Origin: Ancylomarina euxina
GTDB taxonomy: Bacteria > Bacteroidota > Bacteroidia > Bacteroidales > Marinifilaceae
DNA length: 64,000 bases
NCBI RefSeq assembly: GCF_003863355.1
Contig: NZ_QQWG01000004.1
Location: 248,001-312,000, forward strand
Direction of reading: 5' to 3'
Under the pieces are notes generated by a model. The model was given only the letters and a program-made list of their open reading frames with translations. It ran no database searches and was not told the DNA's origin. How positions within the stretch are numbered: position 1 is the stretch's first letter; each line of letters opens with the position of its first letter. Shown piece by piece: positions 1 through 64,000 of the stretch. Made by a program: the position numbers and the translations under genes.

Positions 1-1
1 G

Positions 2-1051
2 ATAAATTACGTATTTTATAGCGAAGATGAAGATGAATCGTACAATCATATCGAAAGCATCCCTCCAGGAGGTATTAACCTAGGCGCACTATCTCAAACT
101 GTAGAAATTACCAATCAGGTTCTCGCCGACGAAATCGACTTTGATGAAGCTAGTGTTAGGTTGCGCTTGGTATACAAACAGTCTTTAAATGTCAACCACC
201 TTATCTTAACCCTTGCATTTGCATTGGGAGCTGGAGCTTTCAGTTTACTGATGGGAACAAATTTAATTTCATTCCTTACTGCATGCCTTATGGGAGCAGT
301 TGTTTATGCTCTAACTTATCTCAGCACCAAATATCAGTTTCTTAGCAATACCTTAGAAGCCTTAGCCGCCTTTATTGTTACTATACTTATAGGTTTAATT
401 TCTATTTATGTCTCTGGTATAAACATGCCAATAACGATACTCTCTGCTATCATTATTTTTATACCAGGCTTGGCCATAACCACAGCACTAGAAGAAATAA
501 CGTACAAAAGCTTAGTATCTGGATCAGCAAAATTATTTGATGCTTCAATATCTCTATTCAAACAATTCTTTGGAACGATTTTAGGCTTATCAGTACTCCC
601 CTTATTTGTCAGTCTTAATTTCGAACCTGTAAACTCAGACATACCTATATGGCTTAAACATTCAGGTATTCCATTACTTGCAATATGTCTTATTCCTATT
701 TTTCAAGTGCGCCGAAAAGATATTTTATTTGGCGTATTAACTAGCGTAATAGCTTACAGTACAACGGTACTATTATCATTCAGTGGTATACTTCTTAGTA
801 CTTTTGTAGGAAGTATTGCTGTTGTACTTGTAAGCAAATTATTTTCTCATATTACTCGCTCTCCTAGCCATGTTTTCATCACACAGGGGCTAATCGCACT
901 TGTTCCTGGTAGTAAGGCATTTATGGGAATCAGTAATATGCTTCTTGACACACCAATTGAAAATGCTGGAAACCTTGGCTCACAAGTTGCCTACATTCTA
1001 ATGGGAATTGTTGGAGGACTTCTTTTCACAGGTAGTTTTAATACAAAATAA
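2..1051 (+). CDS. Threonine/serine exporter (ThrE) family protein, 5' partial
   Basis: The frame is open from base 2 with about 350 visible codons, so the true start lies before the window. A TTG at 161 is an internal codon, not a likely start. The first ~50 visible residues are acidic and soluble and resemble the end of the cytoplasmic domain of ThrE proteins. About ten hydrophobic segments follow, which fits the fused YjjP plus YjjB layout (two five-helix halves). Characterised ThrE members export threonine and serine with the proton motive force, and YjjPB exports succinate, so the substrate here is open. The family call rests on topology and the N-terminal pattern. A separate promoter follows for the next gene. 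Confidence 0.8.
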   Translation: MNYVFYSEDEDESYNHIESIPPGGINLGALSQTVEITNQVLADEIDFDEASVRLRLVYKQSLNVNHLILTLAFALGAGAFSLLMGTNLISFLTACLMGAVVYALTYLSTKYQFLSNTLEALAAFIVTILIGLISIYVSGINMPITILSAIIIFIPGLAITTALEEITYKSLVSGSAKLFDASISLFKQFFGTILGLSVLPLFVSLNFEPVNSDIPIWLKHSGIPLLAICLIPIFQVRRKDILFGVLTSVIAYSTTVLLSFSGILLSTFVGSIAVVLVSKLFSHITRSPSHVFITQGLIALVPGSKAFMGISNMLLDTPIENAGNLGSQVAYILMGIVGGLLFTGSFNTK

Positions 1052-1071
1052 CTATTGTTGATAACTAAATA

Positions 1072-1101
1072 TTGAAATTCTGCAAATAAAAGCTACTTTT
1101 G
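1072..1101 (+). promoter_or_regulatory. Promoter for the TPR gene (Bacteroidota consensus)
   Basis: TTG at 1072-1074, a 19-base spacer, then TACTTTTG at 1094-1101. This is an exact match to the Bacteroidota housekeeping consensus TTG-N19-TAnnTTTG. Transcription would begin near 1108, about 23 bases before the start codon at 1131. Confidence 0.7.
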
Positions 1102-1130
1102 CTTTTAGAATTATCACTTCAAATAAATAA

Positions 1131-2534
1131 ATGATAGATAATACAGAGAATTATTTTGACGATGATGCTCTAGAATCTTTAGAAAGATTCGAAACTATGC
1201 TTAAGCATAACAAACCGTGCTACTTCGATGTACATGAGTTTGAAAACCTCGTCGACTATTATCTTGAGGACCATAAATTGGCTAAAGCTACCAAGGTATC
1301 AGAATTAGCCATACAACAGCACCCTTCTTCTATTTCCTTGCAATTGAAATACGCACAAGTGCTTATTGGCAGAGGCGAAGAGATAAAGGCACTTACTATT
1401 CTCAAAAAACTTAAGCAGATAGAAAGCACCAATAAAAACATCTATATCCTTATTGGGAATATCTACAACATCCTTAAAAAACCTCAAAACGCTAAAATTC
1501 AATTCGATATTGCTTTGAATTTATGCTACGATGATAAAGAAGATTTATTATTTAGCATAGCAGCTTCTTTTGAGCAATTGGGCTTATACGAAATGGCTCT
1601 GCCCTATTTTAAGGCAGGTCATAAACTAGATGCTGAAGATCCTGAAGTTCTTTTTGAGATAGCGTATTGCTACGAAAAATTACAACAGGACGAAGAGAGT
1701 ATTTTAGCTTATAAGGCTTATTTGGATCTTGATCCATTTTCGGATAATGCTTGGTACAACTTAGGAATTTTATATAACAGAAACGACCAAAGCCTGAAAT
1801 CGGTAGAGGCTTATGATTTCTGTATTGCCATTAATGATAAACACAGCAAAGCCTATTTTAACAAGGCCAACGCTCTAGCTCTATGCGATAAATTCGAAGA
1901 AGCTATTAAAAGTTATATCGAATATCTTGAATTTGAAGATGATCATGCCTCTACCTATTCATACATAGGAGAATGTTTTGAAAAGCTTGAAGAATACGAT
2001 CAGGCTATGATTTATTACGAAAATGCCATTAAAGAGGATGAGAAATTTGATGATCCTTGGTTTGGTATGGGCTTAATTCTTCTTTATCAGGATAAAATTG
2101 ATGAGTGCTTGGTCTATTTAAATGAAGCTAAAAACCTAGATGATACAAATCCTGACTACTGGTTTGCGCTCGGTTCAGCTTATTCTCGTATACCAGACGC
2201 CCAAAAAGCTGTTCAATGTTTCCGTGAAGCCATCAACTTAGACCCTTATGATCCAACTTACGCCATCACCTTGGCAGAGTTCTATCATCAAAATAGTAAG
2301 GAAGAAGCCGCTATTGACGTTTTACTTGAAAGTTTAGGCTGTTGCCCTGAGGATGTTCAGCTACAGAATAACTTAGCAGCATATTATATGTTAGCTGCAG
2401 ATGCAAATGCTGCCGAACACTATCTCCGTAAAGCAATGGCTAACCCTGAGAATAAGATTGAAGATATTTTCATTCAGTTTCCTGAGTTAGAAAACAATAA
2501 CAAATTCAAACAAATTATAAAAGCTAATCAATAG
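1131..2534 (+). CDS. Tetratricopeptide repeat protein
   Basis: A 467-residue protein made almost wholly of TPR helix pairs, about twelve, with the usual spacing of small residues and aromatic/proline signatures (for example AWYNLG, AYFNKAN, YWFALGSAY and a closing P every ~34 residues). There is no signal peptide and no transmembrane segment, so it is probably a cytoplasmic scaffold or adaptor. The protein is very acidic. TPR arrays bind partner proteins, but the partner cannot be read from sequence. The gene has its own promoter and a terminator overlapping its last codons, so it looks monocistronic. Confidence 0.9.
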   Translation: MIDNTENYFDDDALESLERFETMLKHNKPCYFDVHEFENLVDYYLEDHKLAKATKVSELAIQQHPSSISLQLKYAQVLIGRGEEIKALTILKKLKQIESTNKNIYILIGNIYNILKKPQNAKIQFDIALNLCYDDKEDLLFSIAASFEQLGLYEMALPYFKAGHKLDAEDPEVLFEIAYCYEKLQQDEESILAYKAYLDLDPFSDNAWYNLGILYNRNDQSLKSVEAYDFCIAINDKHSKAYFNKANALALCDKFEEAIKSYIEYLEFEDDHASTYSYIGECFEKLEEYDQAMIYYENAIKEDEKFDDPWFGMGLILLYQDKIDECLVYLNEAKNLDDTNPDYWFALGSAYSRIPDAQKAVQCFREAINLDPYDPTYAITLAEFYHQNSKEEAAIDVLLESLGCCPEDVQLQNNLAAYYMLAADANAAEHYLRKAMANPENKIEDIFIQFPELENNNKFKQIIKANQ

Positions 2535-2549
2535 AATTAGCTTTTTTTT
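2521..2549 (+). terminator. Intrinsic terminator overlapping the TPR stop codon
   Basis: Stem AAGCTAAT (2521-2528) with ATTAGCTT (2536-2543), then a T run to 2549. The stop codon (2532-2534) lies in the loop, so the end of the coding sequence doubles as the terminator. Confidence 0.7.
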
Positions 2550-2607
2550 AGGTCTTGTATTTTTCCTTAGGCATAAATACGTCTCAGGCCGACCAAATAT
2601 TAAGATT

Positions 2608-3543
2608 ATGACCCGATCAATAAAAGACTATATAGTAATTGCCTTGAAAGGCATGGGAATGGGAGCAGCAGATGTCGTTCCAGGTGTTTCAGGAGGAACA
2701 ATCGCATTCATAACTGGTATTTACGAAGAACTTATCGAAAGTATTAAATCAATTAACCTGAATTCCATAAAACTCTTATTAAATTTTAAGCTGGCTGATT
2801 TTTGGAAAGCTGTCAACGGCAATTTTCTTTTATCACTTGTTATTGGTATTGGAATGAGTATTTTGTCGCTAGCAAAACTGATTAAATATCTTTTAGAACA
2901 ACACCCTATCTTAATCTGGTCTTTCTTTTTTGGCTTAATTGTGGCATCTGCCATTGTTATTGCCAGAAAAATCACCGAGTGGAAATTACGTAGTATTGTA
3001 GCCATGATAGTGGGAATCGGAATTGCCTATATGGTGACTGTTGTTACGCCTGCCGAAACGACAAACGCCTATTGGTTTTTATTTTTATCTGGTGCGCTTG
3101 CAATTTGTGCCATGATTTTACCTGGTATATCAGGTGCTTTCATCCTTTTACTCTTGGGGAAATATGAGTTTGTCTTAAATGCTTTAAGCAGCTTTAAGCT
3201 GGATGTAATTGCCGTTTTTGGTGTAGGAGCGGCAGTAGGTTTATTAAGCTTCTCAAATCTATTAAGCTGGCTATTGAGAAAATATCATAATATGACCATA
3301 GCTCTCCTTTCAGGTTTTATGATTGGCTCATTAAATAAGGTATGGCCTTGGAAAGAAACAGTCTCAACATTTATCGATCGCCATGGTGTTGAAAAGTCTG
3401 CGACTACAAGAAACATCTTACCACAAACTTTTGAAAACATATCTGGACAGAATGCAGATATAACAATAGCGATTGCTTTAGCCCTTGTTGGTTTCTTATT
3501 AATCATCATCATGGACAAATACAGCCCTGAATCGAAAAAATAA
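2608..3543 (+). CDS. DUF368 family polyprenyl-phosphate transporter (PopT-like)
   Basis: A 311-residue multi-pass membrane protein of the DUF368 family. Characterised members (PopT) return undecaprenyl-phosphate across the cytoplasmic membrane for reuse in cell-wall and glycan synthesis. The family signature occurs twice, as expected for its internal inverted repeat: VVPGVSGGT near residues 23-31 and ILPGISGAF near 170-178. About nine hydrophobic segments are visible. The ATG at 2608 directly precedes the conserved N-terminal start and the length is typical. The family is clear; the substrate is inferred from characterised homologues. Confidence 0.88.
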   Translation: MTRSIKDYIVIALKGMGMGAADVVPGVSGGTIAFITGIYEELIESIKSINLNSIKLLLNFKLADFWKAVNGNFLLSLVIGIGMSILSLAKLIKYLLEQHPILIWSFFFGLIVASAIVIARKITEWKLRSIVAMIVGIGIAYMVTVVTPAETTNAYWFLFLSGALAICAMILPGISGAFILLLLGKYEFVLNALSSFKLDVIAVFGVGAAVGLLSFSNLLSWLLRKYHNMTIALLSGFMIGSLNKVWPWKETVSTFIDRHGVEKSATTRNILPQTFENISGQNADITIAIALALVGFLLIIIMDKYSPESKK

Positions 3544-3706
3544 TTTGATGATATGATAATATATTGATGGGATGATGTGGTGATTACAAAATTAGGAATA
3601 CCCTTCGTAACTTTTTTCACCTTTATCCTTTATTTCATTTACCCTTTAATCCCTTTATACTTTTAACTTTTAACTTTTAACCTTTATCCTTTTCATCTTT
3701 GAACTC

Positions 3707-4447
3707 ATGAAAACATACGGTATCATCGGCAATCCTCTGGGACACTCCTTTTCGAAACAATACTTTACGGATAAATTCCATAATGAGGAAATTGATGCAC
3801 AGTTTTTAAATTTTGAGATTCCAAGCATTGAAAAAATCCTTAATGTTGTTCAGGATAACCCAAGCTTACTGGGACTATGTGTTACCATTCCGTATAAAGA
3901 GGAGGTAATGGCCTATTTGGATGAAATTGATCCTTTAGCCAAAAAAATTGGGGCTGTCAATTCCATACAGATTCGCAGAAAAGATGGGAGAACTTATCTA
4001 AAAGGATACAATACGGATATTTATGGTTTCGGAGAATCACTAGCCGACTTTATTGAAGGAAAAAAGCTAAGCGCACTCATATTAGGTACAGGTGGCGCTT
4101 CAAAAGCCGTAGCTACAGCCTTAAAGAATCAGGATATTGAATTCATATCTGTTTCTCGCAAGAGAAGTGATACCACGATATCCTACGAGGATTTAAATGA
4201 AGAGATTATTTCAAATCACCAATTAATTATCAATTGCACACCACTTGGAACTTTTCCAAATACCGATGCTTGCCCTAATCTGCTTTATTCTAATTTAAAT
4301 TCTGAGTATTTTCTATACGACCTTGTGTACAATCCAGCCACTACCCTTTTCATGTCAAAAGGGATAGAACATAAAGCAAAAACCCATAACGGATTAAAGA
4401 TGCTTCATTTACAAGCTGAAAAAAGTTGGGAAATTTGGAATGAATAA
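3707..4447 (+). CDS. aroE: Shikimate dehydrogenase
   Basis: A 246-residue enzyme reducing 3-dehydroshikimate to shikimate with NADPH, the fourth step of the chorismate pathway. Visible hallmarks are the N-terminal GNPLGHSFSK substrate loop (residues 8-17), the catalytic lysine in TIPYKEE (about residue 65), NTDIYGF with the catalytic aspartate (about 100), and the nucleotide loop GTGGASKA (about 127-134). It is somewhat short (about 270 is usual) but complete. The 163-bp gap upstream is pyrimidine-rich low-complexity DNA with repeated CTTTTAA words and no gene. The gene ends seven bases from convergent truA. Confidence 0.95.
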   Translation: MKTYGIIGNPLGHSFSKQYFTDKFHNEEIDAQFLNFEIPSIEKILNVVQDNPSLLGLCVTIPYKEEVMAYLDEIDPLAKKIGAVNSIQIRRKDGRTYLKGYNTDIYGFGESLADFIEGKKLSALILGTGGASKAVATALKNQDIEFISVSRKRSDTTISYEDLNEEIISNHQLIINCTPLGTFPNTDACPNLLYSNLNSEYFLYDLVYNPATTLFMSKGIEHKAKTHNGLKMLHLQAEKSWEIWNE

Positions 4448-4454
4448 AGCTAAA

Positions 4455-5216
4455 CTAAACTTCCTGTTTTAAATCATTGGGATATTCTATGGTACAAAGG
4501 AATAGGCCATGCCCCGGAACTGAGGAACCAGCATTGCACCTGTTCATACTTTCAATCACCTGACGGAAACCAGCCATATCCAATTTACCCCGACCGACTT
4601 CAACCAAAGTTCCAACAATAGCCCTAACCATATTTCTTAGAAAACGATCAGCACAAACCGTAAAGACTAACTCATCGCCTCTATCTTCCCATTCTGCCTT
4701 ATAGATTTTACAGATATTCGTTTTGGCATCGGTATGTAGTTTACTAAAACTAGTAAAGTCCTCATATTCGAAAAGAAGCTTAGCGGCCTCATTCATCTTA
4801 TTTACATCAAGCTGATGCATCATTTGCCAATGAGACTCTGATCGAAAAGGATTCTTGTGCTTGGTAATAAAATACTGGTAAGTTCTAGATAAGGCATCGA
4901 AACGGGTATGTGCCTCGGCTTTGACAGGGAACATCGATTTAACAGCAATATCATAAGGGAGAAAACGATTCAGTCGAAACACCAGCTTCTCAGCTTCAAC
5001 ATCTCTAGCTTCAGCAATATCAAAATGAGCCATAAAATCGCTAGCATGAACTCCCGTATCTGTCCTACCACAACCTACAACATTTATTTCTTGATTAAGA
5101 ATCGTACTTAAAGCCTTATTCAAAACTTCCTGAACAGTGATCGCGTTTGGCTGTATTTGCCAACCATGATAATGGGTTCCCTTATAACTAAGTTGTATAA
5201 AATATCTCTGAGTCAA
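4455..5216 (-). CDS. truA: tRNA pseudouridine(38-40) synthase
   Basis: A 253-residue enzyme of the TruA family, which converts uridines 38-40 of the tRNA anticodon arm to pseudouridine. The catalytic motif GCGRTDTGVHA with its aspartate is near residue 53, the conserved HGWQIQP is near residue 17, and RFLRNMVRAIVGTL is in the C-terminal half. The length is normal and the ATG start sits just before the core. It is convergent with aroE. A candidate structured RNA is encoded upstream on the same strand. Confidence 0.96.
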   Translation of the reverse strand: MTQRYFIQLSYKGTHYHGWQIQPNAITVQEVLNKALSTILNQEINVVGCGRTDTGVHASDFMAHFDIAEARDVEAEKLVFRLNRFLPYDIAVKSMFPVKAEAHTRFDALSRTYQYFITKHKNPFRSESHWQMMHQLDVNKMNEAAKLLFEYEDFTSFSKLHTDAKTNICKIYKAEWEDRGDELVFTVCADRFLRNMVRAIVGTLVEVGRGKLDMAGFRQVIESMNRCNAGSSVPGHGLFLCTIEYPNDLKQEV

Positions 5217-5341
5217 AATCGATATGTGTTTATGATTAGCCAGTAATTAGGCACAAAAATAGCAATTCCGATGAGATTCTCGAAATCGAACCTGAATAGA
5301 TATAAAAAGACCTTTACACAAAGACAAGTCACATTTAGGCA

Positions 5342-5557
5342 TAAAAAAATCGCACCAGTTAGTAGATTTTAAACTCCTATAAAACAGGATTTGAGTGCCC
5401 ATCTGGTCAAGTTTCCCCTGTGTCCTAAAACAACCCGAAGGTTGGGGCCTGCTTTTGCAAACGTGTAGCTTTCTCGGTAACTTGTAAGTGTTGAGTTTAA
5501 CAATCGATAACTAGCGCGATTATGCTTTTATCTTATATGTAAAGAACGTTCCTTTAT
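5342..5557 (-). ncRNA. Candidate structured RNA, 6S RNA-like
   Basis: The intergenic span 5217-5783 holds no convincing gene but contains a long rod-like fold on the minus strand. The terminal stem pairs 5351-5361 with 5508-5518 (11 bp, two G-U). A second stem pairs 5369-5376 with 5493-5500 (8 bp, perfect) across a symmetric 7/7 internal loop. An inner stem pairs 5408-5413 with 5479-5484. The tip carries a cUUCGg tetraloop hairpin around 5430-5443. A T7 tract (5342-5348) follows the terminal stem, and a consensus promoter lies upstream at 5564-5593. A closing stem, a large central bubble and an apical hairpin in ~170-215 nt are the layout of 6S RNA. Assignment to 6S is inference; another noncoding RNA is possible. 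Confidence 0.5.
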
Positions 5558-5563
5558 TAAGTG

Positions 5564-5593
5564 CAAAGTAAGTAATTTTTTCTGTGTTTACAA
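5564..5593 (-). promoter_or_regulatory. Promoter for the candidate ncRNA
   Basis: Read on the minus strand: TTG (5593-5591), a 19-base spacer, then TTACTTTG (5571-5564). Seven of eight bases match the TAnnTTTG element. The expected start is near 5557, about 40 bases before the terminal stem. An imperfect palindrome around AACGTT lies between the start and the stem. Confidence 0.5.
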
Positions 5594-5783
5594 GGCCTAC
5601 AGACGAAATTCATCTATTTGAATTAAAGCTTTTATGAGTCAACTTAAAATCTTACCTTTATTAAATGTGTGGTAATAAAATGAAGATCATAGGGATAAAC
5701 CAAAGTCCATCCTCCCAATCTTATTCCTAATAAAAAGAGACATTTTCCAATATTTTTATATTTTTGCCAGCAAATAATAGAAA

Positions 5784-6452
5784 ATGCTTGAAACACCCTT
5801 TATAGATATACATACGCACCATTCGATTCGAATCGATAATGTCCTTTCTATAATCAATTGTTTTCCGGAACAGATCAAACTTGAAGAGCATACTGACAAA
5901 TACATTTCAGTGGGCATACATCCTTGGCATCTTAATAATGACAGTGCAGACGAAAATCTGAATCTTATAAGAACATTTGCTTTACTTGATAAGGTATTAG
6001 CAATTGGAGAAATTGGTTTAGATAGAAACAGAACTATTGCTTTAAGTATTCAAGAGGCCTATTTCACAAAACAGATTGCCATAGCTGAAAGTGTCAACAA
6101 ACCAATTATCATTCACTGTGTCAGATATTTTCAGGAATTAATTTCTATCAAGAAGAAACTTAAAGCTTCTACTCCATGGTTGATTCATGGTTTCAGAAAC
6201 AATATACAGATTGTTGAAGACTTGCTTCAACAAAATTGTTACATCTCATTTGGGGAAGCCTTGCTGTTTGATAAGATGACTCAAGACGTATTCATAGAAG
6301 TGCCAATAAAACGGCTATTTCTGGAAACAGATGAGAGTACATATTCTATTAGTGACATTTACAAGAAAGCAGCTCAATTAAAGAGCTTGCAATTAAACGA
6401 TTTTAAAACGAAGCTTTTTGAAAATTATACAGCTGTATTCCACGCCAAGTAA
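5784..6452 (+). CDS. TatD family metal-dependent hydrolase
   Basis: A 222-residue TIM-barrel hydrolase. The metal-binding and catalytic pattern of the TatD/YcfH family is present: IDIHTHH at the N-terminus, SVGIHPWH near residue 52, AIGEIGLDR near 78, PIIIHCV near 114, and LFLETDES near the C-terminus. Family members act as 3'-5' DNA exonucleases or D-aminoacyl-tRNA deacylases; the substrate cannot be told from sequence. It is shorter than E. coli TatD (260) but similar to many Bacteroidota members. It lies 41 bp upstream of tcdA on the same strand, which suggests co-transcription. A TATTTTTG element (5759-5766) lies just upstream, but no good -33 TTG accompanies it. Confidence 0.88.
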   Translation: MLETPFIDIHTHHSIRIDNVLSIINCFPEQIKLEEHTDKYISVGIHPWHLNNDSADENLNLIRTFALLDKVLAIGEIGLDRNRTIALSIQEAYFTKQIAIAESVNKPIIIHCVRYFQELISIKKKLKASTPWLIHGFRNNIQIVEDLLQQNCYISFGEALLFDKMTQDVFIEVPIKRLFLETDESTYSISDIYKKAAQLKSLQLNDFKTKLFENYTAVFHAK

Positions 6453-6493
6453 TAATTTGAAAGTTTAAGTGTAAATATTTTTTTTGAATATAG

Positions 6494-7216
6494 ATGAATA
6501 CAGAATGGTTGAGCAGAACGGAACTGCTCCTCGGAGAAGAAAGGTTAGAGCAGGTAAAAAATGCTCATATATTGGTCGTTGGACTTGGCGGAGTTGGAGC
6601 ATATGCAGCAGAATTACTTTGTCGTGCAGGAGTTGGTCAAATGACTATTGTTGATGGAGATAATATTGAAGCATCAAATATTAATAGACAAATGCCAGCC
6701 ACAACACAAACTTTAGGCAAAGATAAAACTGATGTCATGGCTGATCGATTATTAGCTATTAATCCTAATTTAAAACTTAAAGTCATTAATGAATTCTTGC
6801 GTGATACACGTATGATAGAAGTATTAGAAGAAACACCTTTTGATTACGTCGTAGATGCAATAGATACCTTAGCACCAAAGATATTCCTTATCTACCATAG
6901 CCTTAAAAATAACTATAAAGTTGTGAGCTCTATGGGGGCTGGTGGTAAAATGGATCCAAGTCAAATTCAAGTTCAGGATATTTCTAAATCCTATAATTGT
7001 AGACTGGCTAGAATGCTAAGAAAGAAACTCCACCAAATAGGTATTTATAAGGGTGTTCAAGTGGTTTTCTCACCCGAAGAAGTAGATAAGAAGGCAGTTG
7101 TTTTGGCCGAAAGTCAAAACAAAAAATCAAATGTGGGAACGATCTCTTATATGCCTCCAATTTTTGGTTGCTATATTGCTTCTGTCGTTCTTCGTGATTT
7201 AACTCGCAACAACTAA
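6494..7216 (+). CDS. tcdA: tRNA threonylcarbamoyladenosine dehydratase
   Basis: A 240-residue E1-like ThiF/MoeB-fold protein. TcdA uses ATP to cyclise t6A37 in ANN-decoding tRNAs to ct6A. The ATP-binding loop GLGGVGAYAAELLCRAG (residues 30-46), VDGDNIEASNINRQ, and the conserved central motif VVDAIDTLAPK are visible. The C-terminal part has VGTISYMPPIFG, characteristic of the YgdL/CsdL branch rather than of MoeB or ThiF. It is slightly shorter than E. coli TcdA (268), with a shortened C-terminus. It probably forms a transcription unit with the upstream TatD-type gene and ends at a strong terminator. Confidence 0.92.
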   Translation: MNTEWLSRTELLLGEERLEQVKNAHILVVGLGGVGAYAAELLCRAGVGQMTIVDGDNIEASNINRQMPATTQTLGKDKTDVMADRLLAINPNLKLKVINEFLRDTRMIEVLEETPFDYVVDAIDTLAPKIFLIYHSLKNNYKVVSSMGAGGKMDPSQIQVQDISKSYNCRLARMLRKKLHQIGIYKGVQVVFSPEEVDKKAVVLAESQNKKSNVGTISYMPPIFGCYIASVVLRDLTRNN

Positions 7217-7242
7217 AAACAGATTACAATAAAATTGAATTT

Positions 7243-7276
7243 AGCCCTGTCATTCAAAATGACAGGGCTTTTCTTT
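7243..7276 (+). terminator. Intrinsic terminator after tcdA
   Basis: A 12-bp perfect stem, AGCCCTGTCATT (7243-7254) with AATGACAGGGCT (7258-7269), a three-base loop, then TTTCTTTT. Confidence 0.85.
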
Positions 7277-7395
7277 TAGAAATTAAAAAAACAAAAAAAA
7301 CGTTTTAAAATTATTAGAAGTAAAAAATTAGTTCAGCGCACTTTTTATTATCTTCGGAATATCAATAAACAATATAGAACTTAAGCCAAGTGAGC

Positions 7396-7905
7396 ATGCA
7401 ACTTTTTTATGATATTCTCCCATCTCCAATAGGAGATTTACTAATTATTGCCCAAGAATTTGCCTTAAAAAAAATCGTATTTCAACCTAAAGAAAAAGCT
7501 CATGATATTCATCCTGAATGGATTCAAGGGGCCGAATTGATTGAACAAGCAAAAAGGGAGCTTACAGCTTACTTTAACGGACAGCTAAAGAAATTTACGG
7601 TAAATGTAAATCCACAGGGTACACCTTTCCAAAAACAAATTTGGAAAGAAGTCATAGCTATTCCGCATGGGCATGTTTGTTCCTATCAGGATGTCGCCAA
7701 TAATATCGATCACCCTAAGGCATGCAGAGCAGTGGGAAGAGCCAATTCTCAAAACCCCATCCCCATAATTATTCCCTGCCACAGAGTGATTGGGAAAAGT
7801 GGAAAGCTAACGGGTTATGCAGGTGGTTTAGACAGAAAACAAAACCTATTAAAACTAGAAGGCATTGAAATAGAAACGAATCCTGATCAATTCAAGCTTT
7901 TTTAA
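7396..7905 (+). CDS. ogt: Methylated-DNA--protein-cysteine methyltransferase
   Basis: A suicide DNA-repair protein of the AGT/Ogt family, which transfers alkyl groups from O6-alkylguanine to its own cysteine. The active-site motif IIPCHRVIG is present about 30 residues from the C-terminus, preceded by the helix-turn-helix recognition region with RAVGRANSQNP. The ATG at 7396 is preferred; an in-frame GTG at 7390 would add two residues. The result is 169 residues, normal for the stand-alone form with no Ada regulatory domain. It stands alone between terminator-bounded neighbours. The symbol is assigned by family. Confidence 0.94.
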   Translation: MQLFYDILPSPIGDLLIIAQEFALKKIVFQPKEKAHDIHPEWIQGAELIEQAKRELTAYFNGQLKKFTVNVNPQGTPFQKQIWKEVIAIPHGHVCSYQDVANNIDHPKACRAVGRANSQNPIPIIIPCHRVIGKSGKLTGYAGGLDRKQNLLKLEGIEIETNPDQFKLF

Positions 7906-8081
7906 TTAACAATGCCATTTCCCTTATTCATACATTATAAATAAACCTTGAATAAGACTTCGCTTTTTCATTATTTTATTTGATAAACTGGCTAAAAACA
8001 ATACCTTGCGGGCTGTTTAATGCTAAACAAAGATATTTACTTGTTATACTGCATAACACATATCAAAAAAACAAAAACTAA

Positions 8082-9872
8082 ATGACCAATAAAACTGCAC
8101 ACACATTTCACATTCCTGTCATGGGAACGGGATATACTGTGAACACACCATTACAAGTAGCTCAGTATGGTATTTCGTCAGTTGTTTCCATTGTGGATGA
8201 TATTCTTCTTGAGAATTTGCGTGAATTTTATAGCAAACAATTGAGTTTGCCTTTCCAACCTATATCCAGTAAAACCATGGATTGCAGAGCAGAAAGAATT
8301 ACCGCATATCTTAACCTAATAGATAAAATGGTTAAGGATAAATTCGAAGAAGTCAAAGAATCAATACTAGAGAAGGGTAAGGAATTTGAGAAATATATGG
8401 ATCTTCTTCCTGACGTATCTACTCTAAAAAAAGAAATTCAAGACAAGGTAAACAATAACCATTACGTTAAGGATATTAAAAATTGGTTAAATGAGAATCT
8501 ACCACTTGGTAACATTGATGTTAACATCATGACAAAAGTGGATAAAGATAACTACTTTGAAGGAGAACAATTGCCATCGGAATATAACGATGCTCATGCT
8601 GCTCTAAGAGGTTTTGCCAATAGTACACTTGAATCTTCACTAGTATTATCAGCTGGAATGAATCCTCGTTTATATGGCTATCTAGAGCAATTCAATGATT
8701 TTTTTCCAAACGAAGACGGCTATATCAAAAAGAAGGTGGTTCTTAAGGTAAGTGATTACCGTTCGGCTCTTATTCAAGGTAAATTCTTAGCAAAAAAAGG
8801 AATTTGGGTTTCTGAATATAGAATAGAATCCGGACTTAACTGTGGTGGTCATGCTTTTGCTACCGATGGTTCATTAATGGGACCTATTCTTGAAGAGTTC
8901 AAGAACAATAAATCAGAATTAATCGCAGATACAAGTGAGCTACTGTATTCTGCACTCCAAGAAAAGAATCTTCCTGTACCAGAAGGTAAATTAGAACTGA
9001 ATATCACCGCTCAAGGTGGTGTTGGTACATCAGAGGAACATGAATTTTTGATGGATTATTATGGAATTAAGTCTGTGGGTTGGGGTTCCCCTTTTCTATT
9101 AGTTCCTGAAGTTTGTGATGTTGATAAAACAACACTAAAGACCCTTTCTGAAGCAAAAGAAGAGGAATTATACTTAAGTCATTCGTCACCTTTAGGTGTT
9201 CGTTTCAATAATTTGAAAGGAAATACCCGTGATGAGGGAAAATTGGAAATGATTAAAGCTGGTAATCCAGGTAGTGTTTGTACAAAGCGTCTCTTGGTTG
9301 CCAACAAGGAATATACCGATAAACCGATCTGCACAGCTTCGAGACAATATCAAAATTTGAAAATCAAGGATCTTAAATCACAAAATTTGAGTGACGAATC
9401 GTACGAAATTGAGATTGAAAAGATGAGTCAAAAAGCTTGTCTGTGTAAAGGTTTATCCGCTGCATCCTATCTTGTAAACAATTTGGATACAACGGCTGAT
9501 GGTCCTGGTGTTTCAATTTGTCCAGGTCCAAATATGGCTTACTTTTCAGAGATTGCAACATTTAAACAAATGGTCGATCATATTTATGGCCGTTTCAACT
9601 TGATTACTCGAACAGATCGTCCTAATATGTTTGCCAAGGAGTTACATATTTATATCGACTACCTAAAGGAACAAATTGCTGATCTAAAGAATCCTGATAA
9701 GAAGAGTATTCGTAACCTTGAAAAGTTCAAAAATAACCTTCTGGCAGGAATTGAGTATTACCGTTCTTTATCAGATAAAGTAAAAGGTCAATTTGATCAA
9801 TTTAAAGTTCAGATATATAAAGATATGACACAATTAGAAATGGAGCTTAAACAAATTAATATCCTATCCTAA
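8082..9872 (+). CDS. Conserved protein of unknown function, possible flavin-binding TIM barrel
   Basis: A 596-residue soluble protein that I do not recognise as a characterised family. The start (MTNKTAHTFHIPVMGTGYTV) and the middle (NITAQGGVGTSEEHEFL at about 306-322, then GWGSPFLLVPE near 332) resemble the glycine-rich phosphate-binding loops of FMN-dependent TIM barrels such as nitronate monooxygenase or the glutamate synthase domain. Residues ~80-150 are charged and helical, and so is the C-terminal ~90. Nine cysteines are spread through the protein, including a CLC near 452 and SICPGP near 478, so a metal or iron-sulfur site is possible. No signal peptide or membrane segment is seen. It sits alone, bounded by a bidirectional terminator shared with gltA. 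The fold suggestion is inference. Confidence 0.8.
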   Translation: MTNKTAHTFHIPVMGTGYTVNTPLQVAQYGISSVVSIVDDILLENLREFYSKQLSLPFQPISSKTMDCRAERITAYLNLIDKMVKDKFEEVKESILEKGKEFEKYMDLLPDVSTLKKEIQDKVNNNHYVKDIKNWLNENLPLGNIDVNIMTKVDKDNYFEGEQLPSEYNDAHAALRGFANSTLESSLVLSAGMNPRLYGYLEQFNDFFPNEDGYIKKKVVLKVSDYRSALIQGKFLAKKGIWVSEYRIESGLNCGGHAFATDGSLMGPILEEFKNNKSELIADTSELLYSALQEKNLPVPEGKLELNITAQGGVGTSEEHEFLMDYYGIKSVGWGSPFLLVPEVCDVDKTTLKTLSEAKEEELYLSHSSPLGVRFNNLKGNTRDEGKLEMIKAGNPGSVCTKRLLVANKEYTDKPICTASRQYQNLKIKDLKSQNLSDESYEIEIEKMSQKACLCKGLSAASYLVNNLDTTADGPGVSICPGPNMAYFSEIATFKQMVDHIYGRFNLITRTDRPNMFAKELHIYIDYLKEQIADLKNPDKKSIRNLEKFKNNLLAGIEYYRSLSDKVKGQFDQFKVQIYKDMTQLEMELKQINILS

Positions 9873-9888
9873 TTACCACTATACTATG

Positions 9889-9928
9889 AAAATCCCCTTT
9901 AAACATCAGTTTAAAGGGGATTTTTTTT
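9889..9928. terminator. Bidirectional terminator between the 596-residue protein and gltA
   Basis: Stem AATCCCCTTTAAAC (9891-9904) with GTTTAAAGGGGATT (9909-9922). A T run follows on the plus strand and there are A residues on the other side, so it can serve both convergent genes. Confidence 0.85.
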
Positions 9929-9944
9929 GCTGCATACTGAATGG

Positions 9945-11255
9945 CTATTTCTTAATGCCAACCATCTTTTCAAGCATATCAGTTGTTACTGATTTTGGTC
10001 TTTCAAGCGGATAACCTAAAGCTCTGTCCCAGATAATATTGGCACATATACCAATTGATCGCCCAATACCAAATAAAACCGTATAGAAATCGTAATCTTT
10101 TACGCCATAATGCCACTGAATAACACCCGATTGTGCATCGACATTAGGCCATGGATTCTTCGCTTTACCATGCTCCTGAAGAATTGGAGGCACAACCTTA
10201 TAAAGTAAATCAGCATATTTAAAGATTGGATCATCTGGTAGATGTTTCTTACTAAATTCACGCTGTAACATATAACGAGGATCGGTCTTACGCAATACAG
10301 CGTGGCCAAAACCTGGAATCACCTGACCAGAATTCAATGTATCCCACACAAACTGCTTCATTTCGTCTTCAGTCGGTATCTTATTATCCATCTTATCCAT
10401 CACATCCTGCAACCAACGCAAAACTTCCTGATTGGCTAAACCGTGTAATGGTCCAGCCAAACCATTAATCATAGCAGAAATCGAAAGGTAAATATCAGAT
10501 AAAGAACTTGCTACCAAATGACCTGTATGTGCACTCACATTACCACTCTCATGATCAGAATGAATAATAAAATGCAAACGTGATACATCATCATAAGGCT
10601 TATCAATACCCATCATGTGTGCAAAATCAGCTCCCATATCCAATTTCGGATCGGATTGGATTGGATCACCTTTTCGATACAACTTATTGTAAATATATGC
10701 CGCTATTTCAGGTAATTTTGCCAGTAGATTCAAAGCATCTTCGTAAGTTGCTTCCCAATAATCTTCTTTTTTAAGCCCTGCATGGTATTCCCGATTAAAA
10801 TCAGATTCACGATTCAAAGTCAAAATGGCTGTAGAAAAAATCGCCATAGGATGACTTGATGTGGGGAAAGAATCTATGACATTGTAAACGTAACGTGGAA
10901 CAATACGACGCTTGTTAAATTGTTCAACCACCAGCATCACTTCTTCCTCATTTGGAAAATCACCCGTTAAAAGTAAGTAAAGCAATCCTTCAACATATGG
11001 CATTTCAGCTCCCTTAGCCTTCGGTAGGTTTTGAATGACTTCGTCAAGTGTATAACCACGATAACGAATACCTTCTTCCGGATCAAGGTAAGATATATCA
11101 GTAACAAGAGACTTGATGCCTCTCATACCTCCTATTACTTGTGCTACGGTAACACCATCAATTTGAACATCACCATATTCCTTTAAAAGGCGTTCCGTTC
11201 TTGGTCTGTGCTCATCAATTTTTCTTGATAATCTTAATTTTAGAGTCTCTCTCAT
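9945..11255 (-). CDS. gltA: Citrate synthase, eukaryotic-like type
   Basis: A 436-residue enzyme condensing oxaloacetate and acetyl-CoA at TCA-cycle entry. The N-terminal part (GGMRGIKSLVTD, then DPEEGIRYRGY) and the catalytic histidines (HSDHESGNVSAHTG and PGFGHAVLRKTDPRY) resemble mitochondrial citrate synthase more than the hexameric GltA of proteobacteria. That type is established in several Bacteroidota. It lies 88 bp downstream of the aconitase gene on the same strand with no terminator between, so co-transcription is likely. Confidence 0.95.
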   Translation of the reverse strand: MRETLKLRLSRKIDEHRPRTERLLKEYGDVQIDGVTVAQVIGGMRGIKSLVTDISYLDPEEGIRYRGYTLDEVIQNLPKAKGAEMPYVEGLLYLLLTGDFPNEEEVMLVVEQFNKRRIVPRYVYNVIDSFPTSSHPMAIFSTAILTLNRESDFNREYHAGLKKEDYWEATYEDALNLLAKLPEIAAYIYNKLYRKGDPIQSDPKLDMGADFAHMMGIDKPYDDVSRLHFIIHSDHESGNVSAHTGHLVASSLSDIYLSISAMINGLAGPLHGLANQEVLRWLQDVMDKMDNKIPTEDEMKQFVWDTLNSGQVIPGFGHAVLRKTDPRYMLQREFSKKHLPDDPIFKYADLLYKVVPPILQEHGKAKNPWPNVDAQSGVIQWHYGVKDYDFYTVLFGIGRSIGICANIIWDRALGYPLERPKSVTTDMLEKMVGIKK

Positions 11256-11343
11256 ATGGTTAGTATAGTTAGAATGTTATTGCTTAAATTGATTTTGTCT
11301 TTTTTTTATTCCTGGATATTTCATTTTATTAATACCCATTTTA

Positions 11344-13608
11344 CTAATTGTTTTGTTTACGAATAAGATTCAATGCACTTCCAGCCTTAAACCATTCTAT
11401 CTGTGCTTCATTATATGTATGGCAAGCTTGAATTTCATCCTGACTACCATCTTCATGTTTCAAGACAAGAGTTAAATCTTTTTCAGGTTTGAATTCCTTC
11501 AATCCTAAAACATCGATTTCATCTTTTTCTTGAATTTTATCGTAATCTGCTTTATTAGCGAATGTTAAGGCAAGCACGCCTTGCTTTTTTAAGTTCGTTT
11601 CATGAATACGTGCAAACGAACGAACTAAAACAGCCTTTATGCCTAAATGACGAGGCTCCATAGCCGCATGTTCACGAGAAGATCCTTCTCCATAGTTTTC
11701 ATCACCTACAACTAAAGAGGCAAGACCTTTTGCTTTAATTGCACGTGCTGTTGCTGGCACTTCTTCATATTTTCCAGAAAGCGGATTGAAAATTGAGTTG
11801 CTTTCATCATTAAAATAATTGATAGCACCTATCAACATATTATTCGAGATATTATCAAGATGACCACGATAACGCAACCAAGGTCCAGCCATTGAAATAT
11901 GGTCTGTCGTACATTTCCCCTTTGCTTTAATTAAGAGCTTAAGTCCGGTGTAATCTTCGCCATCCCAAGCTGTAAATGGAGCTAATAATTGTAAACGATC
12001 AGACATTTTATTCACCTCTACTTTAATACCAGATCCATCGACCTGTGGAGCTAAATACCCTGCATCCTTCACATCAAAACCATGTGGTGGTAATTCGTAT
12101 CCTTTTGGCTCATCCAATCTTACTTCTACTCCATCCTCATTGATCAAGGTATCCGTCATCGGATTAAAAGTTAAATCACCAGCAATGGCCAATGCCGTTA
12201 CTAATTCAGGCGAAGCTACAAAACCATGTGTATTAGGATTGCCATCATTTCGCTTGGCAAAATTCCGATTAAATGAGGTAATGATCGAATTCTTACGAGT
12301 AGGATCATCTGTATGACGCTTCCACTGACCGATACATGGACCACAAGCATTAGACATGATAACACCACCAATATCTTCAAATTCACTCAAAATACCATCT
12401 CTTTCAGTCGTATATCGCACCATCTCGGAACCAGGAGTTACAATAAATTCTGATTTTACTTTTAGGTTTTTATCCTTTGCCTGTTTAGCTAATGAAGCTG
12501 CTCTCGATAAATCTTCATATGAAGAATTGGTACATGAACCTATTAATCCAACTTCCAATTTTTGAGGATAGTTATTTTTCTTAACCGCATCTGCAAATCC
12601 TGAAAGTGGGTGTGCTAAATCTGGTGTAAATGGACCATTTATAAAAGGCTCTAATTCTGAAAGATTGATCTCGATAAGCTCATCGTAATATTTCTCAGGA
12701 TTTAAGGCAACCTTTTCGTCAGCACGCAAGTGTGGCATAATATCATCAGCCAATTCTGCTATTTCTTCACGACCAGTATGACGTAAATAAGTACTCATAT
12801 TTTTATCGTAAGAGAAGATTGAAGTTGTCGCTCCAATTTCAGCACCCATATTACAAATGGTAGCTTTTCCAGTACACGATAAAGCATCTGCACCCTCTCC
12901 AAAATATTCTACAATAGCACCAGTACCACCTTTTACAGTCAAAATACCTGCCACTTTAAGAATCACATCCTTAGACGACGCCCAACCGCTTAACCTTCCT
13001 GTAAGCTTTACACCAATCAACTTGGGCATCTTAAGCTCCCAAGCCATTCCTGCCATCACATCAACAGCATCAGCACCACCAACTCCAATAGCAACCATTC
13101 CAAGTCCACCTGCATTTACTGTATGTGAATCGGTTCCTATCATCATTCCTCCTGGGAAAGCATAGTTCTCCAAAACCACCTGATGAATGATACCAGCACC
13201 TGGTTTCCAAAAACCGATACCGTATTTATCAGAAACTGATTGTAAGAAATTATAAACTTCGTTATTTTGCAAAAGAGCCTCTTTTAAATCTTCATCAGCA
13301 CCAACAGAAGCTTGAATCAAATGATCGCAATGCACTGTTGAGGGAACGGATACTTTAGATTTCCCCGCATTCATAAACTGAAGTAGTGCCATTTGTGCCG
13401 TAGCATCCTGCATGGCAACACGATCTGGAGCAAAATTGACGTAAGCCTCTCCTCTCTTATATTCTTGCAAAGAATTATTATCAAATAAGTGAGAATATAG
13501 AATCTTCTCACTTAGTGTAAGAGGCTTGGCTAAATTCTTCCTGGCAGCCTCAATTCGGGCTGGCATATTTTTGTAAACAGATTTAATCAATTCGAGGTCA
13601 AAAAGCAT
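11344..13608 (-). CDS. acnA: Aconitate hydratase, mitochondrial-like
   Basis: A 754-residue 4Fe-4S enzyme interconverting citrate and isocitrate. Cluster cysteines are visible in [12 protein letters not shown] (about 360) and [11 protein letters not shown] (about 420). The swivel domain carries the substrate loop [19 protein letters not shown]. The length matches mitochondrial aconitase (about 750) rather than the 890-residue AcnA of E. coli, so the symbol is by function only. It is the first gene of an acn-gltA pair. Its upstream 592-bp gap has no other gene on this strand. Confidence 0.95.
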
Positions 13609-14200
13609 GTTCTTAAATTTTGGTTTTTCATATATAATAAAGAGTCACTCTTCTTTTGTGGTCTTTTTTTTCCGAGTCCCTAAAGTAATAAAAAAACTCA
13701 CAAATAAGATATAGAGATCTTCTTTTATTTAGTTCTCAATCCTTGCTTTTGCTTGCCCTCAGCTCAAATCTTTCTCCCAAAGCATTTAGATATCTAAATA
13801 TACTAAAAGAAGGTAAATAATTCAATTCTAAGTCATATAATTAGGAACTAATAAGTTGTGTCATAGTTAGTCTACATAAATTAGCTATTATGATTTATGG
13901 CTTACAGATATAGAATTGCCTAGAAATCTTTGAATTGAGAAGATCAAAAAAATGATACAATAAGGATAAATGAAGAAGAAAAAAATTGACAAGGAGATAG
14001 TGAAATTATTCTCTAATTGGGGTAAAAAAGAGAATTTCCTCCAAATAGGATGGAAAATACCTTACAAAAAAAGCTCATCGTGTTTTCCACTGATGAGCCT
14101 ACCTGAAACTAATTAATTTTTAAATAATCACTGGTGGGAGCTACAATTTATATTTGATTAGACTTCGATCCGCTCCATGCTCGAGAACCATCAGCCCAAA
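13609..14200. other. Intergenic region with one weak small ORF and a terminator
   Basis: This 592-bp, AT-rich stretch lies upstream of acnA and downstream of the phosphoesterase. Besides the minus-strand terminator at 14066-14098 I see only a 48-codon plus-strand ORF (13970-14116), lysine-rich, with no recognisable family and running into the terminator hairpin. The last ~70 bases before 14200 hold a faint tRNA-like string (GGTGGGAGCTACAA) that does not fold as a cloverleaf. The acnA promoter must lie here, but no clean consensus match was found. Confidence 0.5.
14066..14098 (-). terminator. Terminator of the phosphoesterase gene
   Basis: On the minus strand GCTCATC (14098-14092) pairs with GATGAGC (14079-14073), followed by a T7 tract (14072-14066). 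Confidence 0.7.
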
Positions 14201-14701
14201 CTATTTACCTTTTGTGCCAAACTCGACAACTTCCAAATCTTTAATTTGCTTGCCATCTATTGTAAATCGAATTAGGGTTTGTACTTGATGGAAGCCTTGC
14301 ATGCCAGCTGCACCTGGATTGATATGCAATAAATTCAATTCCTTATCAAACATCACTTTGAGAATATGAGAATGACCGGATATAAATAGCTCTGGTGGAT
14401 TTCGTTTAATTTCCTCACGTACATTAATATCATATCGTTTAGGGTAACCACCAATATGCGTCATCCAAACATCAAGGTCTTCGCATTTGAACCTTTGATG
14501 CAGCGGATGCACCTGACGAACATCTTGCCCATCTGCATTACCATAAACAGCTTTTAAAGGTGCACATTCAGCTAATCGGTCAGCCGTTTCAATATTTCCA
14601 ATATCACCAGCATGCCAAATTTCATCGCAGCCTTCTAGATGTTTGAATAAATTTTCATCGAGATAAGTGTGGGTATCAGAAAGTAAAGCAATCCTCTTCA
14701 T
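14201..14701 (-). CDS. YfcE/MJ0936-type metallophosphoesterase
   Basis: The start at 14701 gives MKRIALLSDTH directly before the first metal-binding motif. The longer frame up to 14791 only adds a hydrophobic lead unlike the family, so it is rejected. The 166-residue product has the calcineurin-like set LLSDTH, WHAGDIGN, VYGNADGQ, SGHSH and HINPGA. Relatives (YfcE, MJ0936) are Mn-dependent phosphodiesterases acting on artificial or cyclic-nucleotide-like substrates; the natural substrate is not deducible. The protein is cytoplasmic. It is monocistronic, divergent from prfC, and has its own terminator. Confidence 0.9.
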   Translation of the reverse strand: MKRIALLSDTHTYLDENLFKHLEGCDEIWHAGDIGNIETADRLAECAPLKAVYGNADGQDVRQVHPLHQRFKCEDLDVWMTHIGGYPKRYDINVREEIKRNPPELFISGHSHILKVMFDKELNLLHINPGAAGMQGFHQVQTLIRFTIDGKQIKDLEVVEFGTKGK

Positions 14702-14992
14702 GTTTTTTTTAAGCTTAAACGACTTTTTATGAAAGGTAAAAATAGATGAAATTATGCTTATTTTCCCCATGTACAGCAATAATATCAACACATCTATCAG
14801 ATTTATCAGGAAAGTCCACTCAGTTGAGTAATTTCATCAAATGGCGAGTCTAAAATCCACTAAAAATGCTTAGTTTTGCATGCTTTTTTATATAGAGTAA
14901 TAAACACTTTGATATTTTGCAATTTATGATTCTTAAGTCAGATTATTGCATTTCAAATCTAAGTTTCAAGTAGAAAGAAAACACAATCAGCT

Positions 14993-16567
14993 ATGGCTTT
15001 TATAGACGAAATAAAGAGAAGAAGAACCTTTGGTATCATTTCTCATCCCGATGCAGGTAAAACAACACTAACTGAAAAACTTTTGTTATTTGGTGGTGCA
15101 ATTCACGTGGCAGGTGCCGTAAAATCGAACAAAATTAAGAAGACAGCAACTTCCGACTTTATGGAAATTGAGCGTCAAAGAGGTATCTCTGTTGCGACTT
15201 CGGTAATGGGATTCGATTACAAAGGCCATAAGATTAATATTCTTGATACACCTGGTCACCAGGATTTCGCAGAAGATACTTTCCGTACTTTAACAGCTTG
15301 CGATTCGGTTATTATTGTAATTGACGTTGCTAAAGGGGTTGAAGCACAAACCAGAAAGTTAATGAAGGTTTGTCGCATGAGAAAAACGCCAGTGATCGTA
15401 TTCATTAATAAAATGGACCGTTCGGGTAAGGATGCATTTGATTTGCTTGATGAAATTGAAGAAGAATTACAATTGAATGTAAATCCTTTGAGCTGGCCTA
15501 TTAATATGGGGCCTGATTTTAAAGGTGTTTACAATATCTACCATAAGAATTTAAGCCTGTTTACTCCGGCAACTCAAACCGTACAGGAAACCATCCAATT
15601 CGACGATATCTCTAGTCCTGAATTAGAAAATTATATTGGTGAAGATGCTGAAATTCTTCGTGAAGAACTGGATTTGGTTTCAGGTGTTTATCCTGAATTC
15701 AATGTTCAAGATTATTTGAATGCTGAAATTGCACCTGTTTTCTTCGGTTCTGCTTTGAACAACTTTGGAGTACAGGAATTACTTGATGTCTTTATCAAGA
15801 TTGCTCCTTCTCCACTGCCTTGCCAAACTGTTGAAAGAATGATTCAACCAACTGAGGAAAAATTCTCTGGTTTCGTTTTTAAGATTCATGCAAATATGGA
15901 TCCTAACCATCGTGATAGAATTGCCTTTGTAAAGATTGTATCTGGTACTTTTAAAAGAAATACCCCTTATCTACACGTTCGTAATGGTAAGAGGGTAAAA
16001 TTCTCAAGTCCTACAGCCTTTATGGCAGAGAAGAAATCAATTATTGAAGAGGCTTATCCAGGTGATATTATTGGTTTGCACGATACGGGAAACTTTAAAA
16101 TTGGTGATACCTTAACTGAAGGCGAAAAGATCAACTTCAAAGGGATACCATCATTTTCTCCTGAACTATTTAAGTATATCGAAAATGCCGATCCAATGAA
16201 ATCGAAGCAGCTGGCCAAAGGAATCGACCAGTTGATGGACGAAGGTGTGGCACAGCTTTTCACTTCTGATTTCAATGGTCGTAAGGTCATTGGTACAGTT
16301 GGTGCTCTTCAGTTTGAGGTAATCGAATACCGTTTATTACACGAATACAGCGCTTCTTGTCGATGGGAACATATCAACCTTCACAAGGCTTGTTGGATAA
16401 AATCAAACGACGATGCAGAATTGAAAGAATTCAAGAAAGCCAAATACCAATACATTGCCAAAGACAAGCATGGTAGAGATGTATTCCTAGCAGATTCAGG
16501 TTATATGTTACAAATGGCTCAAGCAAATTATAAGAATTTGGAATTCCATTTCACTTCTGAATTTTAA
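14993..16567 (+). CDS. prfC: Peptide chain release factor 3
   Basis: A 524-residue translational GTPase that recycles RF1 and RF2 from terminated ribosomes. Its GTPase motifs are HPDAGKTTL (G1, residues 18-26), the switch region around [19 protein letters not shown] (G3) and FINKMDR (G4). The length and the C-terminal domain are typical of RF3 rather than EF-G. The ATG is the first in frame and directly precedes the domain. A TAGTTTTG element lies at 14871-14878, without a matching -33 element. The following gene is 109 bp away, so linkage is uncertain. Confidence 0.96.
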
Positions 16568-16676
16568 CAAACAAGAATAAAAAATAAAGGTTAAGGATAA
16601 AGTGAAAGTTACGATTATCTGTTCTATTGATGACTTATAGACCTTCTGACTTTTGGACCTTTAAAATATTACAATT

Positions 16677-17051
16677 ATGTCTTTAGATAAAGGATTAAGC
16701 TTCACTCAGGAAATTACAGTTGAAGAAAACAATACTGCCATAGCACATGGATCAGGAAAACTTCCAGTTTTTGCAACACCAGCAATGGTTGCATTCATGG
16801 AAAACACCGCTGTCAAATGTATAGAAAACAATTTAGATAAGGCACTTGATACTGTTGGTATTCAGATAGACACCAAGCATATTAAAGCAACAAAAGTAGG
16901 TAAGAAAGTGACTTGCACCGCTAAATTAACAGAAGTTGATGGCAAAAAATTGACTTTCGAAATAGAGGCTGCTGACGAGGATGGTCCAATTGGTTCATCT
17001 CTTCACAAACGTTATGTGATCGACCCAATTAAATTTATGGAGAGAGCCTAA
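16677..17051 (+). CDS. Hotdog-fold thioesterase (FlK-like)
   Basis: A 124-residue single-domain hotdog protein. The central helix motif FATPAMVAFMENTAVKC and the strand TKHIKATKVGKKVTC match the thioesterase superfamily that includes fluoroacetyl-CoA thioesterase FlK. Such proteins hydrolyse acyl-CoA thioesters; the acyl group cannot be told here. It is soluble, with no signal peptide. The terminator at 17078-17110 ends the unit. Confidence 0.85.
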   Translation: MSLDKGLSFTQEITVEENNTAIAHGSGKLPVFATPAMVAFMENTAVKCIENNLDKALDTVGIQIDTKHIKATKVGKKVTCTAKLTEVDGKKLTFEIEAADEDGPIGSSLHKRYVIDPIKFMERA

Positions 17052-17077
17052 ATAAAGTTTTTAATGATGTAAAAATT

Positions 17078-17110
17078 GCCCATTCGGATATATTCTGAAT
17101 GGGCTTTTTT
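17078..17110 (+). terminator. Terminator after the thioesterase gene
   Basis: Stem GCCCATTCGGA (17078-17088) with TCTGAATGGGC (17094-17104), 11 bp including one G-U, then T6. Confidence 0.8.
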
Positions 17111-17159
17111 ATGGCATGTTTTTTGGCTAACTTGAGGGTATAAACCAATCCTTTTAGTT

Positions 17160-17684
17160 ATGAAATCCAAACTGATAATACTAATCAGCTCATTCCTATT
17201 TCTTTTTATTTTCTCAAGTGCTTTTGCTCAAAATAAAAAAGAAAGAAAAGCCAAAAGGCAGAAAGCATATATCGAATGCTTGCAGCTAATTGAAGGTGGC
17301 GAATTCAAATTTGAGGCTGAAAAAGCCTATCCTCAAGGAGGATCATCTATCGATTTAACCACAAACTATGGTTTTATTAAAATTTCTGAAAATAAAAGTT
17401 TAGGAGATTTACCCTTTTTCGGAAGAGCATATCGAGTGGATTATGGTGCTGATGGTGGAATCAATTTTGAAGGTGATATTTTAAATGAGAAATTGACTCG
17501 TAACGACAAAAAAATGAAATTGACTTACACCTTCGAAGTCAAGGATAAAGAGACTTACACGGTTATTATGGAAGTCTTTTCAAAACAATCTGCATCCACA
17601 ATTATTCGAACCGATAGTAAAGCTCACATCTCCTATTCTGGGCAAATATCAGAACTAGAAAATGAAAAATCAGAGTCCGAATAA
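17160..17684 (+). CDS. DUF4251 domain secreted protein
   Basis: A 174-residue protein with a clear Sec signal peptide (lysine, then a long hydrophobic stretch, ending SSAFAQN, cleavage about residue 23). The mature part begins with a very basic segment and continues as a DUF4251 domain: an early GGEFKFEAEKAYPQGG and a central GRAYRVDYGADGGINFEG. DUF4251 is a Bacteroidota family of periplasmic or surface proteins of unknown role. It precedes the asnA leader but is probably not co-transcribed, because a promoter lies between. Confidence 0.85.
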   Translation: MKSKLIILISSFLFLFIFSSAFAQNKKERKAKRQKAYIECLQLIEGGEFKFEAEKAYPQGGSSIDLTTNYGFIKISENKSLGDLPFFGRAYRVDYGADGGINFEGDILNEKLTRNDKKMKLTYTFEVKDKETYTVIMEVFSKQSASTIIRTDSKAHISYSGQISELENEKSESE

Positions 17685-17730
17685 ACTCTGGTTTTCGAGT
17701 TCATTTTCACGAAAAACGATTTTTCTTGTT

Positions 17731-17760
17731 TTGTAATTCAAAAAAACTTGTCTAGTTTAG
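17731..17760 (+). promoter_or_regulatory. Promoter of the asnA leader transcript
   Basis: TTG at 17731-17733, a 19-base spacer, then TAGTTTAG at 17753-17760 (seven of eight to TAnnTTTG). The start would be near 17767, only about 14 bases before the first leader ATG. A short lead into a leader peptide is usual for attenuators. Confidence 0.65.
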
Positions 17761-17780
17761 CAGCAGCAAACAAAAAAACT

Positions 17781-17855
17781 ATGAGATCATTCAACAACAA
17801 TAATGCTTTTAATAATTTGATGAATAATAATTCATCAAAATCGGGAAGCTTATAG
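17781..17855 (+). CDS. Leader peptide 1 of asnA (Asn-rich)
   Basis: A 24-codon frame: MRSFNNNNAFNNLM, then NNNSSKSGSL. Nine of 24 residues are asparagine, in runs of four, two and three, encoded by AAC and AAT. An A-rich stretch precedes the ATG, as is usual for initiation in Bacteroidota. The frame ends 30 bases before an intrinsic terminator, and its last codons (17843-17851) are complementary to that terminator's 5' arm. Since the downstream gene makes asparagine, the peptide reads as a sensor of charged tRNA-Asn. No function beyond translation is implied. Confidence 0.85.
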   Translation: MRSFNNNNAFNNLMNNNSSKSGSL

Positions 17856-17896
17856 TTGATTGTTAAAATATACCTACACTAGCTAAAGCCTTCCCC
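17843..17896 (+). promoter_or_regulatory. Antiterminator 1 pairing in the asnA leader
   Basis: GGGAAGCTT (17843-17851) can pair with AAGCCTTCCC (17886-17895) with a single bulge, and TAG/CTA can extend the helix. This pairing consumes the 5' arm of terminator 1. A ribosome at the leader stop codon (17853-17855) would cover it; a ribosome stalled on the Asn codons upstream would leave it free. Confidence 0.75.
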
Positions 17897-17914
17897 TACC
17901 GGAAGGCTTTTTTT
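17885..17914 (+). terminator. Attenuator 1 (intrinsic terminator)
   Basis: A 10-bp perfect stem, AAAGCCTTCC (17885-17894) with GGAAGGCTTT (17901-17910), a six-base loop and a T tract continuing to 17914. It lies before any biosynthetic gene, so it only makes sense as a conditional terminator. Confidence 0.9.
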
Positions 17915-17936
17915 ATAAACACATTTTTATAGCATT

Positions 17937-17981
17937 ATGTATTCATTCAATAATAATAAGACTAATAATAATTTTCCCTGA
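17937..17981 (+). CDS. Leader peptide 2 of asnA (Asn-rich)
   Basis: A 14-codon frame, MYSFNNNKTNNNFP, with six Asn (all AAT) in two triplets. It begins 22 bases after attenuator 1, so it is transcribed only when the first terminator is read through. The stop codon TGA (17979-17981) directly abuts the antiterminator arm GGGTGAGAAAGG. Its start resembles leader 1 (M-x-S-F-N-N-N), suggesting the two arose by duplication and diverged. Confidence 0.85.
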   Translation: MYSFNNNKTNNNFP

Positions 17982-18027
17982 GGGTGAGAAAGGATACCAA
18001 CATGCATTTGTTTGAGCCTTTCCACCC
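17982..18027 (+). promoter_or_regulatory. Antiterminator 2 pairing in the asnA leader
   Basis: GGGTG-A-GAAAGG (17982-17993) pairs with CCTTTCCACCC (18017-18027): 11 base pairs with one bulged A. This sequesters the 5' arm and loop of terminator 2. A ribosome resting on the leader 2 stop codon would mask the first arm. Confidence 0.8.
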
Positions 18028-18045
18028 TATGGAAAGGCTTTTTTT
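18014..18045 (+). terminator. Attenuator 2 (intrinsic terminator)
   Basis: A 10-bp perfect stem, AGCCTTTCCA (18015-18024) with TGGAAAGGCT (18030-18039), a five-base loop and a T7 tract to 18045. It lies 36 bases before the asnA start codon. Confidence 0.9.
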
Positions 18046-18080
18046 ATATCAAAATTTCATTTTAACCAAAATCAAAAACC

Positions 18081-19118
18081 ATGAAAGATTTAATTATTCC
18101 AAAAGATTACAAGAGCTTACTCGACTTAGATCGTACAGAAAAGGCTATCAAGCTCATTAAAGATCAATTCCAATTACAACTATCAGCAGAACTTCGATTG
18201 AGACGCGTTACCGCTCCACTAATCGTGATGAAACACACTGGCTTAAACGATGATTTAAACGGTACTGAGCGCCCAGTAGCCTTTCCCATTAAAGCATTGG
18301 GCGATGATAGAGCTGAAGTTGTTCATTCGCTGGCAAAATGGAAACGCTACATGCTTGGAGAATTAAGTATACCAGTGGGACAAGGTCTTTATACAGATAT
18401 GAACGCCCTACGTCCTGATGAGGACTTTACCAACATCCACTCTCTATATGTGGATCAATGGGACTGGGAAAAAACAATCACCAAAGAAGAACGTAGCCTT
18501 GATACTTTGAAAAAGACCGTTAAACAAATCTATGCGGCACTCAAAAGAACAGAATACATTTTGCAAGAGCATTATCCAAATATCGAAACTCAATTACCCG
18601 AAGATATTCACTTTATCCATGCAGAGGATCTATTACTTAAATACCCAGAACTAAGCCCTAAGGAAAGAGAAACAAAAGTCGCCAAAGAATATGGTGCCGT
18701 CTTTATTATTGGTATTGGTAGCGAAATGGCTAACGGCGAACCACACGATGGTCGCGCTCCTGATTATGACGATTGGAGCACACCTACCCTTAACGGTTAT
18801 AAGGGATTAAACGGTGATATTATTCTTTGGAACCCAGTACTGGAAATTGCCTTCGAAGTATCCTCAATGGGGGTTCGTGTAGATAAAGAAGCACTTGAAA
18901 GACAACTTGAAATTCGTAGAGCTGAATCAAGAAAATCCTTGATGTTTCATAAAAAATTACTTACCGGGGAACTTCCCTATTCAATTGGTGGTGGAATTGG
19001 ACAATCAAGATTGTGCATGTTTCTTTTGAAAAAAGCTCACATTGGAGAAGTTCAATCGAGTATTTGGCCTGATGAACTCAGACAAAAGTGTAAAGAATCG
19101 GATATTTTCATACTCTAG
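18081..19118 (+). CDS. asnA: Aspartate--ammonia ligase (asparagine synthetase A)
   Basis: A 345-residue enzyme making asparagine from aspartate, ammonia and ATP, with a fold like class II aminoacyl-tRNA synthetases. Visible features are RVTAPLIV near the N-terminus, FPIKALGDDRAEVVHSLAKW in the substrate region, GRAPDYDDW, and the motif-3-like GGGIGQSRLCMFLLKK near the C-terminus. The length is about that of E. coli AsnA (330). It is the only gene after the tandem attenuator leader and is closed by a terminator at 19166-19229, so it forms a dedicated, individually controlled unit. Confidence 0.96.
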   Translation: MKDLIIPKDYKSLLDLDRTEKAIKLIKDQFQLQLSAELRLRRVTAPLIVMKHTGLNDDLNGTERPVAFPIKALGDDRAEVVHSLAKWKRYMLGELSIPVGQGLYTDMNALRPDEDFTNIHSLYVDQWDWEKTITKEERSLDTLKKTVKQIYAALKRTEYILQEHYPNIETQLPEDIHFIHAEDLLLKYPELSPKERETKVAKEYGAVFIIGIGSEMANGEPHDGRAPDYDDWSTPTLNGYKGLNGDIILWNPVLEIAFEVSSMGVRVDKEALERQLEIRRAESRKSLMFHKKLLTGELPYSIGGGIGQSRLCMFLLKKAHIGEVQSSIWPDELRQKCKESDIFIL

Positions 19119-19165
19119 CAAAATCGCCCTTATCTAAAGAAGATCAGATATTTAAAAACAATATT

Positions 19166-19229
19166 AAGACAAGTGAATCCTACAATAAGTTTTTTTTCTT
19201 AAATTTAGGAGGCACTTGTCTTTTTATTT
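19166..19229 (+). terminator. Terminator after asnA
   Basis: Outer stem AAGACAAGTG (19166-19175) with CACTTGTCTT (19213-19222), with nested CCT/AGG and TAAG/CTTA pairs inside, then TTTATTT. Confidence 0.65.
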
Positions 19230-19277
19230 GAGGCATTTTTGGAAAGCCATCCTATTTCAAAACCTAAAAAAATATCT

Positions 19278-19802
19278 ATGAAGAAAGCGTTATTTATTAC
19301 TGGAATGCTGGTTCTTTTGTTAGTTGTAATGCATGTGATTGCACCCAAAGTTTATCAAGTAGAACGAAAAGTTGTTGTCTCTTCACAAATTGACACTGTA
19401 TTCAAAAGTTTGTGTTCTTTAAAGGAACAGCAAATTTGGTCTCCTTGGGCAGAAATGGATGCAAACATGAAAGTAGAATATAGAGGAATTGATGGTGAAA
19501 TTGGATCAACTACTCATTGGATTGGAAACGAGGAAGTTGGTGAGGGCGAACAAGAAATCATGAAAATTAAAGGCAATACGGATATCGAAACCGAACTGCG
19601 ATTTCTCAAGCCATTCGAATCAACAAGTATTGGTTTCTTTAAGCTTAAGGAACTAGATAATCAAACTGAAGTGATCTGGGGATTCCGCGGTGAGCATGCA
19701 TTTCCAACGACCATCATCATGTTATTTATGGATATGGAAAAGCAAGTTGGTCCCGATTTTGAAAAAGGGTTGAGCAAATTTAAAGCTTACATTGAGAAAT
19801 AA
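19278..19802 (+). CDS. Membrane-anchored SRPBCC (START-like) protein
   Basis: The start at 19278 gives MKKALFITG and a standard N-terminal hydrophobic anchor or signal (residues 3-22). An upstream in-frame ATG at 19239 would add a charged tail and is less likely. Residues 28-174 form an SRPBCC/polyketide-cyclase-like domain with the usual opening strand (ERKVVVSSQIDTVFKSLC) and SPWAEMD. Such helix-grip domains bind hydrophobic ligands; the ligand is unknown. It may be co-transcribed with the small gene 42 bp downstream. Confidence 0.8.
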   Translation: MKKALFITGMLVLLLVVMHVIAPKVYQVERKVVVSSQIDTVFKSLCSLKEQQIWSPWAEMDANMKVEYRGIDGEIGSTTHWIGNEEVGEGEQEIMKIKGNTDIETELRFLKPFESTSIGFFKLKELDNQTEVIWGFRGEHAFPTTIIMLFMDMEKQVGPDFEKGLSKFKAYIEK

Positions 19803-19844
19803 TAAGATACAACTAAACAAATTTTATCACTAAAAATTATTCAA

Positions 19845-20051
19845 ATGAAAAAAAACATGGGTCCTGTTGACCGAATCTTACGTTCAATAGTAGCAATAGC
19901 GTTAATTGTTTTGTTTATAATGGATATTATCACAGGTACTATAGGAATTGTAGTTGTAGTATTTGCATCTATTATGCTTATTTCAGCTATTATTGGGAAT
20001 TGTCCTCCTTATGCTCTTATGGGTTTCAATACTTGTAAAAAGAAAGACTAA
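19845..20051 (+). CDS. DUF2892-type small membrane protein
   Basis: A 68-residue protein with the DUF2892 (YgaP transmembrane-like) pattern: N-terminal MGPVDRILRSIVAI, two hydrophobic helices and the C-terminal GNCPPYALMGFNTCKKK with two cysteines. In other bacteria this module is often fused to a rhodanese domain; here it stands alone. Its function is not established. A terminator follows. Confidence 0.85.
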   Translation: MKKNMGPVDRILRSIVAIALIVLFIMDIITGTIGIVVVVFASIMLISAIIGNCPPYALMGFNTCKKKD

Positions 20052-20067
20052 AAAATTTATAGCTACA

Positions 20068-20101
20068 AGAAAGGCTGCTTTCACAAGTAGCCTTTCTGTT
20101 T
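20068..20101 (+). terminator. Terminator after the DUF2892 gene
   Basis: Stem AGAAAGGCT (20068-20076) with AGCCTTTCT (20089-20097), then GTTTC. The T tract is weak. Confidence 0.5.
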
Positions 20102-20111
20102 CAGAATACTT

Positions 20112-22124
20112 CTAAATAAAATCACCTCCTTTAGGAGATTTCACCTTCTTAAGAAGTTTCATATGTATCCCTCTCAATTGTCTAAAATCAGCCTCACTTT
20201 GCTGTCCTAGCTTTAGTTTCACCTTCTCTAAACTTTCTCTGGAACCAACAAGGGTTAATACATCTCCTATTCTCAATCGTGTATAACCTGTTGAAATAAT
20301 AGGATTTTCATTACGCTTAGTTGCTAGAATAATAATATCACTAGGCATCTGAAGTTCTCGTATACTCATGCCATGGTAATCACTATTTTGCATTTCGACA
20401 TCCACTGTATCCTGACTTTCATCCATACCCAGAATAATAGATGTGGCGATTGGTGAGCGAACCAGGTGATCCATCAAACCAATCAGCATAGAAGCTGGCT
20501 CAACAATAAGAGCGCCCAAGTCCTGAAAACGCTTCATAAACGTTCTATCGTGCAAGCGCACGACCAGATGCCGAGTACCAAATTGTTCATAGGCTAGTTC
20601 ACATATTTCTAAACTCTCTTTATCTTGATAAAAAAGAACAAAACTATCAGCCTCATTAGCTCCAATACGTTTCATTTCATCTACGCCTAAGTCTTTTATA
20701 TGAACAACCTGAACGCCCATATATTCATGTGAGGCCTTTTCTTTATCGCGCGTCACCATACTCACCTGAACATCACTGGATTTAAGCTGACGAGCTAAGG
20801 CTAGAGATTCCCCTTCGAGACCAAAAATAAAAACCTTCTTATCTCGCTTTTCATGCAAAACATCGTGCTTGCGATGAGATTCTCCAACCTTTAAAATTCC
20901 CCATTTAAATAGTGGGGGGCCTACAAAAAGATTTAATACAACTACAGTTACTAAGATCGTACCAAATTCAACGCCCCATTCTGGGTATTTCTGACTCACG
21001 ATCGAAACTAAGCCTAATGATATTCCAGCCTGTGTGACATAAGGCATCCATGACGATTTTCTCGTATGTGACGGATCATTGGCAAAAATTCCTCCAAAAA
21101 AAGTTCCAATCGCGAGTACAATCAACCTTAGAAAAAAGAAAAATAAGGCAATCAAAAAAGTGTGTGCAAACGTATCCAATGAGAGAGAAGCTCCAGTTAA
21201 AGTGAAAAACATAATGTAAATCATTGGGGTTACTTTTTCGACTATCTTAGAAAACTCCCTTTTAAATCCACTATAATTCACTACATAAAAACCGCCCAAG
21301 ATACAGATTAATAGAGGCTCTATATAAATATCAAAACTTAAATACTTTTGACTAAAAAAATGTACCTGATGTGCCAATACGAAGACTAAATAGCCCAAAC
21401 CAATTAATAAAATTGATTTAACTGTAGTTGACATTCTGAAACTTAGTAAAAGGTTAATTCCTTTTCCTAGTGCATAACCCAAAAAGAAGGATAAACTCAA
21501 CTCACCAATTAAAACAAATAAGAGTTTAATATCAAACTCAACATTGTTAATCAGCACATTAGCAATGGATGAACAAATGGTAAATAAAATAATAACTAAA
21601 AATTCTTTAACAACGACAACTCCAATTACAGTTTTAGTAAATGGTCCCTTAGCTCTCATCTCGTTAATAATTGCTATTGCAGAAACCGGTGAACGTGCGA
21701 CAAAAATAGTTCCGATTAAAAGAGAAATTGCCAATTTAACAGGAGCCCCTAATTCAGACATAAAAGGAATATAATCGCTTACAAAATAAATCGCTGTAGA
21801 ACTCAAAGTAAATGTGAAAAACAATTGTCCAAAAGTTATCCACTTAATACTTTTCATCTTGCTCCTCAATTCAGACATATATAGTTCTGCACCAGCCGCA
21901 AAAGCAATAAAAGAAAGGGAAATATCATTGATAAAACCAAGTTTAGGCAAGGCTTCATTTGAAATAAGTTTCAATACAAAAGGACCTGCAATAATCCCAA
22001 TAACAAGGAGGCCTGTAATAATTGGCAATTTAACTTTCACGAAATAGAGAGAAAGTCGGCTCGCTGCTACAGTTATAATTAAAAATCCGGCCAAAAAGAG
22101 AATAATTTCAAGATAGGTTTCCAT
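20112..22124 (-). CDS. Monovalent cation:proton antiporter (CPA2) with RCK domain
   Basis: A 670-residue protein. Residues 1-410 form a 12-13 helix Na+/H+ exchanger domain of the CPA2 type (KefB/GerN-like), including GTIFVARSPVSAIAII. Residues ~430-550 form a TrkA-N (RCK) domain starting KKVFIFGLEGES, and ~575-640 a TrkA-C domain with IISTGYTRLRIGDVLTLVG. RCK domains gate transport by nucleotide or ligand binding. The likely role is K+ or Na+ efflux for pH and osmotic balance. It is monocistronic on the minus strand; the decayed peptidase lies upstream. Confidence 0.9.
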   Translation of the reverse strand: METYLEIILFLAGFLIITVAASRLSLYFVKVKLPIITGLLVIGIIAGPFVLKLISNEALPKLGFINDISLSFIAFAAGAELYMSELRSKMKSIKWITFGQLFFTFTLSSTAIYFVSDYIPFMSELGAPVKLAISLLIGTIFVARSPVSAIAIINEMRAKGPFTKTVIGVVVVKEFLVIILFTICSSIANVLINNVEFDIKLLFVLIGELSLSFFLGYALGKGINLLLSFRMSTTVKSILLIGLGYLVFVLAHQVHFFSQKYLSFDIYIEPLLICILGGFYVVNYSGFKREFSKIVEKVTPMIYIMFFTLTGASLSLDTFAHTFLIALFFFFLRLIVLAIGTFFGGIFANDPSHTRKSSWMPYVTQAGISLGLVSIVSQKYPEWGVEFGTILVTVVVLNLFVGPPLFKWGILKVGESHRKHDVLHEKRDKKVFIFGLEGESLALARQLKSSDVQVSMVTRDKEKASHEYMGVQVVHIKDLGVDEMKRIGANEADSFVLFYQDKESLEICELAYEQFGTRHLVVRLHDRTFMKRFQDLGALIVEPASMLIGLMDHLVRSPIATSIILGMDESQDTVDVEMQNSDYHGMSIRELQMPSDIIILATKRNENPIISTGYTRLRIGDVLTLVGSRESLEKVKLKLGQQSEADFRQLRGIHMKLLKKVKSPKGGDFI

Positions 22125-22240
22125 AGGCTGTTGATTCTATTTGTGAATCTGACACATAAGATAATTATTTTTTTCAAATGAACACTTAGGATCTCCATTT
22201 TACACAAGCACCATTCGACCTTTGCTTCTAATTCAAATGC

Positions 22241-22271
22241 AAAAAAAAGAGCTCCCATAAAGGAACTCTCT
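22241..22271 (-). terminator. Terminator left behind the peptidase remnant
   Basis: On the minus strand GAGAGTTCC (22270-22262) pairs with GGGAGCTC (22256-22249), followed by a T8 tract (22248-22241). It sits 17 bases after the remnant stop codon, so the original gene end is still intact. Confidence 0.65.
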
Positions 22272-22287
22272 CACAAGTAAGTTTCAA

Positions 22288-22611
22288 TTAGAATTTCTTT
22301 TCTACTTTAGAAATTTCAGGATTCATCTTACGGTTTTTCACATACTTCTCTAACCACTGATCGTGTTCCCATAACATATGCAGAATCGATTCTTTAGCGG
22401 TATAACCATGACTTTCTTGGCAATACAACCAAACGTACCGTTGCACCCAAACCTTTTAAGGCATTAAAATAACGCTCACTCTGCATGGTGTAAGTACCCG
22501 AGTTGTTATCTGCTTTTACCATGAATCAGAAGCAAAGGTGTTTTCATTTTATCGGCATTCATAAAAGGCGACATCGTGTTGTAAACATTAGGTGCTTCCT
22601 TAAAGTTTGAG
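22288..22611 (-). pseudogene. Remnant of an S9-family (prolyl oligopeptidase-type) peptidase
   Basis: In the 568-bp gap between the antiporter and the Nudix gene, the minus strand encodes pieces of an S9 C-terminal alpha/beta-hydrolase domain in three frames. They read APNVYNTMSPFMNADKMKTP then LLLIHG, next ADNNSGTYTMQSERYFNALK, then ESHGYTAKESILHMLWEHDQ ending VEKKF-stop. Two frameshifts separate them, one base too many near 22521 and one near 22413. The catalytic His context (ESHGY) is kept, but the Ser nucleophile region and the whole N-terminal propeller are missing. It is a 3' fragment of a gene that was once ~800 residues long. Identification is by family knowledge of S9 C-termini. Confidence 0.8.
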
Positions 22612-22692
22612 ATAACAAAACAGTTACTTTGGGAATAAATGTACCGTTCCAAAAAATGAGTAAAATCACAAGGCTATTTCTTAATCTAAGAA

Positions 22693-23106
22693 CTACTGAT
22701 TTAAAGGATTATAATTGTCTTTCAACAGATTCTCAATGGATACGAAAAGAGCATCAGGAAGCTTATCCCAGTTGAACCACTCCCACTTTTCACATTTATC
22801 AGGTTCCATTAAACGCAGGTCGCCAGACTCGTAATCTGATAGCATAATGATGGTCACATAATGCTTATGCTCTTCGTGAAAAATATCGTTAGTCACAGTT
22901 CCAAATCTAATATTCTTAATTGACAGACCTGTTTCTTCAAGCGTTTCGCGAAAAGCACAGTCATCCCAACTTTCCTGATACTCCAAATGCCCACCAGGGA
23001 AAGACCAAGTTCCCTCGCCATGTGCATTCTTACGCTTACCCAACAACACTTTCCCCTCTTTTACGACGGCAACTCCTACCCCCACTTTAGGACGCTTACT
23101 TTCCAT
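22693..23106 (-). CDS. Nudix hydrolase
   Basis: A 137-residue Nudix protein with the full box GGHLEYQESWDDCAFRETLE followed by ETGL (residues ~37-60). It hydrolyses nucleoside diphosphates linked to another moiety. The N-terminus (RPKVGVGVAVVKEGKVLLG) and EPDKCEKWEWFNWDKLP resemble the MutT/NUDT15-like group that sanitises nucleotides or handles other dNTP derivatives; the substrate is not fixed by sequence. It is cytoplasmic. Confidence 0.93.
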   Translation of the reverse strand: MESKRPKVGVGVAVVKEGKVLLGKRKNAHGEGTWSFPGGHLEYQESWDDCAFRETLEETGLSIKNIRFGTVTNDIFHEEHKHYVTIIMLSDYESGDLRLMEPDKCEKWEWFNWDKLPDALFVSIENLLKDNYNPLNQ

Positions 23107-23141
23107 ATATTATGATTCGATTTTTAAGAACACGACCAAAT

Positions 23142-23342
23142 TTATGAAAATAAGTCTATAAACAGATAATGATTTCTAGACAAAAAAGCTATAAATAAAA
23201 AACAATAGCGCATCAGCCTTGCACTTGCAGCAGCGTTCTCATAGTGCGGATTATTAATGGTTGGTAATCCTAAATCGCTATCTCGTTGAGATCGGAATTC
23301 CTCATAAGCTTTCTTTTCTGTAGGTATAATAGCCGAATTCAT
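23142..23342 (-). CDS. Possible small membrane protein, unknown
   Basis: A 66-codon frame 35 bp upstream of the Nudix gene on the same strand. The first ~40 residues are polar and the last ~20 are hydrophobic with aromatic residues (RYCFLFIAFL, YLFIDLF). I recognise no family. It could be a short tail-anchored protein, a remnant, or chance; its codon use is not clearly different from background. Confidence 0.3.
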   Translation of the reverse strand: MNSAIIPTEKKAYEEFRSQRDSDLGLPTINNPHYENAAASARLMRYCFLFIAFLSRNHYLFIDLFS

Positions 23343-23667
23343 TTTAACTCTACTAGAAATTCTTTCTTTTTTTTTAAAGCCTGCAAAGAAAACTCATTTG
23401 ATCTGATTTAACAAAAGAACAACCTCTTTGTTATAAGTGTTTTGCATTTTTTAACACGCCCTCAATAATAAAATCAAAATTTGATTCACAAAACCACATA
23501 AGTCCTGTTATCGGGAAGTTATACGCCATCCAAATATTTCATCTTTCAATTGACTTTAAGACTTATTCATATGAATTATTGAATTTAAATTTTAGCTTTG
23601 CAAACAAACTAGAGTAAAAGATACACAACTCTCTTACTCTAATTATTAGAAATCAAAATCGAACAAA
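23343..23667. other. Intergenic region with -7 element for the hemerythrin-like gene
   Basis: 325 bp without a gene. TAGCTTTG at 23593-23600 is a perfect -7 element about 68 bases before the downstream start codon, but no TTG is found at the proper distance. The rest is AT-rich with no repeat or hairpin that I can support. Confidence 0.45.
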
Positions 23668-24180
23668 ATGGAATTTTCATACCAAGCACCTGATAAAAAA
23701 ATAGAGACAGTAGAAACTTATAAAAGTTGGGATTTGGACAAATTGATGGCTTATATCGAAAAGCAATACCATCAGAAGATAGAAGCTGATATCAATGAAC
23801 TATTGCCTCCTATCGACAAGGTGGTTCGTGTTCATGGTGAATCTCACCCTCACCTACCAGCGGTTCGTAACCTTTTTTTACAATTGGTAGCCGAGCTTAA
23901 TGAGCACATCAAAAAAGAAGAGACTGTATTTAATTTAATTGATGATATTAAGGTGGATGACAATATTCTAGACTTTGAAATTTCATCATTAGCTGGGAAT
24001 CATCTTGCTTTCGAAAGCGTTCTTGAAAACATCTCAGAATTAACCAATCAATTTACAGCACCTGAAGGTTCTTGCAGAACTTATAACTTGGTTTACGATC
24101 TATTAAGAGCTTTCAATGAAAAATTAAGCCATTATAGAGAGCTTGAAAATGAGGTTCTTTTTCCGAAAATCAAAGAATAA
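23668..24180 (+). CDS. Hemerythrin-like (HHE) protein related to the RIC iron-sulfur repair family
   Basis: A 170-residue helical protein with the His/Glu pattern of di-iron hemerythrin domains: HQKIEADI, VHGESHPHL, LNEHIKKEETVF, NHLAFESVL and a C-terminal HYRELENEVLFP. This spacing matches the C-terminal domain of RIC/YtfE/ScdA proteins, which repair iron-sulfur clusters damaged by nitric oxide or oxidants. The N-terminal ScdA_N (Cys) domain of classical RIC is missing. A related oxygen or NO sensing or storage role is possible. It stands alone, with a -7 promoter element upstream. Confidence 0.85.
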   Translation: MEFSYQAPDKKIETVETYKSWDLDKLMAYIEKQYHQKIEADINELLPPIDKVVRVHGESHPHLPAVRNLFLQLVAELNEHIKKEETVFNLIDDIKVDDNILDFEISSLAGNHLAFESVLENISELTNQFTAPEGSCRTYNLVYDLLRAFNEKLSHYRELENEVLFPKIKE

Positions 24181-24199
24181 GGTATTGCAATATTAACGG

Positions 24200-24231
24200 A
24201 CAAAGCTCTCTGGAAATCCAGGGAGCTTTGT
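24200..24231. terminator. Probable bidirectional hairpin between convergent genes
   Basis: A long, nearly perfect stem (ACAAAGCTCTCTGG with CCAGGGAGCTTTGT) sits between the hemerythrin-like gene and the CNNM-type gene. There is no proper T tract, so termination strength is uncertain. Confidence 0.45.
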
Positions 24232-24233
24232 CG

Positions 24234-25334
24234 TTACACCTTATTTTCAGCATTGCCAGGAGGCCTTTTTTCTTCGTCCTTTTTATTTAACTTCTCTAAT
24301 ATATTATATTTAGCTTGTCTTTCCTTCCATCTGTCCCTTGCATATTTTTGCATATCAGTTATCGTATCTTTTTCATCAATAATTTCAAGACCTAATAAAG
24401 TTTCAATTATATCTTCCAAGGTTACAATACCATCCATACCACCGTATTCATCAACGATCAAGGCAATATGTTCCTTTTTCTCCAAAAGTTTCTCCCACAA
24501 AGTTAATAGAACGATCGAATTAGGAAAAATAACGATATCTCGTTTAATATCTTTCAATTTTAACTCAAATTGATCTTCTGCGAGCTTTTCAAAAACGGCT
24601 TGTCTAAAGACATAACCCGTTATATTTTCATCATTACCCAAATAGACAGGTATGCGCGAAAACCTTAGATAATCTTTATTTTTCAAAAAATCCTTTAGAA
24701 ATAAGTTTTCATCAGCAAGAGCAACAACAACTCTTGGGGTCATTATTTCTGTTACTTTCACATTTTTTAGCTTCAATAAATTTTGAATAATTTTATCTTC
24801 TTTTATTGAAAAAATGCCTTCATCTGCACCTATACTTGCTAGTACCGCTATTTCCTCTCTACTCGTTGTCTGCTCTTGCGTGTTACTTGAAATAAACTTT
24901 GTTATCCTAGCTGACATTAAAACTAAAGGATAAGTAATAAAGATCATTCCTCTGATAAGAGGAGAGCATATCATGGCTAAATTTCGCCAATATCTGGCTC
25001 CAATTGTTTTCGGTATAATTTCAGTGATAACCAAAATTAAAAGGGTTAAAACAGCGGAAACAATTCCAAATGAAGCTGCTCCAAAAACTTTAACGGCTTG
25101 TACACCAACACCAGCTGCTCCAATGGTATGAGCCACTGTATTTAGCGATAAAATGGCAGATAAAGGTTTGTCAATATTGCTTTTTAGTTCGACAAATGTC
25201 TTGGCCCAGCCATGACCTTCCTCGCTCCTAACAATTAAAAAAGATTGAGGTGTGGAAAGTAAAACAGCCTCCGTTATAGAGCAAAGAAAGGAAACAACGA
25301 GAGCTAGAAATAGGTAGAATAGAAGTAAGATCAT
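24234..25334 (-). CDS. CNNM/CorC-type transporter with DUF21 and CBS domains
   Basis: A 366-residue membrane protein. Residues ~1-165 form a DUF21 (CNNM) transmembrane domain with NTVAHTIGAAG and VLVITEIIPKTIGARYW. Residues ~190-315 carry a CBS pair (VTEIMTPRVVVA and VDEYGGMDGIVTLEDIIETLLG). The usual CorC_HlyC C-terminal domain is absent and replaced by a short charged tail. Family members export Mg2+ or help in cobalt and magnesium homeostasis. It is probably monocistronic. Confidence 0.88.
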   Translation of the reverse strand: MILLLFYLFLALVVSFLCSITEAVLLSTPQSFLIVRSEEGHGWAKTFVELKSNIDKPLSAILSLNTVAHTIGAAGVGVQAVKVFGAASFGIVSAVLTLLILVITEIIPKTIGARYWRNLAMICSPLIRGMIFITYPLVLMSARITKFISSNTQEQTTSREEIAVLASIGADEGIFSIKEDKIIQNLLKLKNVKVTEIMTPRVVVALADENLFLKDFLKNKDYLRFSRIPVYLGNDENITGYVFRQAVFEKLAEDQFELKLKDIKRDIVIFPNSIVLLTLWEKLLEKKEHIALIVDEYGGMDGIVTLEDIIETLLGLEIIDEKDTITDMQKYARDRWKERQAKYNILEKLNKKDEEKRPPGNAENKV

Positions 25335-25433
25335 GCGTTTTCTTTTAAATTTACAATATTATAGATTATTTGTAATGATTTTGTACACTTTATTAAACAC
25401 GACTTTGAATAATAATTACAAAAAAAGAACAAA

Positions 25434-25462
25434 TAAAAAGCCAACTCACTCGAGCCGGCTTT
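25434..25462 (-). terminator. Terminator of the ABC exporter gene
   Basis: On the minus strand AAGCCGGCT (25461-25453) pairs with AGTTGGCTT (25446-25438), one G-T pair included, followed by TTTTATTT. Confidence 0.65.
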
Positions 25463-25493
25463 ACCTATTGAAAATATTTTGTTTTTAAATTTC

Positions 25494-27290
25494 TTAATTG
25501 GCATACTGTAATTGAATCAGCTTATTGTATTTACCTTCTATCATCTTCATCAGTGTTTCGTGTGTGCCCTGCTCTACGATTTCACCTTGTTCCAGGACAA
25601 TAATTTCATCGGCCTTTCTAATGGTCGATAAGCGGTGTGCAATCACTATGGATGTTCTTCCTTTCATTAATTTTTCAAGAGCTTCCTGCACCAATTGCTC
25701 CGATTCTGAGTCCAACGAAGATGTAGCTTCATCCAGGATTAAAATTCTTGGATCTTTTAGAATAGCGCGCGCTATGGCTATTCTCTGACGTTGACCTCCC
25801 GAGAGCTGAGTACCACGCTCACCTACAATAGTTTCAAATTTTTCGGGAAAACGGTCGATAAACTCCATCGCATTGGCTTTTTTCGCAGCCTGATAAATTT
25901 CGTCTTCGCTTGCACCTGGTTTGCCATAGGCAATATTCTCACCTATACTCCCTCCAAATAGAAAAATATCCTGAGGCACCAAGGATATCTGACTTCTTAA
26001 GGCAGATAAAGGAAAATCGTGACTATCGTGCTCATCGAAAAATAAGCTGTTTTTTGGGGGTTGATGCAACATTAACAGCAGAGAAGCCAAAGTGCTTTTA
26101 CCAGCCCCACTATGTCCCACAAGGGCAATCATTTTATTACTTTCAATTTCTAAATTGATATTGTTCAAAACCGTTTGCTCTGATCTTGAAGGGTAGGCAA
26201 AATTCAAATTTCTCAGGCTAATTTCTCCCTGCATTTTATATTTCGGATCAATCTCCTTGATATCTTGAATGTCTTCAGGTACTTCATCGTAAATCTTAAA
26301 CAGATCTTCAGTGGCTCCAATAAACTTCTGAATACTGGTGTATACATTGGCCAAACCACTAATGGTTCCCCCCACAAAAACAGAATAAATGACAAAGGAG
26401 AATAAATCTCCTGATTGCATTTCACCCGCTTGTAATAAACGAGAACCTTGCCATACCATAGCGGCAATAGCACCAAATAAGCCGAGAATAATAAAAGAGG
26501 AAAACGCCCCTCTGTACTTACCTCTCGTCATGCCTAAATCAGCTATCTCAATGGTTTTCTTTTTGTATCGAGCAATCTCAATAGATTCATTTGTAAAGGC
26601 TTTCACAGATTGTATGCCCTGTAGTGTTTCTTCAATAATCGTATTGGAATCTGCCAGTTTCGTTTGCACATCTTTGGAGAATCTCCGAATAAATCGACCA
26701 AAGAATCTTGCTACGATCATAGTTGGTGGTAAAGTAATCAGCATAAAAGCTGTTAGTTTTATTGATATGACAGCCAAAAGTGTAATACCCCCTGTAATGA
26801 CAATAATCTGTCGGATAAATTCAGCCAGCGTGCTCGTCATGGTTTCCTGAAGCAAAATCACATCGGCCGATATTCGACTATTCAACTCCCCCACGCGTCT
26901 TCTTTCAAAAAACTGTAAAGGCAGCTTGATTAAATGACGATAGGTGGCCTGACGAAGCGCAGCAAGCGATCGTTCTGTTACGTTTACGAATAAGACAATA
27001 CGAAAATAAGAAAAGACTGCCTGTATGATTAAGACAAGAGCAATCAAGATGGCCGTTTGGTTCAAAGTTTGTCCCAGCGTGGTGTTATTACCCGTATTCA
27101 CCAAATCCCCAAGAAGTTTGGGGAAAGCCAGGCTAGCCAAACTTGAGCCTAATAAGAAAAAGATCCCAAGGAAGTACTGTCCGCGGTAGGGTTTGATGTA
27201 TTTATAAAGCCTAAAGGCATTTCGTAGGCCACTTTTATTTATTTTCCCTTTGGGAACATTCGATGTATCTGCTGTATGTGATCTTGCCAT
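25494..27290 (-). CDS. ABC exporter, MsbA-like, fused permease and ATPase
   Basis: A 598-residue half-transporter. Residues ~35-330 hold six membrane helices (ABC type IV exporter fold). The nucleotide-binding domain has Walker A GHSGAGKST, Q-loop VPQDIFLFG, signature LSGGQRQRIAIARA, Walker B ILILDEATSSLDSES and switch IAHRLSTI. Relatives export lipids, lipid A precursors or drugs. The substrate is unknown, so I do not assign msbA. It is downstream of a small transporter-suffix protein in a probable two-gene operon. Confidence 0.93.
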   Translation of the reverse strand: MARSHTADTSNVPKGKINKSGLRNAFRLYKYIKPYRGQYFLGIFFLLGSSLASLAFPKLLGDLVNTGNNTTLGQTLNQTAILIALVLIIQAVFSYFRIVLFVNVTERSLAALRQATYRHLIKLPLQFFERRRVGELNSRISADVILLQETMTSTLAEFIRQIIVITGGITLLAVISIKLTAFMLITLPPTMIVARFFGRFIRRFSKDVQTKLADSNTIIEETLQGIQSVKAFTNESIEIARYKKKTIEIADLGMTRGKYRGAFSSFIILGLFGAIAAMVWQGSRLLQAGEMQSGDLFSFVIYSVFVGGTISGLANVYTSIQKFIGATEDLFKIYDEVPEDIQDIKEIDPKYKMQGEISLRNLNFAYPSRSEQTVLNNINLEIESNKMIALVGHSGAGKSTLASLLLMLHQPPKNSLFFDEHDSHDFPLSALRSQISLVPQDIFLFGGSIGENIAYGKPGASEDEIYQAAKKANAMEFIDRFPEKFETIVGERGTQLSGGQRQRIAIARAILKDPRILILDEATSSLDSESEQLVQEALEKLMKGRTSIVIAHRLSTIRKADEIIVLEQGEIVEQGTHETLMKMIEGKYNKLIQLQYAN

Positions 27291-27314
27291 TCTCTATCCT
27301 TACTATTCTTTTTA

Positions 27315-27584
27315 TCAATTTACGTCCTTATTCTGATCTGCCTTTTTTATAAACCAATTTTTAGGCTTAAAGTATGATTTGTATTTTCCCAAAAGCTCTT
27401 TACCAACCAATATACCACCAACCCAAAACATAACTTCCCCAATAATTAAAGATATGGTGGAGAGTGTAATTTTGGTTTTAGCATCCATTTCGAGGAATGG
27501 AACAACAGGGAGGAAAAGAAAAAATGGAATACAGAGAATAATCAAAATGATCCCTAATTTTATTGTCTGTTTCTTTTTTTTCAT
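27315..27584 (-). CDS. Transporter-suffix-type small membrane protein
   Basis: An 89-residue protein with two membrane helices (about residues 9-29 and 38-62) and the pattern FWVGGILVGKELLGKYKSYF of the transporter suffix domain, a module often found at the end of transporters or as a short separate protein. It ends 24 bp upstream of the ABC exporter start, so it probably belongs to the same operon and may act with it. The function itself is unknown. Confidence 0.75.
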   Translation of the reverse strand: MKKKKQTIKLGIILIILCIPFFLFLPVVPFLEMDAKTKITLSTISLIIGEVMFWVGGILVGKELLGKYKSYFKPKNWFIKKADQNKDVN

Positions 27585-27736
27585 ATGCTTTGTGTTTGCT
27601 CTCCTTTCGAATTTGGGGATATGCTCTTTAGTTTTGCCATGCTCTCCCCTTCCTATTTATTATTATTCTTAATAATAACGAATTTCAGCGAGATATTGTT
27701 TCTTCCTAAGCTGTTTTTTTTAAGAACTGGATGATT

Positions 27737-27787
27737 AAAAAAAACCTGACAGATTAATTTACAAGATGTAGATTAATCTGTCAGGTT
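27737..27787 (-). terminator. Terminator of the TonB-domain protein gene
   Basis: A 16-bp perfect stem, AACCTGACAGATTAAT (27787-27772 on the minus strand) with its complement (27758-27743), then a T8 tract. It is the only feature seen in the 311-bp gap 27585-27895. Confidence 0.85.
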
Positions 27788-27895
27788 GTAAAAGTCCAAA
27801 ATCTTGTTGAGAATGGGCTATTCTTTAAAGTTTTACATCTTTTTCACGACAAGTCTAAACAATCTTTTCATGACTCATATGAACAAAAATTTCAA

Positions 27896-28681
27896 CTAGT
27901 ATGACACTTTCCTTCTAGTTACTGTTTTTCTTGTTGTTATCACCGAAGAATATGTAAGTACAGTATGCCATAAATAAGGAAGATCCTCTTCTTTATTCAT
28001 AAGTGATTTTCCAAAACTCTGAGACATACTTTGTACATCTACAGTGAGAATTATTTTTGATGAGAAAGCTTTACCATCTTTTGTTGCTGGAACCCAATCT
28101 CCTGTCAGTTTACTAATCACATCAAGTATCTTCTTATCAAATTCCTTATTTAAAGAAAACTCAATTTTCTGATCTCTAATTTTACCATTCTCATCAACAA
28201 CAAATGAGGCGACACTTTTGCCACTTATTCCATTTTTAAAAATTTCTATAGGTAATTTGATGTTTCTTGCAATATACGTGCGAGGTTCGTTTTCGAATCC
28301 TAGATAAATTTGCGGATGATCAACTCTATCAAGTACAAATTTCTTATCATGTAGTATATAAGTCGAATCAGATTTTAACTCATCACCACAAAAAGAAGCT
28401 ATGGTTTTCGTCTCGTAATTAAACTCAAGGTATTTTTCTCCATTCATTTTATTATATGTCCACAAACCAGTCTTTTGGTCATTCGAATAATTACCAACAA
28501 CCAGGGTGTCCTTCGTACTTGTGGATATTTTATAGTAAAACCCGTTTTTTGTTTTACTCTTCTTGTCTATCTGGTAGATTTCTTTGGTGAATTGACTTGT
28601 TTTCTTTTTGGTTTTTAGATTCTGACTATAAGCCTGATGGCTAATTAGAAAACCTGCAAAAACTAACAATAAATACTTCAT
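27896..28681 (-). CDS. Secreted protein with TonB-like C-terminal domain
   Basis: A 261-residue protein with an N-terminal signal peptide (MKYLLLVFAGFLISHQAYSQ). Residues ~45-110 contain NGFYYKI, KTGLWTYNKMNGEKYLEFNY-type segments, like MORN/toxin-antitoxin-style repeats common in Bacteroidota secreted proteins. Residues ~150-225 form a TonB C-terminal domain (SGKSVASFVVDENGKIRDQK, then NKEFDKKILDVI). Without a transmembrane anchor it is unlikely to be an energy transducer itself. The last ~30 residues are basic. A conserved motif shared with two other genes lies 132 bp upstream (28813-28832). Confidence 0.8.
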   Translation of the reverse strand: MKYLLLVFAGFLISHQAYSQNLKTKKKTSQFTKEIYQIDKKSKTKNGFYYKISTSTKDTLVVGNYSNDQKTGLWTYNKMNGEKYLEFNYETKTIASFCGDELKSDSTYILHDKKFVLDRVDHPQIYLGFENEPRTYIARNIKLPIEIFKNGISGKSVASFVVDENGKIRDQKIEFSLNKEFDKKILDVISKLTGDWVPATKDGKAFSSKIILTVDVQSMSQSFGKSLMNKEEDLPYLWHTVLTYSSVITTRKTVTRRKVSY

Positions 28682-28812
28682 TTAAAATATTTTTTAAAAT
28701 TATCTTACTAAATTTCAACCTTTCAATAGACTCATTTTAAGAGGACTAAAAATAGACATAAATTCCATTAAACAGTATTAAACAAGACACAAAACTATTA
28801 ATCAAAATTAAA

Positions 28813-28832
28813 TAAGAGTGGCTCTACATAAG
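28813..28832 (-). promoter_or_regulatory. Shared upstream motif, copy A
   Basis: Read on the minus strand: CTTATGTAGAGCCACTCTTA. It is the first of three copies of TTATGTAGAG-N3-CTCT, 132 bp before the TonB-domain gene start. A perfect TAGTTTTG -7 element lies about 30 bases further along. Confidence 0.5.
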
Positions 28833-28903
28833 TGCATATACAAATAATTGAACCTACCACAACATACTGCAAACATAACTTAGTTTTTTGCGCCTACAAG
28901 GGT

Positions 28904-29171
28904 GCATATTACCGTAAAATTGGCCATAAAACCGTCTGGGGGAGCATAAAACCAATAAATAGGGCATCCTCCCACCCCAGCAGTCCATTCTTACACTTGG
29001 GAACGAATTATGCGGACGAAGCAATAAATAATGCGGCCGAATAGACCAATCCTACCAACTGACTAGTCCATTCTAACCTCTGGGAACGAATTTTACCATC
29101 GGATTAACCAATTCTACCGAAGGATATATCCATTCTACCCTCCCGCAGCCTACCTTACCATAAGGCTATGG
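28904..29171. repeat. Degenerate ~20-bp periodic repeat array
   Basis: Thirteen imperfect units start at about 28904, 28924, 28944, 28964, 28985, 29004, 29025, 29046, 29068, 29087, 29108, 29130 and 29149, spaced 19-22 bases. The common core is CCAATTCTACC or CCATAAAACC. There is a higher-order copy: AGTCCATTCT, then TGGGAACGAATT, occurs at 28982 and again 83 bases later at 29065. Spacing is not a multiple of three, so it is not coding repeats, and there are no constant repeats with unique spacers, so it is not CRISPR. It fills the 626-bp gap between divergent genes; its role is unknown. Confidence 0.6.
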
Positions 29172-29307
29172 ATAAAAAACGCTCATCTATTAACATTGTT
29201 TTACAATTATGTTGCGTTAACTATTTTATTATGTGATTATAAAAATGTAACTTCATTGTCATTCTATTAAACTTAAACTATTTTATTAATCAAAAATTAA
29301 AAGAACA

Positions 29308-29955
29308 ATGAAACAATCAGAATCAAAATTTTTAGAACGCACACGTACCGCATTAACCAATGCGCAAACGCATCCTCAAATTAAAGCTGCATTAGCCGAG
29401 TATGGTATAGACGAAAGCAAGTTTTCCGAAGGTTGGAACTTATACGATATAGCTAAAGGAACATGGGAATTTCATAAAAAAGAAGAGTCGGAAACACGAG
29501 TGGCATCTAACATCTATAGCAAGGCTTACAGTAAATTGGAGATGACCTTTAAAAGACATCGTGACTTAAGTCTAATTCTATGCAAGAAAGATCCTGATAC
29601 GCTAATTCAATTGGGTGTAAAGGGGCGTTTCCCAATAAAATATAATGAGTTTTTCGATAAGCTTAAGTTGTTTTATACAAGCATTAACACGAACCAGTCG
29701 GTTCAGGAAAAGCTTGCACTTATAAAGTTGACTCCTGAGCTTGCGACAGAATGCTTGGCAGAACTCGATACACTATTGACGCATAGATCTGAGTTCGACA
29801 AAGAAATGGGAGAATCTCAAGCGACTACTGTTTCTAAGAATGCAGACTTACACGCACTAAGTGAATGGATGGATGATTTTGACACACTTGCTAAAATTGC
29901 CCTATACGATACGCCACAACAACTCGAAGTTTTGGGTATATTGGTTAAAAGCTAA
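29308..29955 (+). CDS. Hypothetical helical protein
   Basis: A 215-residue soluble protein, mostly amphipathic alpha helix. There is no signal peptide and no membrane segment. Notable pieces are a FLERTRTALTNAQTHPQIKA start, a basic middle (YSKLEMTFKRHRDLSLIL), and LHALSEWMDDFDTLAKIALY near the end. It resembles the uncharacterised four-helix-type proteins that occur in several Bacteroidota genomes, but I cannot name a family. It is monocistronic: a repeat array lies upstream and a bidirectional terminator follows. Confidence 0.75.
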   Translation: MKQSESKFLERTRTALTNAQTHPQIKAALAEYGIDESKFSEGWNLYDIAKGTWEFHKKEESETRVASNIYSKAYSKLEMTFKRHRDLSLILCKKDPDTLIQLGVKGRFPIKYNEFFDKLKLFYTSINTNQSVQEKLALIKLTPELATECLAELDTLLTHRSEFDKEMGESQATTVSKNADLHALSEWMDDFDTLAKIALYDTPQQLEVLGILVKS

Positions 29956-29974
29956 ACACCGCCTCTTTAAAATA

Positions 29975-30006
29975 CAAAAAGCCGACTCGCAAAAGTTGGC
30001 TTTTTG
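29975..30006. terminator. Bidirectional terminator
   Basis: AAAAAGCCGACT (29976-29987) pairs with AGTTGGCTTTTT (29994-30005), flanked by A and T runs. It serves the orphan helical gene and the convergent kinase gene. Confidence 0.8.
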
Positions 30007-30025
30007 AAAATAAGGCTTAGAAAAT

Positions 30026-32656
30026 CTATTTAAGGAGCTGTTCATTAATTTTAGATAATAAGAGTTCTCTTTTAAAAGGTTTACTAATAAAATCGGAACA
30101 ACCACAAGCAATAGCTTTGTTTTTATCTGCTTCGTTGGAATATGCGGTTTGAGCTATTATAGATAAATTAGGTCTAAACTCTTTTATGCGTTTGGCAGCC
30201 TCGTAACCATCCATTTCAGGCATTTTTATATCCATCAGTATTAAATCCACCTGTGGGTTTGATTTGCAAATTGCAACGGCTTCTAACCCATTTATAGCCC
30301 TGATAATATTCATTTTAATGTCTGAAAAGAATTTTTCCAACAAAATAAAATTAAAATCTTCATCCTCTGCAATTAAAACTGTTTTTGGCTTTATGAATTC
30401 AACGTTTAGCTCGTTAAGAGGGAGCTCAGGTATCGATTTCGAGTTTACCGTTTTGTAAGGAAGAGTAAAGTAGAACACAGAACCTTTACCCACTTCGGAG
30501 CTTAGCCAAATATGACCGCCCAGCATTTCAACATAAGCTTTTGAGATAGACAATCCCAAACCTGAACCTCCGTATGTTCGGGCTGAAGTCGATTCTACCT
30601 GACGAAAGCGTTTAAATATTTCGGCGTGCATATCAGAAGAAATGCCTATTCCCGAATCTTCAACAAAGAATTCCAGCCAATTGTCTTTTACAGTGTATCC
30701 AAAATTAACAAAACCTTCTTGGGTAAACTTAAGAGCATTGCCTACAAGGTTACTTAGTATCTGTGTTAGTTTAGTTGAATCGGTAATAATAATCGCGTCA
30801 TCGTCGGACAAAGGGGTTTGTAAACGAAAGGTAACATTTGGGTTTGTGTCTCTCGGAAAGAATTGCTCGTTTATAAGTTTACAAATTAAATTGATATTGA
30901 TTTCATTTCCCTGAACTTCTTCCTGTCCGGCCTCAATTGAGGCAATACTTACTATATCGGTGATAATAGAGAGCAATTGGTCGCTACTTTGTATAATTAA
31001 ATCGGTGAAATATTGACGATCTTCAGAAAGCAAATCGGGGTCGTTAAGCAAACCTGAAAAGCCTACAATTGCATTCATGGGTGTTCGTATTTCATGCGAA
31101 ATATTGTGCAAGAATGCCGTTTTTAGGTGGTCGCTTTCTTCGGCTTTTTCCTTGGCTATAGTTAATTCTTGATTTGTTTGATTAAGTTCTTCATTAATTT
31201 GCAGGTATTCTTCATTAATCTGCTGGTATTCCTTGTTTTGCGACTTTATTTTATCTGTTTTTTCTTTTAGTAATGCTTCTGCATTTTTACGTTTAGTAAT
31301 GTCTTGAATAATTGAATGTAGCACATTATTATTGTCAATTTTAATTTTACTACTCAATACTTTAACATCCCTTATAGTGCCATCCTTCAGTTGATGTTTG
31401 AATTCAAATTGGTTTTTATTTTCGGACAAGACACTCTCAATATTCTTCATAATTTCCTGAGATGAAAGGCCATTGAGTAGCCCAACATTCATCTTCGTCA
31501 ATTCTTCACAGCTCCAGCCATAATACTTGGCTGCAGATTTATTCGCATCAATAATATTGCCGGTATTGGGGTCTATTAGAAGTTTAACGGCTGCATGATC
31601 ATCAAATATTTTACGGAATTTCTCCTCGCTTTTAAGCAATGTTTTTTCAACTTCTTTTCTTTTAGCTTCTTCTCTTAAAAGATTTCTGACTTTAGTCAGC
31701 GAATAAAAATAAAATGAGAGAGCTATAAATAGCAAAGAAAAAACAAAGATTAAACGATTACGAAGCCTGGATAGGGCGATATAAATATCTTTTTCCTGAT
31801 AGGAAATAAGAATAGTCCAATACGTATTGCCAAGCGGAATACGATAAAAAGCGTAATACAAATCTAAGTCCTTCGTGTTATCCTTATCAAATACGTCCTG
31901 ATGGGTAATTTTACCTGTTCCTGTATTATTATTTTTTATTTGCTCGAGCATCTCAATGGTAGAACCATCCTGCTCCGAAGTTTCAAGAATGGATTCGCCT
32001 GTGTGCCCGCTTATAGGACAATAGATTTCGATACCATTTTCGCTAAGCAGCCATGCATGTCCGTTTTTTCTGTTCTTTATTTTCCCAAGATACAGCTTTC
32101 CCAATCCATCAATTGGGATTAAAACTGCAAGACTACCTACAAAGGTTTCGTTTTTAAACACAGGAACATGCAAAGCTATTGCTAAAAATCCTTGTGCCGA
32201 CATAAACACATCACTTAAAACAGGCTTCTGATTAACAAGAACTTGTTGAACATGATTTTGATAGGAGATATCCTGCCCTATTGCTGATTGATTATAAGGA
32301 TAAGTGTACAGAATGACACCTGCTGTATCTATTCTTGTAATAGCTGTAACAATACTTTTATGGGTTTCATAATAGTTTGTCATTAATGCTTTACTCTCAT
32401 CCGAAAAATCTATAATTTGCTTAAACTTCGCCAAAAAAACCAGTTCGGATTGGCAATCATCGATAAAAAAAGTAATACCCTGAGATGCCGTTTCGGCTAA
32501 TATTAATTGTTCATTATTGAAGTCATTGATTGTATTGTTTTTAATATCTTCATAAATCATGTAGAAGGTTAAAAAGAATAAAATTAATGCAATGGGTATG
32601 AAAAAATACCGATTGAGGGATATCAATTTATTAGTCTTAAATTTTCGCGTATTCAT
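30026..32656 (-). CDS. Hybrid sensor histidine kinase / response regulator
   Basis: An 876-residue membrane kinase. Helix 1 is ~13-32, a large extracytoplasmic Cache-like sensor is ~35-290, and helix 2 is ~305-322. A PAS domain follows at ~345-460 (AVKLLIDPNTGNIIDANKSA), then a coiled coil rich in QINEE (~465-510). HisKA has the phospho-acceptor His521 (ISHEIRTPMNAI), the HATPase has GNALKFTQEG and GGSGLGLSISKAY, and a receiver has Asp809 (ILMDIKMPEMDG). The chain lacks an output domain and no partner regulator is next door, so signal probably passes to a separate HPt or regulator. The ligand is unknown; Cache domains usually bind small metabolites. Confidence 0.93.
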   Translation of the reverse strand: MNTRKFKTNKLISLNRYFFIPIALILFFLTFYMIYEDIKNNTINDFNNEQLILAETASQGITFFIDDCQSELVFLAKFKQIIDFSDESKALMTNYYETHKSIVTAITRIDTAGVILYTYPYNQSAIGQDISYQNHVQQVLVNQKPVLSDVFMSAQGFLAIALHVPVFKNETFVGSLAVLIPIDGLGKLYLGKIKNRKNGHAWLLSENGIEIYCPISGHTGESILETSEQDGSTIEMLEQIKNNNTGTGKITHQDVFDKDNTKDLDLYYAFYRIPLGNTYWTILISYQEKDIYIALSRLRNRLIFVFSLLFIALSFYFYSLTKVRNLLREEAKRKEVEKTLLKSEEKFRKIFDDHAAVKLLIDPNTGNIIDANKSAAKYYGWSCEELTKMNVGLLNGLSSQEIMKNIESVLSENKNQFEFKHQLKDGTIRDVKVLSSKIKIDNNNVLHSIIQDITKRKNAEALLKEKTDKIKSQNKEYQQINEEYLQINEELNQTNQELTIAKEKAEESDHLKTAFLHNISHEIRTPMNAIVGFSGLLNDPDLLSEDRQYFTDLIIQSSDQLLSIITDIVSIASIEAGQEEVQGNEININLICKLINEQFFPRDTNPNVTFRLQTPLSDDDAIIITDSTKLTQILSNLVGNALKFTQEGFVNFGYTVKDNWLEFFVEDSGIGISSDMHAEIFKRFRQVESTSARTYGGSGLGLSISKAYVEMLGGHIWLSSEVGKGSVFYFTLPYKTVNSKSIPELPLNELNVEFIKPKTVLIAEDEDFNFILLEKFFSDIKMNIIRAINGLEAVAICKSNPQVDLILMDIKMPEMDGYEAAKRIKEFRPNLSIIAQTAYSNEADKNKAIACGCSDFISKPFKRELLLSKINEQLLK

Positions 32657-32895
32657 TCTCGATCTATTTTCATTTCCAACACGGATGGAAGATACAGTAA
32701 AAAATCAAAATTATTGTCAAATTTCAGAATCAATCTCCGAAGCATGAGTACTTTGGGTAGTGGACATCTTTTTTTCAATTAACCTATTAATTGTCAACGA
32801 AAGCTGTTTTTTGACTTAATGCTAACCTTCCTTATATAATATCCTAGTGTCCACTGAGGAGATATACTCTATATATGTTGATAGTCACTAATTTC

Positions 32896-33657
32896 TTATT
32901 CACAAACAGCACTCGCTTGATTAAATAGTTCCACATCATCCAGCATGTATTCTAAAATTGGGCGACACTTATTTTTGCAGGCCGGGTAGAAAAGCTTGTG
33001 TTCTCTCTCTTGATTCTTGATAGAATTTCCCCACCAAAATTCTGCTAAAGCGATTGGTTTTAAACGGTTTTTAAAAGCATATTGCAGTAATTTAGGAGCA
33101 GCGCATTCGCCAGCTGCAGCTGGAGGATTACCATGTGAAGAACTCTCAAAAATTTGTAATACATTTTTCTCAATTCCCGAAAAGTTTAAAAATTGATAAT
33201 TCTCGAAAAGTCGTTGTTGCAAGGCAAACGATTTTTGTTTCCTATTTTCTATCAACAAACTAATTTCAGATGGCTTTTTAGCTTTTTTAATTTGATTGCC
33301 GATTTCCGTCAACTCTGTCATGCCTCTATTAATGAAAAAATCATCAATAGAATCATCAAAGGTCGAAGGAACAAATTTGTCGCATATAGTGTTTCCCTGT
33401 AATTTCCCTGAAACTGTTCCTAAATAGCTGTAGGTACAATCTTCTTTTTGAACCACAAGAATTCCAAACATTTTTCCTTTTTGGATCCGAAAGTCATGCT
33501 TCCATCCTTGAGATTCTGAACTAATAAAATCTTGAAATTCATTTGCCGCTATCCTGGCAATTTCAGGAATAGATAATCCAAATGGATTGTTCAGTTTTGC
33601 AGGGATATTAATCCTAGATATATCCGTTTTAAAGTTAAAAATGTGTCGTTTATCCAT
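32896..33657 (-). CDS. Orphan N-terminal domain of long RluA-type pseudouridine synthases
   Basis: A 253-residue protein. Its C-terminal half has NPPAAAGECAAPKLLQYAF, KPIALAEFWWGNS and YPACKNKCRPILEYML. This set is known to me as the accessory domain in front of the catalytic domain of ~550-residue RluA-family enzymes. Here the frame stops exactly where the catalytic domain should begin. The 239 bp downstream do not encode it in any frame that I can see. The conserved cysteines (C in GECAAP, and CKNKC) are kept, suggesting the domain has its own, unknown function. Copy B of the shared upstream motif is 119 bp before the start. Confidence 0.7.
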   Translation of the reverse strand: MDKRHIFNFKTDISRINIPAKLNNPFGLSIPEIARIAANEFQDFISSESQGWKHDFRIQKGKMFGILVVQKEDCTYSYLGTVSGKLQGNTICDKFVPSTFDDSIDDFFINRGMTELTEIGNQIKKAKKPSEISLLIENRKQKSFALQQRLFENYQFLNFSGIEKNVLQIFESSSHGNPPAAAGECAAPKLLQYAFKNRLKPIALAEFWWGNSIKNQEREHKLFYPACKNKCRPILEYMLDDVELFNQASAVCE

Positions 33658-33775
33658 TTAGTAATTTACACCAATATTGTAAGCGGTTCGACTATGCATA
33701 TATACATCTTCCACCCGTTTTTTAAGAACGTCAAAATTAAGCAAAACATTAACTAAACAATAGAGTCATACAAAA

Positions 33776-33794
33776 TAGAAAAGCTCTACATAAG
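33776..33794 (-). promoter_or_regulatory. Shared upstream motif, copy B
   Basis: On the minus strand: CTTATGTAGAGCTTTTCTA, then TTTTG. It lies 119 bp before the RluA-N-domain gene and just after the MscS terminator. Confidence 0.5.
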
Positions 33795-33821
33795 AATGCG
33801 CTTAGTCAAAATTTGGCAAAG

Positions 33822-33852
33822 AAAAAGCCCAAACTCTTTAAGAGGATGGGCT
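33822..33852 (-). terminator. Terminator of the MscS gene
   Basis: On the minus strand AGCCCATCCTCTT pairs with AAGAGTTTGGGCT with two internal mismatches, followed by TTTTCTTT. Confidence 0.7.
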
Positions 33853-33899
33853 ATTCTTTGTGGTGTCAACAGTTTGAATAAGCTGCTTTTTAATACCCT

Positions 33900-34820
33900 T
33901 TATTTTTTGTTGCCTGTCGTTTTATTTATCTCGGTTTGAGAAACGTTCGTAACTTCTACTGATGTTGTTGCTATCATTATGATATTATCGTAATGATTGA
34001 TTTCCTCTAACAAGCGTGTGAACAGGTGGTCTTTCGTACTTCTTCTCTTTTTGAAATCAACGACATAACGTATCGTATAGGTTATCCAATTTTCGTCAAA
34101 AGTCAAGGTTATTAGTGGTTGTACATCTGCATCTTCTATCCTATACTTATCCGTCATTTTAGCCCATACCTTCTCAGATTTTTGAGAATATTCGCCACAT
34201 ACTTCCACTGCTACTTCACTGAAAATCTTGCGAGCAAGATTGAAATCACTTTCGGTACGAATAGGTACAGTTATTTCATCCCATAAAAAAGGATAATCAG
34301 CGGAATAATTTTGTATCGGTTCTTTGAATACAAAACTATTAGAAAGATCAGTGATACGTCCGTTATAAAGATCGCCATCAACCCAATCTCCCACTTCCAT
34401 TATGGTTGTTTTAAGCACGCCTATATCAATCACATCCCCTTTTATTTCTCCAATTTTCACCCGTTGTCCTATTCTAATAGAATTTGTTGTCATAATATTA
34501 ATCCAACCAGCAATACTAGTTATAACTTCTTGCAATGCAAAAGCTATTCCTGCACCAGCTAGGCCTAGTGCAATTCCAATATTACCAAGTTTGTCGCTAT
34601 AAACAAATAAGACAATACTGATAATAAGAATGTATCCTAAAACATTTACGGCCTTTCTTGATCGATATTTGTTAGCAGAATTGCTAACGTGACGCGAAAT
34701 GATTTTTTTGAGATAATACGTTACTAGCAAAATGAATAGTACTCCGACAAGTATTATTAGGAGACGTTCAATATTTTGATCGTGTAGCCAAGAAGCGAAT
34801 ATGTCTTTTGTTTTTTCCAT
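33900..34820 (-). CDS. MscS-family mechanosensitive ion channel
   Basis: A 306-residue protein with three N-terminal hydrophobic segments (about 17-38, 56-76 and 78-100). The third is the glycine/alanine-rich pore helix, GNIGIALGLAGAGIAFALQE. The beta domain follows, with INIMTTNSIRIGQRVKIGEI and DLSNSFVFKEPIQNYS. MscS channels open on membrane tension to release solutes at osmotic downshock. The C-terminal cytoplasmic part is slightly longer than in E. coli MscS. Copy C of the shared motif is 118 bp upstream. Confidence 0.92.
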   Translation of the reverse strand: MEKTKDIFASWLHDQNIERLLIILVGVLFILLVTYYLKKIISRHVSNSANKYRSRKAVNVLGYILIISIVLFVYSDKLGNIGIALGLAGAGIAFALQEVITSIAGWINIMTTNSIRIGQRVKIGEIKGDVIDIGVLKTTIMEVGDWVDGDLYNGRITDLSNSFVFKEPIQNYSADYPFLWDEITVPIRTESDFNLARKIFSEVAVEVCGEYSQKSEKVWAKMTDKYRIEDADVQPLITLTFDENWITYTIRYVVDFKKRRSTKDHLFTRLLEEINHYDNIIMIATTSVEVTNVSQTEINKTTGNKK

Positions 34821-34937
34821 ATACTTTAAATTACCATCAAGGGATGTATAAGATCAACAATGATCTTAGTTCACTTATATCTTTACTATAGATATTGTTA
34901 GCCTAACAATATTTTAGTTCCCTGTAAGGTAAGAAAA

Positions 34938-34955
34938 TAGAGAAACTCTACATAA
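34938..34955 (-). promoter_or_regulatory. Shared upstream motif, copy C
   Basis: On the minus strand: TTATGTAGAGTTTCTCTA, then TTTTC. It contains the perfect short dyad TAGAG-TTT-CTCTA and lies 118 bp before mscS. Confidence 0.5.
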
Positions 34956-34964
34956 AATAAGGAA

Positions 34965-34996
34965 AATAAAAAGCCAACTTGTACGAATCGGCTTTG
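34965..34996 (-). terminator. Terminator of the lipid operon
   Basis: On the minus strand AAAGCCGA and AGTTGGCTTT form a short stem around TTCGTACA, followed by TTATTTT. It ends the seven-gene unit 35051-40456. Confidence 0.6.
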
Positions 34997-35050
34997 TATT
35001 ATAATTCTGAGGGAAAGCTTATAGACACTAATTAGATGCAAATAAAGTTC

Positions 35051-35512
35051 TTAATATGGAAATATTTCATCAAGTGCTTGGGTTCTGAAAGCAAAAATAT
35101 TATTCAATTTATGTGTAATGACCAAGGCATTTGCAATATTTCCTAAAAAGCCAAATGGAGGTTGATAACTCACAATATCTTTCATTAAAACACCATTTTC
35201 TGTAGCTATAATTATATGCTGATGATGCCATAATTTATAAGGACCAACCCTTTGTTCATCCACAAAATACGATTTATCTCTAACATGTGTTATTTCAGTA
35301 ACCCAGTTTGTGGGAATCCCCAACAAAGGGCGAACCGTATAACTAATAATCATGCCCTCATAAATTTTATCGGGTAAATTTGGAGTACGTATATCAAACC
35401 CCATATTTTGAGGTGTAATTTTTTTTAAATTCTGTGGAGAACTTATAAAATCCCACACCTCGTCTATAGAGGCATTAACAAATTGTTCTTTTTGAAATTG
35501 ATAAAATGCCAT
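35051..35512 (-). CDS. SRPBCC family protein
   Basis: A 153-residue cytoplasmic START-like domain. The start FYQFQKEQFVNASIDEVWDF, ISSPQNLKKITPQNMGFDI and the late DIVSYQPPFGFLG are typical of the SRPBCC proteins encoded beside photolyase and membrane-stress genes. The cavity binds a hydrophobic ligand that is unknown. It is the last gene of the lipid operon, 11 bp after plsY. Confidence 0.85.
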   Translation of the reverse strand: MAFYQFQKEQFVNASIDEVWDFISSPQNLKKITPQNMGFDIRTPNLPDKIYEGMIISYTVRPLLGIPTNWVTEITHVRDKSYFVDEQRVGPYKLWHHQHIIIATENGVLMKDIVSYQPPFGFLGNIANALVITHKLNNIFAFRTQALDEIFPY

Positions 35513-35523
35513 AAATGTTCTTT

Positions 35524-36126
35524 TTAGGATGAAAGTTCCTCGCTATGCAATAAGCGATTGATATTCGTTCGGTGCCTAAGAATAATAAGTATCATACAAA
35601 CCAATAAATAATAGAATATCGAGCTAAGTCCGTGAATAAACAATTCTGTAAGTGGTAAAGTTATTCCCAGAATAATAGAGCCCAACGAAACATACTTTAG
35701 TCGCCACTTTACAACAAAATAGACGGCAACCGAAATAAAAACAGAAAATGGAGCAATCAATAACGAGGCGCCAAGCGTGGTATTGACACCCTTCCCACCT
35801 TTGAATTTTAGAAAGATGCTAAAATCGTGACCTATGATCGTGGCTAACCCAACACTACAGACAGAGAATTCAGCCCCCATTTTTTCACCATCAATAAAAT
35901 AGAGATAAACAGCCACGGGTATGAGTCCCTTGAGCATATCCAAAAGCTGAGTGATGATAGCGATTCGTTTTCCCGCCACCCTTCCTACATTTGTTGACCC
36001 CACATTACAACTCCCCATTTCCATTATATTTTTACCCGTATAGTATCGGGTTAAAATGTAACCAAAGGGAATTGCTCCCAGTAAATAGGCTAGCAGTATA
36101 AAAATATATTGAATGGCTATATTCAT
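35524..36126 (-). CDS. plsY: Acyl-phosphate:glycerol-3-phosphate acyltransferase
   Basis: A 200-residue membrane enzyme transferring the acyl group of acyl-phosphate to glycerol-3-phosphate to form lysophosphatidic acid. The three PlsY motifs are visible: GSCNVGSTNVGRVAGK (residues 38-53), FKGGKGVNTTLGASL (~107-121) and RHRTNINRLL near the C-terminus. About five helices are seen. It overlaps the peroxiredoxin gene by four bases. The same operon encodes a fatty acid kinase that makes its substrate. Confidence 0.96.
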   Translation of the reverse strand: MNIAIQYIFILLAYLLGAIPFGYILTRYYTGKNIMEMGSCNVGSTNVGRVAGKRIAIITQLLDMLKGLIPVAVYLYFIDGEKMGAEFSVCSVGLATIIGHDFSIFLKFKGGKGVNTTLGASLLIAPFSVFISVAVYFVVKWRLKYVSLGSIILGITLPLTELFIHGLSSIFYYLLVCMILIILRHRTNINRLLHSEELSS

Positions 36127-36869
36127 CTCATTTCTTGTAGTATGCGCAAGGCCTCGTCGACGTGCTTTTCTGCTTGAATCTGTGAATTAAAAAGGTAGGC
36201 TATTTCTCCTTCCTTATTCACAACATAGGTGACTCTGCCGGGAATTAGTCCAAAAAAACTGGCTGGCACACCAAATAATTGACGCACTTTATTACCCGTG
36301 TCGCTCAATAGCGTGTAATTCAGGCGGTGTTTTTTCGCAAACTCCAAATGACTTTCCTCCGATTGTGCACTAATACCAATAATCATAGCATCAGCATCGG
36401 CAAACGCTTCAAATTGGTCTCGAAACGAACAAGCTTCTTTTGTACAGCCCGGACTATCGTCTTTCGGATAGAAATAAATCACCAGGTTCTTTCTCCCTAG
36501 TACCGTTTCAAGCTTAAATAGTTCACCATTCTGGTCATTTAATTTAAATATTGGAACTTTGCTTCCGACTTCAATTTTTTTCATTTTTTCAGAATTTGTG
36601 TCAAAAATTAAATAAGCAATAAACAAGGCTAAATAAATGGTCAGATAAAACAGGTAGAAGTTTCTAAACCTCTTGTATTCCAGATTGTCGGGATAGATGT
36701 TTCCAAAAAGCCCCTTAATCTCTTTCAAAAAAACCGGCTTGATGTTTATTGTCCAACTATCGGTTTGATACACCATTTTACGGAATTTGCTTCTGTAATA
36801 ACTTAATGGCAGCCCCCATATTACAAAAAGTATAAGCCAAATATTATTTGTGATAAAATCCATTGTCAT
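36123..36869 (-). CDS. Membrane-tethered BCP-type peroxiredoxin
   Basis: A 248-residue protein. Residues ~1-95 carry two hydrophobic segments (IWLILFVIWGLPLSYY and FYLFYLTIYLALFIAYLIF). Residues ~98-248 form a thioredoxin-fold AhpC/TSA domain of the BCP type, with IYFYPKDDSPGCTKEACSFR holding peroxidatic and likely resolving cysteines in a CX4C arrangement. It should reduce lipid or organic hydroperoxides at the membrane; the membrane fusion is unusual for BCP and fits the lipid theme of the operon. It abuts the DUF1295 gene with no gap. Confidence 0.9.
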   Translation of the reverse strand: MTMDFITNNIWLILFVIWGLPLSYYRSKFRKMVYQTDSWTINIKPVFLKEIKGLFGNIYPDNLEYKRFRNFYLFYLTIYLALFIAYLIFDTNSEKMKKIEVGSKVPIFKLNDQNGELFKLETVLGRKNLVIYFYPKDDSPGCTKEACSFRDQFEAFADADAMIIGISAQSEESHLEFAKKHRLNYTLLSDTGNKVRQLFGVPASFFGLIPGRVTYVVNKEGEIAYLFNSQIQAEKHVDEALRILQEMR

Positions 36870-37646
36870 TTATTTTTTAGGGAACCAAGGGAAAAACGAA
36901 TTGGTTTTTTCGATATATTCTCTGTATTGTGGTTTTGTATCGTTTAAAGATTTTTCAAGTAGTGCCACGCCTGATACTTTGATAATCAATAAAGTCATTA
37001 CAATAGAACCAATAATCTGCCAGTAACTTCCGGCTGCGATACTAAAGATTGCATAGGCCCACCACACAGCTGAGTCGCCAAAATAATTCGGGTGGCGGGT
37101 GTATTTCCACAATCCTGTATTTAGAACCTTTCCTTTATTTGCAACATCTCGTTTAAAACGTGCCAACTGATAATCGCCTCCTGCCTCAAACGTAAAACCA
37201 ATAAGCCAAACTATTATTCCAAGGTAATCCAATATCATAAGCTCTCCGGAACTTGTACTCGAATTGACACCTAATAAGGGCAAGGAAACAATCATAATCA
37301 AAATGCCTTGCAATAAGAATGTTTGAAAAAAACTAAACCACCAATAACGTTTGGGACCATAATTTCTTCTAAATTCCTGATATCTGAAATCCTCTCCTTT
37401 ACCGATGTTTCTATAGGCAAGATAAAGGGCAAGCCTTAGCCCCCAAATGCTAACCAAAGTAAAAACCAGTATTTTCCTAGCATTTATTTCGTCCGACATG
37501 AATACATAAAACGCATTTACAAGCACAAAGCCAATCCCCCAAAAAATGTCGACAATACTTACATTTTTTATCAATACACTCCAAATCCATAATAGACTTA
37601 CCAGAACTAAAATAATTAAGGATACTTGTAAAAATAGAGTCATCAT
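36870..37646 (-). CDS. DUF1295 (steroid 5-alpha-reductase-like) membrane protein
   Basis: The start at 37646 (MMTLFLQVSL) is chosen; a longer frame to 37733 would run well into the preceding gene. The 258-residue product has six or seven helices and the DUF1295 signature: VDIFWGIGFVLVNAFY, RYQEFRRNYGPKRYW, and the C-terminal WKYTRHPNYFGDSAVWW with the conserved RHPNYFG. Relatives reduce or methylate lipid-like substrates; the real activity is unknown. In other bacteria it is often found in light- or stress-induced clusters with Cfa, lipocalin and DUF2177. Confidence 0.88.
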   Translation of the reverse strand: MMTLFLQVSLIILVLVSLLWIWSVLIKNVSIVDIFWGIGFVLVNAFYVFMSDEINARKILVFTLVSIWGLRLALYLAYRNIGKGEDFRYQEFRRNYGPKRYWWFSFFQTFLLQGILIMIVSLPLLGVNSSTSSGELMILDYLGIIVWLIGFTFEAGGDYQLARFKRDVANKGKVLNTGLWKYTRHPNYFGDSAVWWAYAIFSIAAGSYWQIIGSIVMTLLIIKVSGVALLEKSLNDTKPQYREYIEKTNSFFPWFPKK

Positions 37647-37656
37647 ATAAGTAATA

Positions 37657-39456
37657 TTAATTATTAAAAAGTAATGAAACTGCAAGAGCACCATTACCAG
37701 CATGCATACCAATAACCGGAGAAATATTGACAACCGATACTGGTTTTATTCCGGTCATTTCAAACATCTTAGACTCAACCAATTGAGCTCCTTCTGAATT
37801 ATGTGCATGCAAAATGATGTAGTTCCATATGGTTTTTCGACGACTAATCTGTTCAATATGCTTGAATATTTTTTTTAAGCTGGCTTGCTGGCTAAAAGTA
37901 TTTCCAAACAAGAGCGATTTTCCATTTTTATCCATGGAAATAACCGGATTTAAACCCAGAGCGCTAGCGATTATCCCTTTGGGTCTTGACACCCTGCCTC
38001 CTCTAATCATTGATTGTAAATCGCGAACACTTACGAATATTTTAGATTGGAGAACATCCTTTTTGAGAGTATTGACAATTGATTCTACTGACTCGCCAGC
38101 TCCAATCTTTTGGGCTGCTTTTAAAACAAGTAACCCCAATGCTCCCGATAAATTCTTTGAGTCAATGACATAAATCGGTTTTTCAAATTCTTTTGAAATG
38201 CGTTCACCTGCTTTTACACTGTTTGAATAAGTTCCACTAAACTGTCCGCTCAAATGCACAGCAATTATAGCATCGTAATGCGAAGCCAAATGCGAATATA
38301 AGTTGGTAAAAGTCTGCTCGTTTATTTGAGATGTTTTTGGGAATTCGGATTCAGTATCGAGCAAATCGTAAAACTGGTTGGGCTGAATCGTAACTTTATC
38401 TAGATAATGACTATCTCCAAAATTCAAATTAATTGGCACCATATTGATCTGATATAAATCAATCAAATCCTGTGATAAATCACAGGTTGAATCTGTAACC
38501 AGCGCAATATTCCATTTTCGTTTGCTTACTGCCTCCTGTTGACGCACCATATCATCTACTTTCTGAAAAGTGATGGTTCCCACTTCTTTTAACTGATGAA
38601 AAAGCTCTGCTGGTTTGTTGGTGTGAACGTGAATACGACAAATGCTTTCCGAACCAGCAACAACAACGGAATCCCCATTTTGACTAAGGAATTTCTGAAG
38701 TTCAGATTTACTTTGCGTCATATTTTTTATAATAGCCTCGGTGCAAAAGCGAAAAGATATTTCATCTTCTGTTAAATCGTAGGAATGAACAAGCGAAATG
38801 TTTTCGGAGGCGTCAACCACGAGGTTTCGAATATTTCTATTTTTAATAAAACCGATAATACCTTCCATAAACAAGACAAAGCCTTTTGCTCCTGCATCTA
38901 CAAAATCCGATTTGCTTAATGCTTTCAATTTTGTGTTCGTTTCAGCCAGTGATTTCTCTAATACTGCGAAAGAATCAATGATGACATCTGCAAAATCATA
39001 AATAGCATCTTTTTTACTATTTAGAAAATCAGACCACTCCTTAATAACGGTTAACATAGTCCCTTCAATAGGATTTGCAACGGCTTCGTATATATAGGGA
39101 ATTGATTTCTTTACACTTTCAGCAAATTCATTTAAAGTAATAATCGGTTTATTTATGGTTTCACGATTTAAACCATGCAGAAACTGTGCGAAAATAACGC
39201 CTGAATTTCCACGAGCCCCAATTAATGCTGCATCGGCAATATTACTCACCGTAGTCTTATATGATTTATGAGGTTTTATATTATCGATAACCGAACGGAC
39301 GGTCGAAGCAAGATTTGTTCCGGTGTCTTTATCGTTAACCGGAAAGATATTTATTCTATTTATTTCGACCTGATTTTTTAATATTTGATTTCCACCTGCG
39401 ATAAAAGCATAATACAAGAATTTTCCGTTAATAAAAGGTGTTTTAATGTTTTTCAT
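37657..39456 (-). CDS. Single-chain fatty acid kinase (FakA-FakB fusion)
   Basis: A 599-residue protein. Residues ~15-195 form a DAK2/DhaL ATP-binding domain with the Mg2+-binding aspartates in IFPVNDKDTGTNL and GARGNSGVIFAQF. Residues ~225-305 match the FakA middle domain (FCTEAIIKNM, then GDSVVVAGSESICRIHVHT). Residues ~313-599 are a full DegV domain with VTDSTCDL, PKTSQINE, HLSGQFSGTY (acyl-binding serine and threonine region), IDSKNLSGALG, GGRVSRPKG, and a closing SPVIGMHAGNGAL. FakA phosphorylates a fatty acid held by FakB (a DegV protein), making acyl-phosphate. Here both are in one chain, in an operon with PlsY, the user of acyl-phosphate. The substrate is inferred from the domains. 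Confidence 0.88.
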   Translation of the reverse strand: MKNIKTPFINGKFLYYAFIAGGNQILKNQVEINRINIFPVNDKDTGTNLASTVRSVIDNIKPHKSYKTTVSNIADAALIGARGNSGVIFAQFLHGLNRETINKPIITLNEFAESVKKSIPYIYEAVANPIEGTMLTVIKEWSDFLNSKKDAIYDFADVIIDSFAVLEKSLAETNTKLKALSKSDFVDAGAKGFVLFMEGIIGFIKNRNIRNLVVDASENISLVHSYDLTEDEISFRFCTEAIIKNMTQSKSELQKFLSQNGDSVVVAGSESICRIHVHTNKPAELFHQLKEVGTITFQKVDDMVRQQEAVSKRKWNIALVTDSTCDLSQDLIDLYQINMVPINLNFGDSHYLDKVTIQPNQFYDLLDTESEFPKTSQINEQTFTNLYSHLASHYDAIIAVHLSGQFSGTYSNSVKAGERISKEFEKPIYVIDSKNLSGALGLLVLKAAQKIGAGESVESIVNTLKKDVLQSKIFVSVRDLQSMIRGGRVSRPKGIIASALGLNPVISMDKNGKSLLFGNTFSQQASLKKIFKHIEQISRRKTIWNYIILHAHNSEGAQLVESKMFEMTGIKPVSVVNISPVIGMHAGNGALAVSLLFNN

Positions 39457-39464
39457 GCTTATTA

Positions 39465-39872
39465 CTAATTAATCCATTTCACGATATAAAAACCTGATAA
39501 ACTTACGATTGCAGATAGGCTCACACCCCATAGTATATCGATAAAAACAATGGGAAGTGGCCAGCCTTTAAGCGTAGCCAAATTTGTTAAATCGTAAGTG
39601 GCATAAGTAAATAATCCAAATAGAGCCCCCAGTAATATGGCATTGAAAACTGATTCTTTATGAACGGATGGGTAAATAGCAAAAAATGAAATCCCCGCAA
39701 CATAAATGAAATAGAAGATAAAAGCTGCAGTCCAATTTACCTTATCAGATAAAAATTCGCCCAGGTATTTCTGATAAAGGTTTTTAGCAATAATGCCAAG
39801 CCATAGCAAGTCTATCATCAAAAAAACGACGAAAGTAAGCAAGTAACTTATGAGAATACTTTTTATATGCAT
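39465..39872 (-). CDS. DUF2177 membrane protein
   Basis: A 135-residue four-helix membrane protein of the DUF2177 family: MIDLLWLGIIAKNLYQKYLG near the start, then FALYPSVHK-like and LFGLFTYATYDLTNLATLKG, and a C-terminal DILWGVSLSAIVSLSG. Family members occur in clusters with DUF1295, lipocalin and cyclopropane-fatty-acid synthase; no biochemical role is established. It lies eight bp before the kinase and 20 bp after blc. Confidence 0.88.
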   Translation of the reverse strand: MHIKSILISYLLTFVVFLMIDLLWLGIIAKNLYQKYLGEFLSDKVNWTAAFIFYFIYVAGISFFAIYPSVHKESVFNAILLGALFGLFTYATYDLTNLATLKGWPLPIVFIDILWGVSLSAIVSLSGFYIVKWIN

Positions 39873-39892
39873 AACATCTAATATCTAGTCGT

Positions 39893-40456
39893 TTACAAAG
39901 GTTTTTGCTCCACTTCTATCAAGCCTGAAACATTATACCCCCGCTTTTCTAGTCGATTAAGTAACTCATTATATAACTCGGTATGCATTTCTGACGTGCG
40001 ACTTAGAATCCATAGATATTTATCAGAGCTACTCCCAATAACAGCCCATTGATAATCCTTGTCCAATTCCATCACAAAATAATCACCGTAAAAGAACAAG
40101 AAAAACGATACTTTCAATTTTGCCGGTGCCTTTTCGGGATTAGGGATTTTGGCTTTACCAACAGCTTGCGAGAATTTACCGTCTAAACTATCTTTATAAC
40201 CGCTGTTTATCACCTTAATCTTTCCATCGTCGCGTATTGAATAATCGGCTGTTACACCAACTAGCCCACGTTCAAAACGATGGTCGTAACGAGCAATTTC
40301 ATACCATGTGCCTAGATATTTTTGTATATCCAGTTGTTCAACTACTGTTTTATCAATCATCGATTTTTGCGTTTTACAACTTATAAAAGAATTACCAATA
40401 ATTATTAAACTAATTATGATTGCAAAAACATTTAGATTTTCACCGATTTTCAACAT
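39893..40456 (-). CDS. blc: Bacterial lipocalin (outer-membrane lipoprotein)
   Basis: A 187-residue protein with a hydrophobic signal and lipobox SFISC (Cys near residue 27), so it is probably lipid-anchored. The lipocalin hallmarks are LGTWYEIARYDHRFERGL (motif 1, G-x-W near 46), VTADYSIR and LWILSRTSEM (motif 3, with the conserved Arg). Blc-type lipocalins bind lysophospholipids and fatty acids during membrane stress. It is the first gene of the operon, so the promoter lies in the 236-bp gap upstream, which also holds two dyads (40582-40620). Confidence 0.92.
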   Translation of the reverse strand: MLKIGENLNVFAIIISLIIIGNSFISCKTQKSMIDKTVVEQLDIQKYLGTWYEIARYDHRFERGLVGVTADYSIRDDGKIKVINSGYKDSLDGKFSQAVGKAKIPNPEKAPAKLKVSFFLFFYGDYFVMELDKDYQWAVIGSSSDKYLWILSRTSEMHTELYNELLNRLEKRGYNVSGLIEVEQKPL

Positions 40457-40581
40457 TCAATTAATTTTAATGAATTTGATAAATATCCATATTACATTCT
40501 CTAACTAAGATAATTGTATTTCTATAAAAACCTAACATGATTAAATATAATAAGTTTTTTACCATACAGTTCAATCTTAGA

Positions 40582-40620
40582 TTACATACGAACTTATATG
40601 TAACATCCATATTGATGTTA
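40582..40620. promoter_or_regulatory. Two adjacent dyads upstream of the blc operon
   Basis: Dyad 1 is TTACATA (40582-40588), N8, TATGTAA (40597-40603). Dyad 2 is TAACATC (40601-40607), N6, GATGTTA (40614-40620), overlapping dyad 1 by three bases. They lie ~125-165 bp before the blc start and outside the hemE terminator. The size suits a dimeric regulator such as a MerR- or Crp-type protein; no regulator gene is adjacent. A weak TTG-N19-TATTATAT promoter candidate lies between the dyads and blc. Confidence 0.4.
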
Positions 40621-40636
40621 TTGCCTTATATTTTAG

Positions 40637-40670
40637 AAAAAAAAAAGCCGACTCGTTAAAGTCGGCTTTA
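40637..40670 (-). terminator. Terminator after hemE
   Basis: On the minus strand AAAGCCGACT (40669-40660) pairs with AGTCGGCTTT around TTAACG, followed by a long T tract. Confidence 0.85.
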
Positions 40671-40692
40671 TATTTATGGTTCTGAGTGAAAT

Positions 40693-41724
40693 CTATCTCC
40701 CCCAATCTGAGGTTTTCACTTTATCAATCAAGTATTTCACATTCTCAACAGGAATTTCTGGTAACAAGCCATGTCCCAGATTGAAAATCCACTTGTGATC
40801 TTTACGACCATAGTTCAAATGGTATTCGAATTGCTGATCAATCGCATTCTTATCGGCAAGTAGAACTCTAGGGTCGAAATTACCCTGTAGAATCATATCC
40901 TCTCCTACAATAGAGCGAACCTCGTGCAATGGTGTTTGCCAATCGACACTCACGCAGTCACACAAATCGTAGTTCACCATATTAATACCTGTTCCTAATC
41001 CCTTAGGTAAATAAATAGTCTTTACCCCTTTAGCACGCACAGCTCCAAGAATCGCTTTTACCGATGGTAAGAACACCTCTTTGTACAATTCAATAGGAAT
41101 TAAGCCAGCATGCGTTTCGAACAACTGAAAAGCCTGTACTCCATGCTCAACTTGCTTTAAAGCATAATGGATACTCATCTCGGTTATACGGGTCACCAAC
41201 TTCTTCATGGTTGCCTTATCGCGATAAATCGCAGGAACAAAATCAGGGAAATTCAGGTTCTGACTAAAACCCTGGAACATATAACACAATGTGGTTAATG
41301 GTCCGCCACAGAATCCAATCAAAGGAATCTCAGCAGGTTTTGTCGCTAAAATCACATCAATCGCCTTGTAAATATGCTCCAATCTCTCAGGCATATCGGT
41401 TAGGAAATGCAAAGGATCTTCAACATCCTTAAGTGCCGTTTTAAAAGTTGGCCCTTTTCCTTCGAAACTCAATTCCATACCTAAGGCTTCAGGAATCACA
41501 AGAATATCAGAAAATAGAATTGCCGCATCTACACCCAAATCGTGAATTGGAAGCAAAGTTACCTCTGCCGCTAATTTAGGATCCTCCATCATGTGTTTGA
41601 AACCATGGCTTTCGCGCAGTTTCATATAAGATGGTAAAACACGTCCAGCCTGGCGCATGAACCACACTGGTGGTCGCTCACGCTTAATGCCGTTAATTGT
41701 ATCTAGAAAAATAGAATTTGTCAT
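40693..41724 (-). CDS. hemE: Uroporphyrinogen decarboxylase
   Basis: A 343-residue enzyme removing four carboxyl groups from uroporphyrinogen III to give coproporphyrinogen III. The signature PPVWFMRQAGRVLPSY (residues 17-32) with the catalytic arginines, LFSDILVIPEALG with the key aspartate, and GFCGGPLTTLCYM are visible. It is the last gene of the hemCBE run and ends at a strong terminator. The 96-bp gap to hemB has repeated GTTATC words and no terminator. Confidence 0.97.
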   Translation of the reverse strand: MTNSIFLDTINGIKRERPPVWFMRQAGRVLPSYMKLRESHGFKHMMEDPKLAAEVTLLPIHDLGVDAAILFSDILVIPEALGMELSFEGKGPTFKTALKDVEDPLHFLTDMPERLEHIYKAIDVILATKPAEIPLIGFCGGPLTTLCYMFQGFSQNLNFPDFVPAIYRDKATMKKLVTRITEMSIHYALKQVEHGVQAFQLFETHAGLIPIELYKEVFLPSVKAILGAVRAKGVKTIYLPKGLGTGINMVNYDLCDCVSVDWQTPLHEVRSIVGEDMILQGNFDPRVLLADKNAIDQQFEYHLNYGRKDHKWIFNLGHGLLPEIPVENVKYLIDKVKTSDWGR

Positions 41725-41820
41725 ATTGTTAGTTATCGGTTATCAGAAGTTATCAGTTGTCAAAGTTTTATCGCTTATCAAAAAGCGGGCAATTGAAAAC
41801 CGATAACAGAAAACTTAAAT

Positions 41821-42810
41821 TTATCGTTTGTTTAAAATCTCAGCGACTTCCTGTGCATGGTAGGTTATGATAATATCAGCACCAGCACGTTTAATCGATG
41901 TCATAATCTCCATCATTACACGATTTCCATCAATCCAATCTCTCTCTTGAGCAGCCTTTACCATTGAGAATTCACCACTTACGTTATAAGCTGCAACAGG
42001 TATATTAAACTCGTGCTTAGTCCGGTAAATCACATCAAGATAACTTAAAGCTGGCTTCACCATTACGATATCAGCGCCTTCTGCAATATCCATTTCAACT
42101 TCACGGATCGCTTCATCACTATTGCGAGGATCCATCTGGTATGTGCTTCTATCACCAAACTGAGGTGCAGAATCAGCCGCATCTCTAAATGGGCCATAGA
42201 AACCTGATGCATATTTTGCCGAGTAAGCCATAATTGGCATTTTCTCGAAACAGTTTTCATCTAAAGCCGAACGCATATGAGCTATTCTACCGTCCATCAT
42301 ATCACTTGGAGCGACCATGTCAACACCAGCTTCAGCCAATGAAACAGCCTGTGCAGAAAGTGTTACCAAAGTGCTATCGTTATCGACATCACCGTCGATA
42401 ATGGTTCCACAATGACCGTGAGTCGTATACTCGCAGTTACAAATGTCAGCAATGATATACATATCAGGTAACACCTCTTTGATAGCACGCGTTGCTTTCT
42501 GAACAATACCATGTTCATGAGTCGCTACTGTACCGTCTTCGTCCTTAGATTCAGGAATACCAAAAAGTAATACCGATTTGACACCCGCTGTGTACAATTC
42601 TTTACATTTTTCTACCAACATATCTACAGATAACTGGTCGTTACCTGGCATCGACTTAATTGGATTCTTTACCTTTTCTCCCGGACAAACAAAAAGTGGC
42701 ATGATTAAATCATCAGCAGAAAGCGATGTCTCAGCTACCATATTACGTACAACTTTGTTGTAACGAAGTCTTCTTAGTCGTGTCTGTGGAAATAATGGAC
42801 GTAAACTCAT
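41821..42810 (-). CDS. hemB: Porphobilinogen synthase (delta-aminolevulinate dehydratase)
   Basis: A 329-residue enzyme condensing two 5-aminolevulinates. The active-site lysines lie in MAYSAKYAS and IVMVKPALSYLDV. The cysteine cluster DICNCEYTTHGHCG marks a zinc-dependent form rather than the magnesium-only form. The length and ATG start match the family. It is co-directional with hemC (68 bp gap) and hemE. Confidence 0.97.
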   Translation of the reverse strand: MSLRPLFPQTRLRRLRYNKVVRNMVAETSLSADDLIMPLFVCPGEKVKNPIKSMPGNDQLSVDMLVEKCKELYTAGVKSVLLFGIPESKDEDGTVATHEHGIVQKATRAIKEVLPDMYIIADICNCEYTTHGHCGTIIDGDVDNDSTLVTLSAQAVSLAEAGVDMVAPSDMMDGRIAHMRSALDENCFEKMPIMAYSAKYASGFYGPFRDAADSAPQFGDRSTYQMDPRNSDEAIREVEMDIAEGADIVMVKPALSYLDVIYRTKHEFNIPVAAYNVSGEFSMVKAAQERDWIDGNRVMMEIMTSIKRAGADIIITYHAQEVAEILNKR

Positions 42811-42878
42811 CTTATATCGTGTTTATAGTTTATATGCGATTATCTGATCTCGAAAAGGAGAACAGACCTTATATTTTC

Positions 42879-43805
42879 TTATTGATAAAAATTGATGCCT
42901 TTTTCTTGGCAAATGGCTTTCATTTTTTGTGCTAACTCTGCCGATTTAGCAACTGACACTTCAATAGGTACTTCAATACTTTCTACAATGAAATCTCCTG
43001 ATTTTAAATCGCCAACTATAGCAATCATATTCAAATGTTTCCCATCGACTACAGCATGAGCAGCTAGAGGAAACTTGCACCCCCCTTCAATCTCAGCCAT
43101 AAAAGCACGTTCGGCCAATACCGCAAGTTCAGTTGGCTTATGATTTACCTTTTCAACTACGGCAATAGATTGAGGATCGTTATCTCGAGTTTCAATGGTG
43201 ATAGCGCCTTGTCCAATTGCAGGAATACATAGATCCACATCTATAAGCATCTCTTCATCAAATTCCTTACTCATGCGATTCATACCGGCAGCAGCTAAAA
43301 TAATAGCGTCATATTCGCCATCCTGCAATTTCTGCATGCGCGTGTCTATATTACCTCGAATATCTTTAAAATTTGCATCTGGTCGAACATCTGCTAATTG
43401 CACTCTTCGACGTGGAGATCCTGTACCCAAGACAAAGCCTTGCGGCATATCGTCGATAGATAACCCATCACGCGTTAAAAACACATCACGAGAATCTTCT
43501 CTCTCAGGATAAGCTACCAACTTTAATCCCGCTGGATGAAAACTAGGTACATCTTTCAGACTGTGAATAGCAATATCTGCCTCACCCTCTAAAAGAGCAT
43601 GTTCCAATTCCTTTACAAACAGACCTGTTGTTCCAAATTCCGTCAAGGAACGATTCAATACACGATCACCTTGTGTACTAAACTTTTTAACTTCGAATTC
43701 GATATCTGGATTAGCCTTTTGTAGAAGTTCTACGGTTTGCATGGTTTGGGTATATGCCAATAGGCTGGGACGAGTTGCAACAATTAATTTCTTCTTAAGG
43801 GACAT
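42879..43805 (-). CDS. hemC: Hydroxymethylbilane synthase (porphobilinogen deaminase)
   Basis: An enzyme polymerising four porphobilinogens. It has KKLIVATRPSLLAYTQT at the N-terminus, HSLKDVPS, GTGSPRRRVQL, RGNIDTRMQKL, and the dipyrromethane-cofactor cysteine in EGGCKFPLAAHA. The start at 43805 (MSLKKKL) gives 308 residues; a longer start at 43829 adds eight residues and is possible. It follows hemA after a terminator, so some separate control is likely. No hemD lies beside it. Confidence 0.96.
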   Translation of the reverse strand: MSLKKKLIVATRPSLLAYTQTMQTVELLQKANPDIEFEVKKFSTQGDRVLNRSLTEFGTTGLFVKELEHALLEGEADIAIHSLKDVPSFHPAGLKLVAYPEREDSRDVFLTRDGLSIDDMPQGFVLGTGSPRRRVQLADVRPDANFKDIRGNIDTRMQKLQDGEYDAIILAAAGMNRMSKEFDEEMLIDVDLCIPAIGQGAITIETRDNDPQSIAVVEKVNHKPTELAVLAERAFMAEIEGGCKFPLAAHAVVDGKHLNMIAIVGDLKSGDFIVESIEVPIEVSVAKSAELAQKMKAICQEKGINFYQ

Positions 43806-43931
43806 AGTCAAACTTGTTGTTTTGAGCACCTTTCACGAATTTAATTTCGTTTAGAATAATGCTAATGATTGAATTAGAGACTGTCAATTATTTTGAAAAA
43901 TTCAGTCCCACATTTAGTTCACCTAAGGTGC

Positions 43932-43967
43932 AAAAAAAAGCCATATAAACGTATCTATACAGCTTTA
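43932..43967 (-). terminator. Terminator between hemA and hemC
   Basis: On the minus strand AAAGCTGTATA pairs with TATATGGCTTT (11 bp, two G-U) and is followed by a T8 tract (43939-43932). It splits hemA from hemCBE, as a true or partial terminator. Confidence 0.75.
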
Positions 43968-43985
43968 AATTTCAATAAAAATTTT

Positions 43986-45242
43986 TTATTTCGTTTCAGA
44001 TTCCTGGAAAATCATATTCAATGTTTCCATAGGACTTGATTGTGTTTTATGATGATCTTTTAGATGACTAATACAAGCTCTGGCTATCTTATTCATCAGA
44101 TTTGAAGTAATCTTCTCAACACGTTTCAATTCATCATCACTCATCTTCGCTCGATGATATTCTAACTCTTTATCTCGAATTTTATTCAGATTATCCTTTA
44201 AAGCGACAATCACAGGAGATAAGAAAGTGACTTCCAACCAACCGTAGAATTCACGAATTGAATCATCGATAATTTCTTCAGCTTGAGGAATACAAGTTAA
44301 GCGCTGTTGCATAGCTTCTGAAGTGTGCTCAGAAAGTTCATCAACAGAAATAACCAACACATTTTCCAGAGAATCAATTGCAGTATCCACATTACGAGGT
44401 ACCGATAAATCAAGAATTAGCTTACATTCTGTAATACCTTCAAAATGTTCCACCATCAGAGTTGGATGAGGAGCTCCAGTTGCAACAATAATCACTTCCG
44501 CCTTCTTAACTTCTTCAGTTAAGTGCGACATAGCGCGATAATTAATATCGAATTTTTTAGCTAATGCTTCAGCTTTCTCCACATTTCGGTTCACCAGAGT
44601 CAGTGAGCGATTCGCCATATGTTTCACCAAATTGCTACAGGTATCTTTTCCAATCTCACCTGTACCAAAAAGTAAAAAGTTTGCCGATTCCAAATCAGCA
44701 ACCTTATCTTTTATATACTGTACGGCAGCATGTGAAACAGAAGCAGCACCACGGCTTAATTCCGTTTCATTTTTGATCTTTTTGCTAGCCTTAAATACAA
44801 AGGAAAAAAGTCGATTAAGAAATGAATTAATCATCTGATAATTCTCAGATAATTGGTAAGCATTTTTCACTTGCCCTACAATTTGGAAGTCACCGACAAT
44901 CTGTGAATCGATACCGGAACAAACCTGATATAGGTGTTTGATACAGTCACTTCCCTGAATGGTATAACCATTATAACGGAAATCTTTTTCGTTGCCTTTA
45001 CAGTAACTTAGGAATAACTTTGTAACTAAATCCATGTCCGAAGTATGGGCATAGATTTCTGTTCTATTACAGGTGGATAAGACAATTAGGCCTTCAACGC
45101 CATATTCTTTAGCATCTCGTAGCAATGCTTCCTGATCCATCTGGGTTAATGAAAAACGTCCTCTTACATCCAAAGCCGTTTTACGATATGATACTCCTAA
45201 AACAAAAAATTTCTGTAGATTCTCTCTTATTTGCGATGACAT
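43986..45242 (-). CDS. hemA: Glutamyl-tRNA reductase
   Basis: A 418-residue enzyme reducing glutamyl-tRNA to glutamate-1-semialdehyde, the first committed step of the C5 route to tetrapyrroles. The catalytic cysteine is in VLSTCNRTEIYAH (~54-60), followed by GIDSQIVGDFQIVGQVK, a Rossmann loop LFGTGEIGKDTCSNL, and a C-terminal helical dimerisation domain. Its presence implies the C5 pathway; hemL (aminotransferase) is not in the window. The 252-bp gap upstream holds no gene. Confidence 0.97.
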   Translation of the reverse strand: MSSQIRENLQKFFVLGVSYRKTALDVRGRFSLTQMDQEALLRDAKEYGVEGLIVLSTCNRTEIYAHTSDMDLVTKLFLSYCKGNEKDFRYNGYTIQGSDCIKHLYQVCSGIDSQIVGDFQIVGQVKNAYQLSENYQMINSFLNRLFSFVFKASKKIKNETELSRGAASVSHAAVQYIKDKVADLESANFLLFGTGEIGKDTCSNLVKHMANRSLTLVNRNVEKAEALAKKFDINYRAMSHLTEEVKKAEVIIVATGAPHPTLMVEHFEGITECKLILDLSVPRNVDTAIDSLENVLVISVDELSEHTSEAMQQRLTCIPQAEEIIDDSIREFYGWLEVTFLSPVIVALKDNLNKIRDKELEYHRAKMSDDELKRVEKITSNLMNKIARACISHLKDHHKTQSSPMETLNMIFQESETK

Positions 45243-45494
45243 AAATTGATCTAATTTTGAGTTCTTCGCTAATATACTAGCACAATATAGGCTTGAGTCC
45301 TTACCAAATATATAATTAATTACCGAAAAATAACTATAAATTCTGATCGGTTTTATAATTCAGAAAGAACCAAAATTAGTTAAATAATCCTAAATCTTTT
45401 AAATTCAGACTCTAACATCCTAAATCTTCTTCAATAACTTCACACACTTATACTCCTAATAACTCAATACTTATTTGTCTTAGATTGATAAGGG

Positions 45495-45806
45495 CTAAGG
45501 ATTATGCATATCCTTATTAAAATAATCAAGGATGGTATTAATCATCTTAATCTTCACATTTGCTTTAACATGCTCGGGTTGCAAGTCACTTACTTTGATA
45601 TAAAAGCTCAAAGCTTTCGCCATATCTCCAAGTTGATGATGAATCTCACCAATCATGAAATTAGCTTCTATGTGATTTGGATCCAAATCTACAACCTTTT
45701 GATAATCGCTTTGTGCTAATTGAAACTCTTCAGCCTCAAAGAGTAACTTAGCGTTTGATAATATATCTTGAATTTCTGCCATCTTATTTATATGAATATC
45801 CTGCAA
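45495..45806 (-). CDS. Small TPR protein
   Basis: A 103-residue protein holding about two and a half TPR units (LFEAEEFQLAQSDYQKVVDL, then IEANFMIGEIHHQLGDMAKA). No signal peptide. It is probably a cytoplasmic adaptor of unknown partner. A start at the second Met (45782) is also possible. No linked gene suggests a role. Confidence 0.75.
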   Translation of the reverse strand: MQDIHINKMAEIQDILSNAKLLFEAEEFQLAQSDYQKVVDLDPNHIEANFMIGEIHHQLGDMAKALSFYIKVSDLQPEHVKANVKIKMINTILDYFNKDMHNP

Positions 45807-45962
45807 ATCTAGTCATTCCAGACATTTTTGCCTATAAATAAAGATAAGAAAATCGTTTTTTATTTTATATCTGGCTAAAAGTCCGCTTTAAAGCATTATC
45901 ACAGACATAATTCAATGCTTAGTCTTAAAAATAAATTGCGTCATCTGTATCTAAAGAGGAAA

Positions 45963-46835
45963 TTAATCGAGATATGACCAAAGTAATTTCACGGCCTGAC
46001 CATAGTAATTATTCCCAAATAAATTAAGGTGGTTCAAAACATGGTAAAGCATATAAATATTCTGTCGATAATCGTAGCCTTGAGGTAAGGGATAAGTATT
46101 CTGATAGCTGGAATAGAAACTGGCATCAAATCCACCAAAGAGTCTTGTCATTGCCAATTCAGCTTCACGATGACCGTAATAGACAGCAGGATCGATTAAA
46201 CATGGCTGTGATTGTGAATCACATAGGAAATTTCCCGACCACAAGTCACCATGCAATAAAGCTGGTTTTTCCTCACTACCTTCCAATATCTCTTCTATCC
46301 TATTTTCCAACAGAATGAAACCGTTCTTTAACTCTGGCCCCACCATACCTTTTGCCTCAGCAAGCTTGTATTGATAAAGTAATCGTTTATTATAGTAAAA
46401 ATCACACCAGTTTTCAGCCTCAACCTTGTTACAAGTATTAATTTGAGGCGTTTTTCCAATGTAATTATCTTGAGGAAAACCAAAACGGAGCGCACCATAT
46501 TGATGCAGTCGTGCTAACTGTCGACCGAATTTTGAAAAGAAATCGAAGTGCTGCTCACCTAAATGAATTTGCTCCAAAAGCAAACAGTCCTGATCAACAA
46601 AAAGAACTTCAGGTACACGAATGCAGGCGGCCTTTTTTAACTCATGCAAACCTTTGGCTTCCTTTTCAAATACATCAGGAGCCGAACAAGCCGTTTTCAT
46701 AAAACAAGTACTACCCTTTTCAAAAGTAAGTAACTCAGCTTTTGAAATACAGCCACCACCAATCGATTTTGTGGACAGAACTTTTTGTCCTGCCCAATCT
46801 TCAACCTTAGATATGATTGTTCTATATTTTTCCAT
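45963..46835 (-). CDS. Fructosamine kinase family protein
   Basis: A 290-residue protein of the fructosamine/ketosamine-3-kinase fold (aminoglycoside phosphotransferase-like). The catalytic loop PALLHGDLWSGNFLCDSQ and the following LIDPAVYYGHREAELAM (DPA replaces the DFG-like motif, as is usual for this family) are clear. Members phosphorylate protein-bound sugar adducts so that they fall off, repairing glycation. It overlaps the phosphatase gene by 14 bases. Confidence 0.93.
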   Translation of the reverse strand: MEKYRTIISKVEDWAGQKVLSTKSIGGGCISKAELLTFEKGSTCFMKTACSAPDVFEKEAKGLHELKKAACIRVPEVLFVDQDCLLLEQIHLGEQHFDFFSKFGRQLARLHQYGALRFGFPQDNYIGKTPQINTCNKVEAENWCDFYYNKRLLYQYKLAEAKGMVGPELKNGFILLENRIEEILEGSEEKPALLHGDLWSGNFLCDSQSQPCLIDPAVYYGHREAELAMTRLFGGFDASFYSSYQNTYPLPQGYDYRQNIYMLYHVLNHLNLFGNNYYGQAVKLLWSYLD

Positions 46836-47301
46836 TCAAGTGATTTAACAAGCCATCACAAGCATCTTCAAGTAAATCTAAAACCAACTCGAAACCTGCT
46901 TCGCCTCCATAATATGGATCGGGTACTGTCTTGTAATGCTTATATTTCGAACAATAATCTGTCATTTTAACGATCTTTTTCAAATCAGCCTCATTTCTGG
47001 CTTGAGATTGTAGATCTTTTATATTCTGATCATCCATCCCAATGATCAAGTCAAACTTATCAAAATCTGTTTTAGATCTGAATTGACGTGAGATACTTAT
47101 CAAATCATAGGAACGACGAGCAGCATGAACACGCATTCTACTATCGGCTCTTTCACCTTCGTGATGACCAATAATACCCGCTGAGTCGCATGTAATATAA
47201 GACGATTTACCTGCTTTTTCAATAACAGTATTCATAACTGCTTCTGCACTCGGAGAGCGACAAATATTACCTAAACAAACAAATAATAAGGTCTTGGTCA
47301 T
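46822..47301 (-). CDS. Low-molecular-weight protein tyrosine phosphatase
   Basis: The start at 47301 (MTKTLLF) is preferred because it directly precedes the active site; longer starts at 47313 or 47325 are possible. The catalytic P-loop VCLGNICRSPSAEAVM (C-X5-R-S) is near the N-terminus and the general-acid aspartate is in VPDPYYGG. The kinase-phosphatase pair is a recurrent gene neighbourhood; the phosphatase may remove the sugar phosphate or phosphoprotein formed in deglycation, which is inference from neighbourhood and not shown here. Confidence 0.93.
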   Translation of the reverse strand: MTKTLLFVCLGNICRSPSAEAVMNTVIEKAGKSSYITCDSAGIIGHHEGERADSRMRVHAARRSYDLISISRQFRSKTDFDKFDLIIGMDDQNIKDLQSQARNEADLKKIVKMTDYCSKYKHYKTVPDPYYGGEAGFELVLDLLEDACDGLLNHLNGKI

Positions 47302-47384
47302 TTCATTTTCCATAGATAGATTCAATTCTTGATTTATATAGCTTATTCTAATAATTTGCCAAAATTACGGAATTGCTATTAAAA

Positions 47385-47594
47385 TCAACCCGTAAAAAAA
47401 TCAAAAACATTACCTAACTGACTGGTGGTTCCTTTATAGATCTCAGTGTATTTGCAGCGGGTACAAGTAAGGGTGGTAAATTTCTTGTTTTGTATATCGA
47501 ATATTTTGGCAAAGACACCACCAGTAGCTCGAAACTCATCCGTTTCGTAGTTCATATTACCACACTTTACACAAATATATTTGGATTGATTCAT
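47385..47594 (-). CDS. Zinc ribbon protein
   Basis: A ~69-residue protein with the start at MNQSKYICVKC (47594; an upstream ATG at 47609 would add five residues). Two CXXC pairs (CVKCGN and CTRCKY) about 40 residues apart frame a zinc ribbon, with FRATGGVFAKIFDIQNKKF between. Similar small zinc ribbon proteins occur widely in bacteria; nucleic-acid binding is assumed and unproven. Confidence 0.85.
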   Translation of the reverse strand: MNQSKYICVKCGNMNYETDEFRATGGVFAKIFDIQNKKFTTLTCTRCKYTEIYKGTTSQLGNVFDFFTG

Positions 47595-47663
47595 ATCGTT
47601 TATTTTCATTTATAAGTTAAATATAATAAAATATGCGGATAAGATACCCATCTACTTTAAACG

Positions 47664-47696
47664 AAAAATGGTCGACACCTGAGGTATCGACCATTA
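47664..47696 (-). terminator. Terminator after lgt
   Basis: AATGGTCGA (47667-47675) pairs with TCGACCATT (47687-47695). A T5 tract follows on the minus strand. Confidence 0.8.
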
Positions 47697-47718
47697 ATCT
47701 TTTGTTTTTATTCTACAA

Positions 47719-48534
47719 TTAAGCTTTGTGCTTCTTTAATGAATTATAAGTCAAATATCCTCCCAATAAAATGAATGGTATACTCAACCATTGTCCCATA
47801 TTTAAGGACATGCCTTCTTCAAACGCCTCTTGGTTCTCTTTTATAAATTCTATAAAGAATCGAGCTGTAAAAATCAGCATAAAGAACGTTCCTATCAAAC
47901 GTCCTGAAAACTCTTTGGCATTGGTTTTCCAATACATATACATTAGGATACCAAAACTAAACAGATAACATAGGGCTTCGTATAGCTGTGCCGGATGACG
48001 CACTGTCAATGGATCAACGGGATGCCCATTAATAGATAGAACTTTAACGAACTGAAATCCCCAGGCAAGATCGGTTTGCGTTCCAATAATCTCCGAATTC
48101 ATCAAATTACCTGTACGGATAAAGAAACCAGCTAATGCCACAGGAATTGCCACTCTATCAAGAATCCACAACATCGATTTCTTACTCACTTTCTTAGAGT
48201 AAAAATAAAGAGCCGTTAAGATTCCAATCGTCGCTCCATGAGAGGCTAATCCGCCATGCCAAATCTTTAATATCTCTGCTGGATGTTGAGAGTAAAATTC
48301 CCAACCATAAAAGATAACATGACCTAAGCGCGCTCCAATAACTGTTGCTATTAAGGTATACATGAATAATTTCTCGAGCCATTCCAAGGGAATACCTTCC
48401 TTCTTAAACATTCGCTCAACAAGTTGATAACCCAGTAAAAACCCAAGAGCAAACAGTAAACCATACCATCGTACAGCAATTGGACCAATCTTAAATATTT
48501 CAGGATCTACATCCCAAAGAATTGATAGTAGCAT
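47719..48534 (-). CDS. lgt: Prolipoprotein diacylglyceryl transferase
   Basis: A 271-residue, seven-helix membrane enzyme attaching diacylglycerol to the lipobox cysteine of prolipoproteins. The conserved WHGGLASHGATIG, the Lgt signature around FFIRTGNLMNSEIIGT and the C-terminal GQWLSIPFILLG are present, including the essential histidine (HGG) and arginine. It lies downstream of secA on the same strand, separated by a hairpin. Confidence 0.97.
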   Translation of the reverse strand: MLLSILWDVDPEIFKIGPIAVRWYGLLFALGFLLGYQLVERMFKKEGIPLEWLEKLFMYTLIATVIGARLGHVIFYGWEFYSQHPAEILKIWHGGLASHGATIGILTALYFYSKKVSKKSMLWILDRVAIPVALAGFFIRTGNLMNSEIIGTQTDLAWGFQFVKVLSINGHPVDPLTVRHPAQLYEALCYLFSFGILMYMYWKTNAKEFSGRLIGTFFMLIFTARFFIEFIKENQEAFEEGMSLNMGQWLSIPFILLGGYLTYNSLKKHKA

Positions 48535-48556
48535 ATTATTTGATATTATTATTTAT

Positions 48557-48594
48557 ATGAGAATTGAGAAAAATCCAGTCTTCTCAATTCTCAT
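48557..48594 (-). terminator. Hairpin after secA
   Basis: A 14-bp perfect inverted repeat, ATGAGAATTGAGAA (48557-48570) with TTCTCAATTCTCAT (48581-48594), seven bases after the secA stop codon. There is no T tract afterwards, so it may stabilise the mRNA or be a weak terminator. Confidence 0.6.
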
Positions 48595-48601
48595 AAATTT
48601 C

Positions 48602-51600
48602 TTAAGCTGGCATTCCTTTACCATGACATTGCTTAAATTTCTTTCCGCTACCGCAAGGACAAGATTCGTTACGACCCACTTTCTGAACATTACGAACGGG
48701 CTCAGCTTTTTTAGGCTCTTTTCTTCCGTCGGCACCTAAATCATCTTTCGACGTTTTAAGACCACTCATATCAGTACGACGACGCTCTTTTGCTTCCTGA
48801 ATTTCATCATTCATTTGCAATGGTATGTGTCCTTTCATAAGAGTTGCAACGACCGATTTGTTGGTCGTCTCAATCATACTTTTAAATAAATTGAAAGATT
48901 CAAACTTATAAATCAACAAAGGATCTTTTTGCTCATATGAAGCATTCTGAACCGATTGCTTCAAATCATCCATTTCACGTAAGTGCTCTTTCCAAGAATC
49001 ATCAATTGTCGCAAGAATGGCCACTTTTTCGTAAGCACGAACTAATTCTTCAGCTTCAGTTTCGTATGCTTTCTTAAGGTTTGTTACAACCTGGAAGTTC
49101 TTAGTTCCATCAGATATAGGGACAACAATATTCTCATACATTCCAGACTTAGTCTCATAAACATCCTTAATAACAGGATAAGCCTGCTTACTAATGGTCT
49201 CAACTTTACGCTTATGAGCATCTAAAACGACTTCATATATTTTCTGAGAGATATCTTCCGGCTTCTCTTTCATGAATGCCTCTTCTGTTATTGGAGACTC
49301 GATAGAAAGAACACGAATTAATTCTAATTTGAAATCTTCATAGTCACCACCATGGTATTCATTAACCAAAGACTCAGAAACATCGAACATCATATTTGCA
49401 ATATCAACTTGGATACGCTCACCAAATAAGGCATGACGACGACGCTTGTAGATTACCTCACGCTGAGAATTCATAACATCATCGTACTCAAGCAGACGCT
49501 TACGAATACCGAAGTTATTCTCTTCAACTTTTTTCTGTGCACGTTCAATAGATTTTGAAATCATCGAATGAGAAATGACTTCACCATCTTCAATTCCCAT
49601 TCTATCCATCAATTTTACGATACGATCAGAGCTAAAAAGACGCATCAAGTCATCTTCTAAAGAAACGAAGAATTGAGAAGAACCGACATCTCCCTGACGA
49701 CCTGCACGACCACGTAGCTGACGATCGACACGACGAGAATCGTGACGTTCCGTACCGATAATAGCTAAACCTCCAGCAGCTTTTACTTCTTCGCTCAACT
49801 TAATATCGGTACCACGACCCGCCATATTGGTTGCAATCGTAACGGTTCCTTTATAACCTGCTTCAGCAACAATATCTGCCTCACGCTGGTGTAATTTTGC
49901 ATTTAGGACATTGTGCTTAATGCCTCTTAGCTTCAACATTCGGCTCAAAAGCTCCGAAATCTCTACTGAAGTGGTACCGACCAATACTGGACGACCTGCT
50001 TTTACAAGTTCTCCAATTTCATCGATAACTGCATTGTACTTTTCACGCTTGGTTTTATAGACTAAATCTTCTCTATCATCACGAGAAATAGGACGATTGG
50101 TTGGAATAACAACCACATCCAACTTATAGATGTCCCATAATTCACCAGCCTCAGTTTCAGCAGTACCCGTCATACCCGAAAGCTTGTGGTACATTCTAAA
50201 ATAATTCTGAAGCGTAATAGTCGCAAATGTTTGAGTTGCAGCTTCTACTTTCACACTTTCTTTAGCTTCAATCGCTTGGTGAAGTCCATCAGAATAACGA
50301 CGACCTTCCATAATACGACCGGTCTGCTCATCAACAATCTTCACCTTACCATCCATAAGGACATACTCTACATCCTTTTCGAAAAGTGAATAAGCCTTTA
50401 ATAATTGATTGATAGTATGAACTCGCTCCGATTTAACAGCATAACTCTGGATCATTTCATCCTTAGTCTTCAGTTTTTCTTCATCAGTCATATTTGACTT
50501 CTCAATCTCTGCAACTTCAGATCCAATATCTGGCAATACAAAGAATGCAGCATCATCACTATAATCAGTAATTAAGTCGATACCCTTATCGGTCAACTCA
50601 ATTGAGTTTTGTTTCTCATCAATAACAAAGTACAAGTCATCAGTAATGATATGCATGTTTTTGTTATTCTCTTGCATGTAGAAGTTCTCAGTCTTAATCA
50701 ATAAAGCCTTATTTCCCTGCTCACTTAAGAACTTAATAAGCGGCTTCATTTTTGGCATTCCCTTATAGGTTCTAAGCAATAAGTTAGCACCTTGTTCCTG
50801 CTCCTTCTTATCTTCGCTTTTTAGAAAACGCTTGGCATCGGTAAACATTCCCATCACCAACTCAGATTGAGCCTTTGCTAACTTTTGCACCTTAGGCTTC
50901 AACTCATCATATAATTGATGCTCACCTCTTGGAATTGGTCCTGAAATAATCAAAGGCGTACGAGCATCATCAACTAATACCGAGTCAACCTCATCGACAA
51001 TTGAATAATTATGACGTCGCTGAACCAAATCTTTAGGATTGGTTGCCATATTGTCACGTAGGTAATCAAAACCAAATTCATTATTTGTTCCGAAGGTAAT
51101 ATCACAAGCATATGCCGTACGACGCTCATCAGAATTTGGAGTGTGCTTATCGATACAGTCAACTGACAATCCATGGAATTGATAGATAGGTCCCATCCAC
51201 TCCGAGTCACGCTTAGCCAAGTAATCATTCACTGTAATGACGTGAACTCCTCGTCCTGTAAGTGCATTTAAGAAAACCGGAAGCGTCGCAACAAGGGTCT
51301 TACCTTCACCTGTTGCCATCTCAGCAATTTTTCCCTGATGCAATACAACTCCACCAATCATTTGTACATCGTAGTGAACCATATTCCACACAACCTCTGT
51401 ACCTCCAGCAGTCCATGAATTGAAATAAACAGCCTTATCTCCATTAATTTGAACATGATCAGCACGAGCTGCCAAATCACGGTCAAACTGAGTTGCAGTT
51501 ACTTCAATCTCTTCGTTTTCAGTAAAACGACGAGCCGTTTCTTTTACAATACAGAAAGCTGCAGGTAAAATCTGATCCAGAACTTCCTCAATTTTATCAT

Positions 51601-51895
51601 CGATACTTTTTTCAATAATATCGATTTTATCATAGGTTTCTTCCTTCTCATTCACAGGTAGATCACCTTTTTCTATCTTTTCTTTTAAAGCTACAATTTC
51701 ATCCTTTTCAGCTTTAATATAATCTTGAATCTTGTTTTTCAACAATTGAGATTCGGCACGTAGTCCATCAACATCTAAGTGCTTAATTCTGTCGTATTCC
51801 TTATTTATGCTCGTCAAATACGGCGCCAATTCCTTAAGGTCTCTATCTGATTTATTACCAAACAGTTTACCTAGTGTTTTATCTATAAAACTCAT
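48602..51895 (-). CDS. secA: Preprotein translocase motor ATPase
   Basis: A 1097-residue ATPase driving proteins through SecYEG. Walker A is in [15 protein letters not shown], the DEAD-like box in [20 protein letters not shown], and motif VI is near [18 protein letters not shown]. The C-terminal zinc domain, [16 protein letters not shown], supports SecB or ribosome and lipid binding. It is longer than E. coli SecA (901) because of insertions typical of Bacteroidota, including a segment around residues 320-420. The ATG is directly before [11 protein letters not shown]. Confidence 0.97.
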
Positions 51896-52042
51896 CTATT
51901 TATTTGTCTATTGATTTTAAAAAGGAGCAGTTGCATTCAAATCAAAATTCTATTGATTTAAAAATGATCAACTACGATTAATTACATACTCATTATTTAA
52001 TTCAGAGTTTGAACTAAATAAATTTGTACCGATATCAGAGTA

Positions 52043-52432
52043 TTAAGATAAACCTGGAGCACGTATACTATTGGATCCGGCAAAAAAGATTGATTCATAT
52101 TGAAAATCAAAAGCTATACTTGCTTCTGGTATATCAATACAAAGTGGTTCATATAAATGAACTGCATCCGAATTTAAGTGTGGAAATTTTGGTAATTTCT
52201 TGATCAACGGTAAAGTCAAGCTTTTTGCCGTATAAATATCTGAAATTTCCGAAGAAGTTTGGGTAGGAACAAGAATTGGGAGATTATAGCAATCTTCCAA
52301 ACTATCAGAATGATCGGCATACCAAGCAGCAAAACGTTGCACATCATCAACCAGTTCCTCATAATCTACATTAGGAACGGCCGATGCACATGCTGTTAGC
52401 ACCGAAAAAACGACAATAAGATACCTGTTCAT
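52043..52432 (-). CDS. Small lipoprotein of unknown function
   Basis: The start at 52432 (MNRYLIVVFSVLTAC) gives a textbook lipobox with Cys at residue 15. The longer frame to 52447 adds five residues and is less likely. The ~115-residue mature part is acidic, with NVDYEELVDDVQRFAAWYAD and a later CYNLPILVP. I recognise no family. Localisation at the inner face of the outer membrane or the periplasm is inferred from the lipobox only. Confidence 0.7.
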   Translation of the reverse strand: MNRYLIVVFSVLTACASAVPNVDYEELVDDVQRFAAWYADHSDSLEDCYNLPILVPTQTSSEISDIYTAKSLTLPLIKKLPKFPHLNSDAVHLYEPLCIDIPEASIAFDFQYESIFFAGSNSIRAPGLS

Positions 52433-52544
52433 ATCCATGGGAATCAAAAGTAATTAATTTTATTGAAAAGCCTAAGACTTAGGTCAGGACTTTATGAAAA
52501 AGAAGCATTAATTTCTTAAACGGAATCACCCATCGATTTTCACA

Positions 52545-52582
52545 AAAAAAAAAGCCTGCTAGGATACACTAGCAGGCTTTTC
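52545..52582 (-). terminator. Terminator after ferritin
   Basis: On the minus strand AAAAGCCTGCTAG pairs with CTAGCAGGCTTTT around TGTATC, followed by a long T tract. Confidence 0.9.
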
Positions 52583-52600
52583 AATATATTATAAATTCAA

Positions 52601-53113
52601 TTAAGCTTTTGTTGCATCAACAAATACTCTTGCTTTGAATTCTTTATCCATCATATAAAGACCTTGACCTTGGCAGTTGAACATTTTTAACTGATCGATT
52701 ATTTCACCAACAGTAGCTTCCTCTTCAACCTGCTCGTCAACAAACCACTGTAAGAAATTTACGGTTGCGTGATCTCTTTCATCCATCGCTACATTAACAC
52801 ATTCGTTAATCAAACCAGTCACAATTTCTTCATGTTTCAATGTTTCCTGATAAATATCTAAAACACCATCCCACTCCGTTCTAACAGCAGCTATAGGCTC
52901 AAGAATAACACGCCCACCTCTCTCATTTACAAAATATTGCAATTTAAGGGCATGAGAAATCTCTTCCTGAAACTGTACGTGCATCCAATTAGCAAAACCT
53001 GGCATTCCATTAGCATTCAGGTAATTTGACATTGACAAATAGAAGTATGCCGACCAAAATTCTTTATTAATTTGGTTATTTAAGATCGCTTCTACATTCT
53101 TATTAAGAGCCAT
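52601..53113 (-). CDS. ftnA: Ferritin, non-heme iron storage
   Basis: The start at 53113 (MALNKNVEAILN) is chosen; the longer frame to 53203 adds a non-ferritin tail. The 170-residue protein has the four-helix ferritin ligands: NKEFWSAYFYLSM, MHVQFQEEISHALKLQ (E-x-x-H), and the later FVDEQVEEEATVGEI. It forms a 24-mer that oxidises and stores iron. It is bounded by a terminator and has a TATTTTTG -7 element and an inverted repeat upstream (53181-53213). Confidence 0.95.
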   Translation of the reverse strand: MALNKNVEAILNNQINKEFWSAYFYLSMSNYLNANGMPGFANWMHVQFQEEISHALKLQYFVNERGGRVILEPIAAVRTEWDGVLDIYQETLKHEEIVTGLINECVNVAMDERDHATVNFLQWFVDEQVEEEATVGEIIDQLKMFNCQGQGLYMMDKEFKARVFVDATKA

Positions 53114-53180
53114 AATATTATTTTTAGTGTTGTTTATTTGATTTTTCTGATTCAAAAATAAGGCTAATTTATGATTTAGA

Positions 53181-53213
53181 CATGATTTTAAATAGAAAAC
53201 CATTTAAATCATA
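53181..53213. repeat. Inverted repeat upstream of ferritin
   Basis: ATGATTTTAAAT (53181-53192) faces ATTTAAATCAT (53201-53211) across about eight bases, with a further ATGATTTA copy at 53171-53178. It lies between the fumarase stop codon and the ferritin promoter and could be an iron-dependent operator or a fumarase 3' element. Direction and role are not decidable by eye. Confidence 0.35.
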
Positions 53214-53227
53214 AACAATCGAAACCT

Positions 53228-54832
53228 TTAAAGATTTGCAAAGAAATCATTCCCCTTATCATCTACGATAATAAAAGCAGGGAAATTCTCAACACGAATC
53301 TTACGAACTGCTTCCATCCCTAACTCTGGGAAATCAATCACTTCAATCGATTTGATACTATTTTTAGCTAATACTGCTGCAGGTCCACCGATCGAACCAA
53401 GATAGAATCCACCATTTTCTTTACAGGCATCAGTAACAGACTTGTAACGATTACCTTTAGCAACCATCACCATAGAACCACCAAGCTTCTGAAATGGACC
53501 TACATAAGAATCCATACGTCCTGCAGTTGTTGGTCCAAAACTTCCTGAAGGCATGCCCTTAGGTGTTTTCGCTGGTCCAGCATAATATACCGGATGATTC
53601 TTGAAATACTCAGGCATTTCTTTTCCTTCATTCAACATTTGTTGAATTCTTGCATGAGCCATATCACGAGCAACAATCAAAGTTCCATTTAAACTCAAAC
53701 GAGTTTTAACTGGATATTTCGACAATTCTTTTAGAATATCTTCTATTGGCTGATCCAAATCGATCTCAACAGCATCCTTCAAGTGTGGCGCCTCTTTTGG
53801 CAAATACTTAAATGGCTCTGTCTCTAGTTCTTCCAAGAAAATACCATCTTCGTTGATCTTCGCTTTGATATTTCTGTCAGCCGAACAACTCACTCCTAAT
53901 CCTACAGGACATGAGGCTGCATGACGAGGCAAACGAATCACTTTCACATCGTGAACAAAATATTTACCACCAAACTGAGCTCCAATTTCGCTATTACGAC
54001 AAATATCTACAACTCTTTTCTCCCACTCCAAATCACGAAAAGCCTGACCACCTTCATTACCTTCGTTTGGTAAATGATCATAATAACCTGCTGAAGCTTT
54101 TTTCACAGTCGCAAGATTAGATTCTGCAGATGTTCCACCAATGACCAAAGCCAAATGATAAGGCGGACAAGCTGAAGTACCAAGATCTTTAATCTTTTCA
54201 GTAATAAACTTGGTCAAATTTTCTTCATTCAACAAAGCTTTAGTTTGCTGATACAAAAATGTCTTATTTCCTGAACCACCGCCCTTAGTTACGAATAGGA
54301 ATTCATAGGCTTTACCCTGATTGGCATAAATATCGATTTGTGCAGGTAAATTATTTCCAGTATTCTTCTCTTCGAACATGCTAAAAGGCACAACCTGAGA
54401 ATAACGCAGATTACGTTCCTGATATGTATCATAAACACCCTGCGATAAATGCTTTGCATCATCAACACCAGTGTAAACATCCTCTCCCTTTTTAGCAACA
54501 ACGATGGCAGTACCCGTATCCTGACAAGTAGGTAATTCACCTTCAGCAGCCACAACCTGATTCAAAAGCATCGTATGTGCTACGAATCTATCATTATCTG
54601 AAGCTTCAGGGTCCTGAAGAATAGTTCTAAGATTTTCAAGGTGTGCTGGACGTAAATAAAAAGAAACATCTGCAAAAGCTTGCTTCGAAAGCATTTCAAG
54701 TCCCTTAGGATCTACTTTTAAGATTTTTCTTCCCTCAACTTCGATTGTTGACACAAAATCTTTGGTTAACAAGCGATATTTCGTTGTATCCTTTGTTATA
54801 GGAAATGGTTTTTGGTAGTTAAAATCGGACAT
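53228..54832 (-). CDS. fumA: Class I fumarate hydratase
   Basis: A 534-residue iron-sulfur fumarase interconverting fumarate and malate. The N-terminal part has [17 protein letters not shown] (first cluster Cys) and later [19 protein letters not shown] and [15 protein letters not shown]. The C-terminal part carries the swivel-like domain with [12 protein letters not shown]. The class and length (about 540) match the fused alpha-beta type (FumA/FumB). The symbol is by class. With gltA and acn in the window, it completes part of the TCA set. Confidence 0.95.
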
Positions 54833-55001
54833 CTTTATAGCTTTAAAATTTGAATAGTCTAATCTAATTTGAATCTATAATTGGACAAAATCCATCTATA
54901 GACTCACAAATTTAAACAATAATATAGATAGAGTCCATTTTTAGAAGGTGTATTCTACAACATTTTGGTTATATAACATATTTCATCTACAGAATAGATA
55001 A

Positions 55002-55379
55002 TCACGGTTCACACACCCAAGCAACAGCAGCCTCAAGAGTTGAGAAGGGTTTGGTCCTCAATTTTGTGCTTACTGTATTACCAATGATGACAAGTGCAAC
55101 TTGCAAAGGAGATATTGTTATTGCAGCAAATTTATATTTATATAATTCGGGGTTATTTTTCAAAAAGCTAGAAACTCGTTTGAAAACATTGGTATTGATC
55201 TCAAACTTCACATTTCGCAAATCCGTGATAACACCCGGGACATTATTTGCGAGCATTTCCATACCCATAATTTCCTCAAAGGAGGCTATCACGTCTTCAA
55301 TGCTCGCATCATCAGAAAACTCTCTAAGAAGAATTTTTTGATCAAAAAAATCCAGAAATGAATACTTAACATTGGACAT
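55002..55379 (-). CDS. SpoIIAA/STAS-like protein
   Basis: A 125-residue soluble protein. The order of strands and helices (ILLREFSDDASIEDVIASFE, VPGVITDLRNVKFEIN, then FAAITISPLQVALVIIGN, ending PFSTLEAAVAWV) matches the SpoIIAA-like/STAS-type proteins, whose members often sense or transport lipids or act as anti-anti-sigma domains. No phosphorylatable serine motif is evident. It is a stand-alone gene 98 bp after gshF. Confidence 0.6.
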   Translation of the reverse strand: MSNVKYSFLDFFDQKILLREFSDDASIEDVIASFEEIMGMEMLANNVPGVITDLRNVKFEINTNVFKRVSSFLKNNPELYKYKFAAITISPLQVALVIIGNTVSTKLRTKPFSTLEAAVAWVCEP

Positions 55380-55477
55380 ATTATTATTGCTTTTTACACA
55401 CTAAAACAAAATACATGAAAAAATGAATTATAACAGACATTAAAATATCTTATATAACACATCTGAATTATCCATAA

Positions 55478-57787
55478 TTAATACCCCAAAGCATCCAAGA
55501 CCTTCTCATTCAAATATCTATTCTCACCTTTGTATGGGTAACAATGAATATGAATTGCTGGGTTAAAGTTCATCTCAATAATTGAATAATTTTGTTCTGT
55601 AGCAGGAGTGGTAACATCAATAATCATCATATCCAAACCTGTAATTTCAACATCCAAAGCCTTAGTTGCTTTTATGGCAATGTCTTTATAGGATTGATGA
55701 ATATCATCTGTAAAGTCGATACTATCACCACCTGTACTTATATTTGAATTCTCTCGTAAATAAATAATCTCATCTGTATTAGGAATACTGTCAAAAGTCA
55801 GATTTTGATCAGCTAAAAACATGGCTTCTGCTTCGCCTAGGTTTATTTTCTCTAGAGGTGTTACGTAACCCTTTCCACGTAATGGATCCAGATTTTTTTC
55901 CAAAACCAATTCCCTAATAGATGATTTCCCATCGCCTTTTACATTTGCAGGAACACGATGTAAAATACCTACAACCTTTTCGCCCATCACAAAAAAGCGA
56001 AATTCTCTACCAGGGACAAAATCTTCAATCAGGATACTATTATCATGCTCAAAGGCAATTTCAACAGCTCGCTGATACACCTCTTCTTTGTTATTTTCTT
56101 TGAGAATACTTATGCCTAATCCAAAATTTGTAGACTTCGGTTTAATGACAATGGCACGCCCTTCAAAAAGTTCAAAATCTGAAAGCGCCTTTTCCTTGAA
56201 CAAATAATTCATTCCACCTGGCACACTGATTCCAAACTCGTCCAAAATGGTTTTAGTCACCAACTTATTCTCCATCATTAGAACTGAGCTGTAATTATCC
56301 AAAGATGTACGAGTCGCTTGCATCACATACTCAACCTTATCGCCCTGTTTTAAGCGCACAAAATTCTCATTCTGATCAAGAATCTCAAATTCAACACCTC
56401 GGCGCAAAGCAGCCTTAAGCAACAACTGAGTAGACAGTTCTAAATTTTCAAAGCCATGAAAACGGAAACTACTAAGCTTGCTCTCAAGCTGATATTTTTT
56501 TGCTTGCTTCATATGAAATGAAATAAAGCCTTCTTTCAAGATATCCTCTCTTATTTTCAGAGATGCACGCACCACTGTCCCATTCATCAGATCTTCACAA
56601 TGCTTCATTGCTGAAATATACCGCTCATTATCTTCTAATTGCGCTACATTTAAAAAATTCTTAATTTCTGAATAGATCTCTTTCGCATAATCGCTAGCTA
56701 AAATATCTTCGCCTTCAAATTTTGAAAGCTTCAAGTCTGGTTTAAGTCCATAACAAGCAACAAGATCTTGGTTATTTGCTGCAATTTCTTGCTGCCTTTC
56801 ATCGTAATGATCTGGCTCGTCTTTAAATAGACAATGTAATAGAAATAGATGTACCAGATTCAATCTATCTTTCGATATTCCTGCTTTTTCATATGGGTCG
56901 AGATCCAATAAACGAACTTCAACATGAGAAATTCTTTCATTATCATCGAACTTTAATCGAATAGGTAAATAAAGCTCCTCATGACCTATTAACCGCCCTT
57001 CATCCACCAGTTTAGAAATTGATTTTGAAAAGGCATCCAAGCTATTGAAATCGACAAAATATTCTTCTTCATTGCTATAACCACCTGAGCTAGTGCGAAT
57101 AGAAACGGCATGACCACATACAACGGGTTTCTTCTCTCCTGTTTTTAACGATTTCATTTTAAACGATGGATCAGAAACAGGACTCGAACCAAAAAGCCAA
57201 ACCAAGAACCAACGGTAACGCATAAAGTTACGGAGCATCTTCAAGTACAAAGTCTCTCTAAATGTCTCGGCATCACCATCTGGACAACAAATCCTAATCA
57301 ACTTTTTTTCCAGTCGATCAGACAAAGAGAAATTGTAATGAATACCAGTCAGCATTTGTCTTTCTCTACCGTAACGCTTAGCCAAAACCTCACGATAACG
57401 TTCTTTACTCAATCCCTTATCGCCAAACTGAGCAATAGGAATATTTTCTTCATCTGGTAACAATGGAGGCAGCGATTGTGGCCATAACAACTCTTCCCCA
57501 ATATTTTGAGTCACCACGTCATGAAGTGTTTCTAAAAAACCATGCACTTTATCAACACTATCGAGTGGAGGGGTAATCATCTCAACCTGAGATTCAGAAA
57601 AATCAGTGGTTATATAAGGGTGTTGGAACTTATCGCCTAATATTCCAGGGTGAGGAGTTGTAGCCATACGACCATCTTTATCCACACGTACATTTTCTTT
57701 TTCTATCCCAAATTTACCATCGCATATACTGCTACGGATACTTTTATGTTCTAATACCTCAAATAGGTTTTTATGTATGGTTTTCAT
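55478..57787 (-). CDS. gshF: Bifunctional glutathione synthetase GshAB
   Basis: The start at 57787 (MKTIHKNLFEVL) is preferred; a second ATG at 57826 adds 13 residues. The ~769-residue protein has an N-terminal gamma-glutamylcysteine ligase part (GKFGIEKENVRV near residue 25, TTDFSESQVEMITPP, and MLTGIHYNFSLS). From ~490 there is an ATP-grasp glutathione synthetase part (IVIKPKSTNFGLGISIL, FVPGREFRFFVMG, and GLDMMIIDV near the end). The fusion makes glutathione from Glu, Cys and Gly in one protein. The layout is well known in streptococci, Pasteurella and Bacteroidota. Confidence 0.95.
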   Translation of the reverse strand: MKTIHKNLFEVLEHKSIRSSICDGKFGIEKENVRVDKDGRMATTPHPGILGDKFQHPYITTDFSESQVEMITPPLDSVDKVHGFLETLHDVVTQNIGEELLWPQSLPPLLPDEENIPIAQFGDKGLSKERYREVLAKRYGRERQMLTGIHYNFSLSDRLEKKLIRICCPDGDAETFRETLYLKMLRNFMRYRWFLVWLFGSSPVSDPSFKMKSLKTGEKKPVVCGHAVSIRTSSGGYSNEEEYFVDFNSLDAFSKSISKLVDEGRLIGHEELYLPIRLKFDDNERISHVEVRLLDLDPYEKAGISKDRLNLVHLFLLHCLFKDEPDHYDERQQEIAANNQDLVACYGLKPDLKLSKFEGEDILASDYAKEIYSEIKNFLNVAQLEDNERYISAMKHCEDLMNGTVVRASLKIREDILKEGFISFHMKQAKKYQLESKLSSFRFHGFENLELSTQLLLKAALRRGVEFEILDQNENFVRLKQGDKVEYVMQATRTSLDNYSSVLMMENKLVTKTILDEFGISVPGGMNYLFKEKALSDFELFEGRAIVIKPKSTNFGLGISILKENNKEEVYQRAVEIAFEHDNSILIEDFVPGREFRFFVMGEKVVGILHRVPANVKGDGKSSIRELVLEKNLDPLRGKGYVTPLEKINLGEAEAMFLADQNLTFDSIPNTDEIIYLRENSNISTGGDSIDFTDDIHQSYKDIAIKATKALDVEITGLDMMIIDVTTPATEQNYSIIEMNFNPAIHIHCYPYKGENRYLNEKVLDALGY

Positions 57788-57970
57788 ATTTCTAAAATTT
57801 GATTTTGTCACAAACAAGTCGCTCAAATAATTTTTTCTCTACGAGCAAACATAGGATCAAAGCTCGTTTCATATGATCTTATTTCTTAATGAGTCGTCAA
57901 ATATTTAATACTTGAAAAAAGTCCAAGTTATTATAGACGACTATTTCTGAGTCGTTACATATATCTAATT

Positions 57971-59371
57971 CTATAATTTTCCGTAATTATTTAATAGTTT
58001 CTTGCTGAAAACAAATACTTTCTCAAAACGTAAATTATACTTTCTAAAATAAGCTTTTAAAATGAAAAACAACAAGACTCCTTTTATAATACTGCTAAGG
58101 CTAATACTCCACCACACTCCATTTAAACTAAGGATCGTACAAAAACCTAACACATAAGCAAAAGGAATACGCATACTCGTAAAAATCACACTGACAATAG
58201 CTGGAACCGATGTTTTACCAACACCATGAAAAACTGCCGCAGCAATCATTTCCATACACATAAATAACTGTGAGATAGCCAATATCTGCAAATAATTCTT
58301 ACCCATTAAAATACTTTCTTTTTCGGGAACAAATATTGAGAATAAAGTTTCCGGAATTAGCAAAAACATAAGTGTGGTTAATAAGCCTACAACAAATGCC
58401 ATTTGCCAGGCAGCACGAAAAACTTTAGGAATCTGATCGAAGTCCTTAGCTCCAAAATGTTTCCCCACTGTAATTGTAACTGCTTGCATTAAACCGCCTA
58501 CAATCATAAAGGTAAAAGCTTCGATCTGTACCCCAATTTTCTGTACTGCAATAGCTGTTGGTCCCCATTCGGCAATAATCCGAGCCATTACGATATATAT
58601 TAATGAGAAAGATATCCGCTGAAAAGCTGCTGGAAAACCAACTTTAATGATAGACTTAACTTTATCTAAATGTGGAAAATAACCTTTAAACCTAATAGAC
58701 GAACTTCGTTGGAAAGCAAAAATAAAATAGATTAATGACACAGAACGCCCAATAATGGTTGCATAAGCTGCACCATCTACACCTAGATCTAAAAGAAAAA
58801 TAAAAATCGGATCTAATAAGATATTAAGAGACGTTCCAACCAAACTTGCCTTGAGTGAAATTTTAGTTTTACCCTGAGCATTAAATACCGAGATAAAAAA
58901 CAAGTTTGTAAAATTAAGAACACTACCACTTGCTGCAATAATCAAATACGAAGTTGCCATCTCATTGACATGAGCATCCTTCATTTCAAAAAAACCAATA
59001 AATTCATCTGGCCAAGCCAGTAATACTGAAGTAAATAGGACTGAGAGAAAACTAATACCCCAAAGACCAGAAATTGCAAATCGTCCTGCTGATTTCCAAT
59101 CTTTTGCACCTATCGAGTGCGCAATCTTAACATTAACACCTACTGTAATAACTGATGCCAGAGCCCAACCTATATTAATAAAAAAGCCTGCCGAGCCAAC
59201 CGCTGCCACTGCACTACTCCCCAATGCCCCGACCCAAATCATATCGGTTAGGTTGTAAGCCGTATGTAAGAGGTGAGCTCCAATTATGGGTAGAGCCAAA
59301 GTCAATAAATCTTTACCCACCTTAGAAAGAGACAATTGACTCTTAATATTTCTTAATATTCTATATATCAT
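57971..59371 (-). CDS. MATE family efflux transporter
   Basis: The start at 59371 (MIYRILRNIK) is chosen, because the longer frame to 59437 adds a charged non-homologous lead. The ~466-residue product has twelve hydrophobic segments in two six-helix halves, with the MATE pattern TLALPIIGAHLLHTAYNLTD in the first half and KVGFPAAFQRISFSLIYIV in the second. MATE proteins export cationic drugs or metabolites using Na+ or H+. The substrate is unknown. It is divergent from recQ. Confidence 0.92.
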   Translation of the reverse strand: MIYRILRNIKSQLSLSKVGKDLLTLALPIIGAHLLHTAYNLTDMIWVGALGSSAVAAVGSAGFFINIGWALASVITVGVNVKIAHSIGAKDWKSAGRFAISGLWGISFLSVLFTSVLLAWPDEFIGFFEMKDAHVNEMATSYLIIAASGSVLNFTNLFFISVFNAQGKTKISLKASLVGTSLNILLDPIFIFLLDLGVDGAAYATIIGRSVSLIYFIFAFQRSSSIRFKGYFPHLDKVKSIIKVGFPAAFQRISFSLIYIVMARIIAEWGPTAIAVQKIGVQIEAFTFMIVGGLMQAVTITVGKHFGAKDFDQIPKVFRAAWQMAFVVGLLTTLMFLLIPETLFSIFVPEKESILMGKNYLQILAISQLFMCMEMIAAAVFHGVGKTSVPAIVSVIFTSMRIPFAYVLGFCTILSLNGVWWSISLSSIIKGVLLFFILKAYFRKYNLRFEKVFVFSKKLLNNYGKL

Positions 59372-59551
59372 TAATGCTTTGCCTCTCTTCAGTCTTGGAT
59401 AAGTAATAAAATCACGCCTCCGCGCAAGTTCACACAAAAGTATCTATTGCAATTTGATTGTCAAAATTGAAATAAGTTTTAACAAATTATTAATTAAGCG
59501 AATTAAAAACATCTGGTTCAAACAGTCTAATATACTCACAAGTTCTTCATT

Positions 59552-59608
59552 AAACTAAAAATTATAAAAGTCGAAATCCTACGGATTATCATTTTTAAAA
59601 TTTAGTTT
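59552..59608. repeat. Imperfect hairpin in the MATE-recQ divergent gap
   Basis: Outer arms AAACTAAA (59552-59559) and TTTAGTTT (59601-59608) enclose AT-rich pairs, and the tip is AATCC-TAC-GGATT (59575-59587). The 257-bp gap has no other feature. It could be a divergent regulatory site or a relic. Confidence 0.35.
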
Positions 59609-59694
59609 GAATCCTTAAGTTTAATCTGACTAATTTATTAATTTCGCTGTACGACTACAAAACGCATTCTGCACAAACACACAAACCCACATCC

Positions 59695-61608
59695 ATGATA
59701 CATCAACTTCTGAAACAGCAATTTGGCTTTCAATCTTTCGGCAAAGGTCAAGAAGAAGTGATTACAAAAATTACGAATAGAGAATCGGCTATTGCTATTT
59801 TCCCTACCGGATCGGGTAAATCCTTGTGTTATCAGCTACCTGCTTTAACTCTGCCAAATCTAACTTTAGTTGTTTCTCCCTTATTAGCTTTAATTCAAGA
59901 CCAACTTGACTTTCTTCATTCAAAAAATATTTCCGCTGTTCGAATTGATTCTAGCCTCTCAAGAGAAGAGGAAGTAGAAGTGATGAAAGGTATCAAGGAA
60001 AATAAGCATAAGATATTAATGATATCTGTTGAACGATTTAAAAACGAACGCTTTCGTCGCTTCCTAAAAGAGATCCCTATTTCGCTACTAGTAGTTGACG
60101 AGGCACACTGTATTTCAGAGTGGGGACATAATTTCCGCCCAGATTACTTAAAACTTCCTGCCTATCAAAAGGAGTTTAATATTGAGCAAAGCCTATTACT
60201 GACAGCTACGGCAACACCAAAGGTTATCGAAGATATGTGCAAGAAGTTTGACATTTCTAAAGAGAATGTGAATGTCACTGGCTTTTACCGCTCTAATCTG
60301 AACTTACAAGTTCTACCCGTTAAACAAGTTGATAAGAATAAGATCTTAGCCGACATGCTTTCAAATAAACAAGAGGAAGCAAGCATCATCTACGTAACGC
60401 TTCAAAAAACGGCTGAAGATGTAGCCAGATTTCTGAGCTCAAATGGTATTGCCGCAACGGCCTACCACGCTGGCTTGAAAAATGAGATGAGAGAAGATAT
60501 ACAGAATCGCTTTATGAAGAGCGAAATTAATTGCGTCGTCGCTACGATTGCCTTTGGAATGGGTATTGACAAAAGCAACATCCGCAATGTGATTCATTAC
60601 GATTTACCTAAGTCTATAGAAAACTATTCTCAAGAAATTGGACGTGCAGGCAGAGACAACCAGCCATCAAACTGTGTGGTCTTAGCTAATAGAGACAACG
60701 TTAACATACTTGAGAACTTTGTGTTTGGCGATACACCTGAATATGAGGGGATCAAAAAACTATTGGATATTATTCAAGCCGCTGGTGAAATTTGGGATGT
60801 TAGATTAATTAATATTCCTGCGCTTTGCAACATCCGTATGCTGCCCATTAAAACTTTATTAGTTTATCTTGAAATTATGGGTATTCTCAAGCCTCTAAAC
60901 TCCTACTTTGCCACGTATCGATTCACTCTAAATATTGATGACCAAATCATTATTAACAAGTTTAAAGGAGAACGGAAAGAATTCATTCAAGAAGTTTTTA
61001 ACACTTGTAATAAGGCTAGAAAATGGTGGACTGTTGATTTCGATAATATCAAACAAAATCCTAAGTTAGATCGCCAACGCATTATTGCAGCTCTTGAATA
61101 CTTTAGCGAGCAAGGCTGGTTAATATTAGAAGCTTCTCAAATGGCAGATGTTTTCTCTATTAAGAATTCCGACTTCGACACCGAAAAATTAGCAAAAGAA
61201 CTATTCGACAAATTCAAATTAAAAGAAGGGGCTGAAGTCAAACGAATTGAAAATATGATCTCCTTGTTTGAATCAGAAAGCTGTTTGAGTACAAAACTAG
61301 CAGCCTATTTTGGAGAAAAGTTACCAATGGACAATTGTGGACATTGCTCCGTTTGTTCATCGGGCGCAATAAAAGTAGCTCAAACAGATTCTCTCCCCAA
61401 TATAGAGAACTACAGTTTCGAAGAACTGACTCAAAAGCTCATCGATAGCTTGAAGGGAAATGAAAGTCCAGAATTGATCACCAAATTCCTATGTGGAATC
61501 TACACACCTAAATTCACAACAATTAAGGCTAAAGGAATGCCTGGCTTTGGGAAACTGGAACGATACCGCTATCAGGACATACTAGATTGGGTTAAGGAAA
61601 GTTTATAA
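59695..61608 (+). CDS. recQ: RecQ-family ATP-dependent DNA helicase
   Basis: A 637-residue 3'-5' helicase. Motif I FPTGSGKSLCYQLPAL (~36-51), motif II VVDEAHCISEWGHNFRPDY, motif V IAFGMGIDKSNIRNVIHYDL and motif VI SQEIGRAGRDN are present. A zinc-binding segment ends with NCGHCSVC (~555-562) but is split, so the RQC domain is divergent. No clear HRDC domain follows. Bacteroidota often carry several RecQ paralogues, and this is the short, diverged kind. The symbol is by family. A strong terminator follows. Confidence 0.9.
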   Translation: MIHQLLKQQFGFQSFGKGQEEVITKITNRESAIAIFPTGSGKSLCYQLPALTLPNLTLVVSPLLALIQDQLDFLHSKNISAVRIDSSLSREEEVEVMKGIKENKHKILMISVERFKNERFRRFLKEIPISLLVVDEAHCISEWGHNFRPDYLKLPAYQKEFNIEQSLLLTATATPKVIEDMCKKFDISKENVNVTGFYRSNLNLQVLPVKQVDKNKILADMLSNKQEEASIIYVTLQKTAEDVARFLSSNGIAATAYHAGLKNEMREDIQNRFMKSEINCVVATIAFGMGIDKSNIRNVIHYDLPKSIENYSQEIGRAGRDNQPSNCVVLANRDNVNILENFVFGDTPEYEGIKKLLDIIQAAGEIWDVRLINIPALCNIRMLPIKTLLVYLEIMGILKPLNSYFATYRFTLNIDDQIIINKFKGERKEFIQEVFNTCNKARKWWTVDFDNIKQNPKLDRQRIIAALEYFSEQGWLILEASQMADVFSIKNSDFDTEKLAKELFDKFKLKEGAEVKRIENMISLFESESCLSTKLAAYFGEKLPMDNCGHCSVCSSGAIKVAQTDSLPNIENYSFEELTQKLIDSLKGNESPELITKFLCGIYTPKFTTIKAKGMPGFGKLERYRYQDILDWVKESL

Positions 61609-61656
61609 GGTCTGAAAAGTCAAAAGGTCTAATTCTTTGATTATAAATAAAATATT

Positions 61657-61696
61657 AGCCACAATCTCAAGACTGAGATTGTGGCTTTCTTTTTGC
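61657..61696 (+). terminator. Terminator after recQ
   Basis: AGCCACAATCTCA (61657-61669) pairs with TGAGATTGTGGCT (61674-61686), 13 bp perfect, loop AGAC, then TTCTTTTT. Confidence 0.9.
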
Positions 61697-61872
61697 CTTA
61701 TTATTCGGAACAAAACAAGGTCTAATTCTTTTTTATGTTTTTTATATACTATTTAACATTTCGAAATAATATCTTTACTAACATCTAAAAAATAAGCATG
61801 CTAACTAAAAAAATAAGTGTAACAATATCATGACCTAATTCGTTATACTTCTTGAAAACCCAAAATCAAATT

Positions 61873-64000
61873 ATGACAAGAAACATTTTCATCCTATTAT
61901 TCTGCCTATTTTCATTTACAGGCCACACGCAACAATTAAGTGGAAACATTTCAGACCTTGAAGGCAAACCGATTCCCTTTGCCAACATATTTATCAAAGA
62001 GTTAGCTACCGGAACCACATCGAATATAGATGGACAATATCATTTAGATCTTCCAGAGGGTGAATGGCAACTTCATTATCGATATATGGGATACAAAACC
62101 AAGGAAGTGAAAGTTACTATGGGGCAAAACAATATGGAACTAGATGTTGCCCTTGCCCCCCAAACATACCAACTAAAAGAAGTGAAAATATTGGCAAGTG
62201 GCGAAGATCCTGCCTACTTCGTCATGCGCAAGGCTATTGCTATGGGTGATTATTACACCAAACAGGTTAGCGAATATACCAATAAGGTATATTTGAAAGG
62301 TACTGGCAAAATCACCAGTGTTCCCAGCTTGTTAAAAAATAAACTAGCAAAAGAAGAGTTTACAGTCGGCAAAGTGTTCGTCACCGAAAACATTTCTAAA
62401 ATCCATTTCCAACTTCCCAATAAAATTGAAGAAGAAGTCATATCTATTCGGTCTTCAGGTTTAGATGACCAGGTAAATCCAATGCAATTTATTACATTAA
62501 ATCTTTATAACACACGAGACGAGGGTTTTATATCGCCTTTAGATAAGGCTGCTTTTACAGTTTATAAATTCCAATTTGTATCTGTATTCGAGGATCAGGG
62601 CAGAATAATTAATCAGATAAAAGTGACACCTAAAAGAAAAGGAAAAGATTTATTTAATGGCTTTATAAATATCACCGAAACCTTCTGGAACATTCATTCG
62701 GCAGACTTGAAACTAAGACTACCCATGACCCATATTCACATGCATCAAATATACGCACCTGTTAGTAAAGATGTTTGGATGCCAGTTAGTCTGGACTACG
62801 AAATCAAATTCAAAGGAATGGGCTTCGGTTTGGAAGGTATGTACGTTGCTTCAATCAAAGATTATCAAGTAACATTAAATCCTGATTTAGACCATGACTA
62901 TCTAAAACAAGAAGAACTGGCTAGAAAACAAGAAACTGAAGATATAAACAAGCTAAGCAATACTGAAGAATCAAAAGTATTATCGGCTAAAGAAATAGAA
63001 CGCAAAGCTGAAATTCAAACGCTTCTCGAAAAGCCAGATATGAAAAATTCTGATATGCGGAAGCTTGCTCGATTGATGGAAAAAGAGAATTCAAAAAACA
63101 AAAAAGAGAAAATTAAAGAGCCGCTTGAGATTAAAATCGAAAAGGTGAAAATGGCTAAAGACGCCAAAACTAAAGATTCGATATATTGGGACGAAATGCG
63201 TCCTATCCCACTTTCAAAAGACGAAAAAATCAGTTTTGTAGAAAAAGATTCCATCGTGAAAGTTAAAAATACACCCGAATATAAAGATTCGGTACGTAGG
63301 GCTAACAGGGAATTTAAATTCAACCACCTACTTTGGGGCAAAACGTACAGATATAAAGAATCGAACTCACGTTTGTCTACACCGGGTCTATTGGCCTTTG
63401 ATAAAATCTCATACAATACGGTTCAAGGCTTTACCTTCGATGCGCCTTTCTCCTACACAAAGAAAGATACTATAGGTCATTATTTTGAGATGACATCAAA
63501 TTTAAGCTATGCTTTCTCACGTGAGCATCTTGATTATACTATAGGAAGCCTATATCGATACAATGGTTTAAAAAGAGCCTGGTTGGGTTTCGAAGCAGGA
63601 AGCAAGGCGGTTGATTTCAATGAAACTACTGGCATTAACCCAATGCTCAATGTGGTTACCTCCCTTTATTACAAGGATAATCACATGAAATTGTACGACA
63701 AAAACTATATGAAAGTGTGGCATAAAATAGATCTTACCAATGGCCTAAACCTTGGTACAAAATTGGAATATGCCAATAGAAAACAGCTTTATAACAACAA
63801 TAAATTCTATATATCAGGTCCTGGTGACAATAAATACACGCCAAACATCCCTAAAGGCATAAATCCAGAATTGGTTCGTGATAATAAGGCATTAACCTTT
63901 ACTGCACAATTAGATTACACTCCGCACCACAGATATATGGTAAAGAAAGGGGTAAAACAAATGACGAGTTATCATTCACAGCCTACTTTTTCTTTACTCT
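61873..64000 (+). CDS. DUF5686 protein with carboxypeptidase regulatory-like domain, 3' partial
   Basis: The frame is open from ATG 61873 to the end of the window (about 709 codons), so the gene continues beyond it. A signal peptide (TRNIFILLFCLFSFTGHTQ) is followed by a carboxypeptidase regulatory-like domain (residues ~22-105: GNISDLEGKPIPFANIFIKE, TSNIDGQYHLDLPEG). DUF5686 then starts (~115 onward), with EDPAYFVMRKAIAMGDYY and NIHSADLKLRLPM. Residues ~340-430 are charged and coiled. The C-terminal third (from ~490) alternates aromatic residues and turns like an outer-membrane beta-barrel. Families of this kind are surface or outer-membrane proteins of Bacteroidota with unknown cargo. Confidence 0.88.
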   Translation, partial: MTRNIFILLFCLFSFTGHTQQLSGNISDLEGKPIPFANIFIKELATGTTSNIDGQYHLDLPEGEWQLHYRYMGYKTKEVKVTMGQNNMELDVALAPQTYQLKEVKILASGEDPAYFVMRKAIAMGDYYTKQVSEYTNKVYLKGTGKITSVPSLLKNKLAKEEFTVGKVFVTENISKIHFQLPNKIEEEVISIRSSGLDDQVNPMQFITLNLYNTRDEGFISPLDKAAFTVYKFQFVSVFEDQGRIINQIKVTPKRKGKDLFNGFINITETFWNIHSADLKLRLPMTHIHMHQIYAPVSKDVWMPVSLDYEIKFKGMGFGLEGMYVASIKDYQVTLNPDLDHDYLKQEELARKQETEDINKLSNTEESKVLSAKEIERKAEIQTLLEKPDMKNSDMRKLARLMEKENSKNKKEKIKEPLEIKIEKVKMAKDAKTKDSIYWDEMRPIPLSKDEKISFVEKDSIVKVKNTPEYKDSVRRANREFKFNHLLWGKTYRYKESNSRLSTPGLLAFDKISYNTVQGFTFDAPFSYTKKDTIGHYFEMTSNLSYAFSREHLDYTIGSLYRYNGLKRAWLGFEAGSKAVDFNETTGINPMLNVVTSLYYKDNHMKLYDKNYMKVWHKIDLTNGLNLGTKLEYANRKQLYNNNKFYISGPGDNKYTPNIPKGINPELVRDNKALTFTAQLDYTPHHRYMVKKGVKQMTSYHSQPTFSLL

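Follow-up and report, generated by a model that had tools for sequence, protein, structure and literature searches.

The asnA gene of Ancylomarina euxina raises the question of how its transcription is controlled, and why the putative control region should be built twice. Two short Asn-rich leader open reading frames (ORFs), each with one terminator, precede the gene. Ribosome-mediated leader-peptide attenuators are known for the trp, his, thr, leu, ilv and phe operons. According to our reading, asnA would be controlled by a series of two ribosome-mediated transcription attenuators that monitor charged tRNA-Asn; judging from sequence comparison, the probability of this reading is about 0.86.

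The initial annotation of this locus had listed one promoter, two Asn leaders, two terminators and an alternative partner for each terminator. All of these parts were found, and their coordinates hold in the window (the whole stretch of 64,000 nt that was analysed). They follow each other in the order promoter motif, leader 1, terminator 1, leader 2, terminator 2 and asnA:

17730-17760, + strand: promoter motif TTTG-N19-TAGTTTAG, seen in the sequence (TTTG at 17730-17733, TAGTTTAG at 17753-17760)
17781-17855, + strand: leader ORF 1, translated as MRSFNNNNAFNNLMNNNSSKSGSL and a stop codon; 9 of 24 codons are Asn; recurs in relatives
17817-17838, + strand: hairpin across the final Asn codons of leader 1, a possible pause element (consensus pairing in 19 sequences)
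17843-17851, + strand: antiterminator arm 1, within the last codons of leader 1; pairs with the 5' arm of terminator 1
17885-17914, + strand: terminator 1 (stem 17885-17910, then a T run)
17937-17981, + strand: leader ORF 2, translated as MYSFNNNKTNNNFP and a stop codon; 6 of 14 codons are Asn; recurs in relatives
17972-17992, + strand: possible protector hairpin between the codons after the Asn run and antiterminator arm 2 (RNAalifold consensus)
17982-17993, + strand: antiterminator arm 2, directly after the leader 2 stop; pairs with the 5' arm of terminator 2
18014-18045, + strand: terminator 2 (stem 18014-18040, then a T run)
18081-19118, + strand: asnA, encoding a 345-aa aspartate--ammonia ligase (TIGR00669 at 406 bits; cut-off 292.8)

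Hereafter, "gate" means a terminator preceded by an ORF that is 8-60 codons long and has a stretch of 12 codons with 5 Asn or more. The region 17581-18080 contains two gates, and none appeared in 1000 dinucleotide shuffles of it. In the same shuffles an Asn-rich ORF was present in 18 and a terminator in 7 (two and two in the real sequence). A scan of the whole window on both strands found no further Asn gates. In gate 1, the helix between arm 1 and the 5' arm of terminator 1 has 9 pairs and one bulge (-12.1 kcal/mol; as good in 1 of 200 shuffles). In gate 2, the corresponding helix has 12 pairs and one bulge at -18.8 to -19.9 kcal/mol, the latter value being reached by 1 of 200 shuffles. Asn-codon runs, intrinsic terminators and, for each terminator, a helix that excludes it are all present, as expected of leader-peptide attenuators.

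The proposed mechanism is as follows. RNA polymerase would start at the single promoter and copy leader 1. With ample Asn, the ribosome would pass the Asn codons and cover antiterminator arm 1, allowing terminator 1 to form. With scarce Asn-tRNA, the ribosome would stall at the Asn codons, and its leading edge would not quite reach the arm; left free, the arm would take the 5' half of the terminator, and transcription would proceed. The second device of the same build would then act before asnA. We infer that the leaders are translated, that the gates respond to Asn and multiply each other's effect, and that ribosome and polymerase are coupled, as they must be in these Bacteroidota if the system works as read.

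How widespread the arrangement is was asked in a collection of asnA loci drawn from 58 relatives, 56 genomes of the family and 393 genomes of the order, which are overlapping groups. At the order level, 30 of the 393 genomes were searched again and 100 stretches taken; from named-genome contigs, the best 80 of at least 592 asnA matches were used. The resulting 275 loci (270 distinct protein sequences) are a sample, because the order search had matches beyond those listed. Two gates are present at 36 loci, one gate at 17, and none was found at 222, a class that includes L156 with 0 nt upstream, L172 with 69 nt and a few other short ones (e.g. L037, 81 nt). The script alone gave 27, 26 and 222, respectively; L013, L157, L160, L167, L168, L170, L171, L174 and L272 moved from one gate to two after reading or rescoring. 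Since no gate was found at 222 of the 275 loci, most asnA genes in the sample manage without one. Among the best 80 of at least 592 matches from named-genome contigs, no asnA gene has a gate.

Every one of the 21 loci whose AsnA identity is 75% or more has two gates. L003 and L004, from two genomes of the genus of A. euxina, have two gates. In its family, asnA is present in 28 of 56 genomes, with two gates in 21, one in 5 and none in 2 (L015 and L017). Two-gate loci were also found in eight other families of the order (f25, f39, f62, f80, f88, f94, f96 and f113), where the leaders are quite unlike those of the window. In the tree, several deep nodes of which have low support, the leader-bearing AsnA proteins are not gathered in a single clade. 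When the 56 genomes were searched with a covariance model of gate 2, 21 strong matches (E up to 2.9e-10) were obtained; each lies immediately before asnA, and 19 belonged to the training alignment. The same model gave weak matches on gate 1, which was absent from the training set, in 18 genomes; 2 further matches on single gates before asnA; and 14 weak matches away from asnA (E 0.13-0.96). One of the single gates, that of L163 with 6 Asn in 35 residues, is weak. In a phylum-wide sample, asnA was present in 22 of 392 genomes; scanning of 22 loci (6 of them repeats) revealed one Asn gate in each of three, L285, L286 and L291. L291, from another class of the same phylum, has a quite different Asn leader, NANLNSNLNLNANNNAMTAGG, and a terminator upstream of asnA; it perhaps represents an independent gain.

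The alternative helices were tested in two ways. The stretch after the last Asn codon was paired with the 5' arm of the terminator, and the helix was better than in 95% of shuffles in 72 of 80 gates (L147 gate 2, where the stretch is too short, and second gates below the script threshold were left out). Because this test picks the best helix each time, a partner-swap test was added. It was carried out across lineages, since the arms vary too little within the close group for covariation. Over 46 gates, with near-identical loci excluded by a hand-made list, cognate arms paired at a mean of -14.2 kcal/mol vs -9.7 for non-cognate arms, and none of 20,000 permutations was as good; the same was true for first, second and single gates taken separately. 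Cognate pairing was above its own row mean in 45 of the 46 gates, and the cognate terminator was the single best partner for just 6 of the 46 arms. In the 26 two-gate loci tested, the two arms paired with their own partners at means of -13.2 and -15.3 kcal/mol and with the crossed partners at -8.4 and -7.4. Compared among relatives, as suggested when the locus was first annotated, the Asn frames, terminators and alternative helices are thus found again both within the family and in eight further families of the order, and their arms are co-adapted. At equilibrium without a ribosome, the terminator is predicted to be favoured in every first gate (36) and every single gate (17). Of the 28 second gates, 24 likewise favour it, and four, the window's among them, favour the antiterminator.

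The position of the arms is consistent with stalling at Asn. Counted from the first base of the last Asn codon, the first antiterminator pair follows at a median of 13 nt, and at 11-17 nt in 65 of 80 gates. This distance has a standard deviation of 1.2 nt in second, 3.0 nt in first and 4.5 nt in single gates; for the distance to the stop codon the values are 10.0, 5.7 and 10.2 nt, respectively. According to the excerpted text of PMC3641672, a ribosome covers 12-15 nt from the P site, so an Asn-stalled ribosome would end just before the arm. Folding the complete leader at equilibrium under a ribosome mask failed to give the difference between stalled and finished ribosomes that the model requires: terminator 1 was retained at every ribosome position (in a scan off by one base), and terminator 2 was formed already with the ribosome on the last Asn codons. 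For this reason the nascent RNA was folded instead, through the terminator loop and short of the terminator's 3' arm, keeping the ribosome footprint unpaired and assuming that a formed antiterminator persists.

In this model, leader 1 of the window allows 10 antiterminator pairs wherever the ribosome is on an Asn codon, and the number falls to 9, 5 and 0 as it moves through the three codons that follow. Leader 2 allows 12 to 11 pairs at the Asn codons, then 8, 6 and 0. With the ribosome on the last Asn codon the two gates keep 10 and 11 pairs, and with the ribosome at the stop codon 0 and 0. Across 81 gates, at least 6 antiterminator pairs were possible at some Asn codon in 80, at the last Asn in 71, and in 15 with the ribosome at the stop codon. 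In 62 of the 81 gates the last permissive codon falls between -1 and +2 of the last Asn, and in 19 outside that range. That a stalled ribosome would free the antiterminator and one at the stop codon would mask it is thus a prediction of the modelling, in which the Asn-stall geometry is conserved across loci. The early proposal that stalling at Asn codons frees the antiterminators gains support from the relatives, the co-adapted arms and this conserved geometry. Several observations count against the attenuator reading: the 222 loci with no gate found, the second gates that favour the antiterminator without a ribosome, the 19 gates whose last permissive codon lies outside that range, and the arms that have a better partner than their own terminator. 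Another is that leader 1 varies across 20 loci at codon positions 1, 2 and 3 in 10, 12 and 15 of 23 codons; as positions 1 and 2 vary nearly like position 3, codon-level purifying selection is weak outside the Asn runs. What sequence comparison documents is that the parts exist and recur, that the helices exclude each other, that the stall geometry is as predicted and that the arms are co-adapted. It is very probable that the asnA leader is a genuine leader-peptide attenuator, doubled and specific for asparagine.

Leaders for other amino acids stand before matching genes in the same genome. Outside the window (L298, about 1110-1490), two near-identical His leaders, MIFIALHHHHHFFLPQVSR and MIFKTQSHHYHHLYLLQVS, each with a terminator, lie upstream of hisG. 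In both, the last His codon is followed 14 nt later by the start of the putative arm (p 0.004-0.006). With a looser rule for His gates (3 His in 12), 31 hisG loci were scanned in the family, which has 44 genomes with hisG: 5 have two gates, 23 have one and 3 have none. The loci with two His gates are exactly those of the five genomes of the A. euxina genus; 23 of the other 26 have one gate. A TrpE-like gene (L336-L340), presumably trpE, is preceded in 5 of 5 genomes of the genus by a leader that has a run of three Trp codons (MNASVCKFWWWHN...), together with a terminator. Thr-containing leaders, for example MNFTLTTTTMITMGSIITM..., with a terminator precede a bifunctional thrA-like gene in 3 of 3 stretches fetched (L374-L376). 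Before an Asn_synthase-like gene (L299), no Asn leader was seen by eye in the stretch inspected.

Other explanations of the asnA region have to be weighed against the same data. Terminator 1 could end the upstream gene, with asnA read from a later promoter of its own and the Asn frames being by-products of AT-rich DNA. There is indeed a gene on the same strand at 17160-17684, ending 96 nt before leader 1, and one sigma-70-like match at 17926-17954. However, sigma-70-like matches are no commoner than in shuffles (5 vs a mean of 7.6), and the promoter motif recurs just before leader 1: a sequence with at most one mismatch to TTTG...TAnnTTTG, which we take to be the Bacteroidota promoter consensus, ends 16-25 nt upstream of it in 26 of the 36 two-gate loci (counted with no shuffle control). 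From the stem of terminator 1 to the ATG of leader 2 there are 13-26 nt in the 28 loci measured, a gap in which a second promoter would hardly fit; both gates should therefore share one transcript. Together with the gate-free shuffles, this makes the explanation highly improbable, and we reject it. It is just as hard to believe that the leaders encode functional Asn-rich small proteins, with asnA controlled otherwise. The leader 1 peptide remains recognisable in close relatives. Beyond the close group, however, the leaders have little in common apart from the Asn runs and the Pro that follows the run in many second leaders. What is fixed is the distance from the last Asn codon to the antiterminator arm.

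A more serious alternative accepts the attenuator and denies the doubling a function: just one gate would matter, and the other would be a decaying duplicate. The 17 loci that live with one gate suggest that one may suffice, the second gate of the window and that of L003 favour the antiterminator at equilibrium without a ribosome, and the His leader was duplicated recently in one genus. We nevertheless regard this explanation as rather unlikely, given that two gates occur in all 21 close loci and in eight other families, that at most loci neither gate has lost its terminator or its alternative helix, and that in the 26 two-gate loci the arms on average prefer their own terminator. Returning to two functional gates in series, a wider proposal has in our view slightly better than an even chance: this group may have used same-signal tandem peptide attenuators repeatedly, with Asn upstream of asnA in nine families and with His upstream of hisG in one genus; the gates in series would multiply, so that repression is tight and a single uncharged tRNA evokes a steep response; and the Asn version may be the first asparagine-specific ribosome-mediated attenuator. 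If true, asparagine joins the amino acids sensed by leader-peptide attenuation, and a doubled same-signal layout has been kept across divergent AsnA sequences. Relatives with two, one or no gates before asnA would then amount to a natural experiment on the benefit of serial gating.

Compared with attenuators of the trp and his type, the asnA gates show the same product-amino-acid leader ORF, intrinsic terminator and antiterminator that a stalled ribosome would free; unlike them, they place Asn codons before asnA and set two complete attenuators for the same amino acid in series. The trp case is described in PMC3641672, which in the part available also describes the Salmonella mgtCBR operon. 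There, two tandem leader ORFs in one leader RNA each affect transcription into the coding region, the leaders answer different signals (ATP and Pro), and the stem-loops are unlike intrinsic terminators. The asnA leaders are likewise tandem, but both are Asn-rich and both have intrinsic terminators; a pair of ORFs for different signals, as at mgtCBR, was not found at asnA. Within the Bacteroidota, leader-peptide attenuation has been proposed before amino-acid operons of Flavobacterium psychrophilum (PMC9723704, as far as excerpted). Asparagine, asnA and asnB do not occur in the main text of that paper, and doubling does not occur in the excerpted passages.

A T-box resembles the asnA gates in that tRNA charging controls a terminator; the asnA gates differ by their leader peptide. 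In a T-box the RNA binds the tRNA directly with no leader peptide, and T-boxes sometimes control Asn-tRNA ligase genes; the survey of PMC2494555, from which these points are taken in excerpt, gives no T-box in 7 Bacteroidetes/Chlorobi genomes. No T-box or other Rfam element matched at the asnA leader. The novelty claimed in the initial annotation has to be narrowed, given that attenuation in Bacteroidota had already been suggested (PMC9723704) and tandem leader ORFs were known (PMC3641672), both as judged from excerpts; the specificity for Asn and asnA and the doubling for one signal were not found in the open-access literature searched. Searches of the open-access literature found no Asn-codon leader before an asparagine synthetase gene (Vitreschak 2004 and Lopatovskaya 2010 could hold cases), and nothing relevant was found on his or trp leaders in Bacteroid papers. 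The kind of attenuator is hence known, and its Asn specificity and same-signal doubling look new within the open-access literature searched.

Two further hairpins may correspond to the pause and protector elements of classical attenuators. In the putative pause hairpin (17817-17838), 98.1% of cells are paired in 19 sequences. Its paired fraction and its covariation score were each reached by 2 of 500 shuffles, its number of pairs changed on both sides (2) by 67 of 500, and its further pair types by 69 of 500. The putative protector hairpin of gate 2 (17972-17992) has 7 pairs with weak covariation in the RNAalifold consensus of 19 close relatives. Some details of the second leaders may also be mentioned. 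Pro codons often follow the Asn run (SPPG, RPPPP, CPP), e.g. in L006, L009, L027, L152 and L160, and may serve either nucleotide pairing with the antiterminator arm or slowing of the ribosome. In leader 2 of L109 (-155 to -50 before asnA), an extra C after the Asn run moves the frame beyond the usual stop, the Asn run and the arm being intact; an error in the draft assembly is possible. Finally, the sole gathering-level Rfam match in the window is a Bacteroidales-1 RNA (RF01693, suggested to be 6S-like) at 5342-5521 on the - strand, with 76.1 bits.
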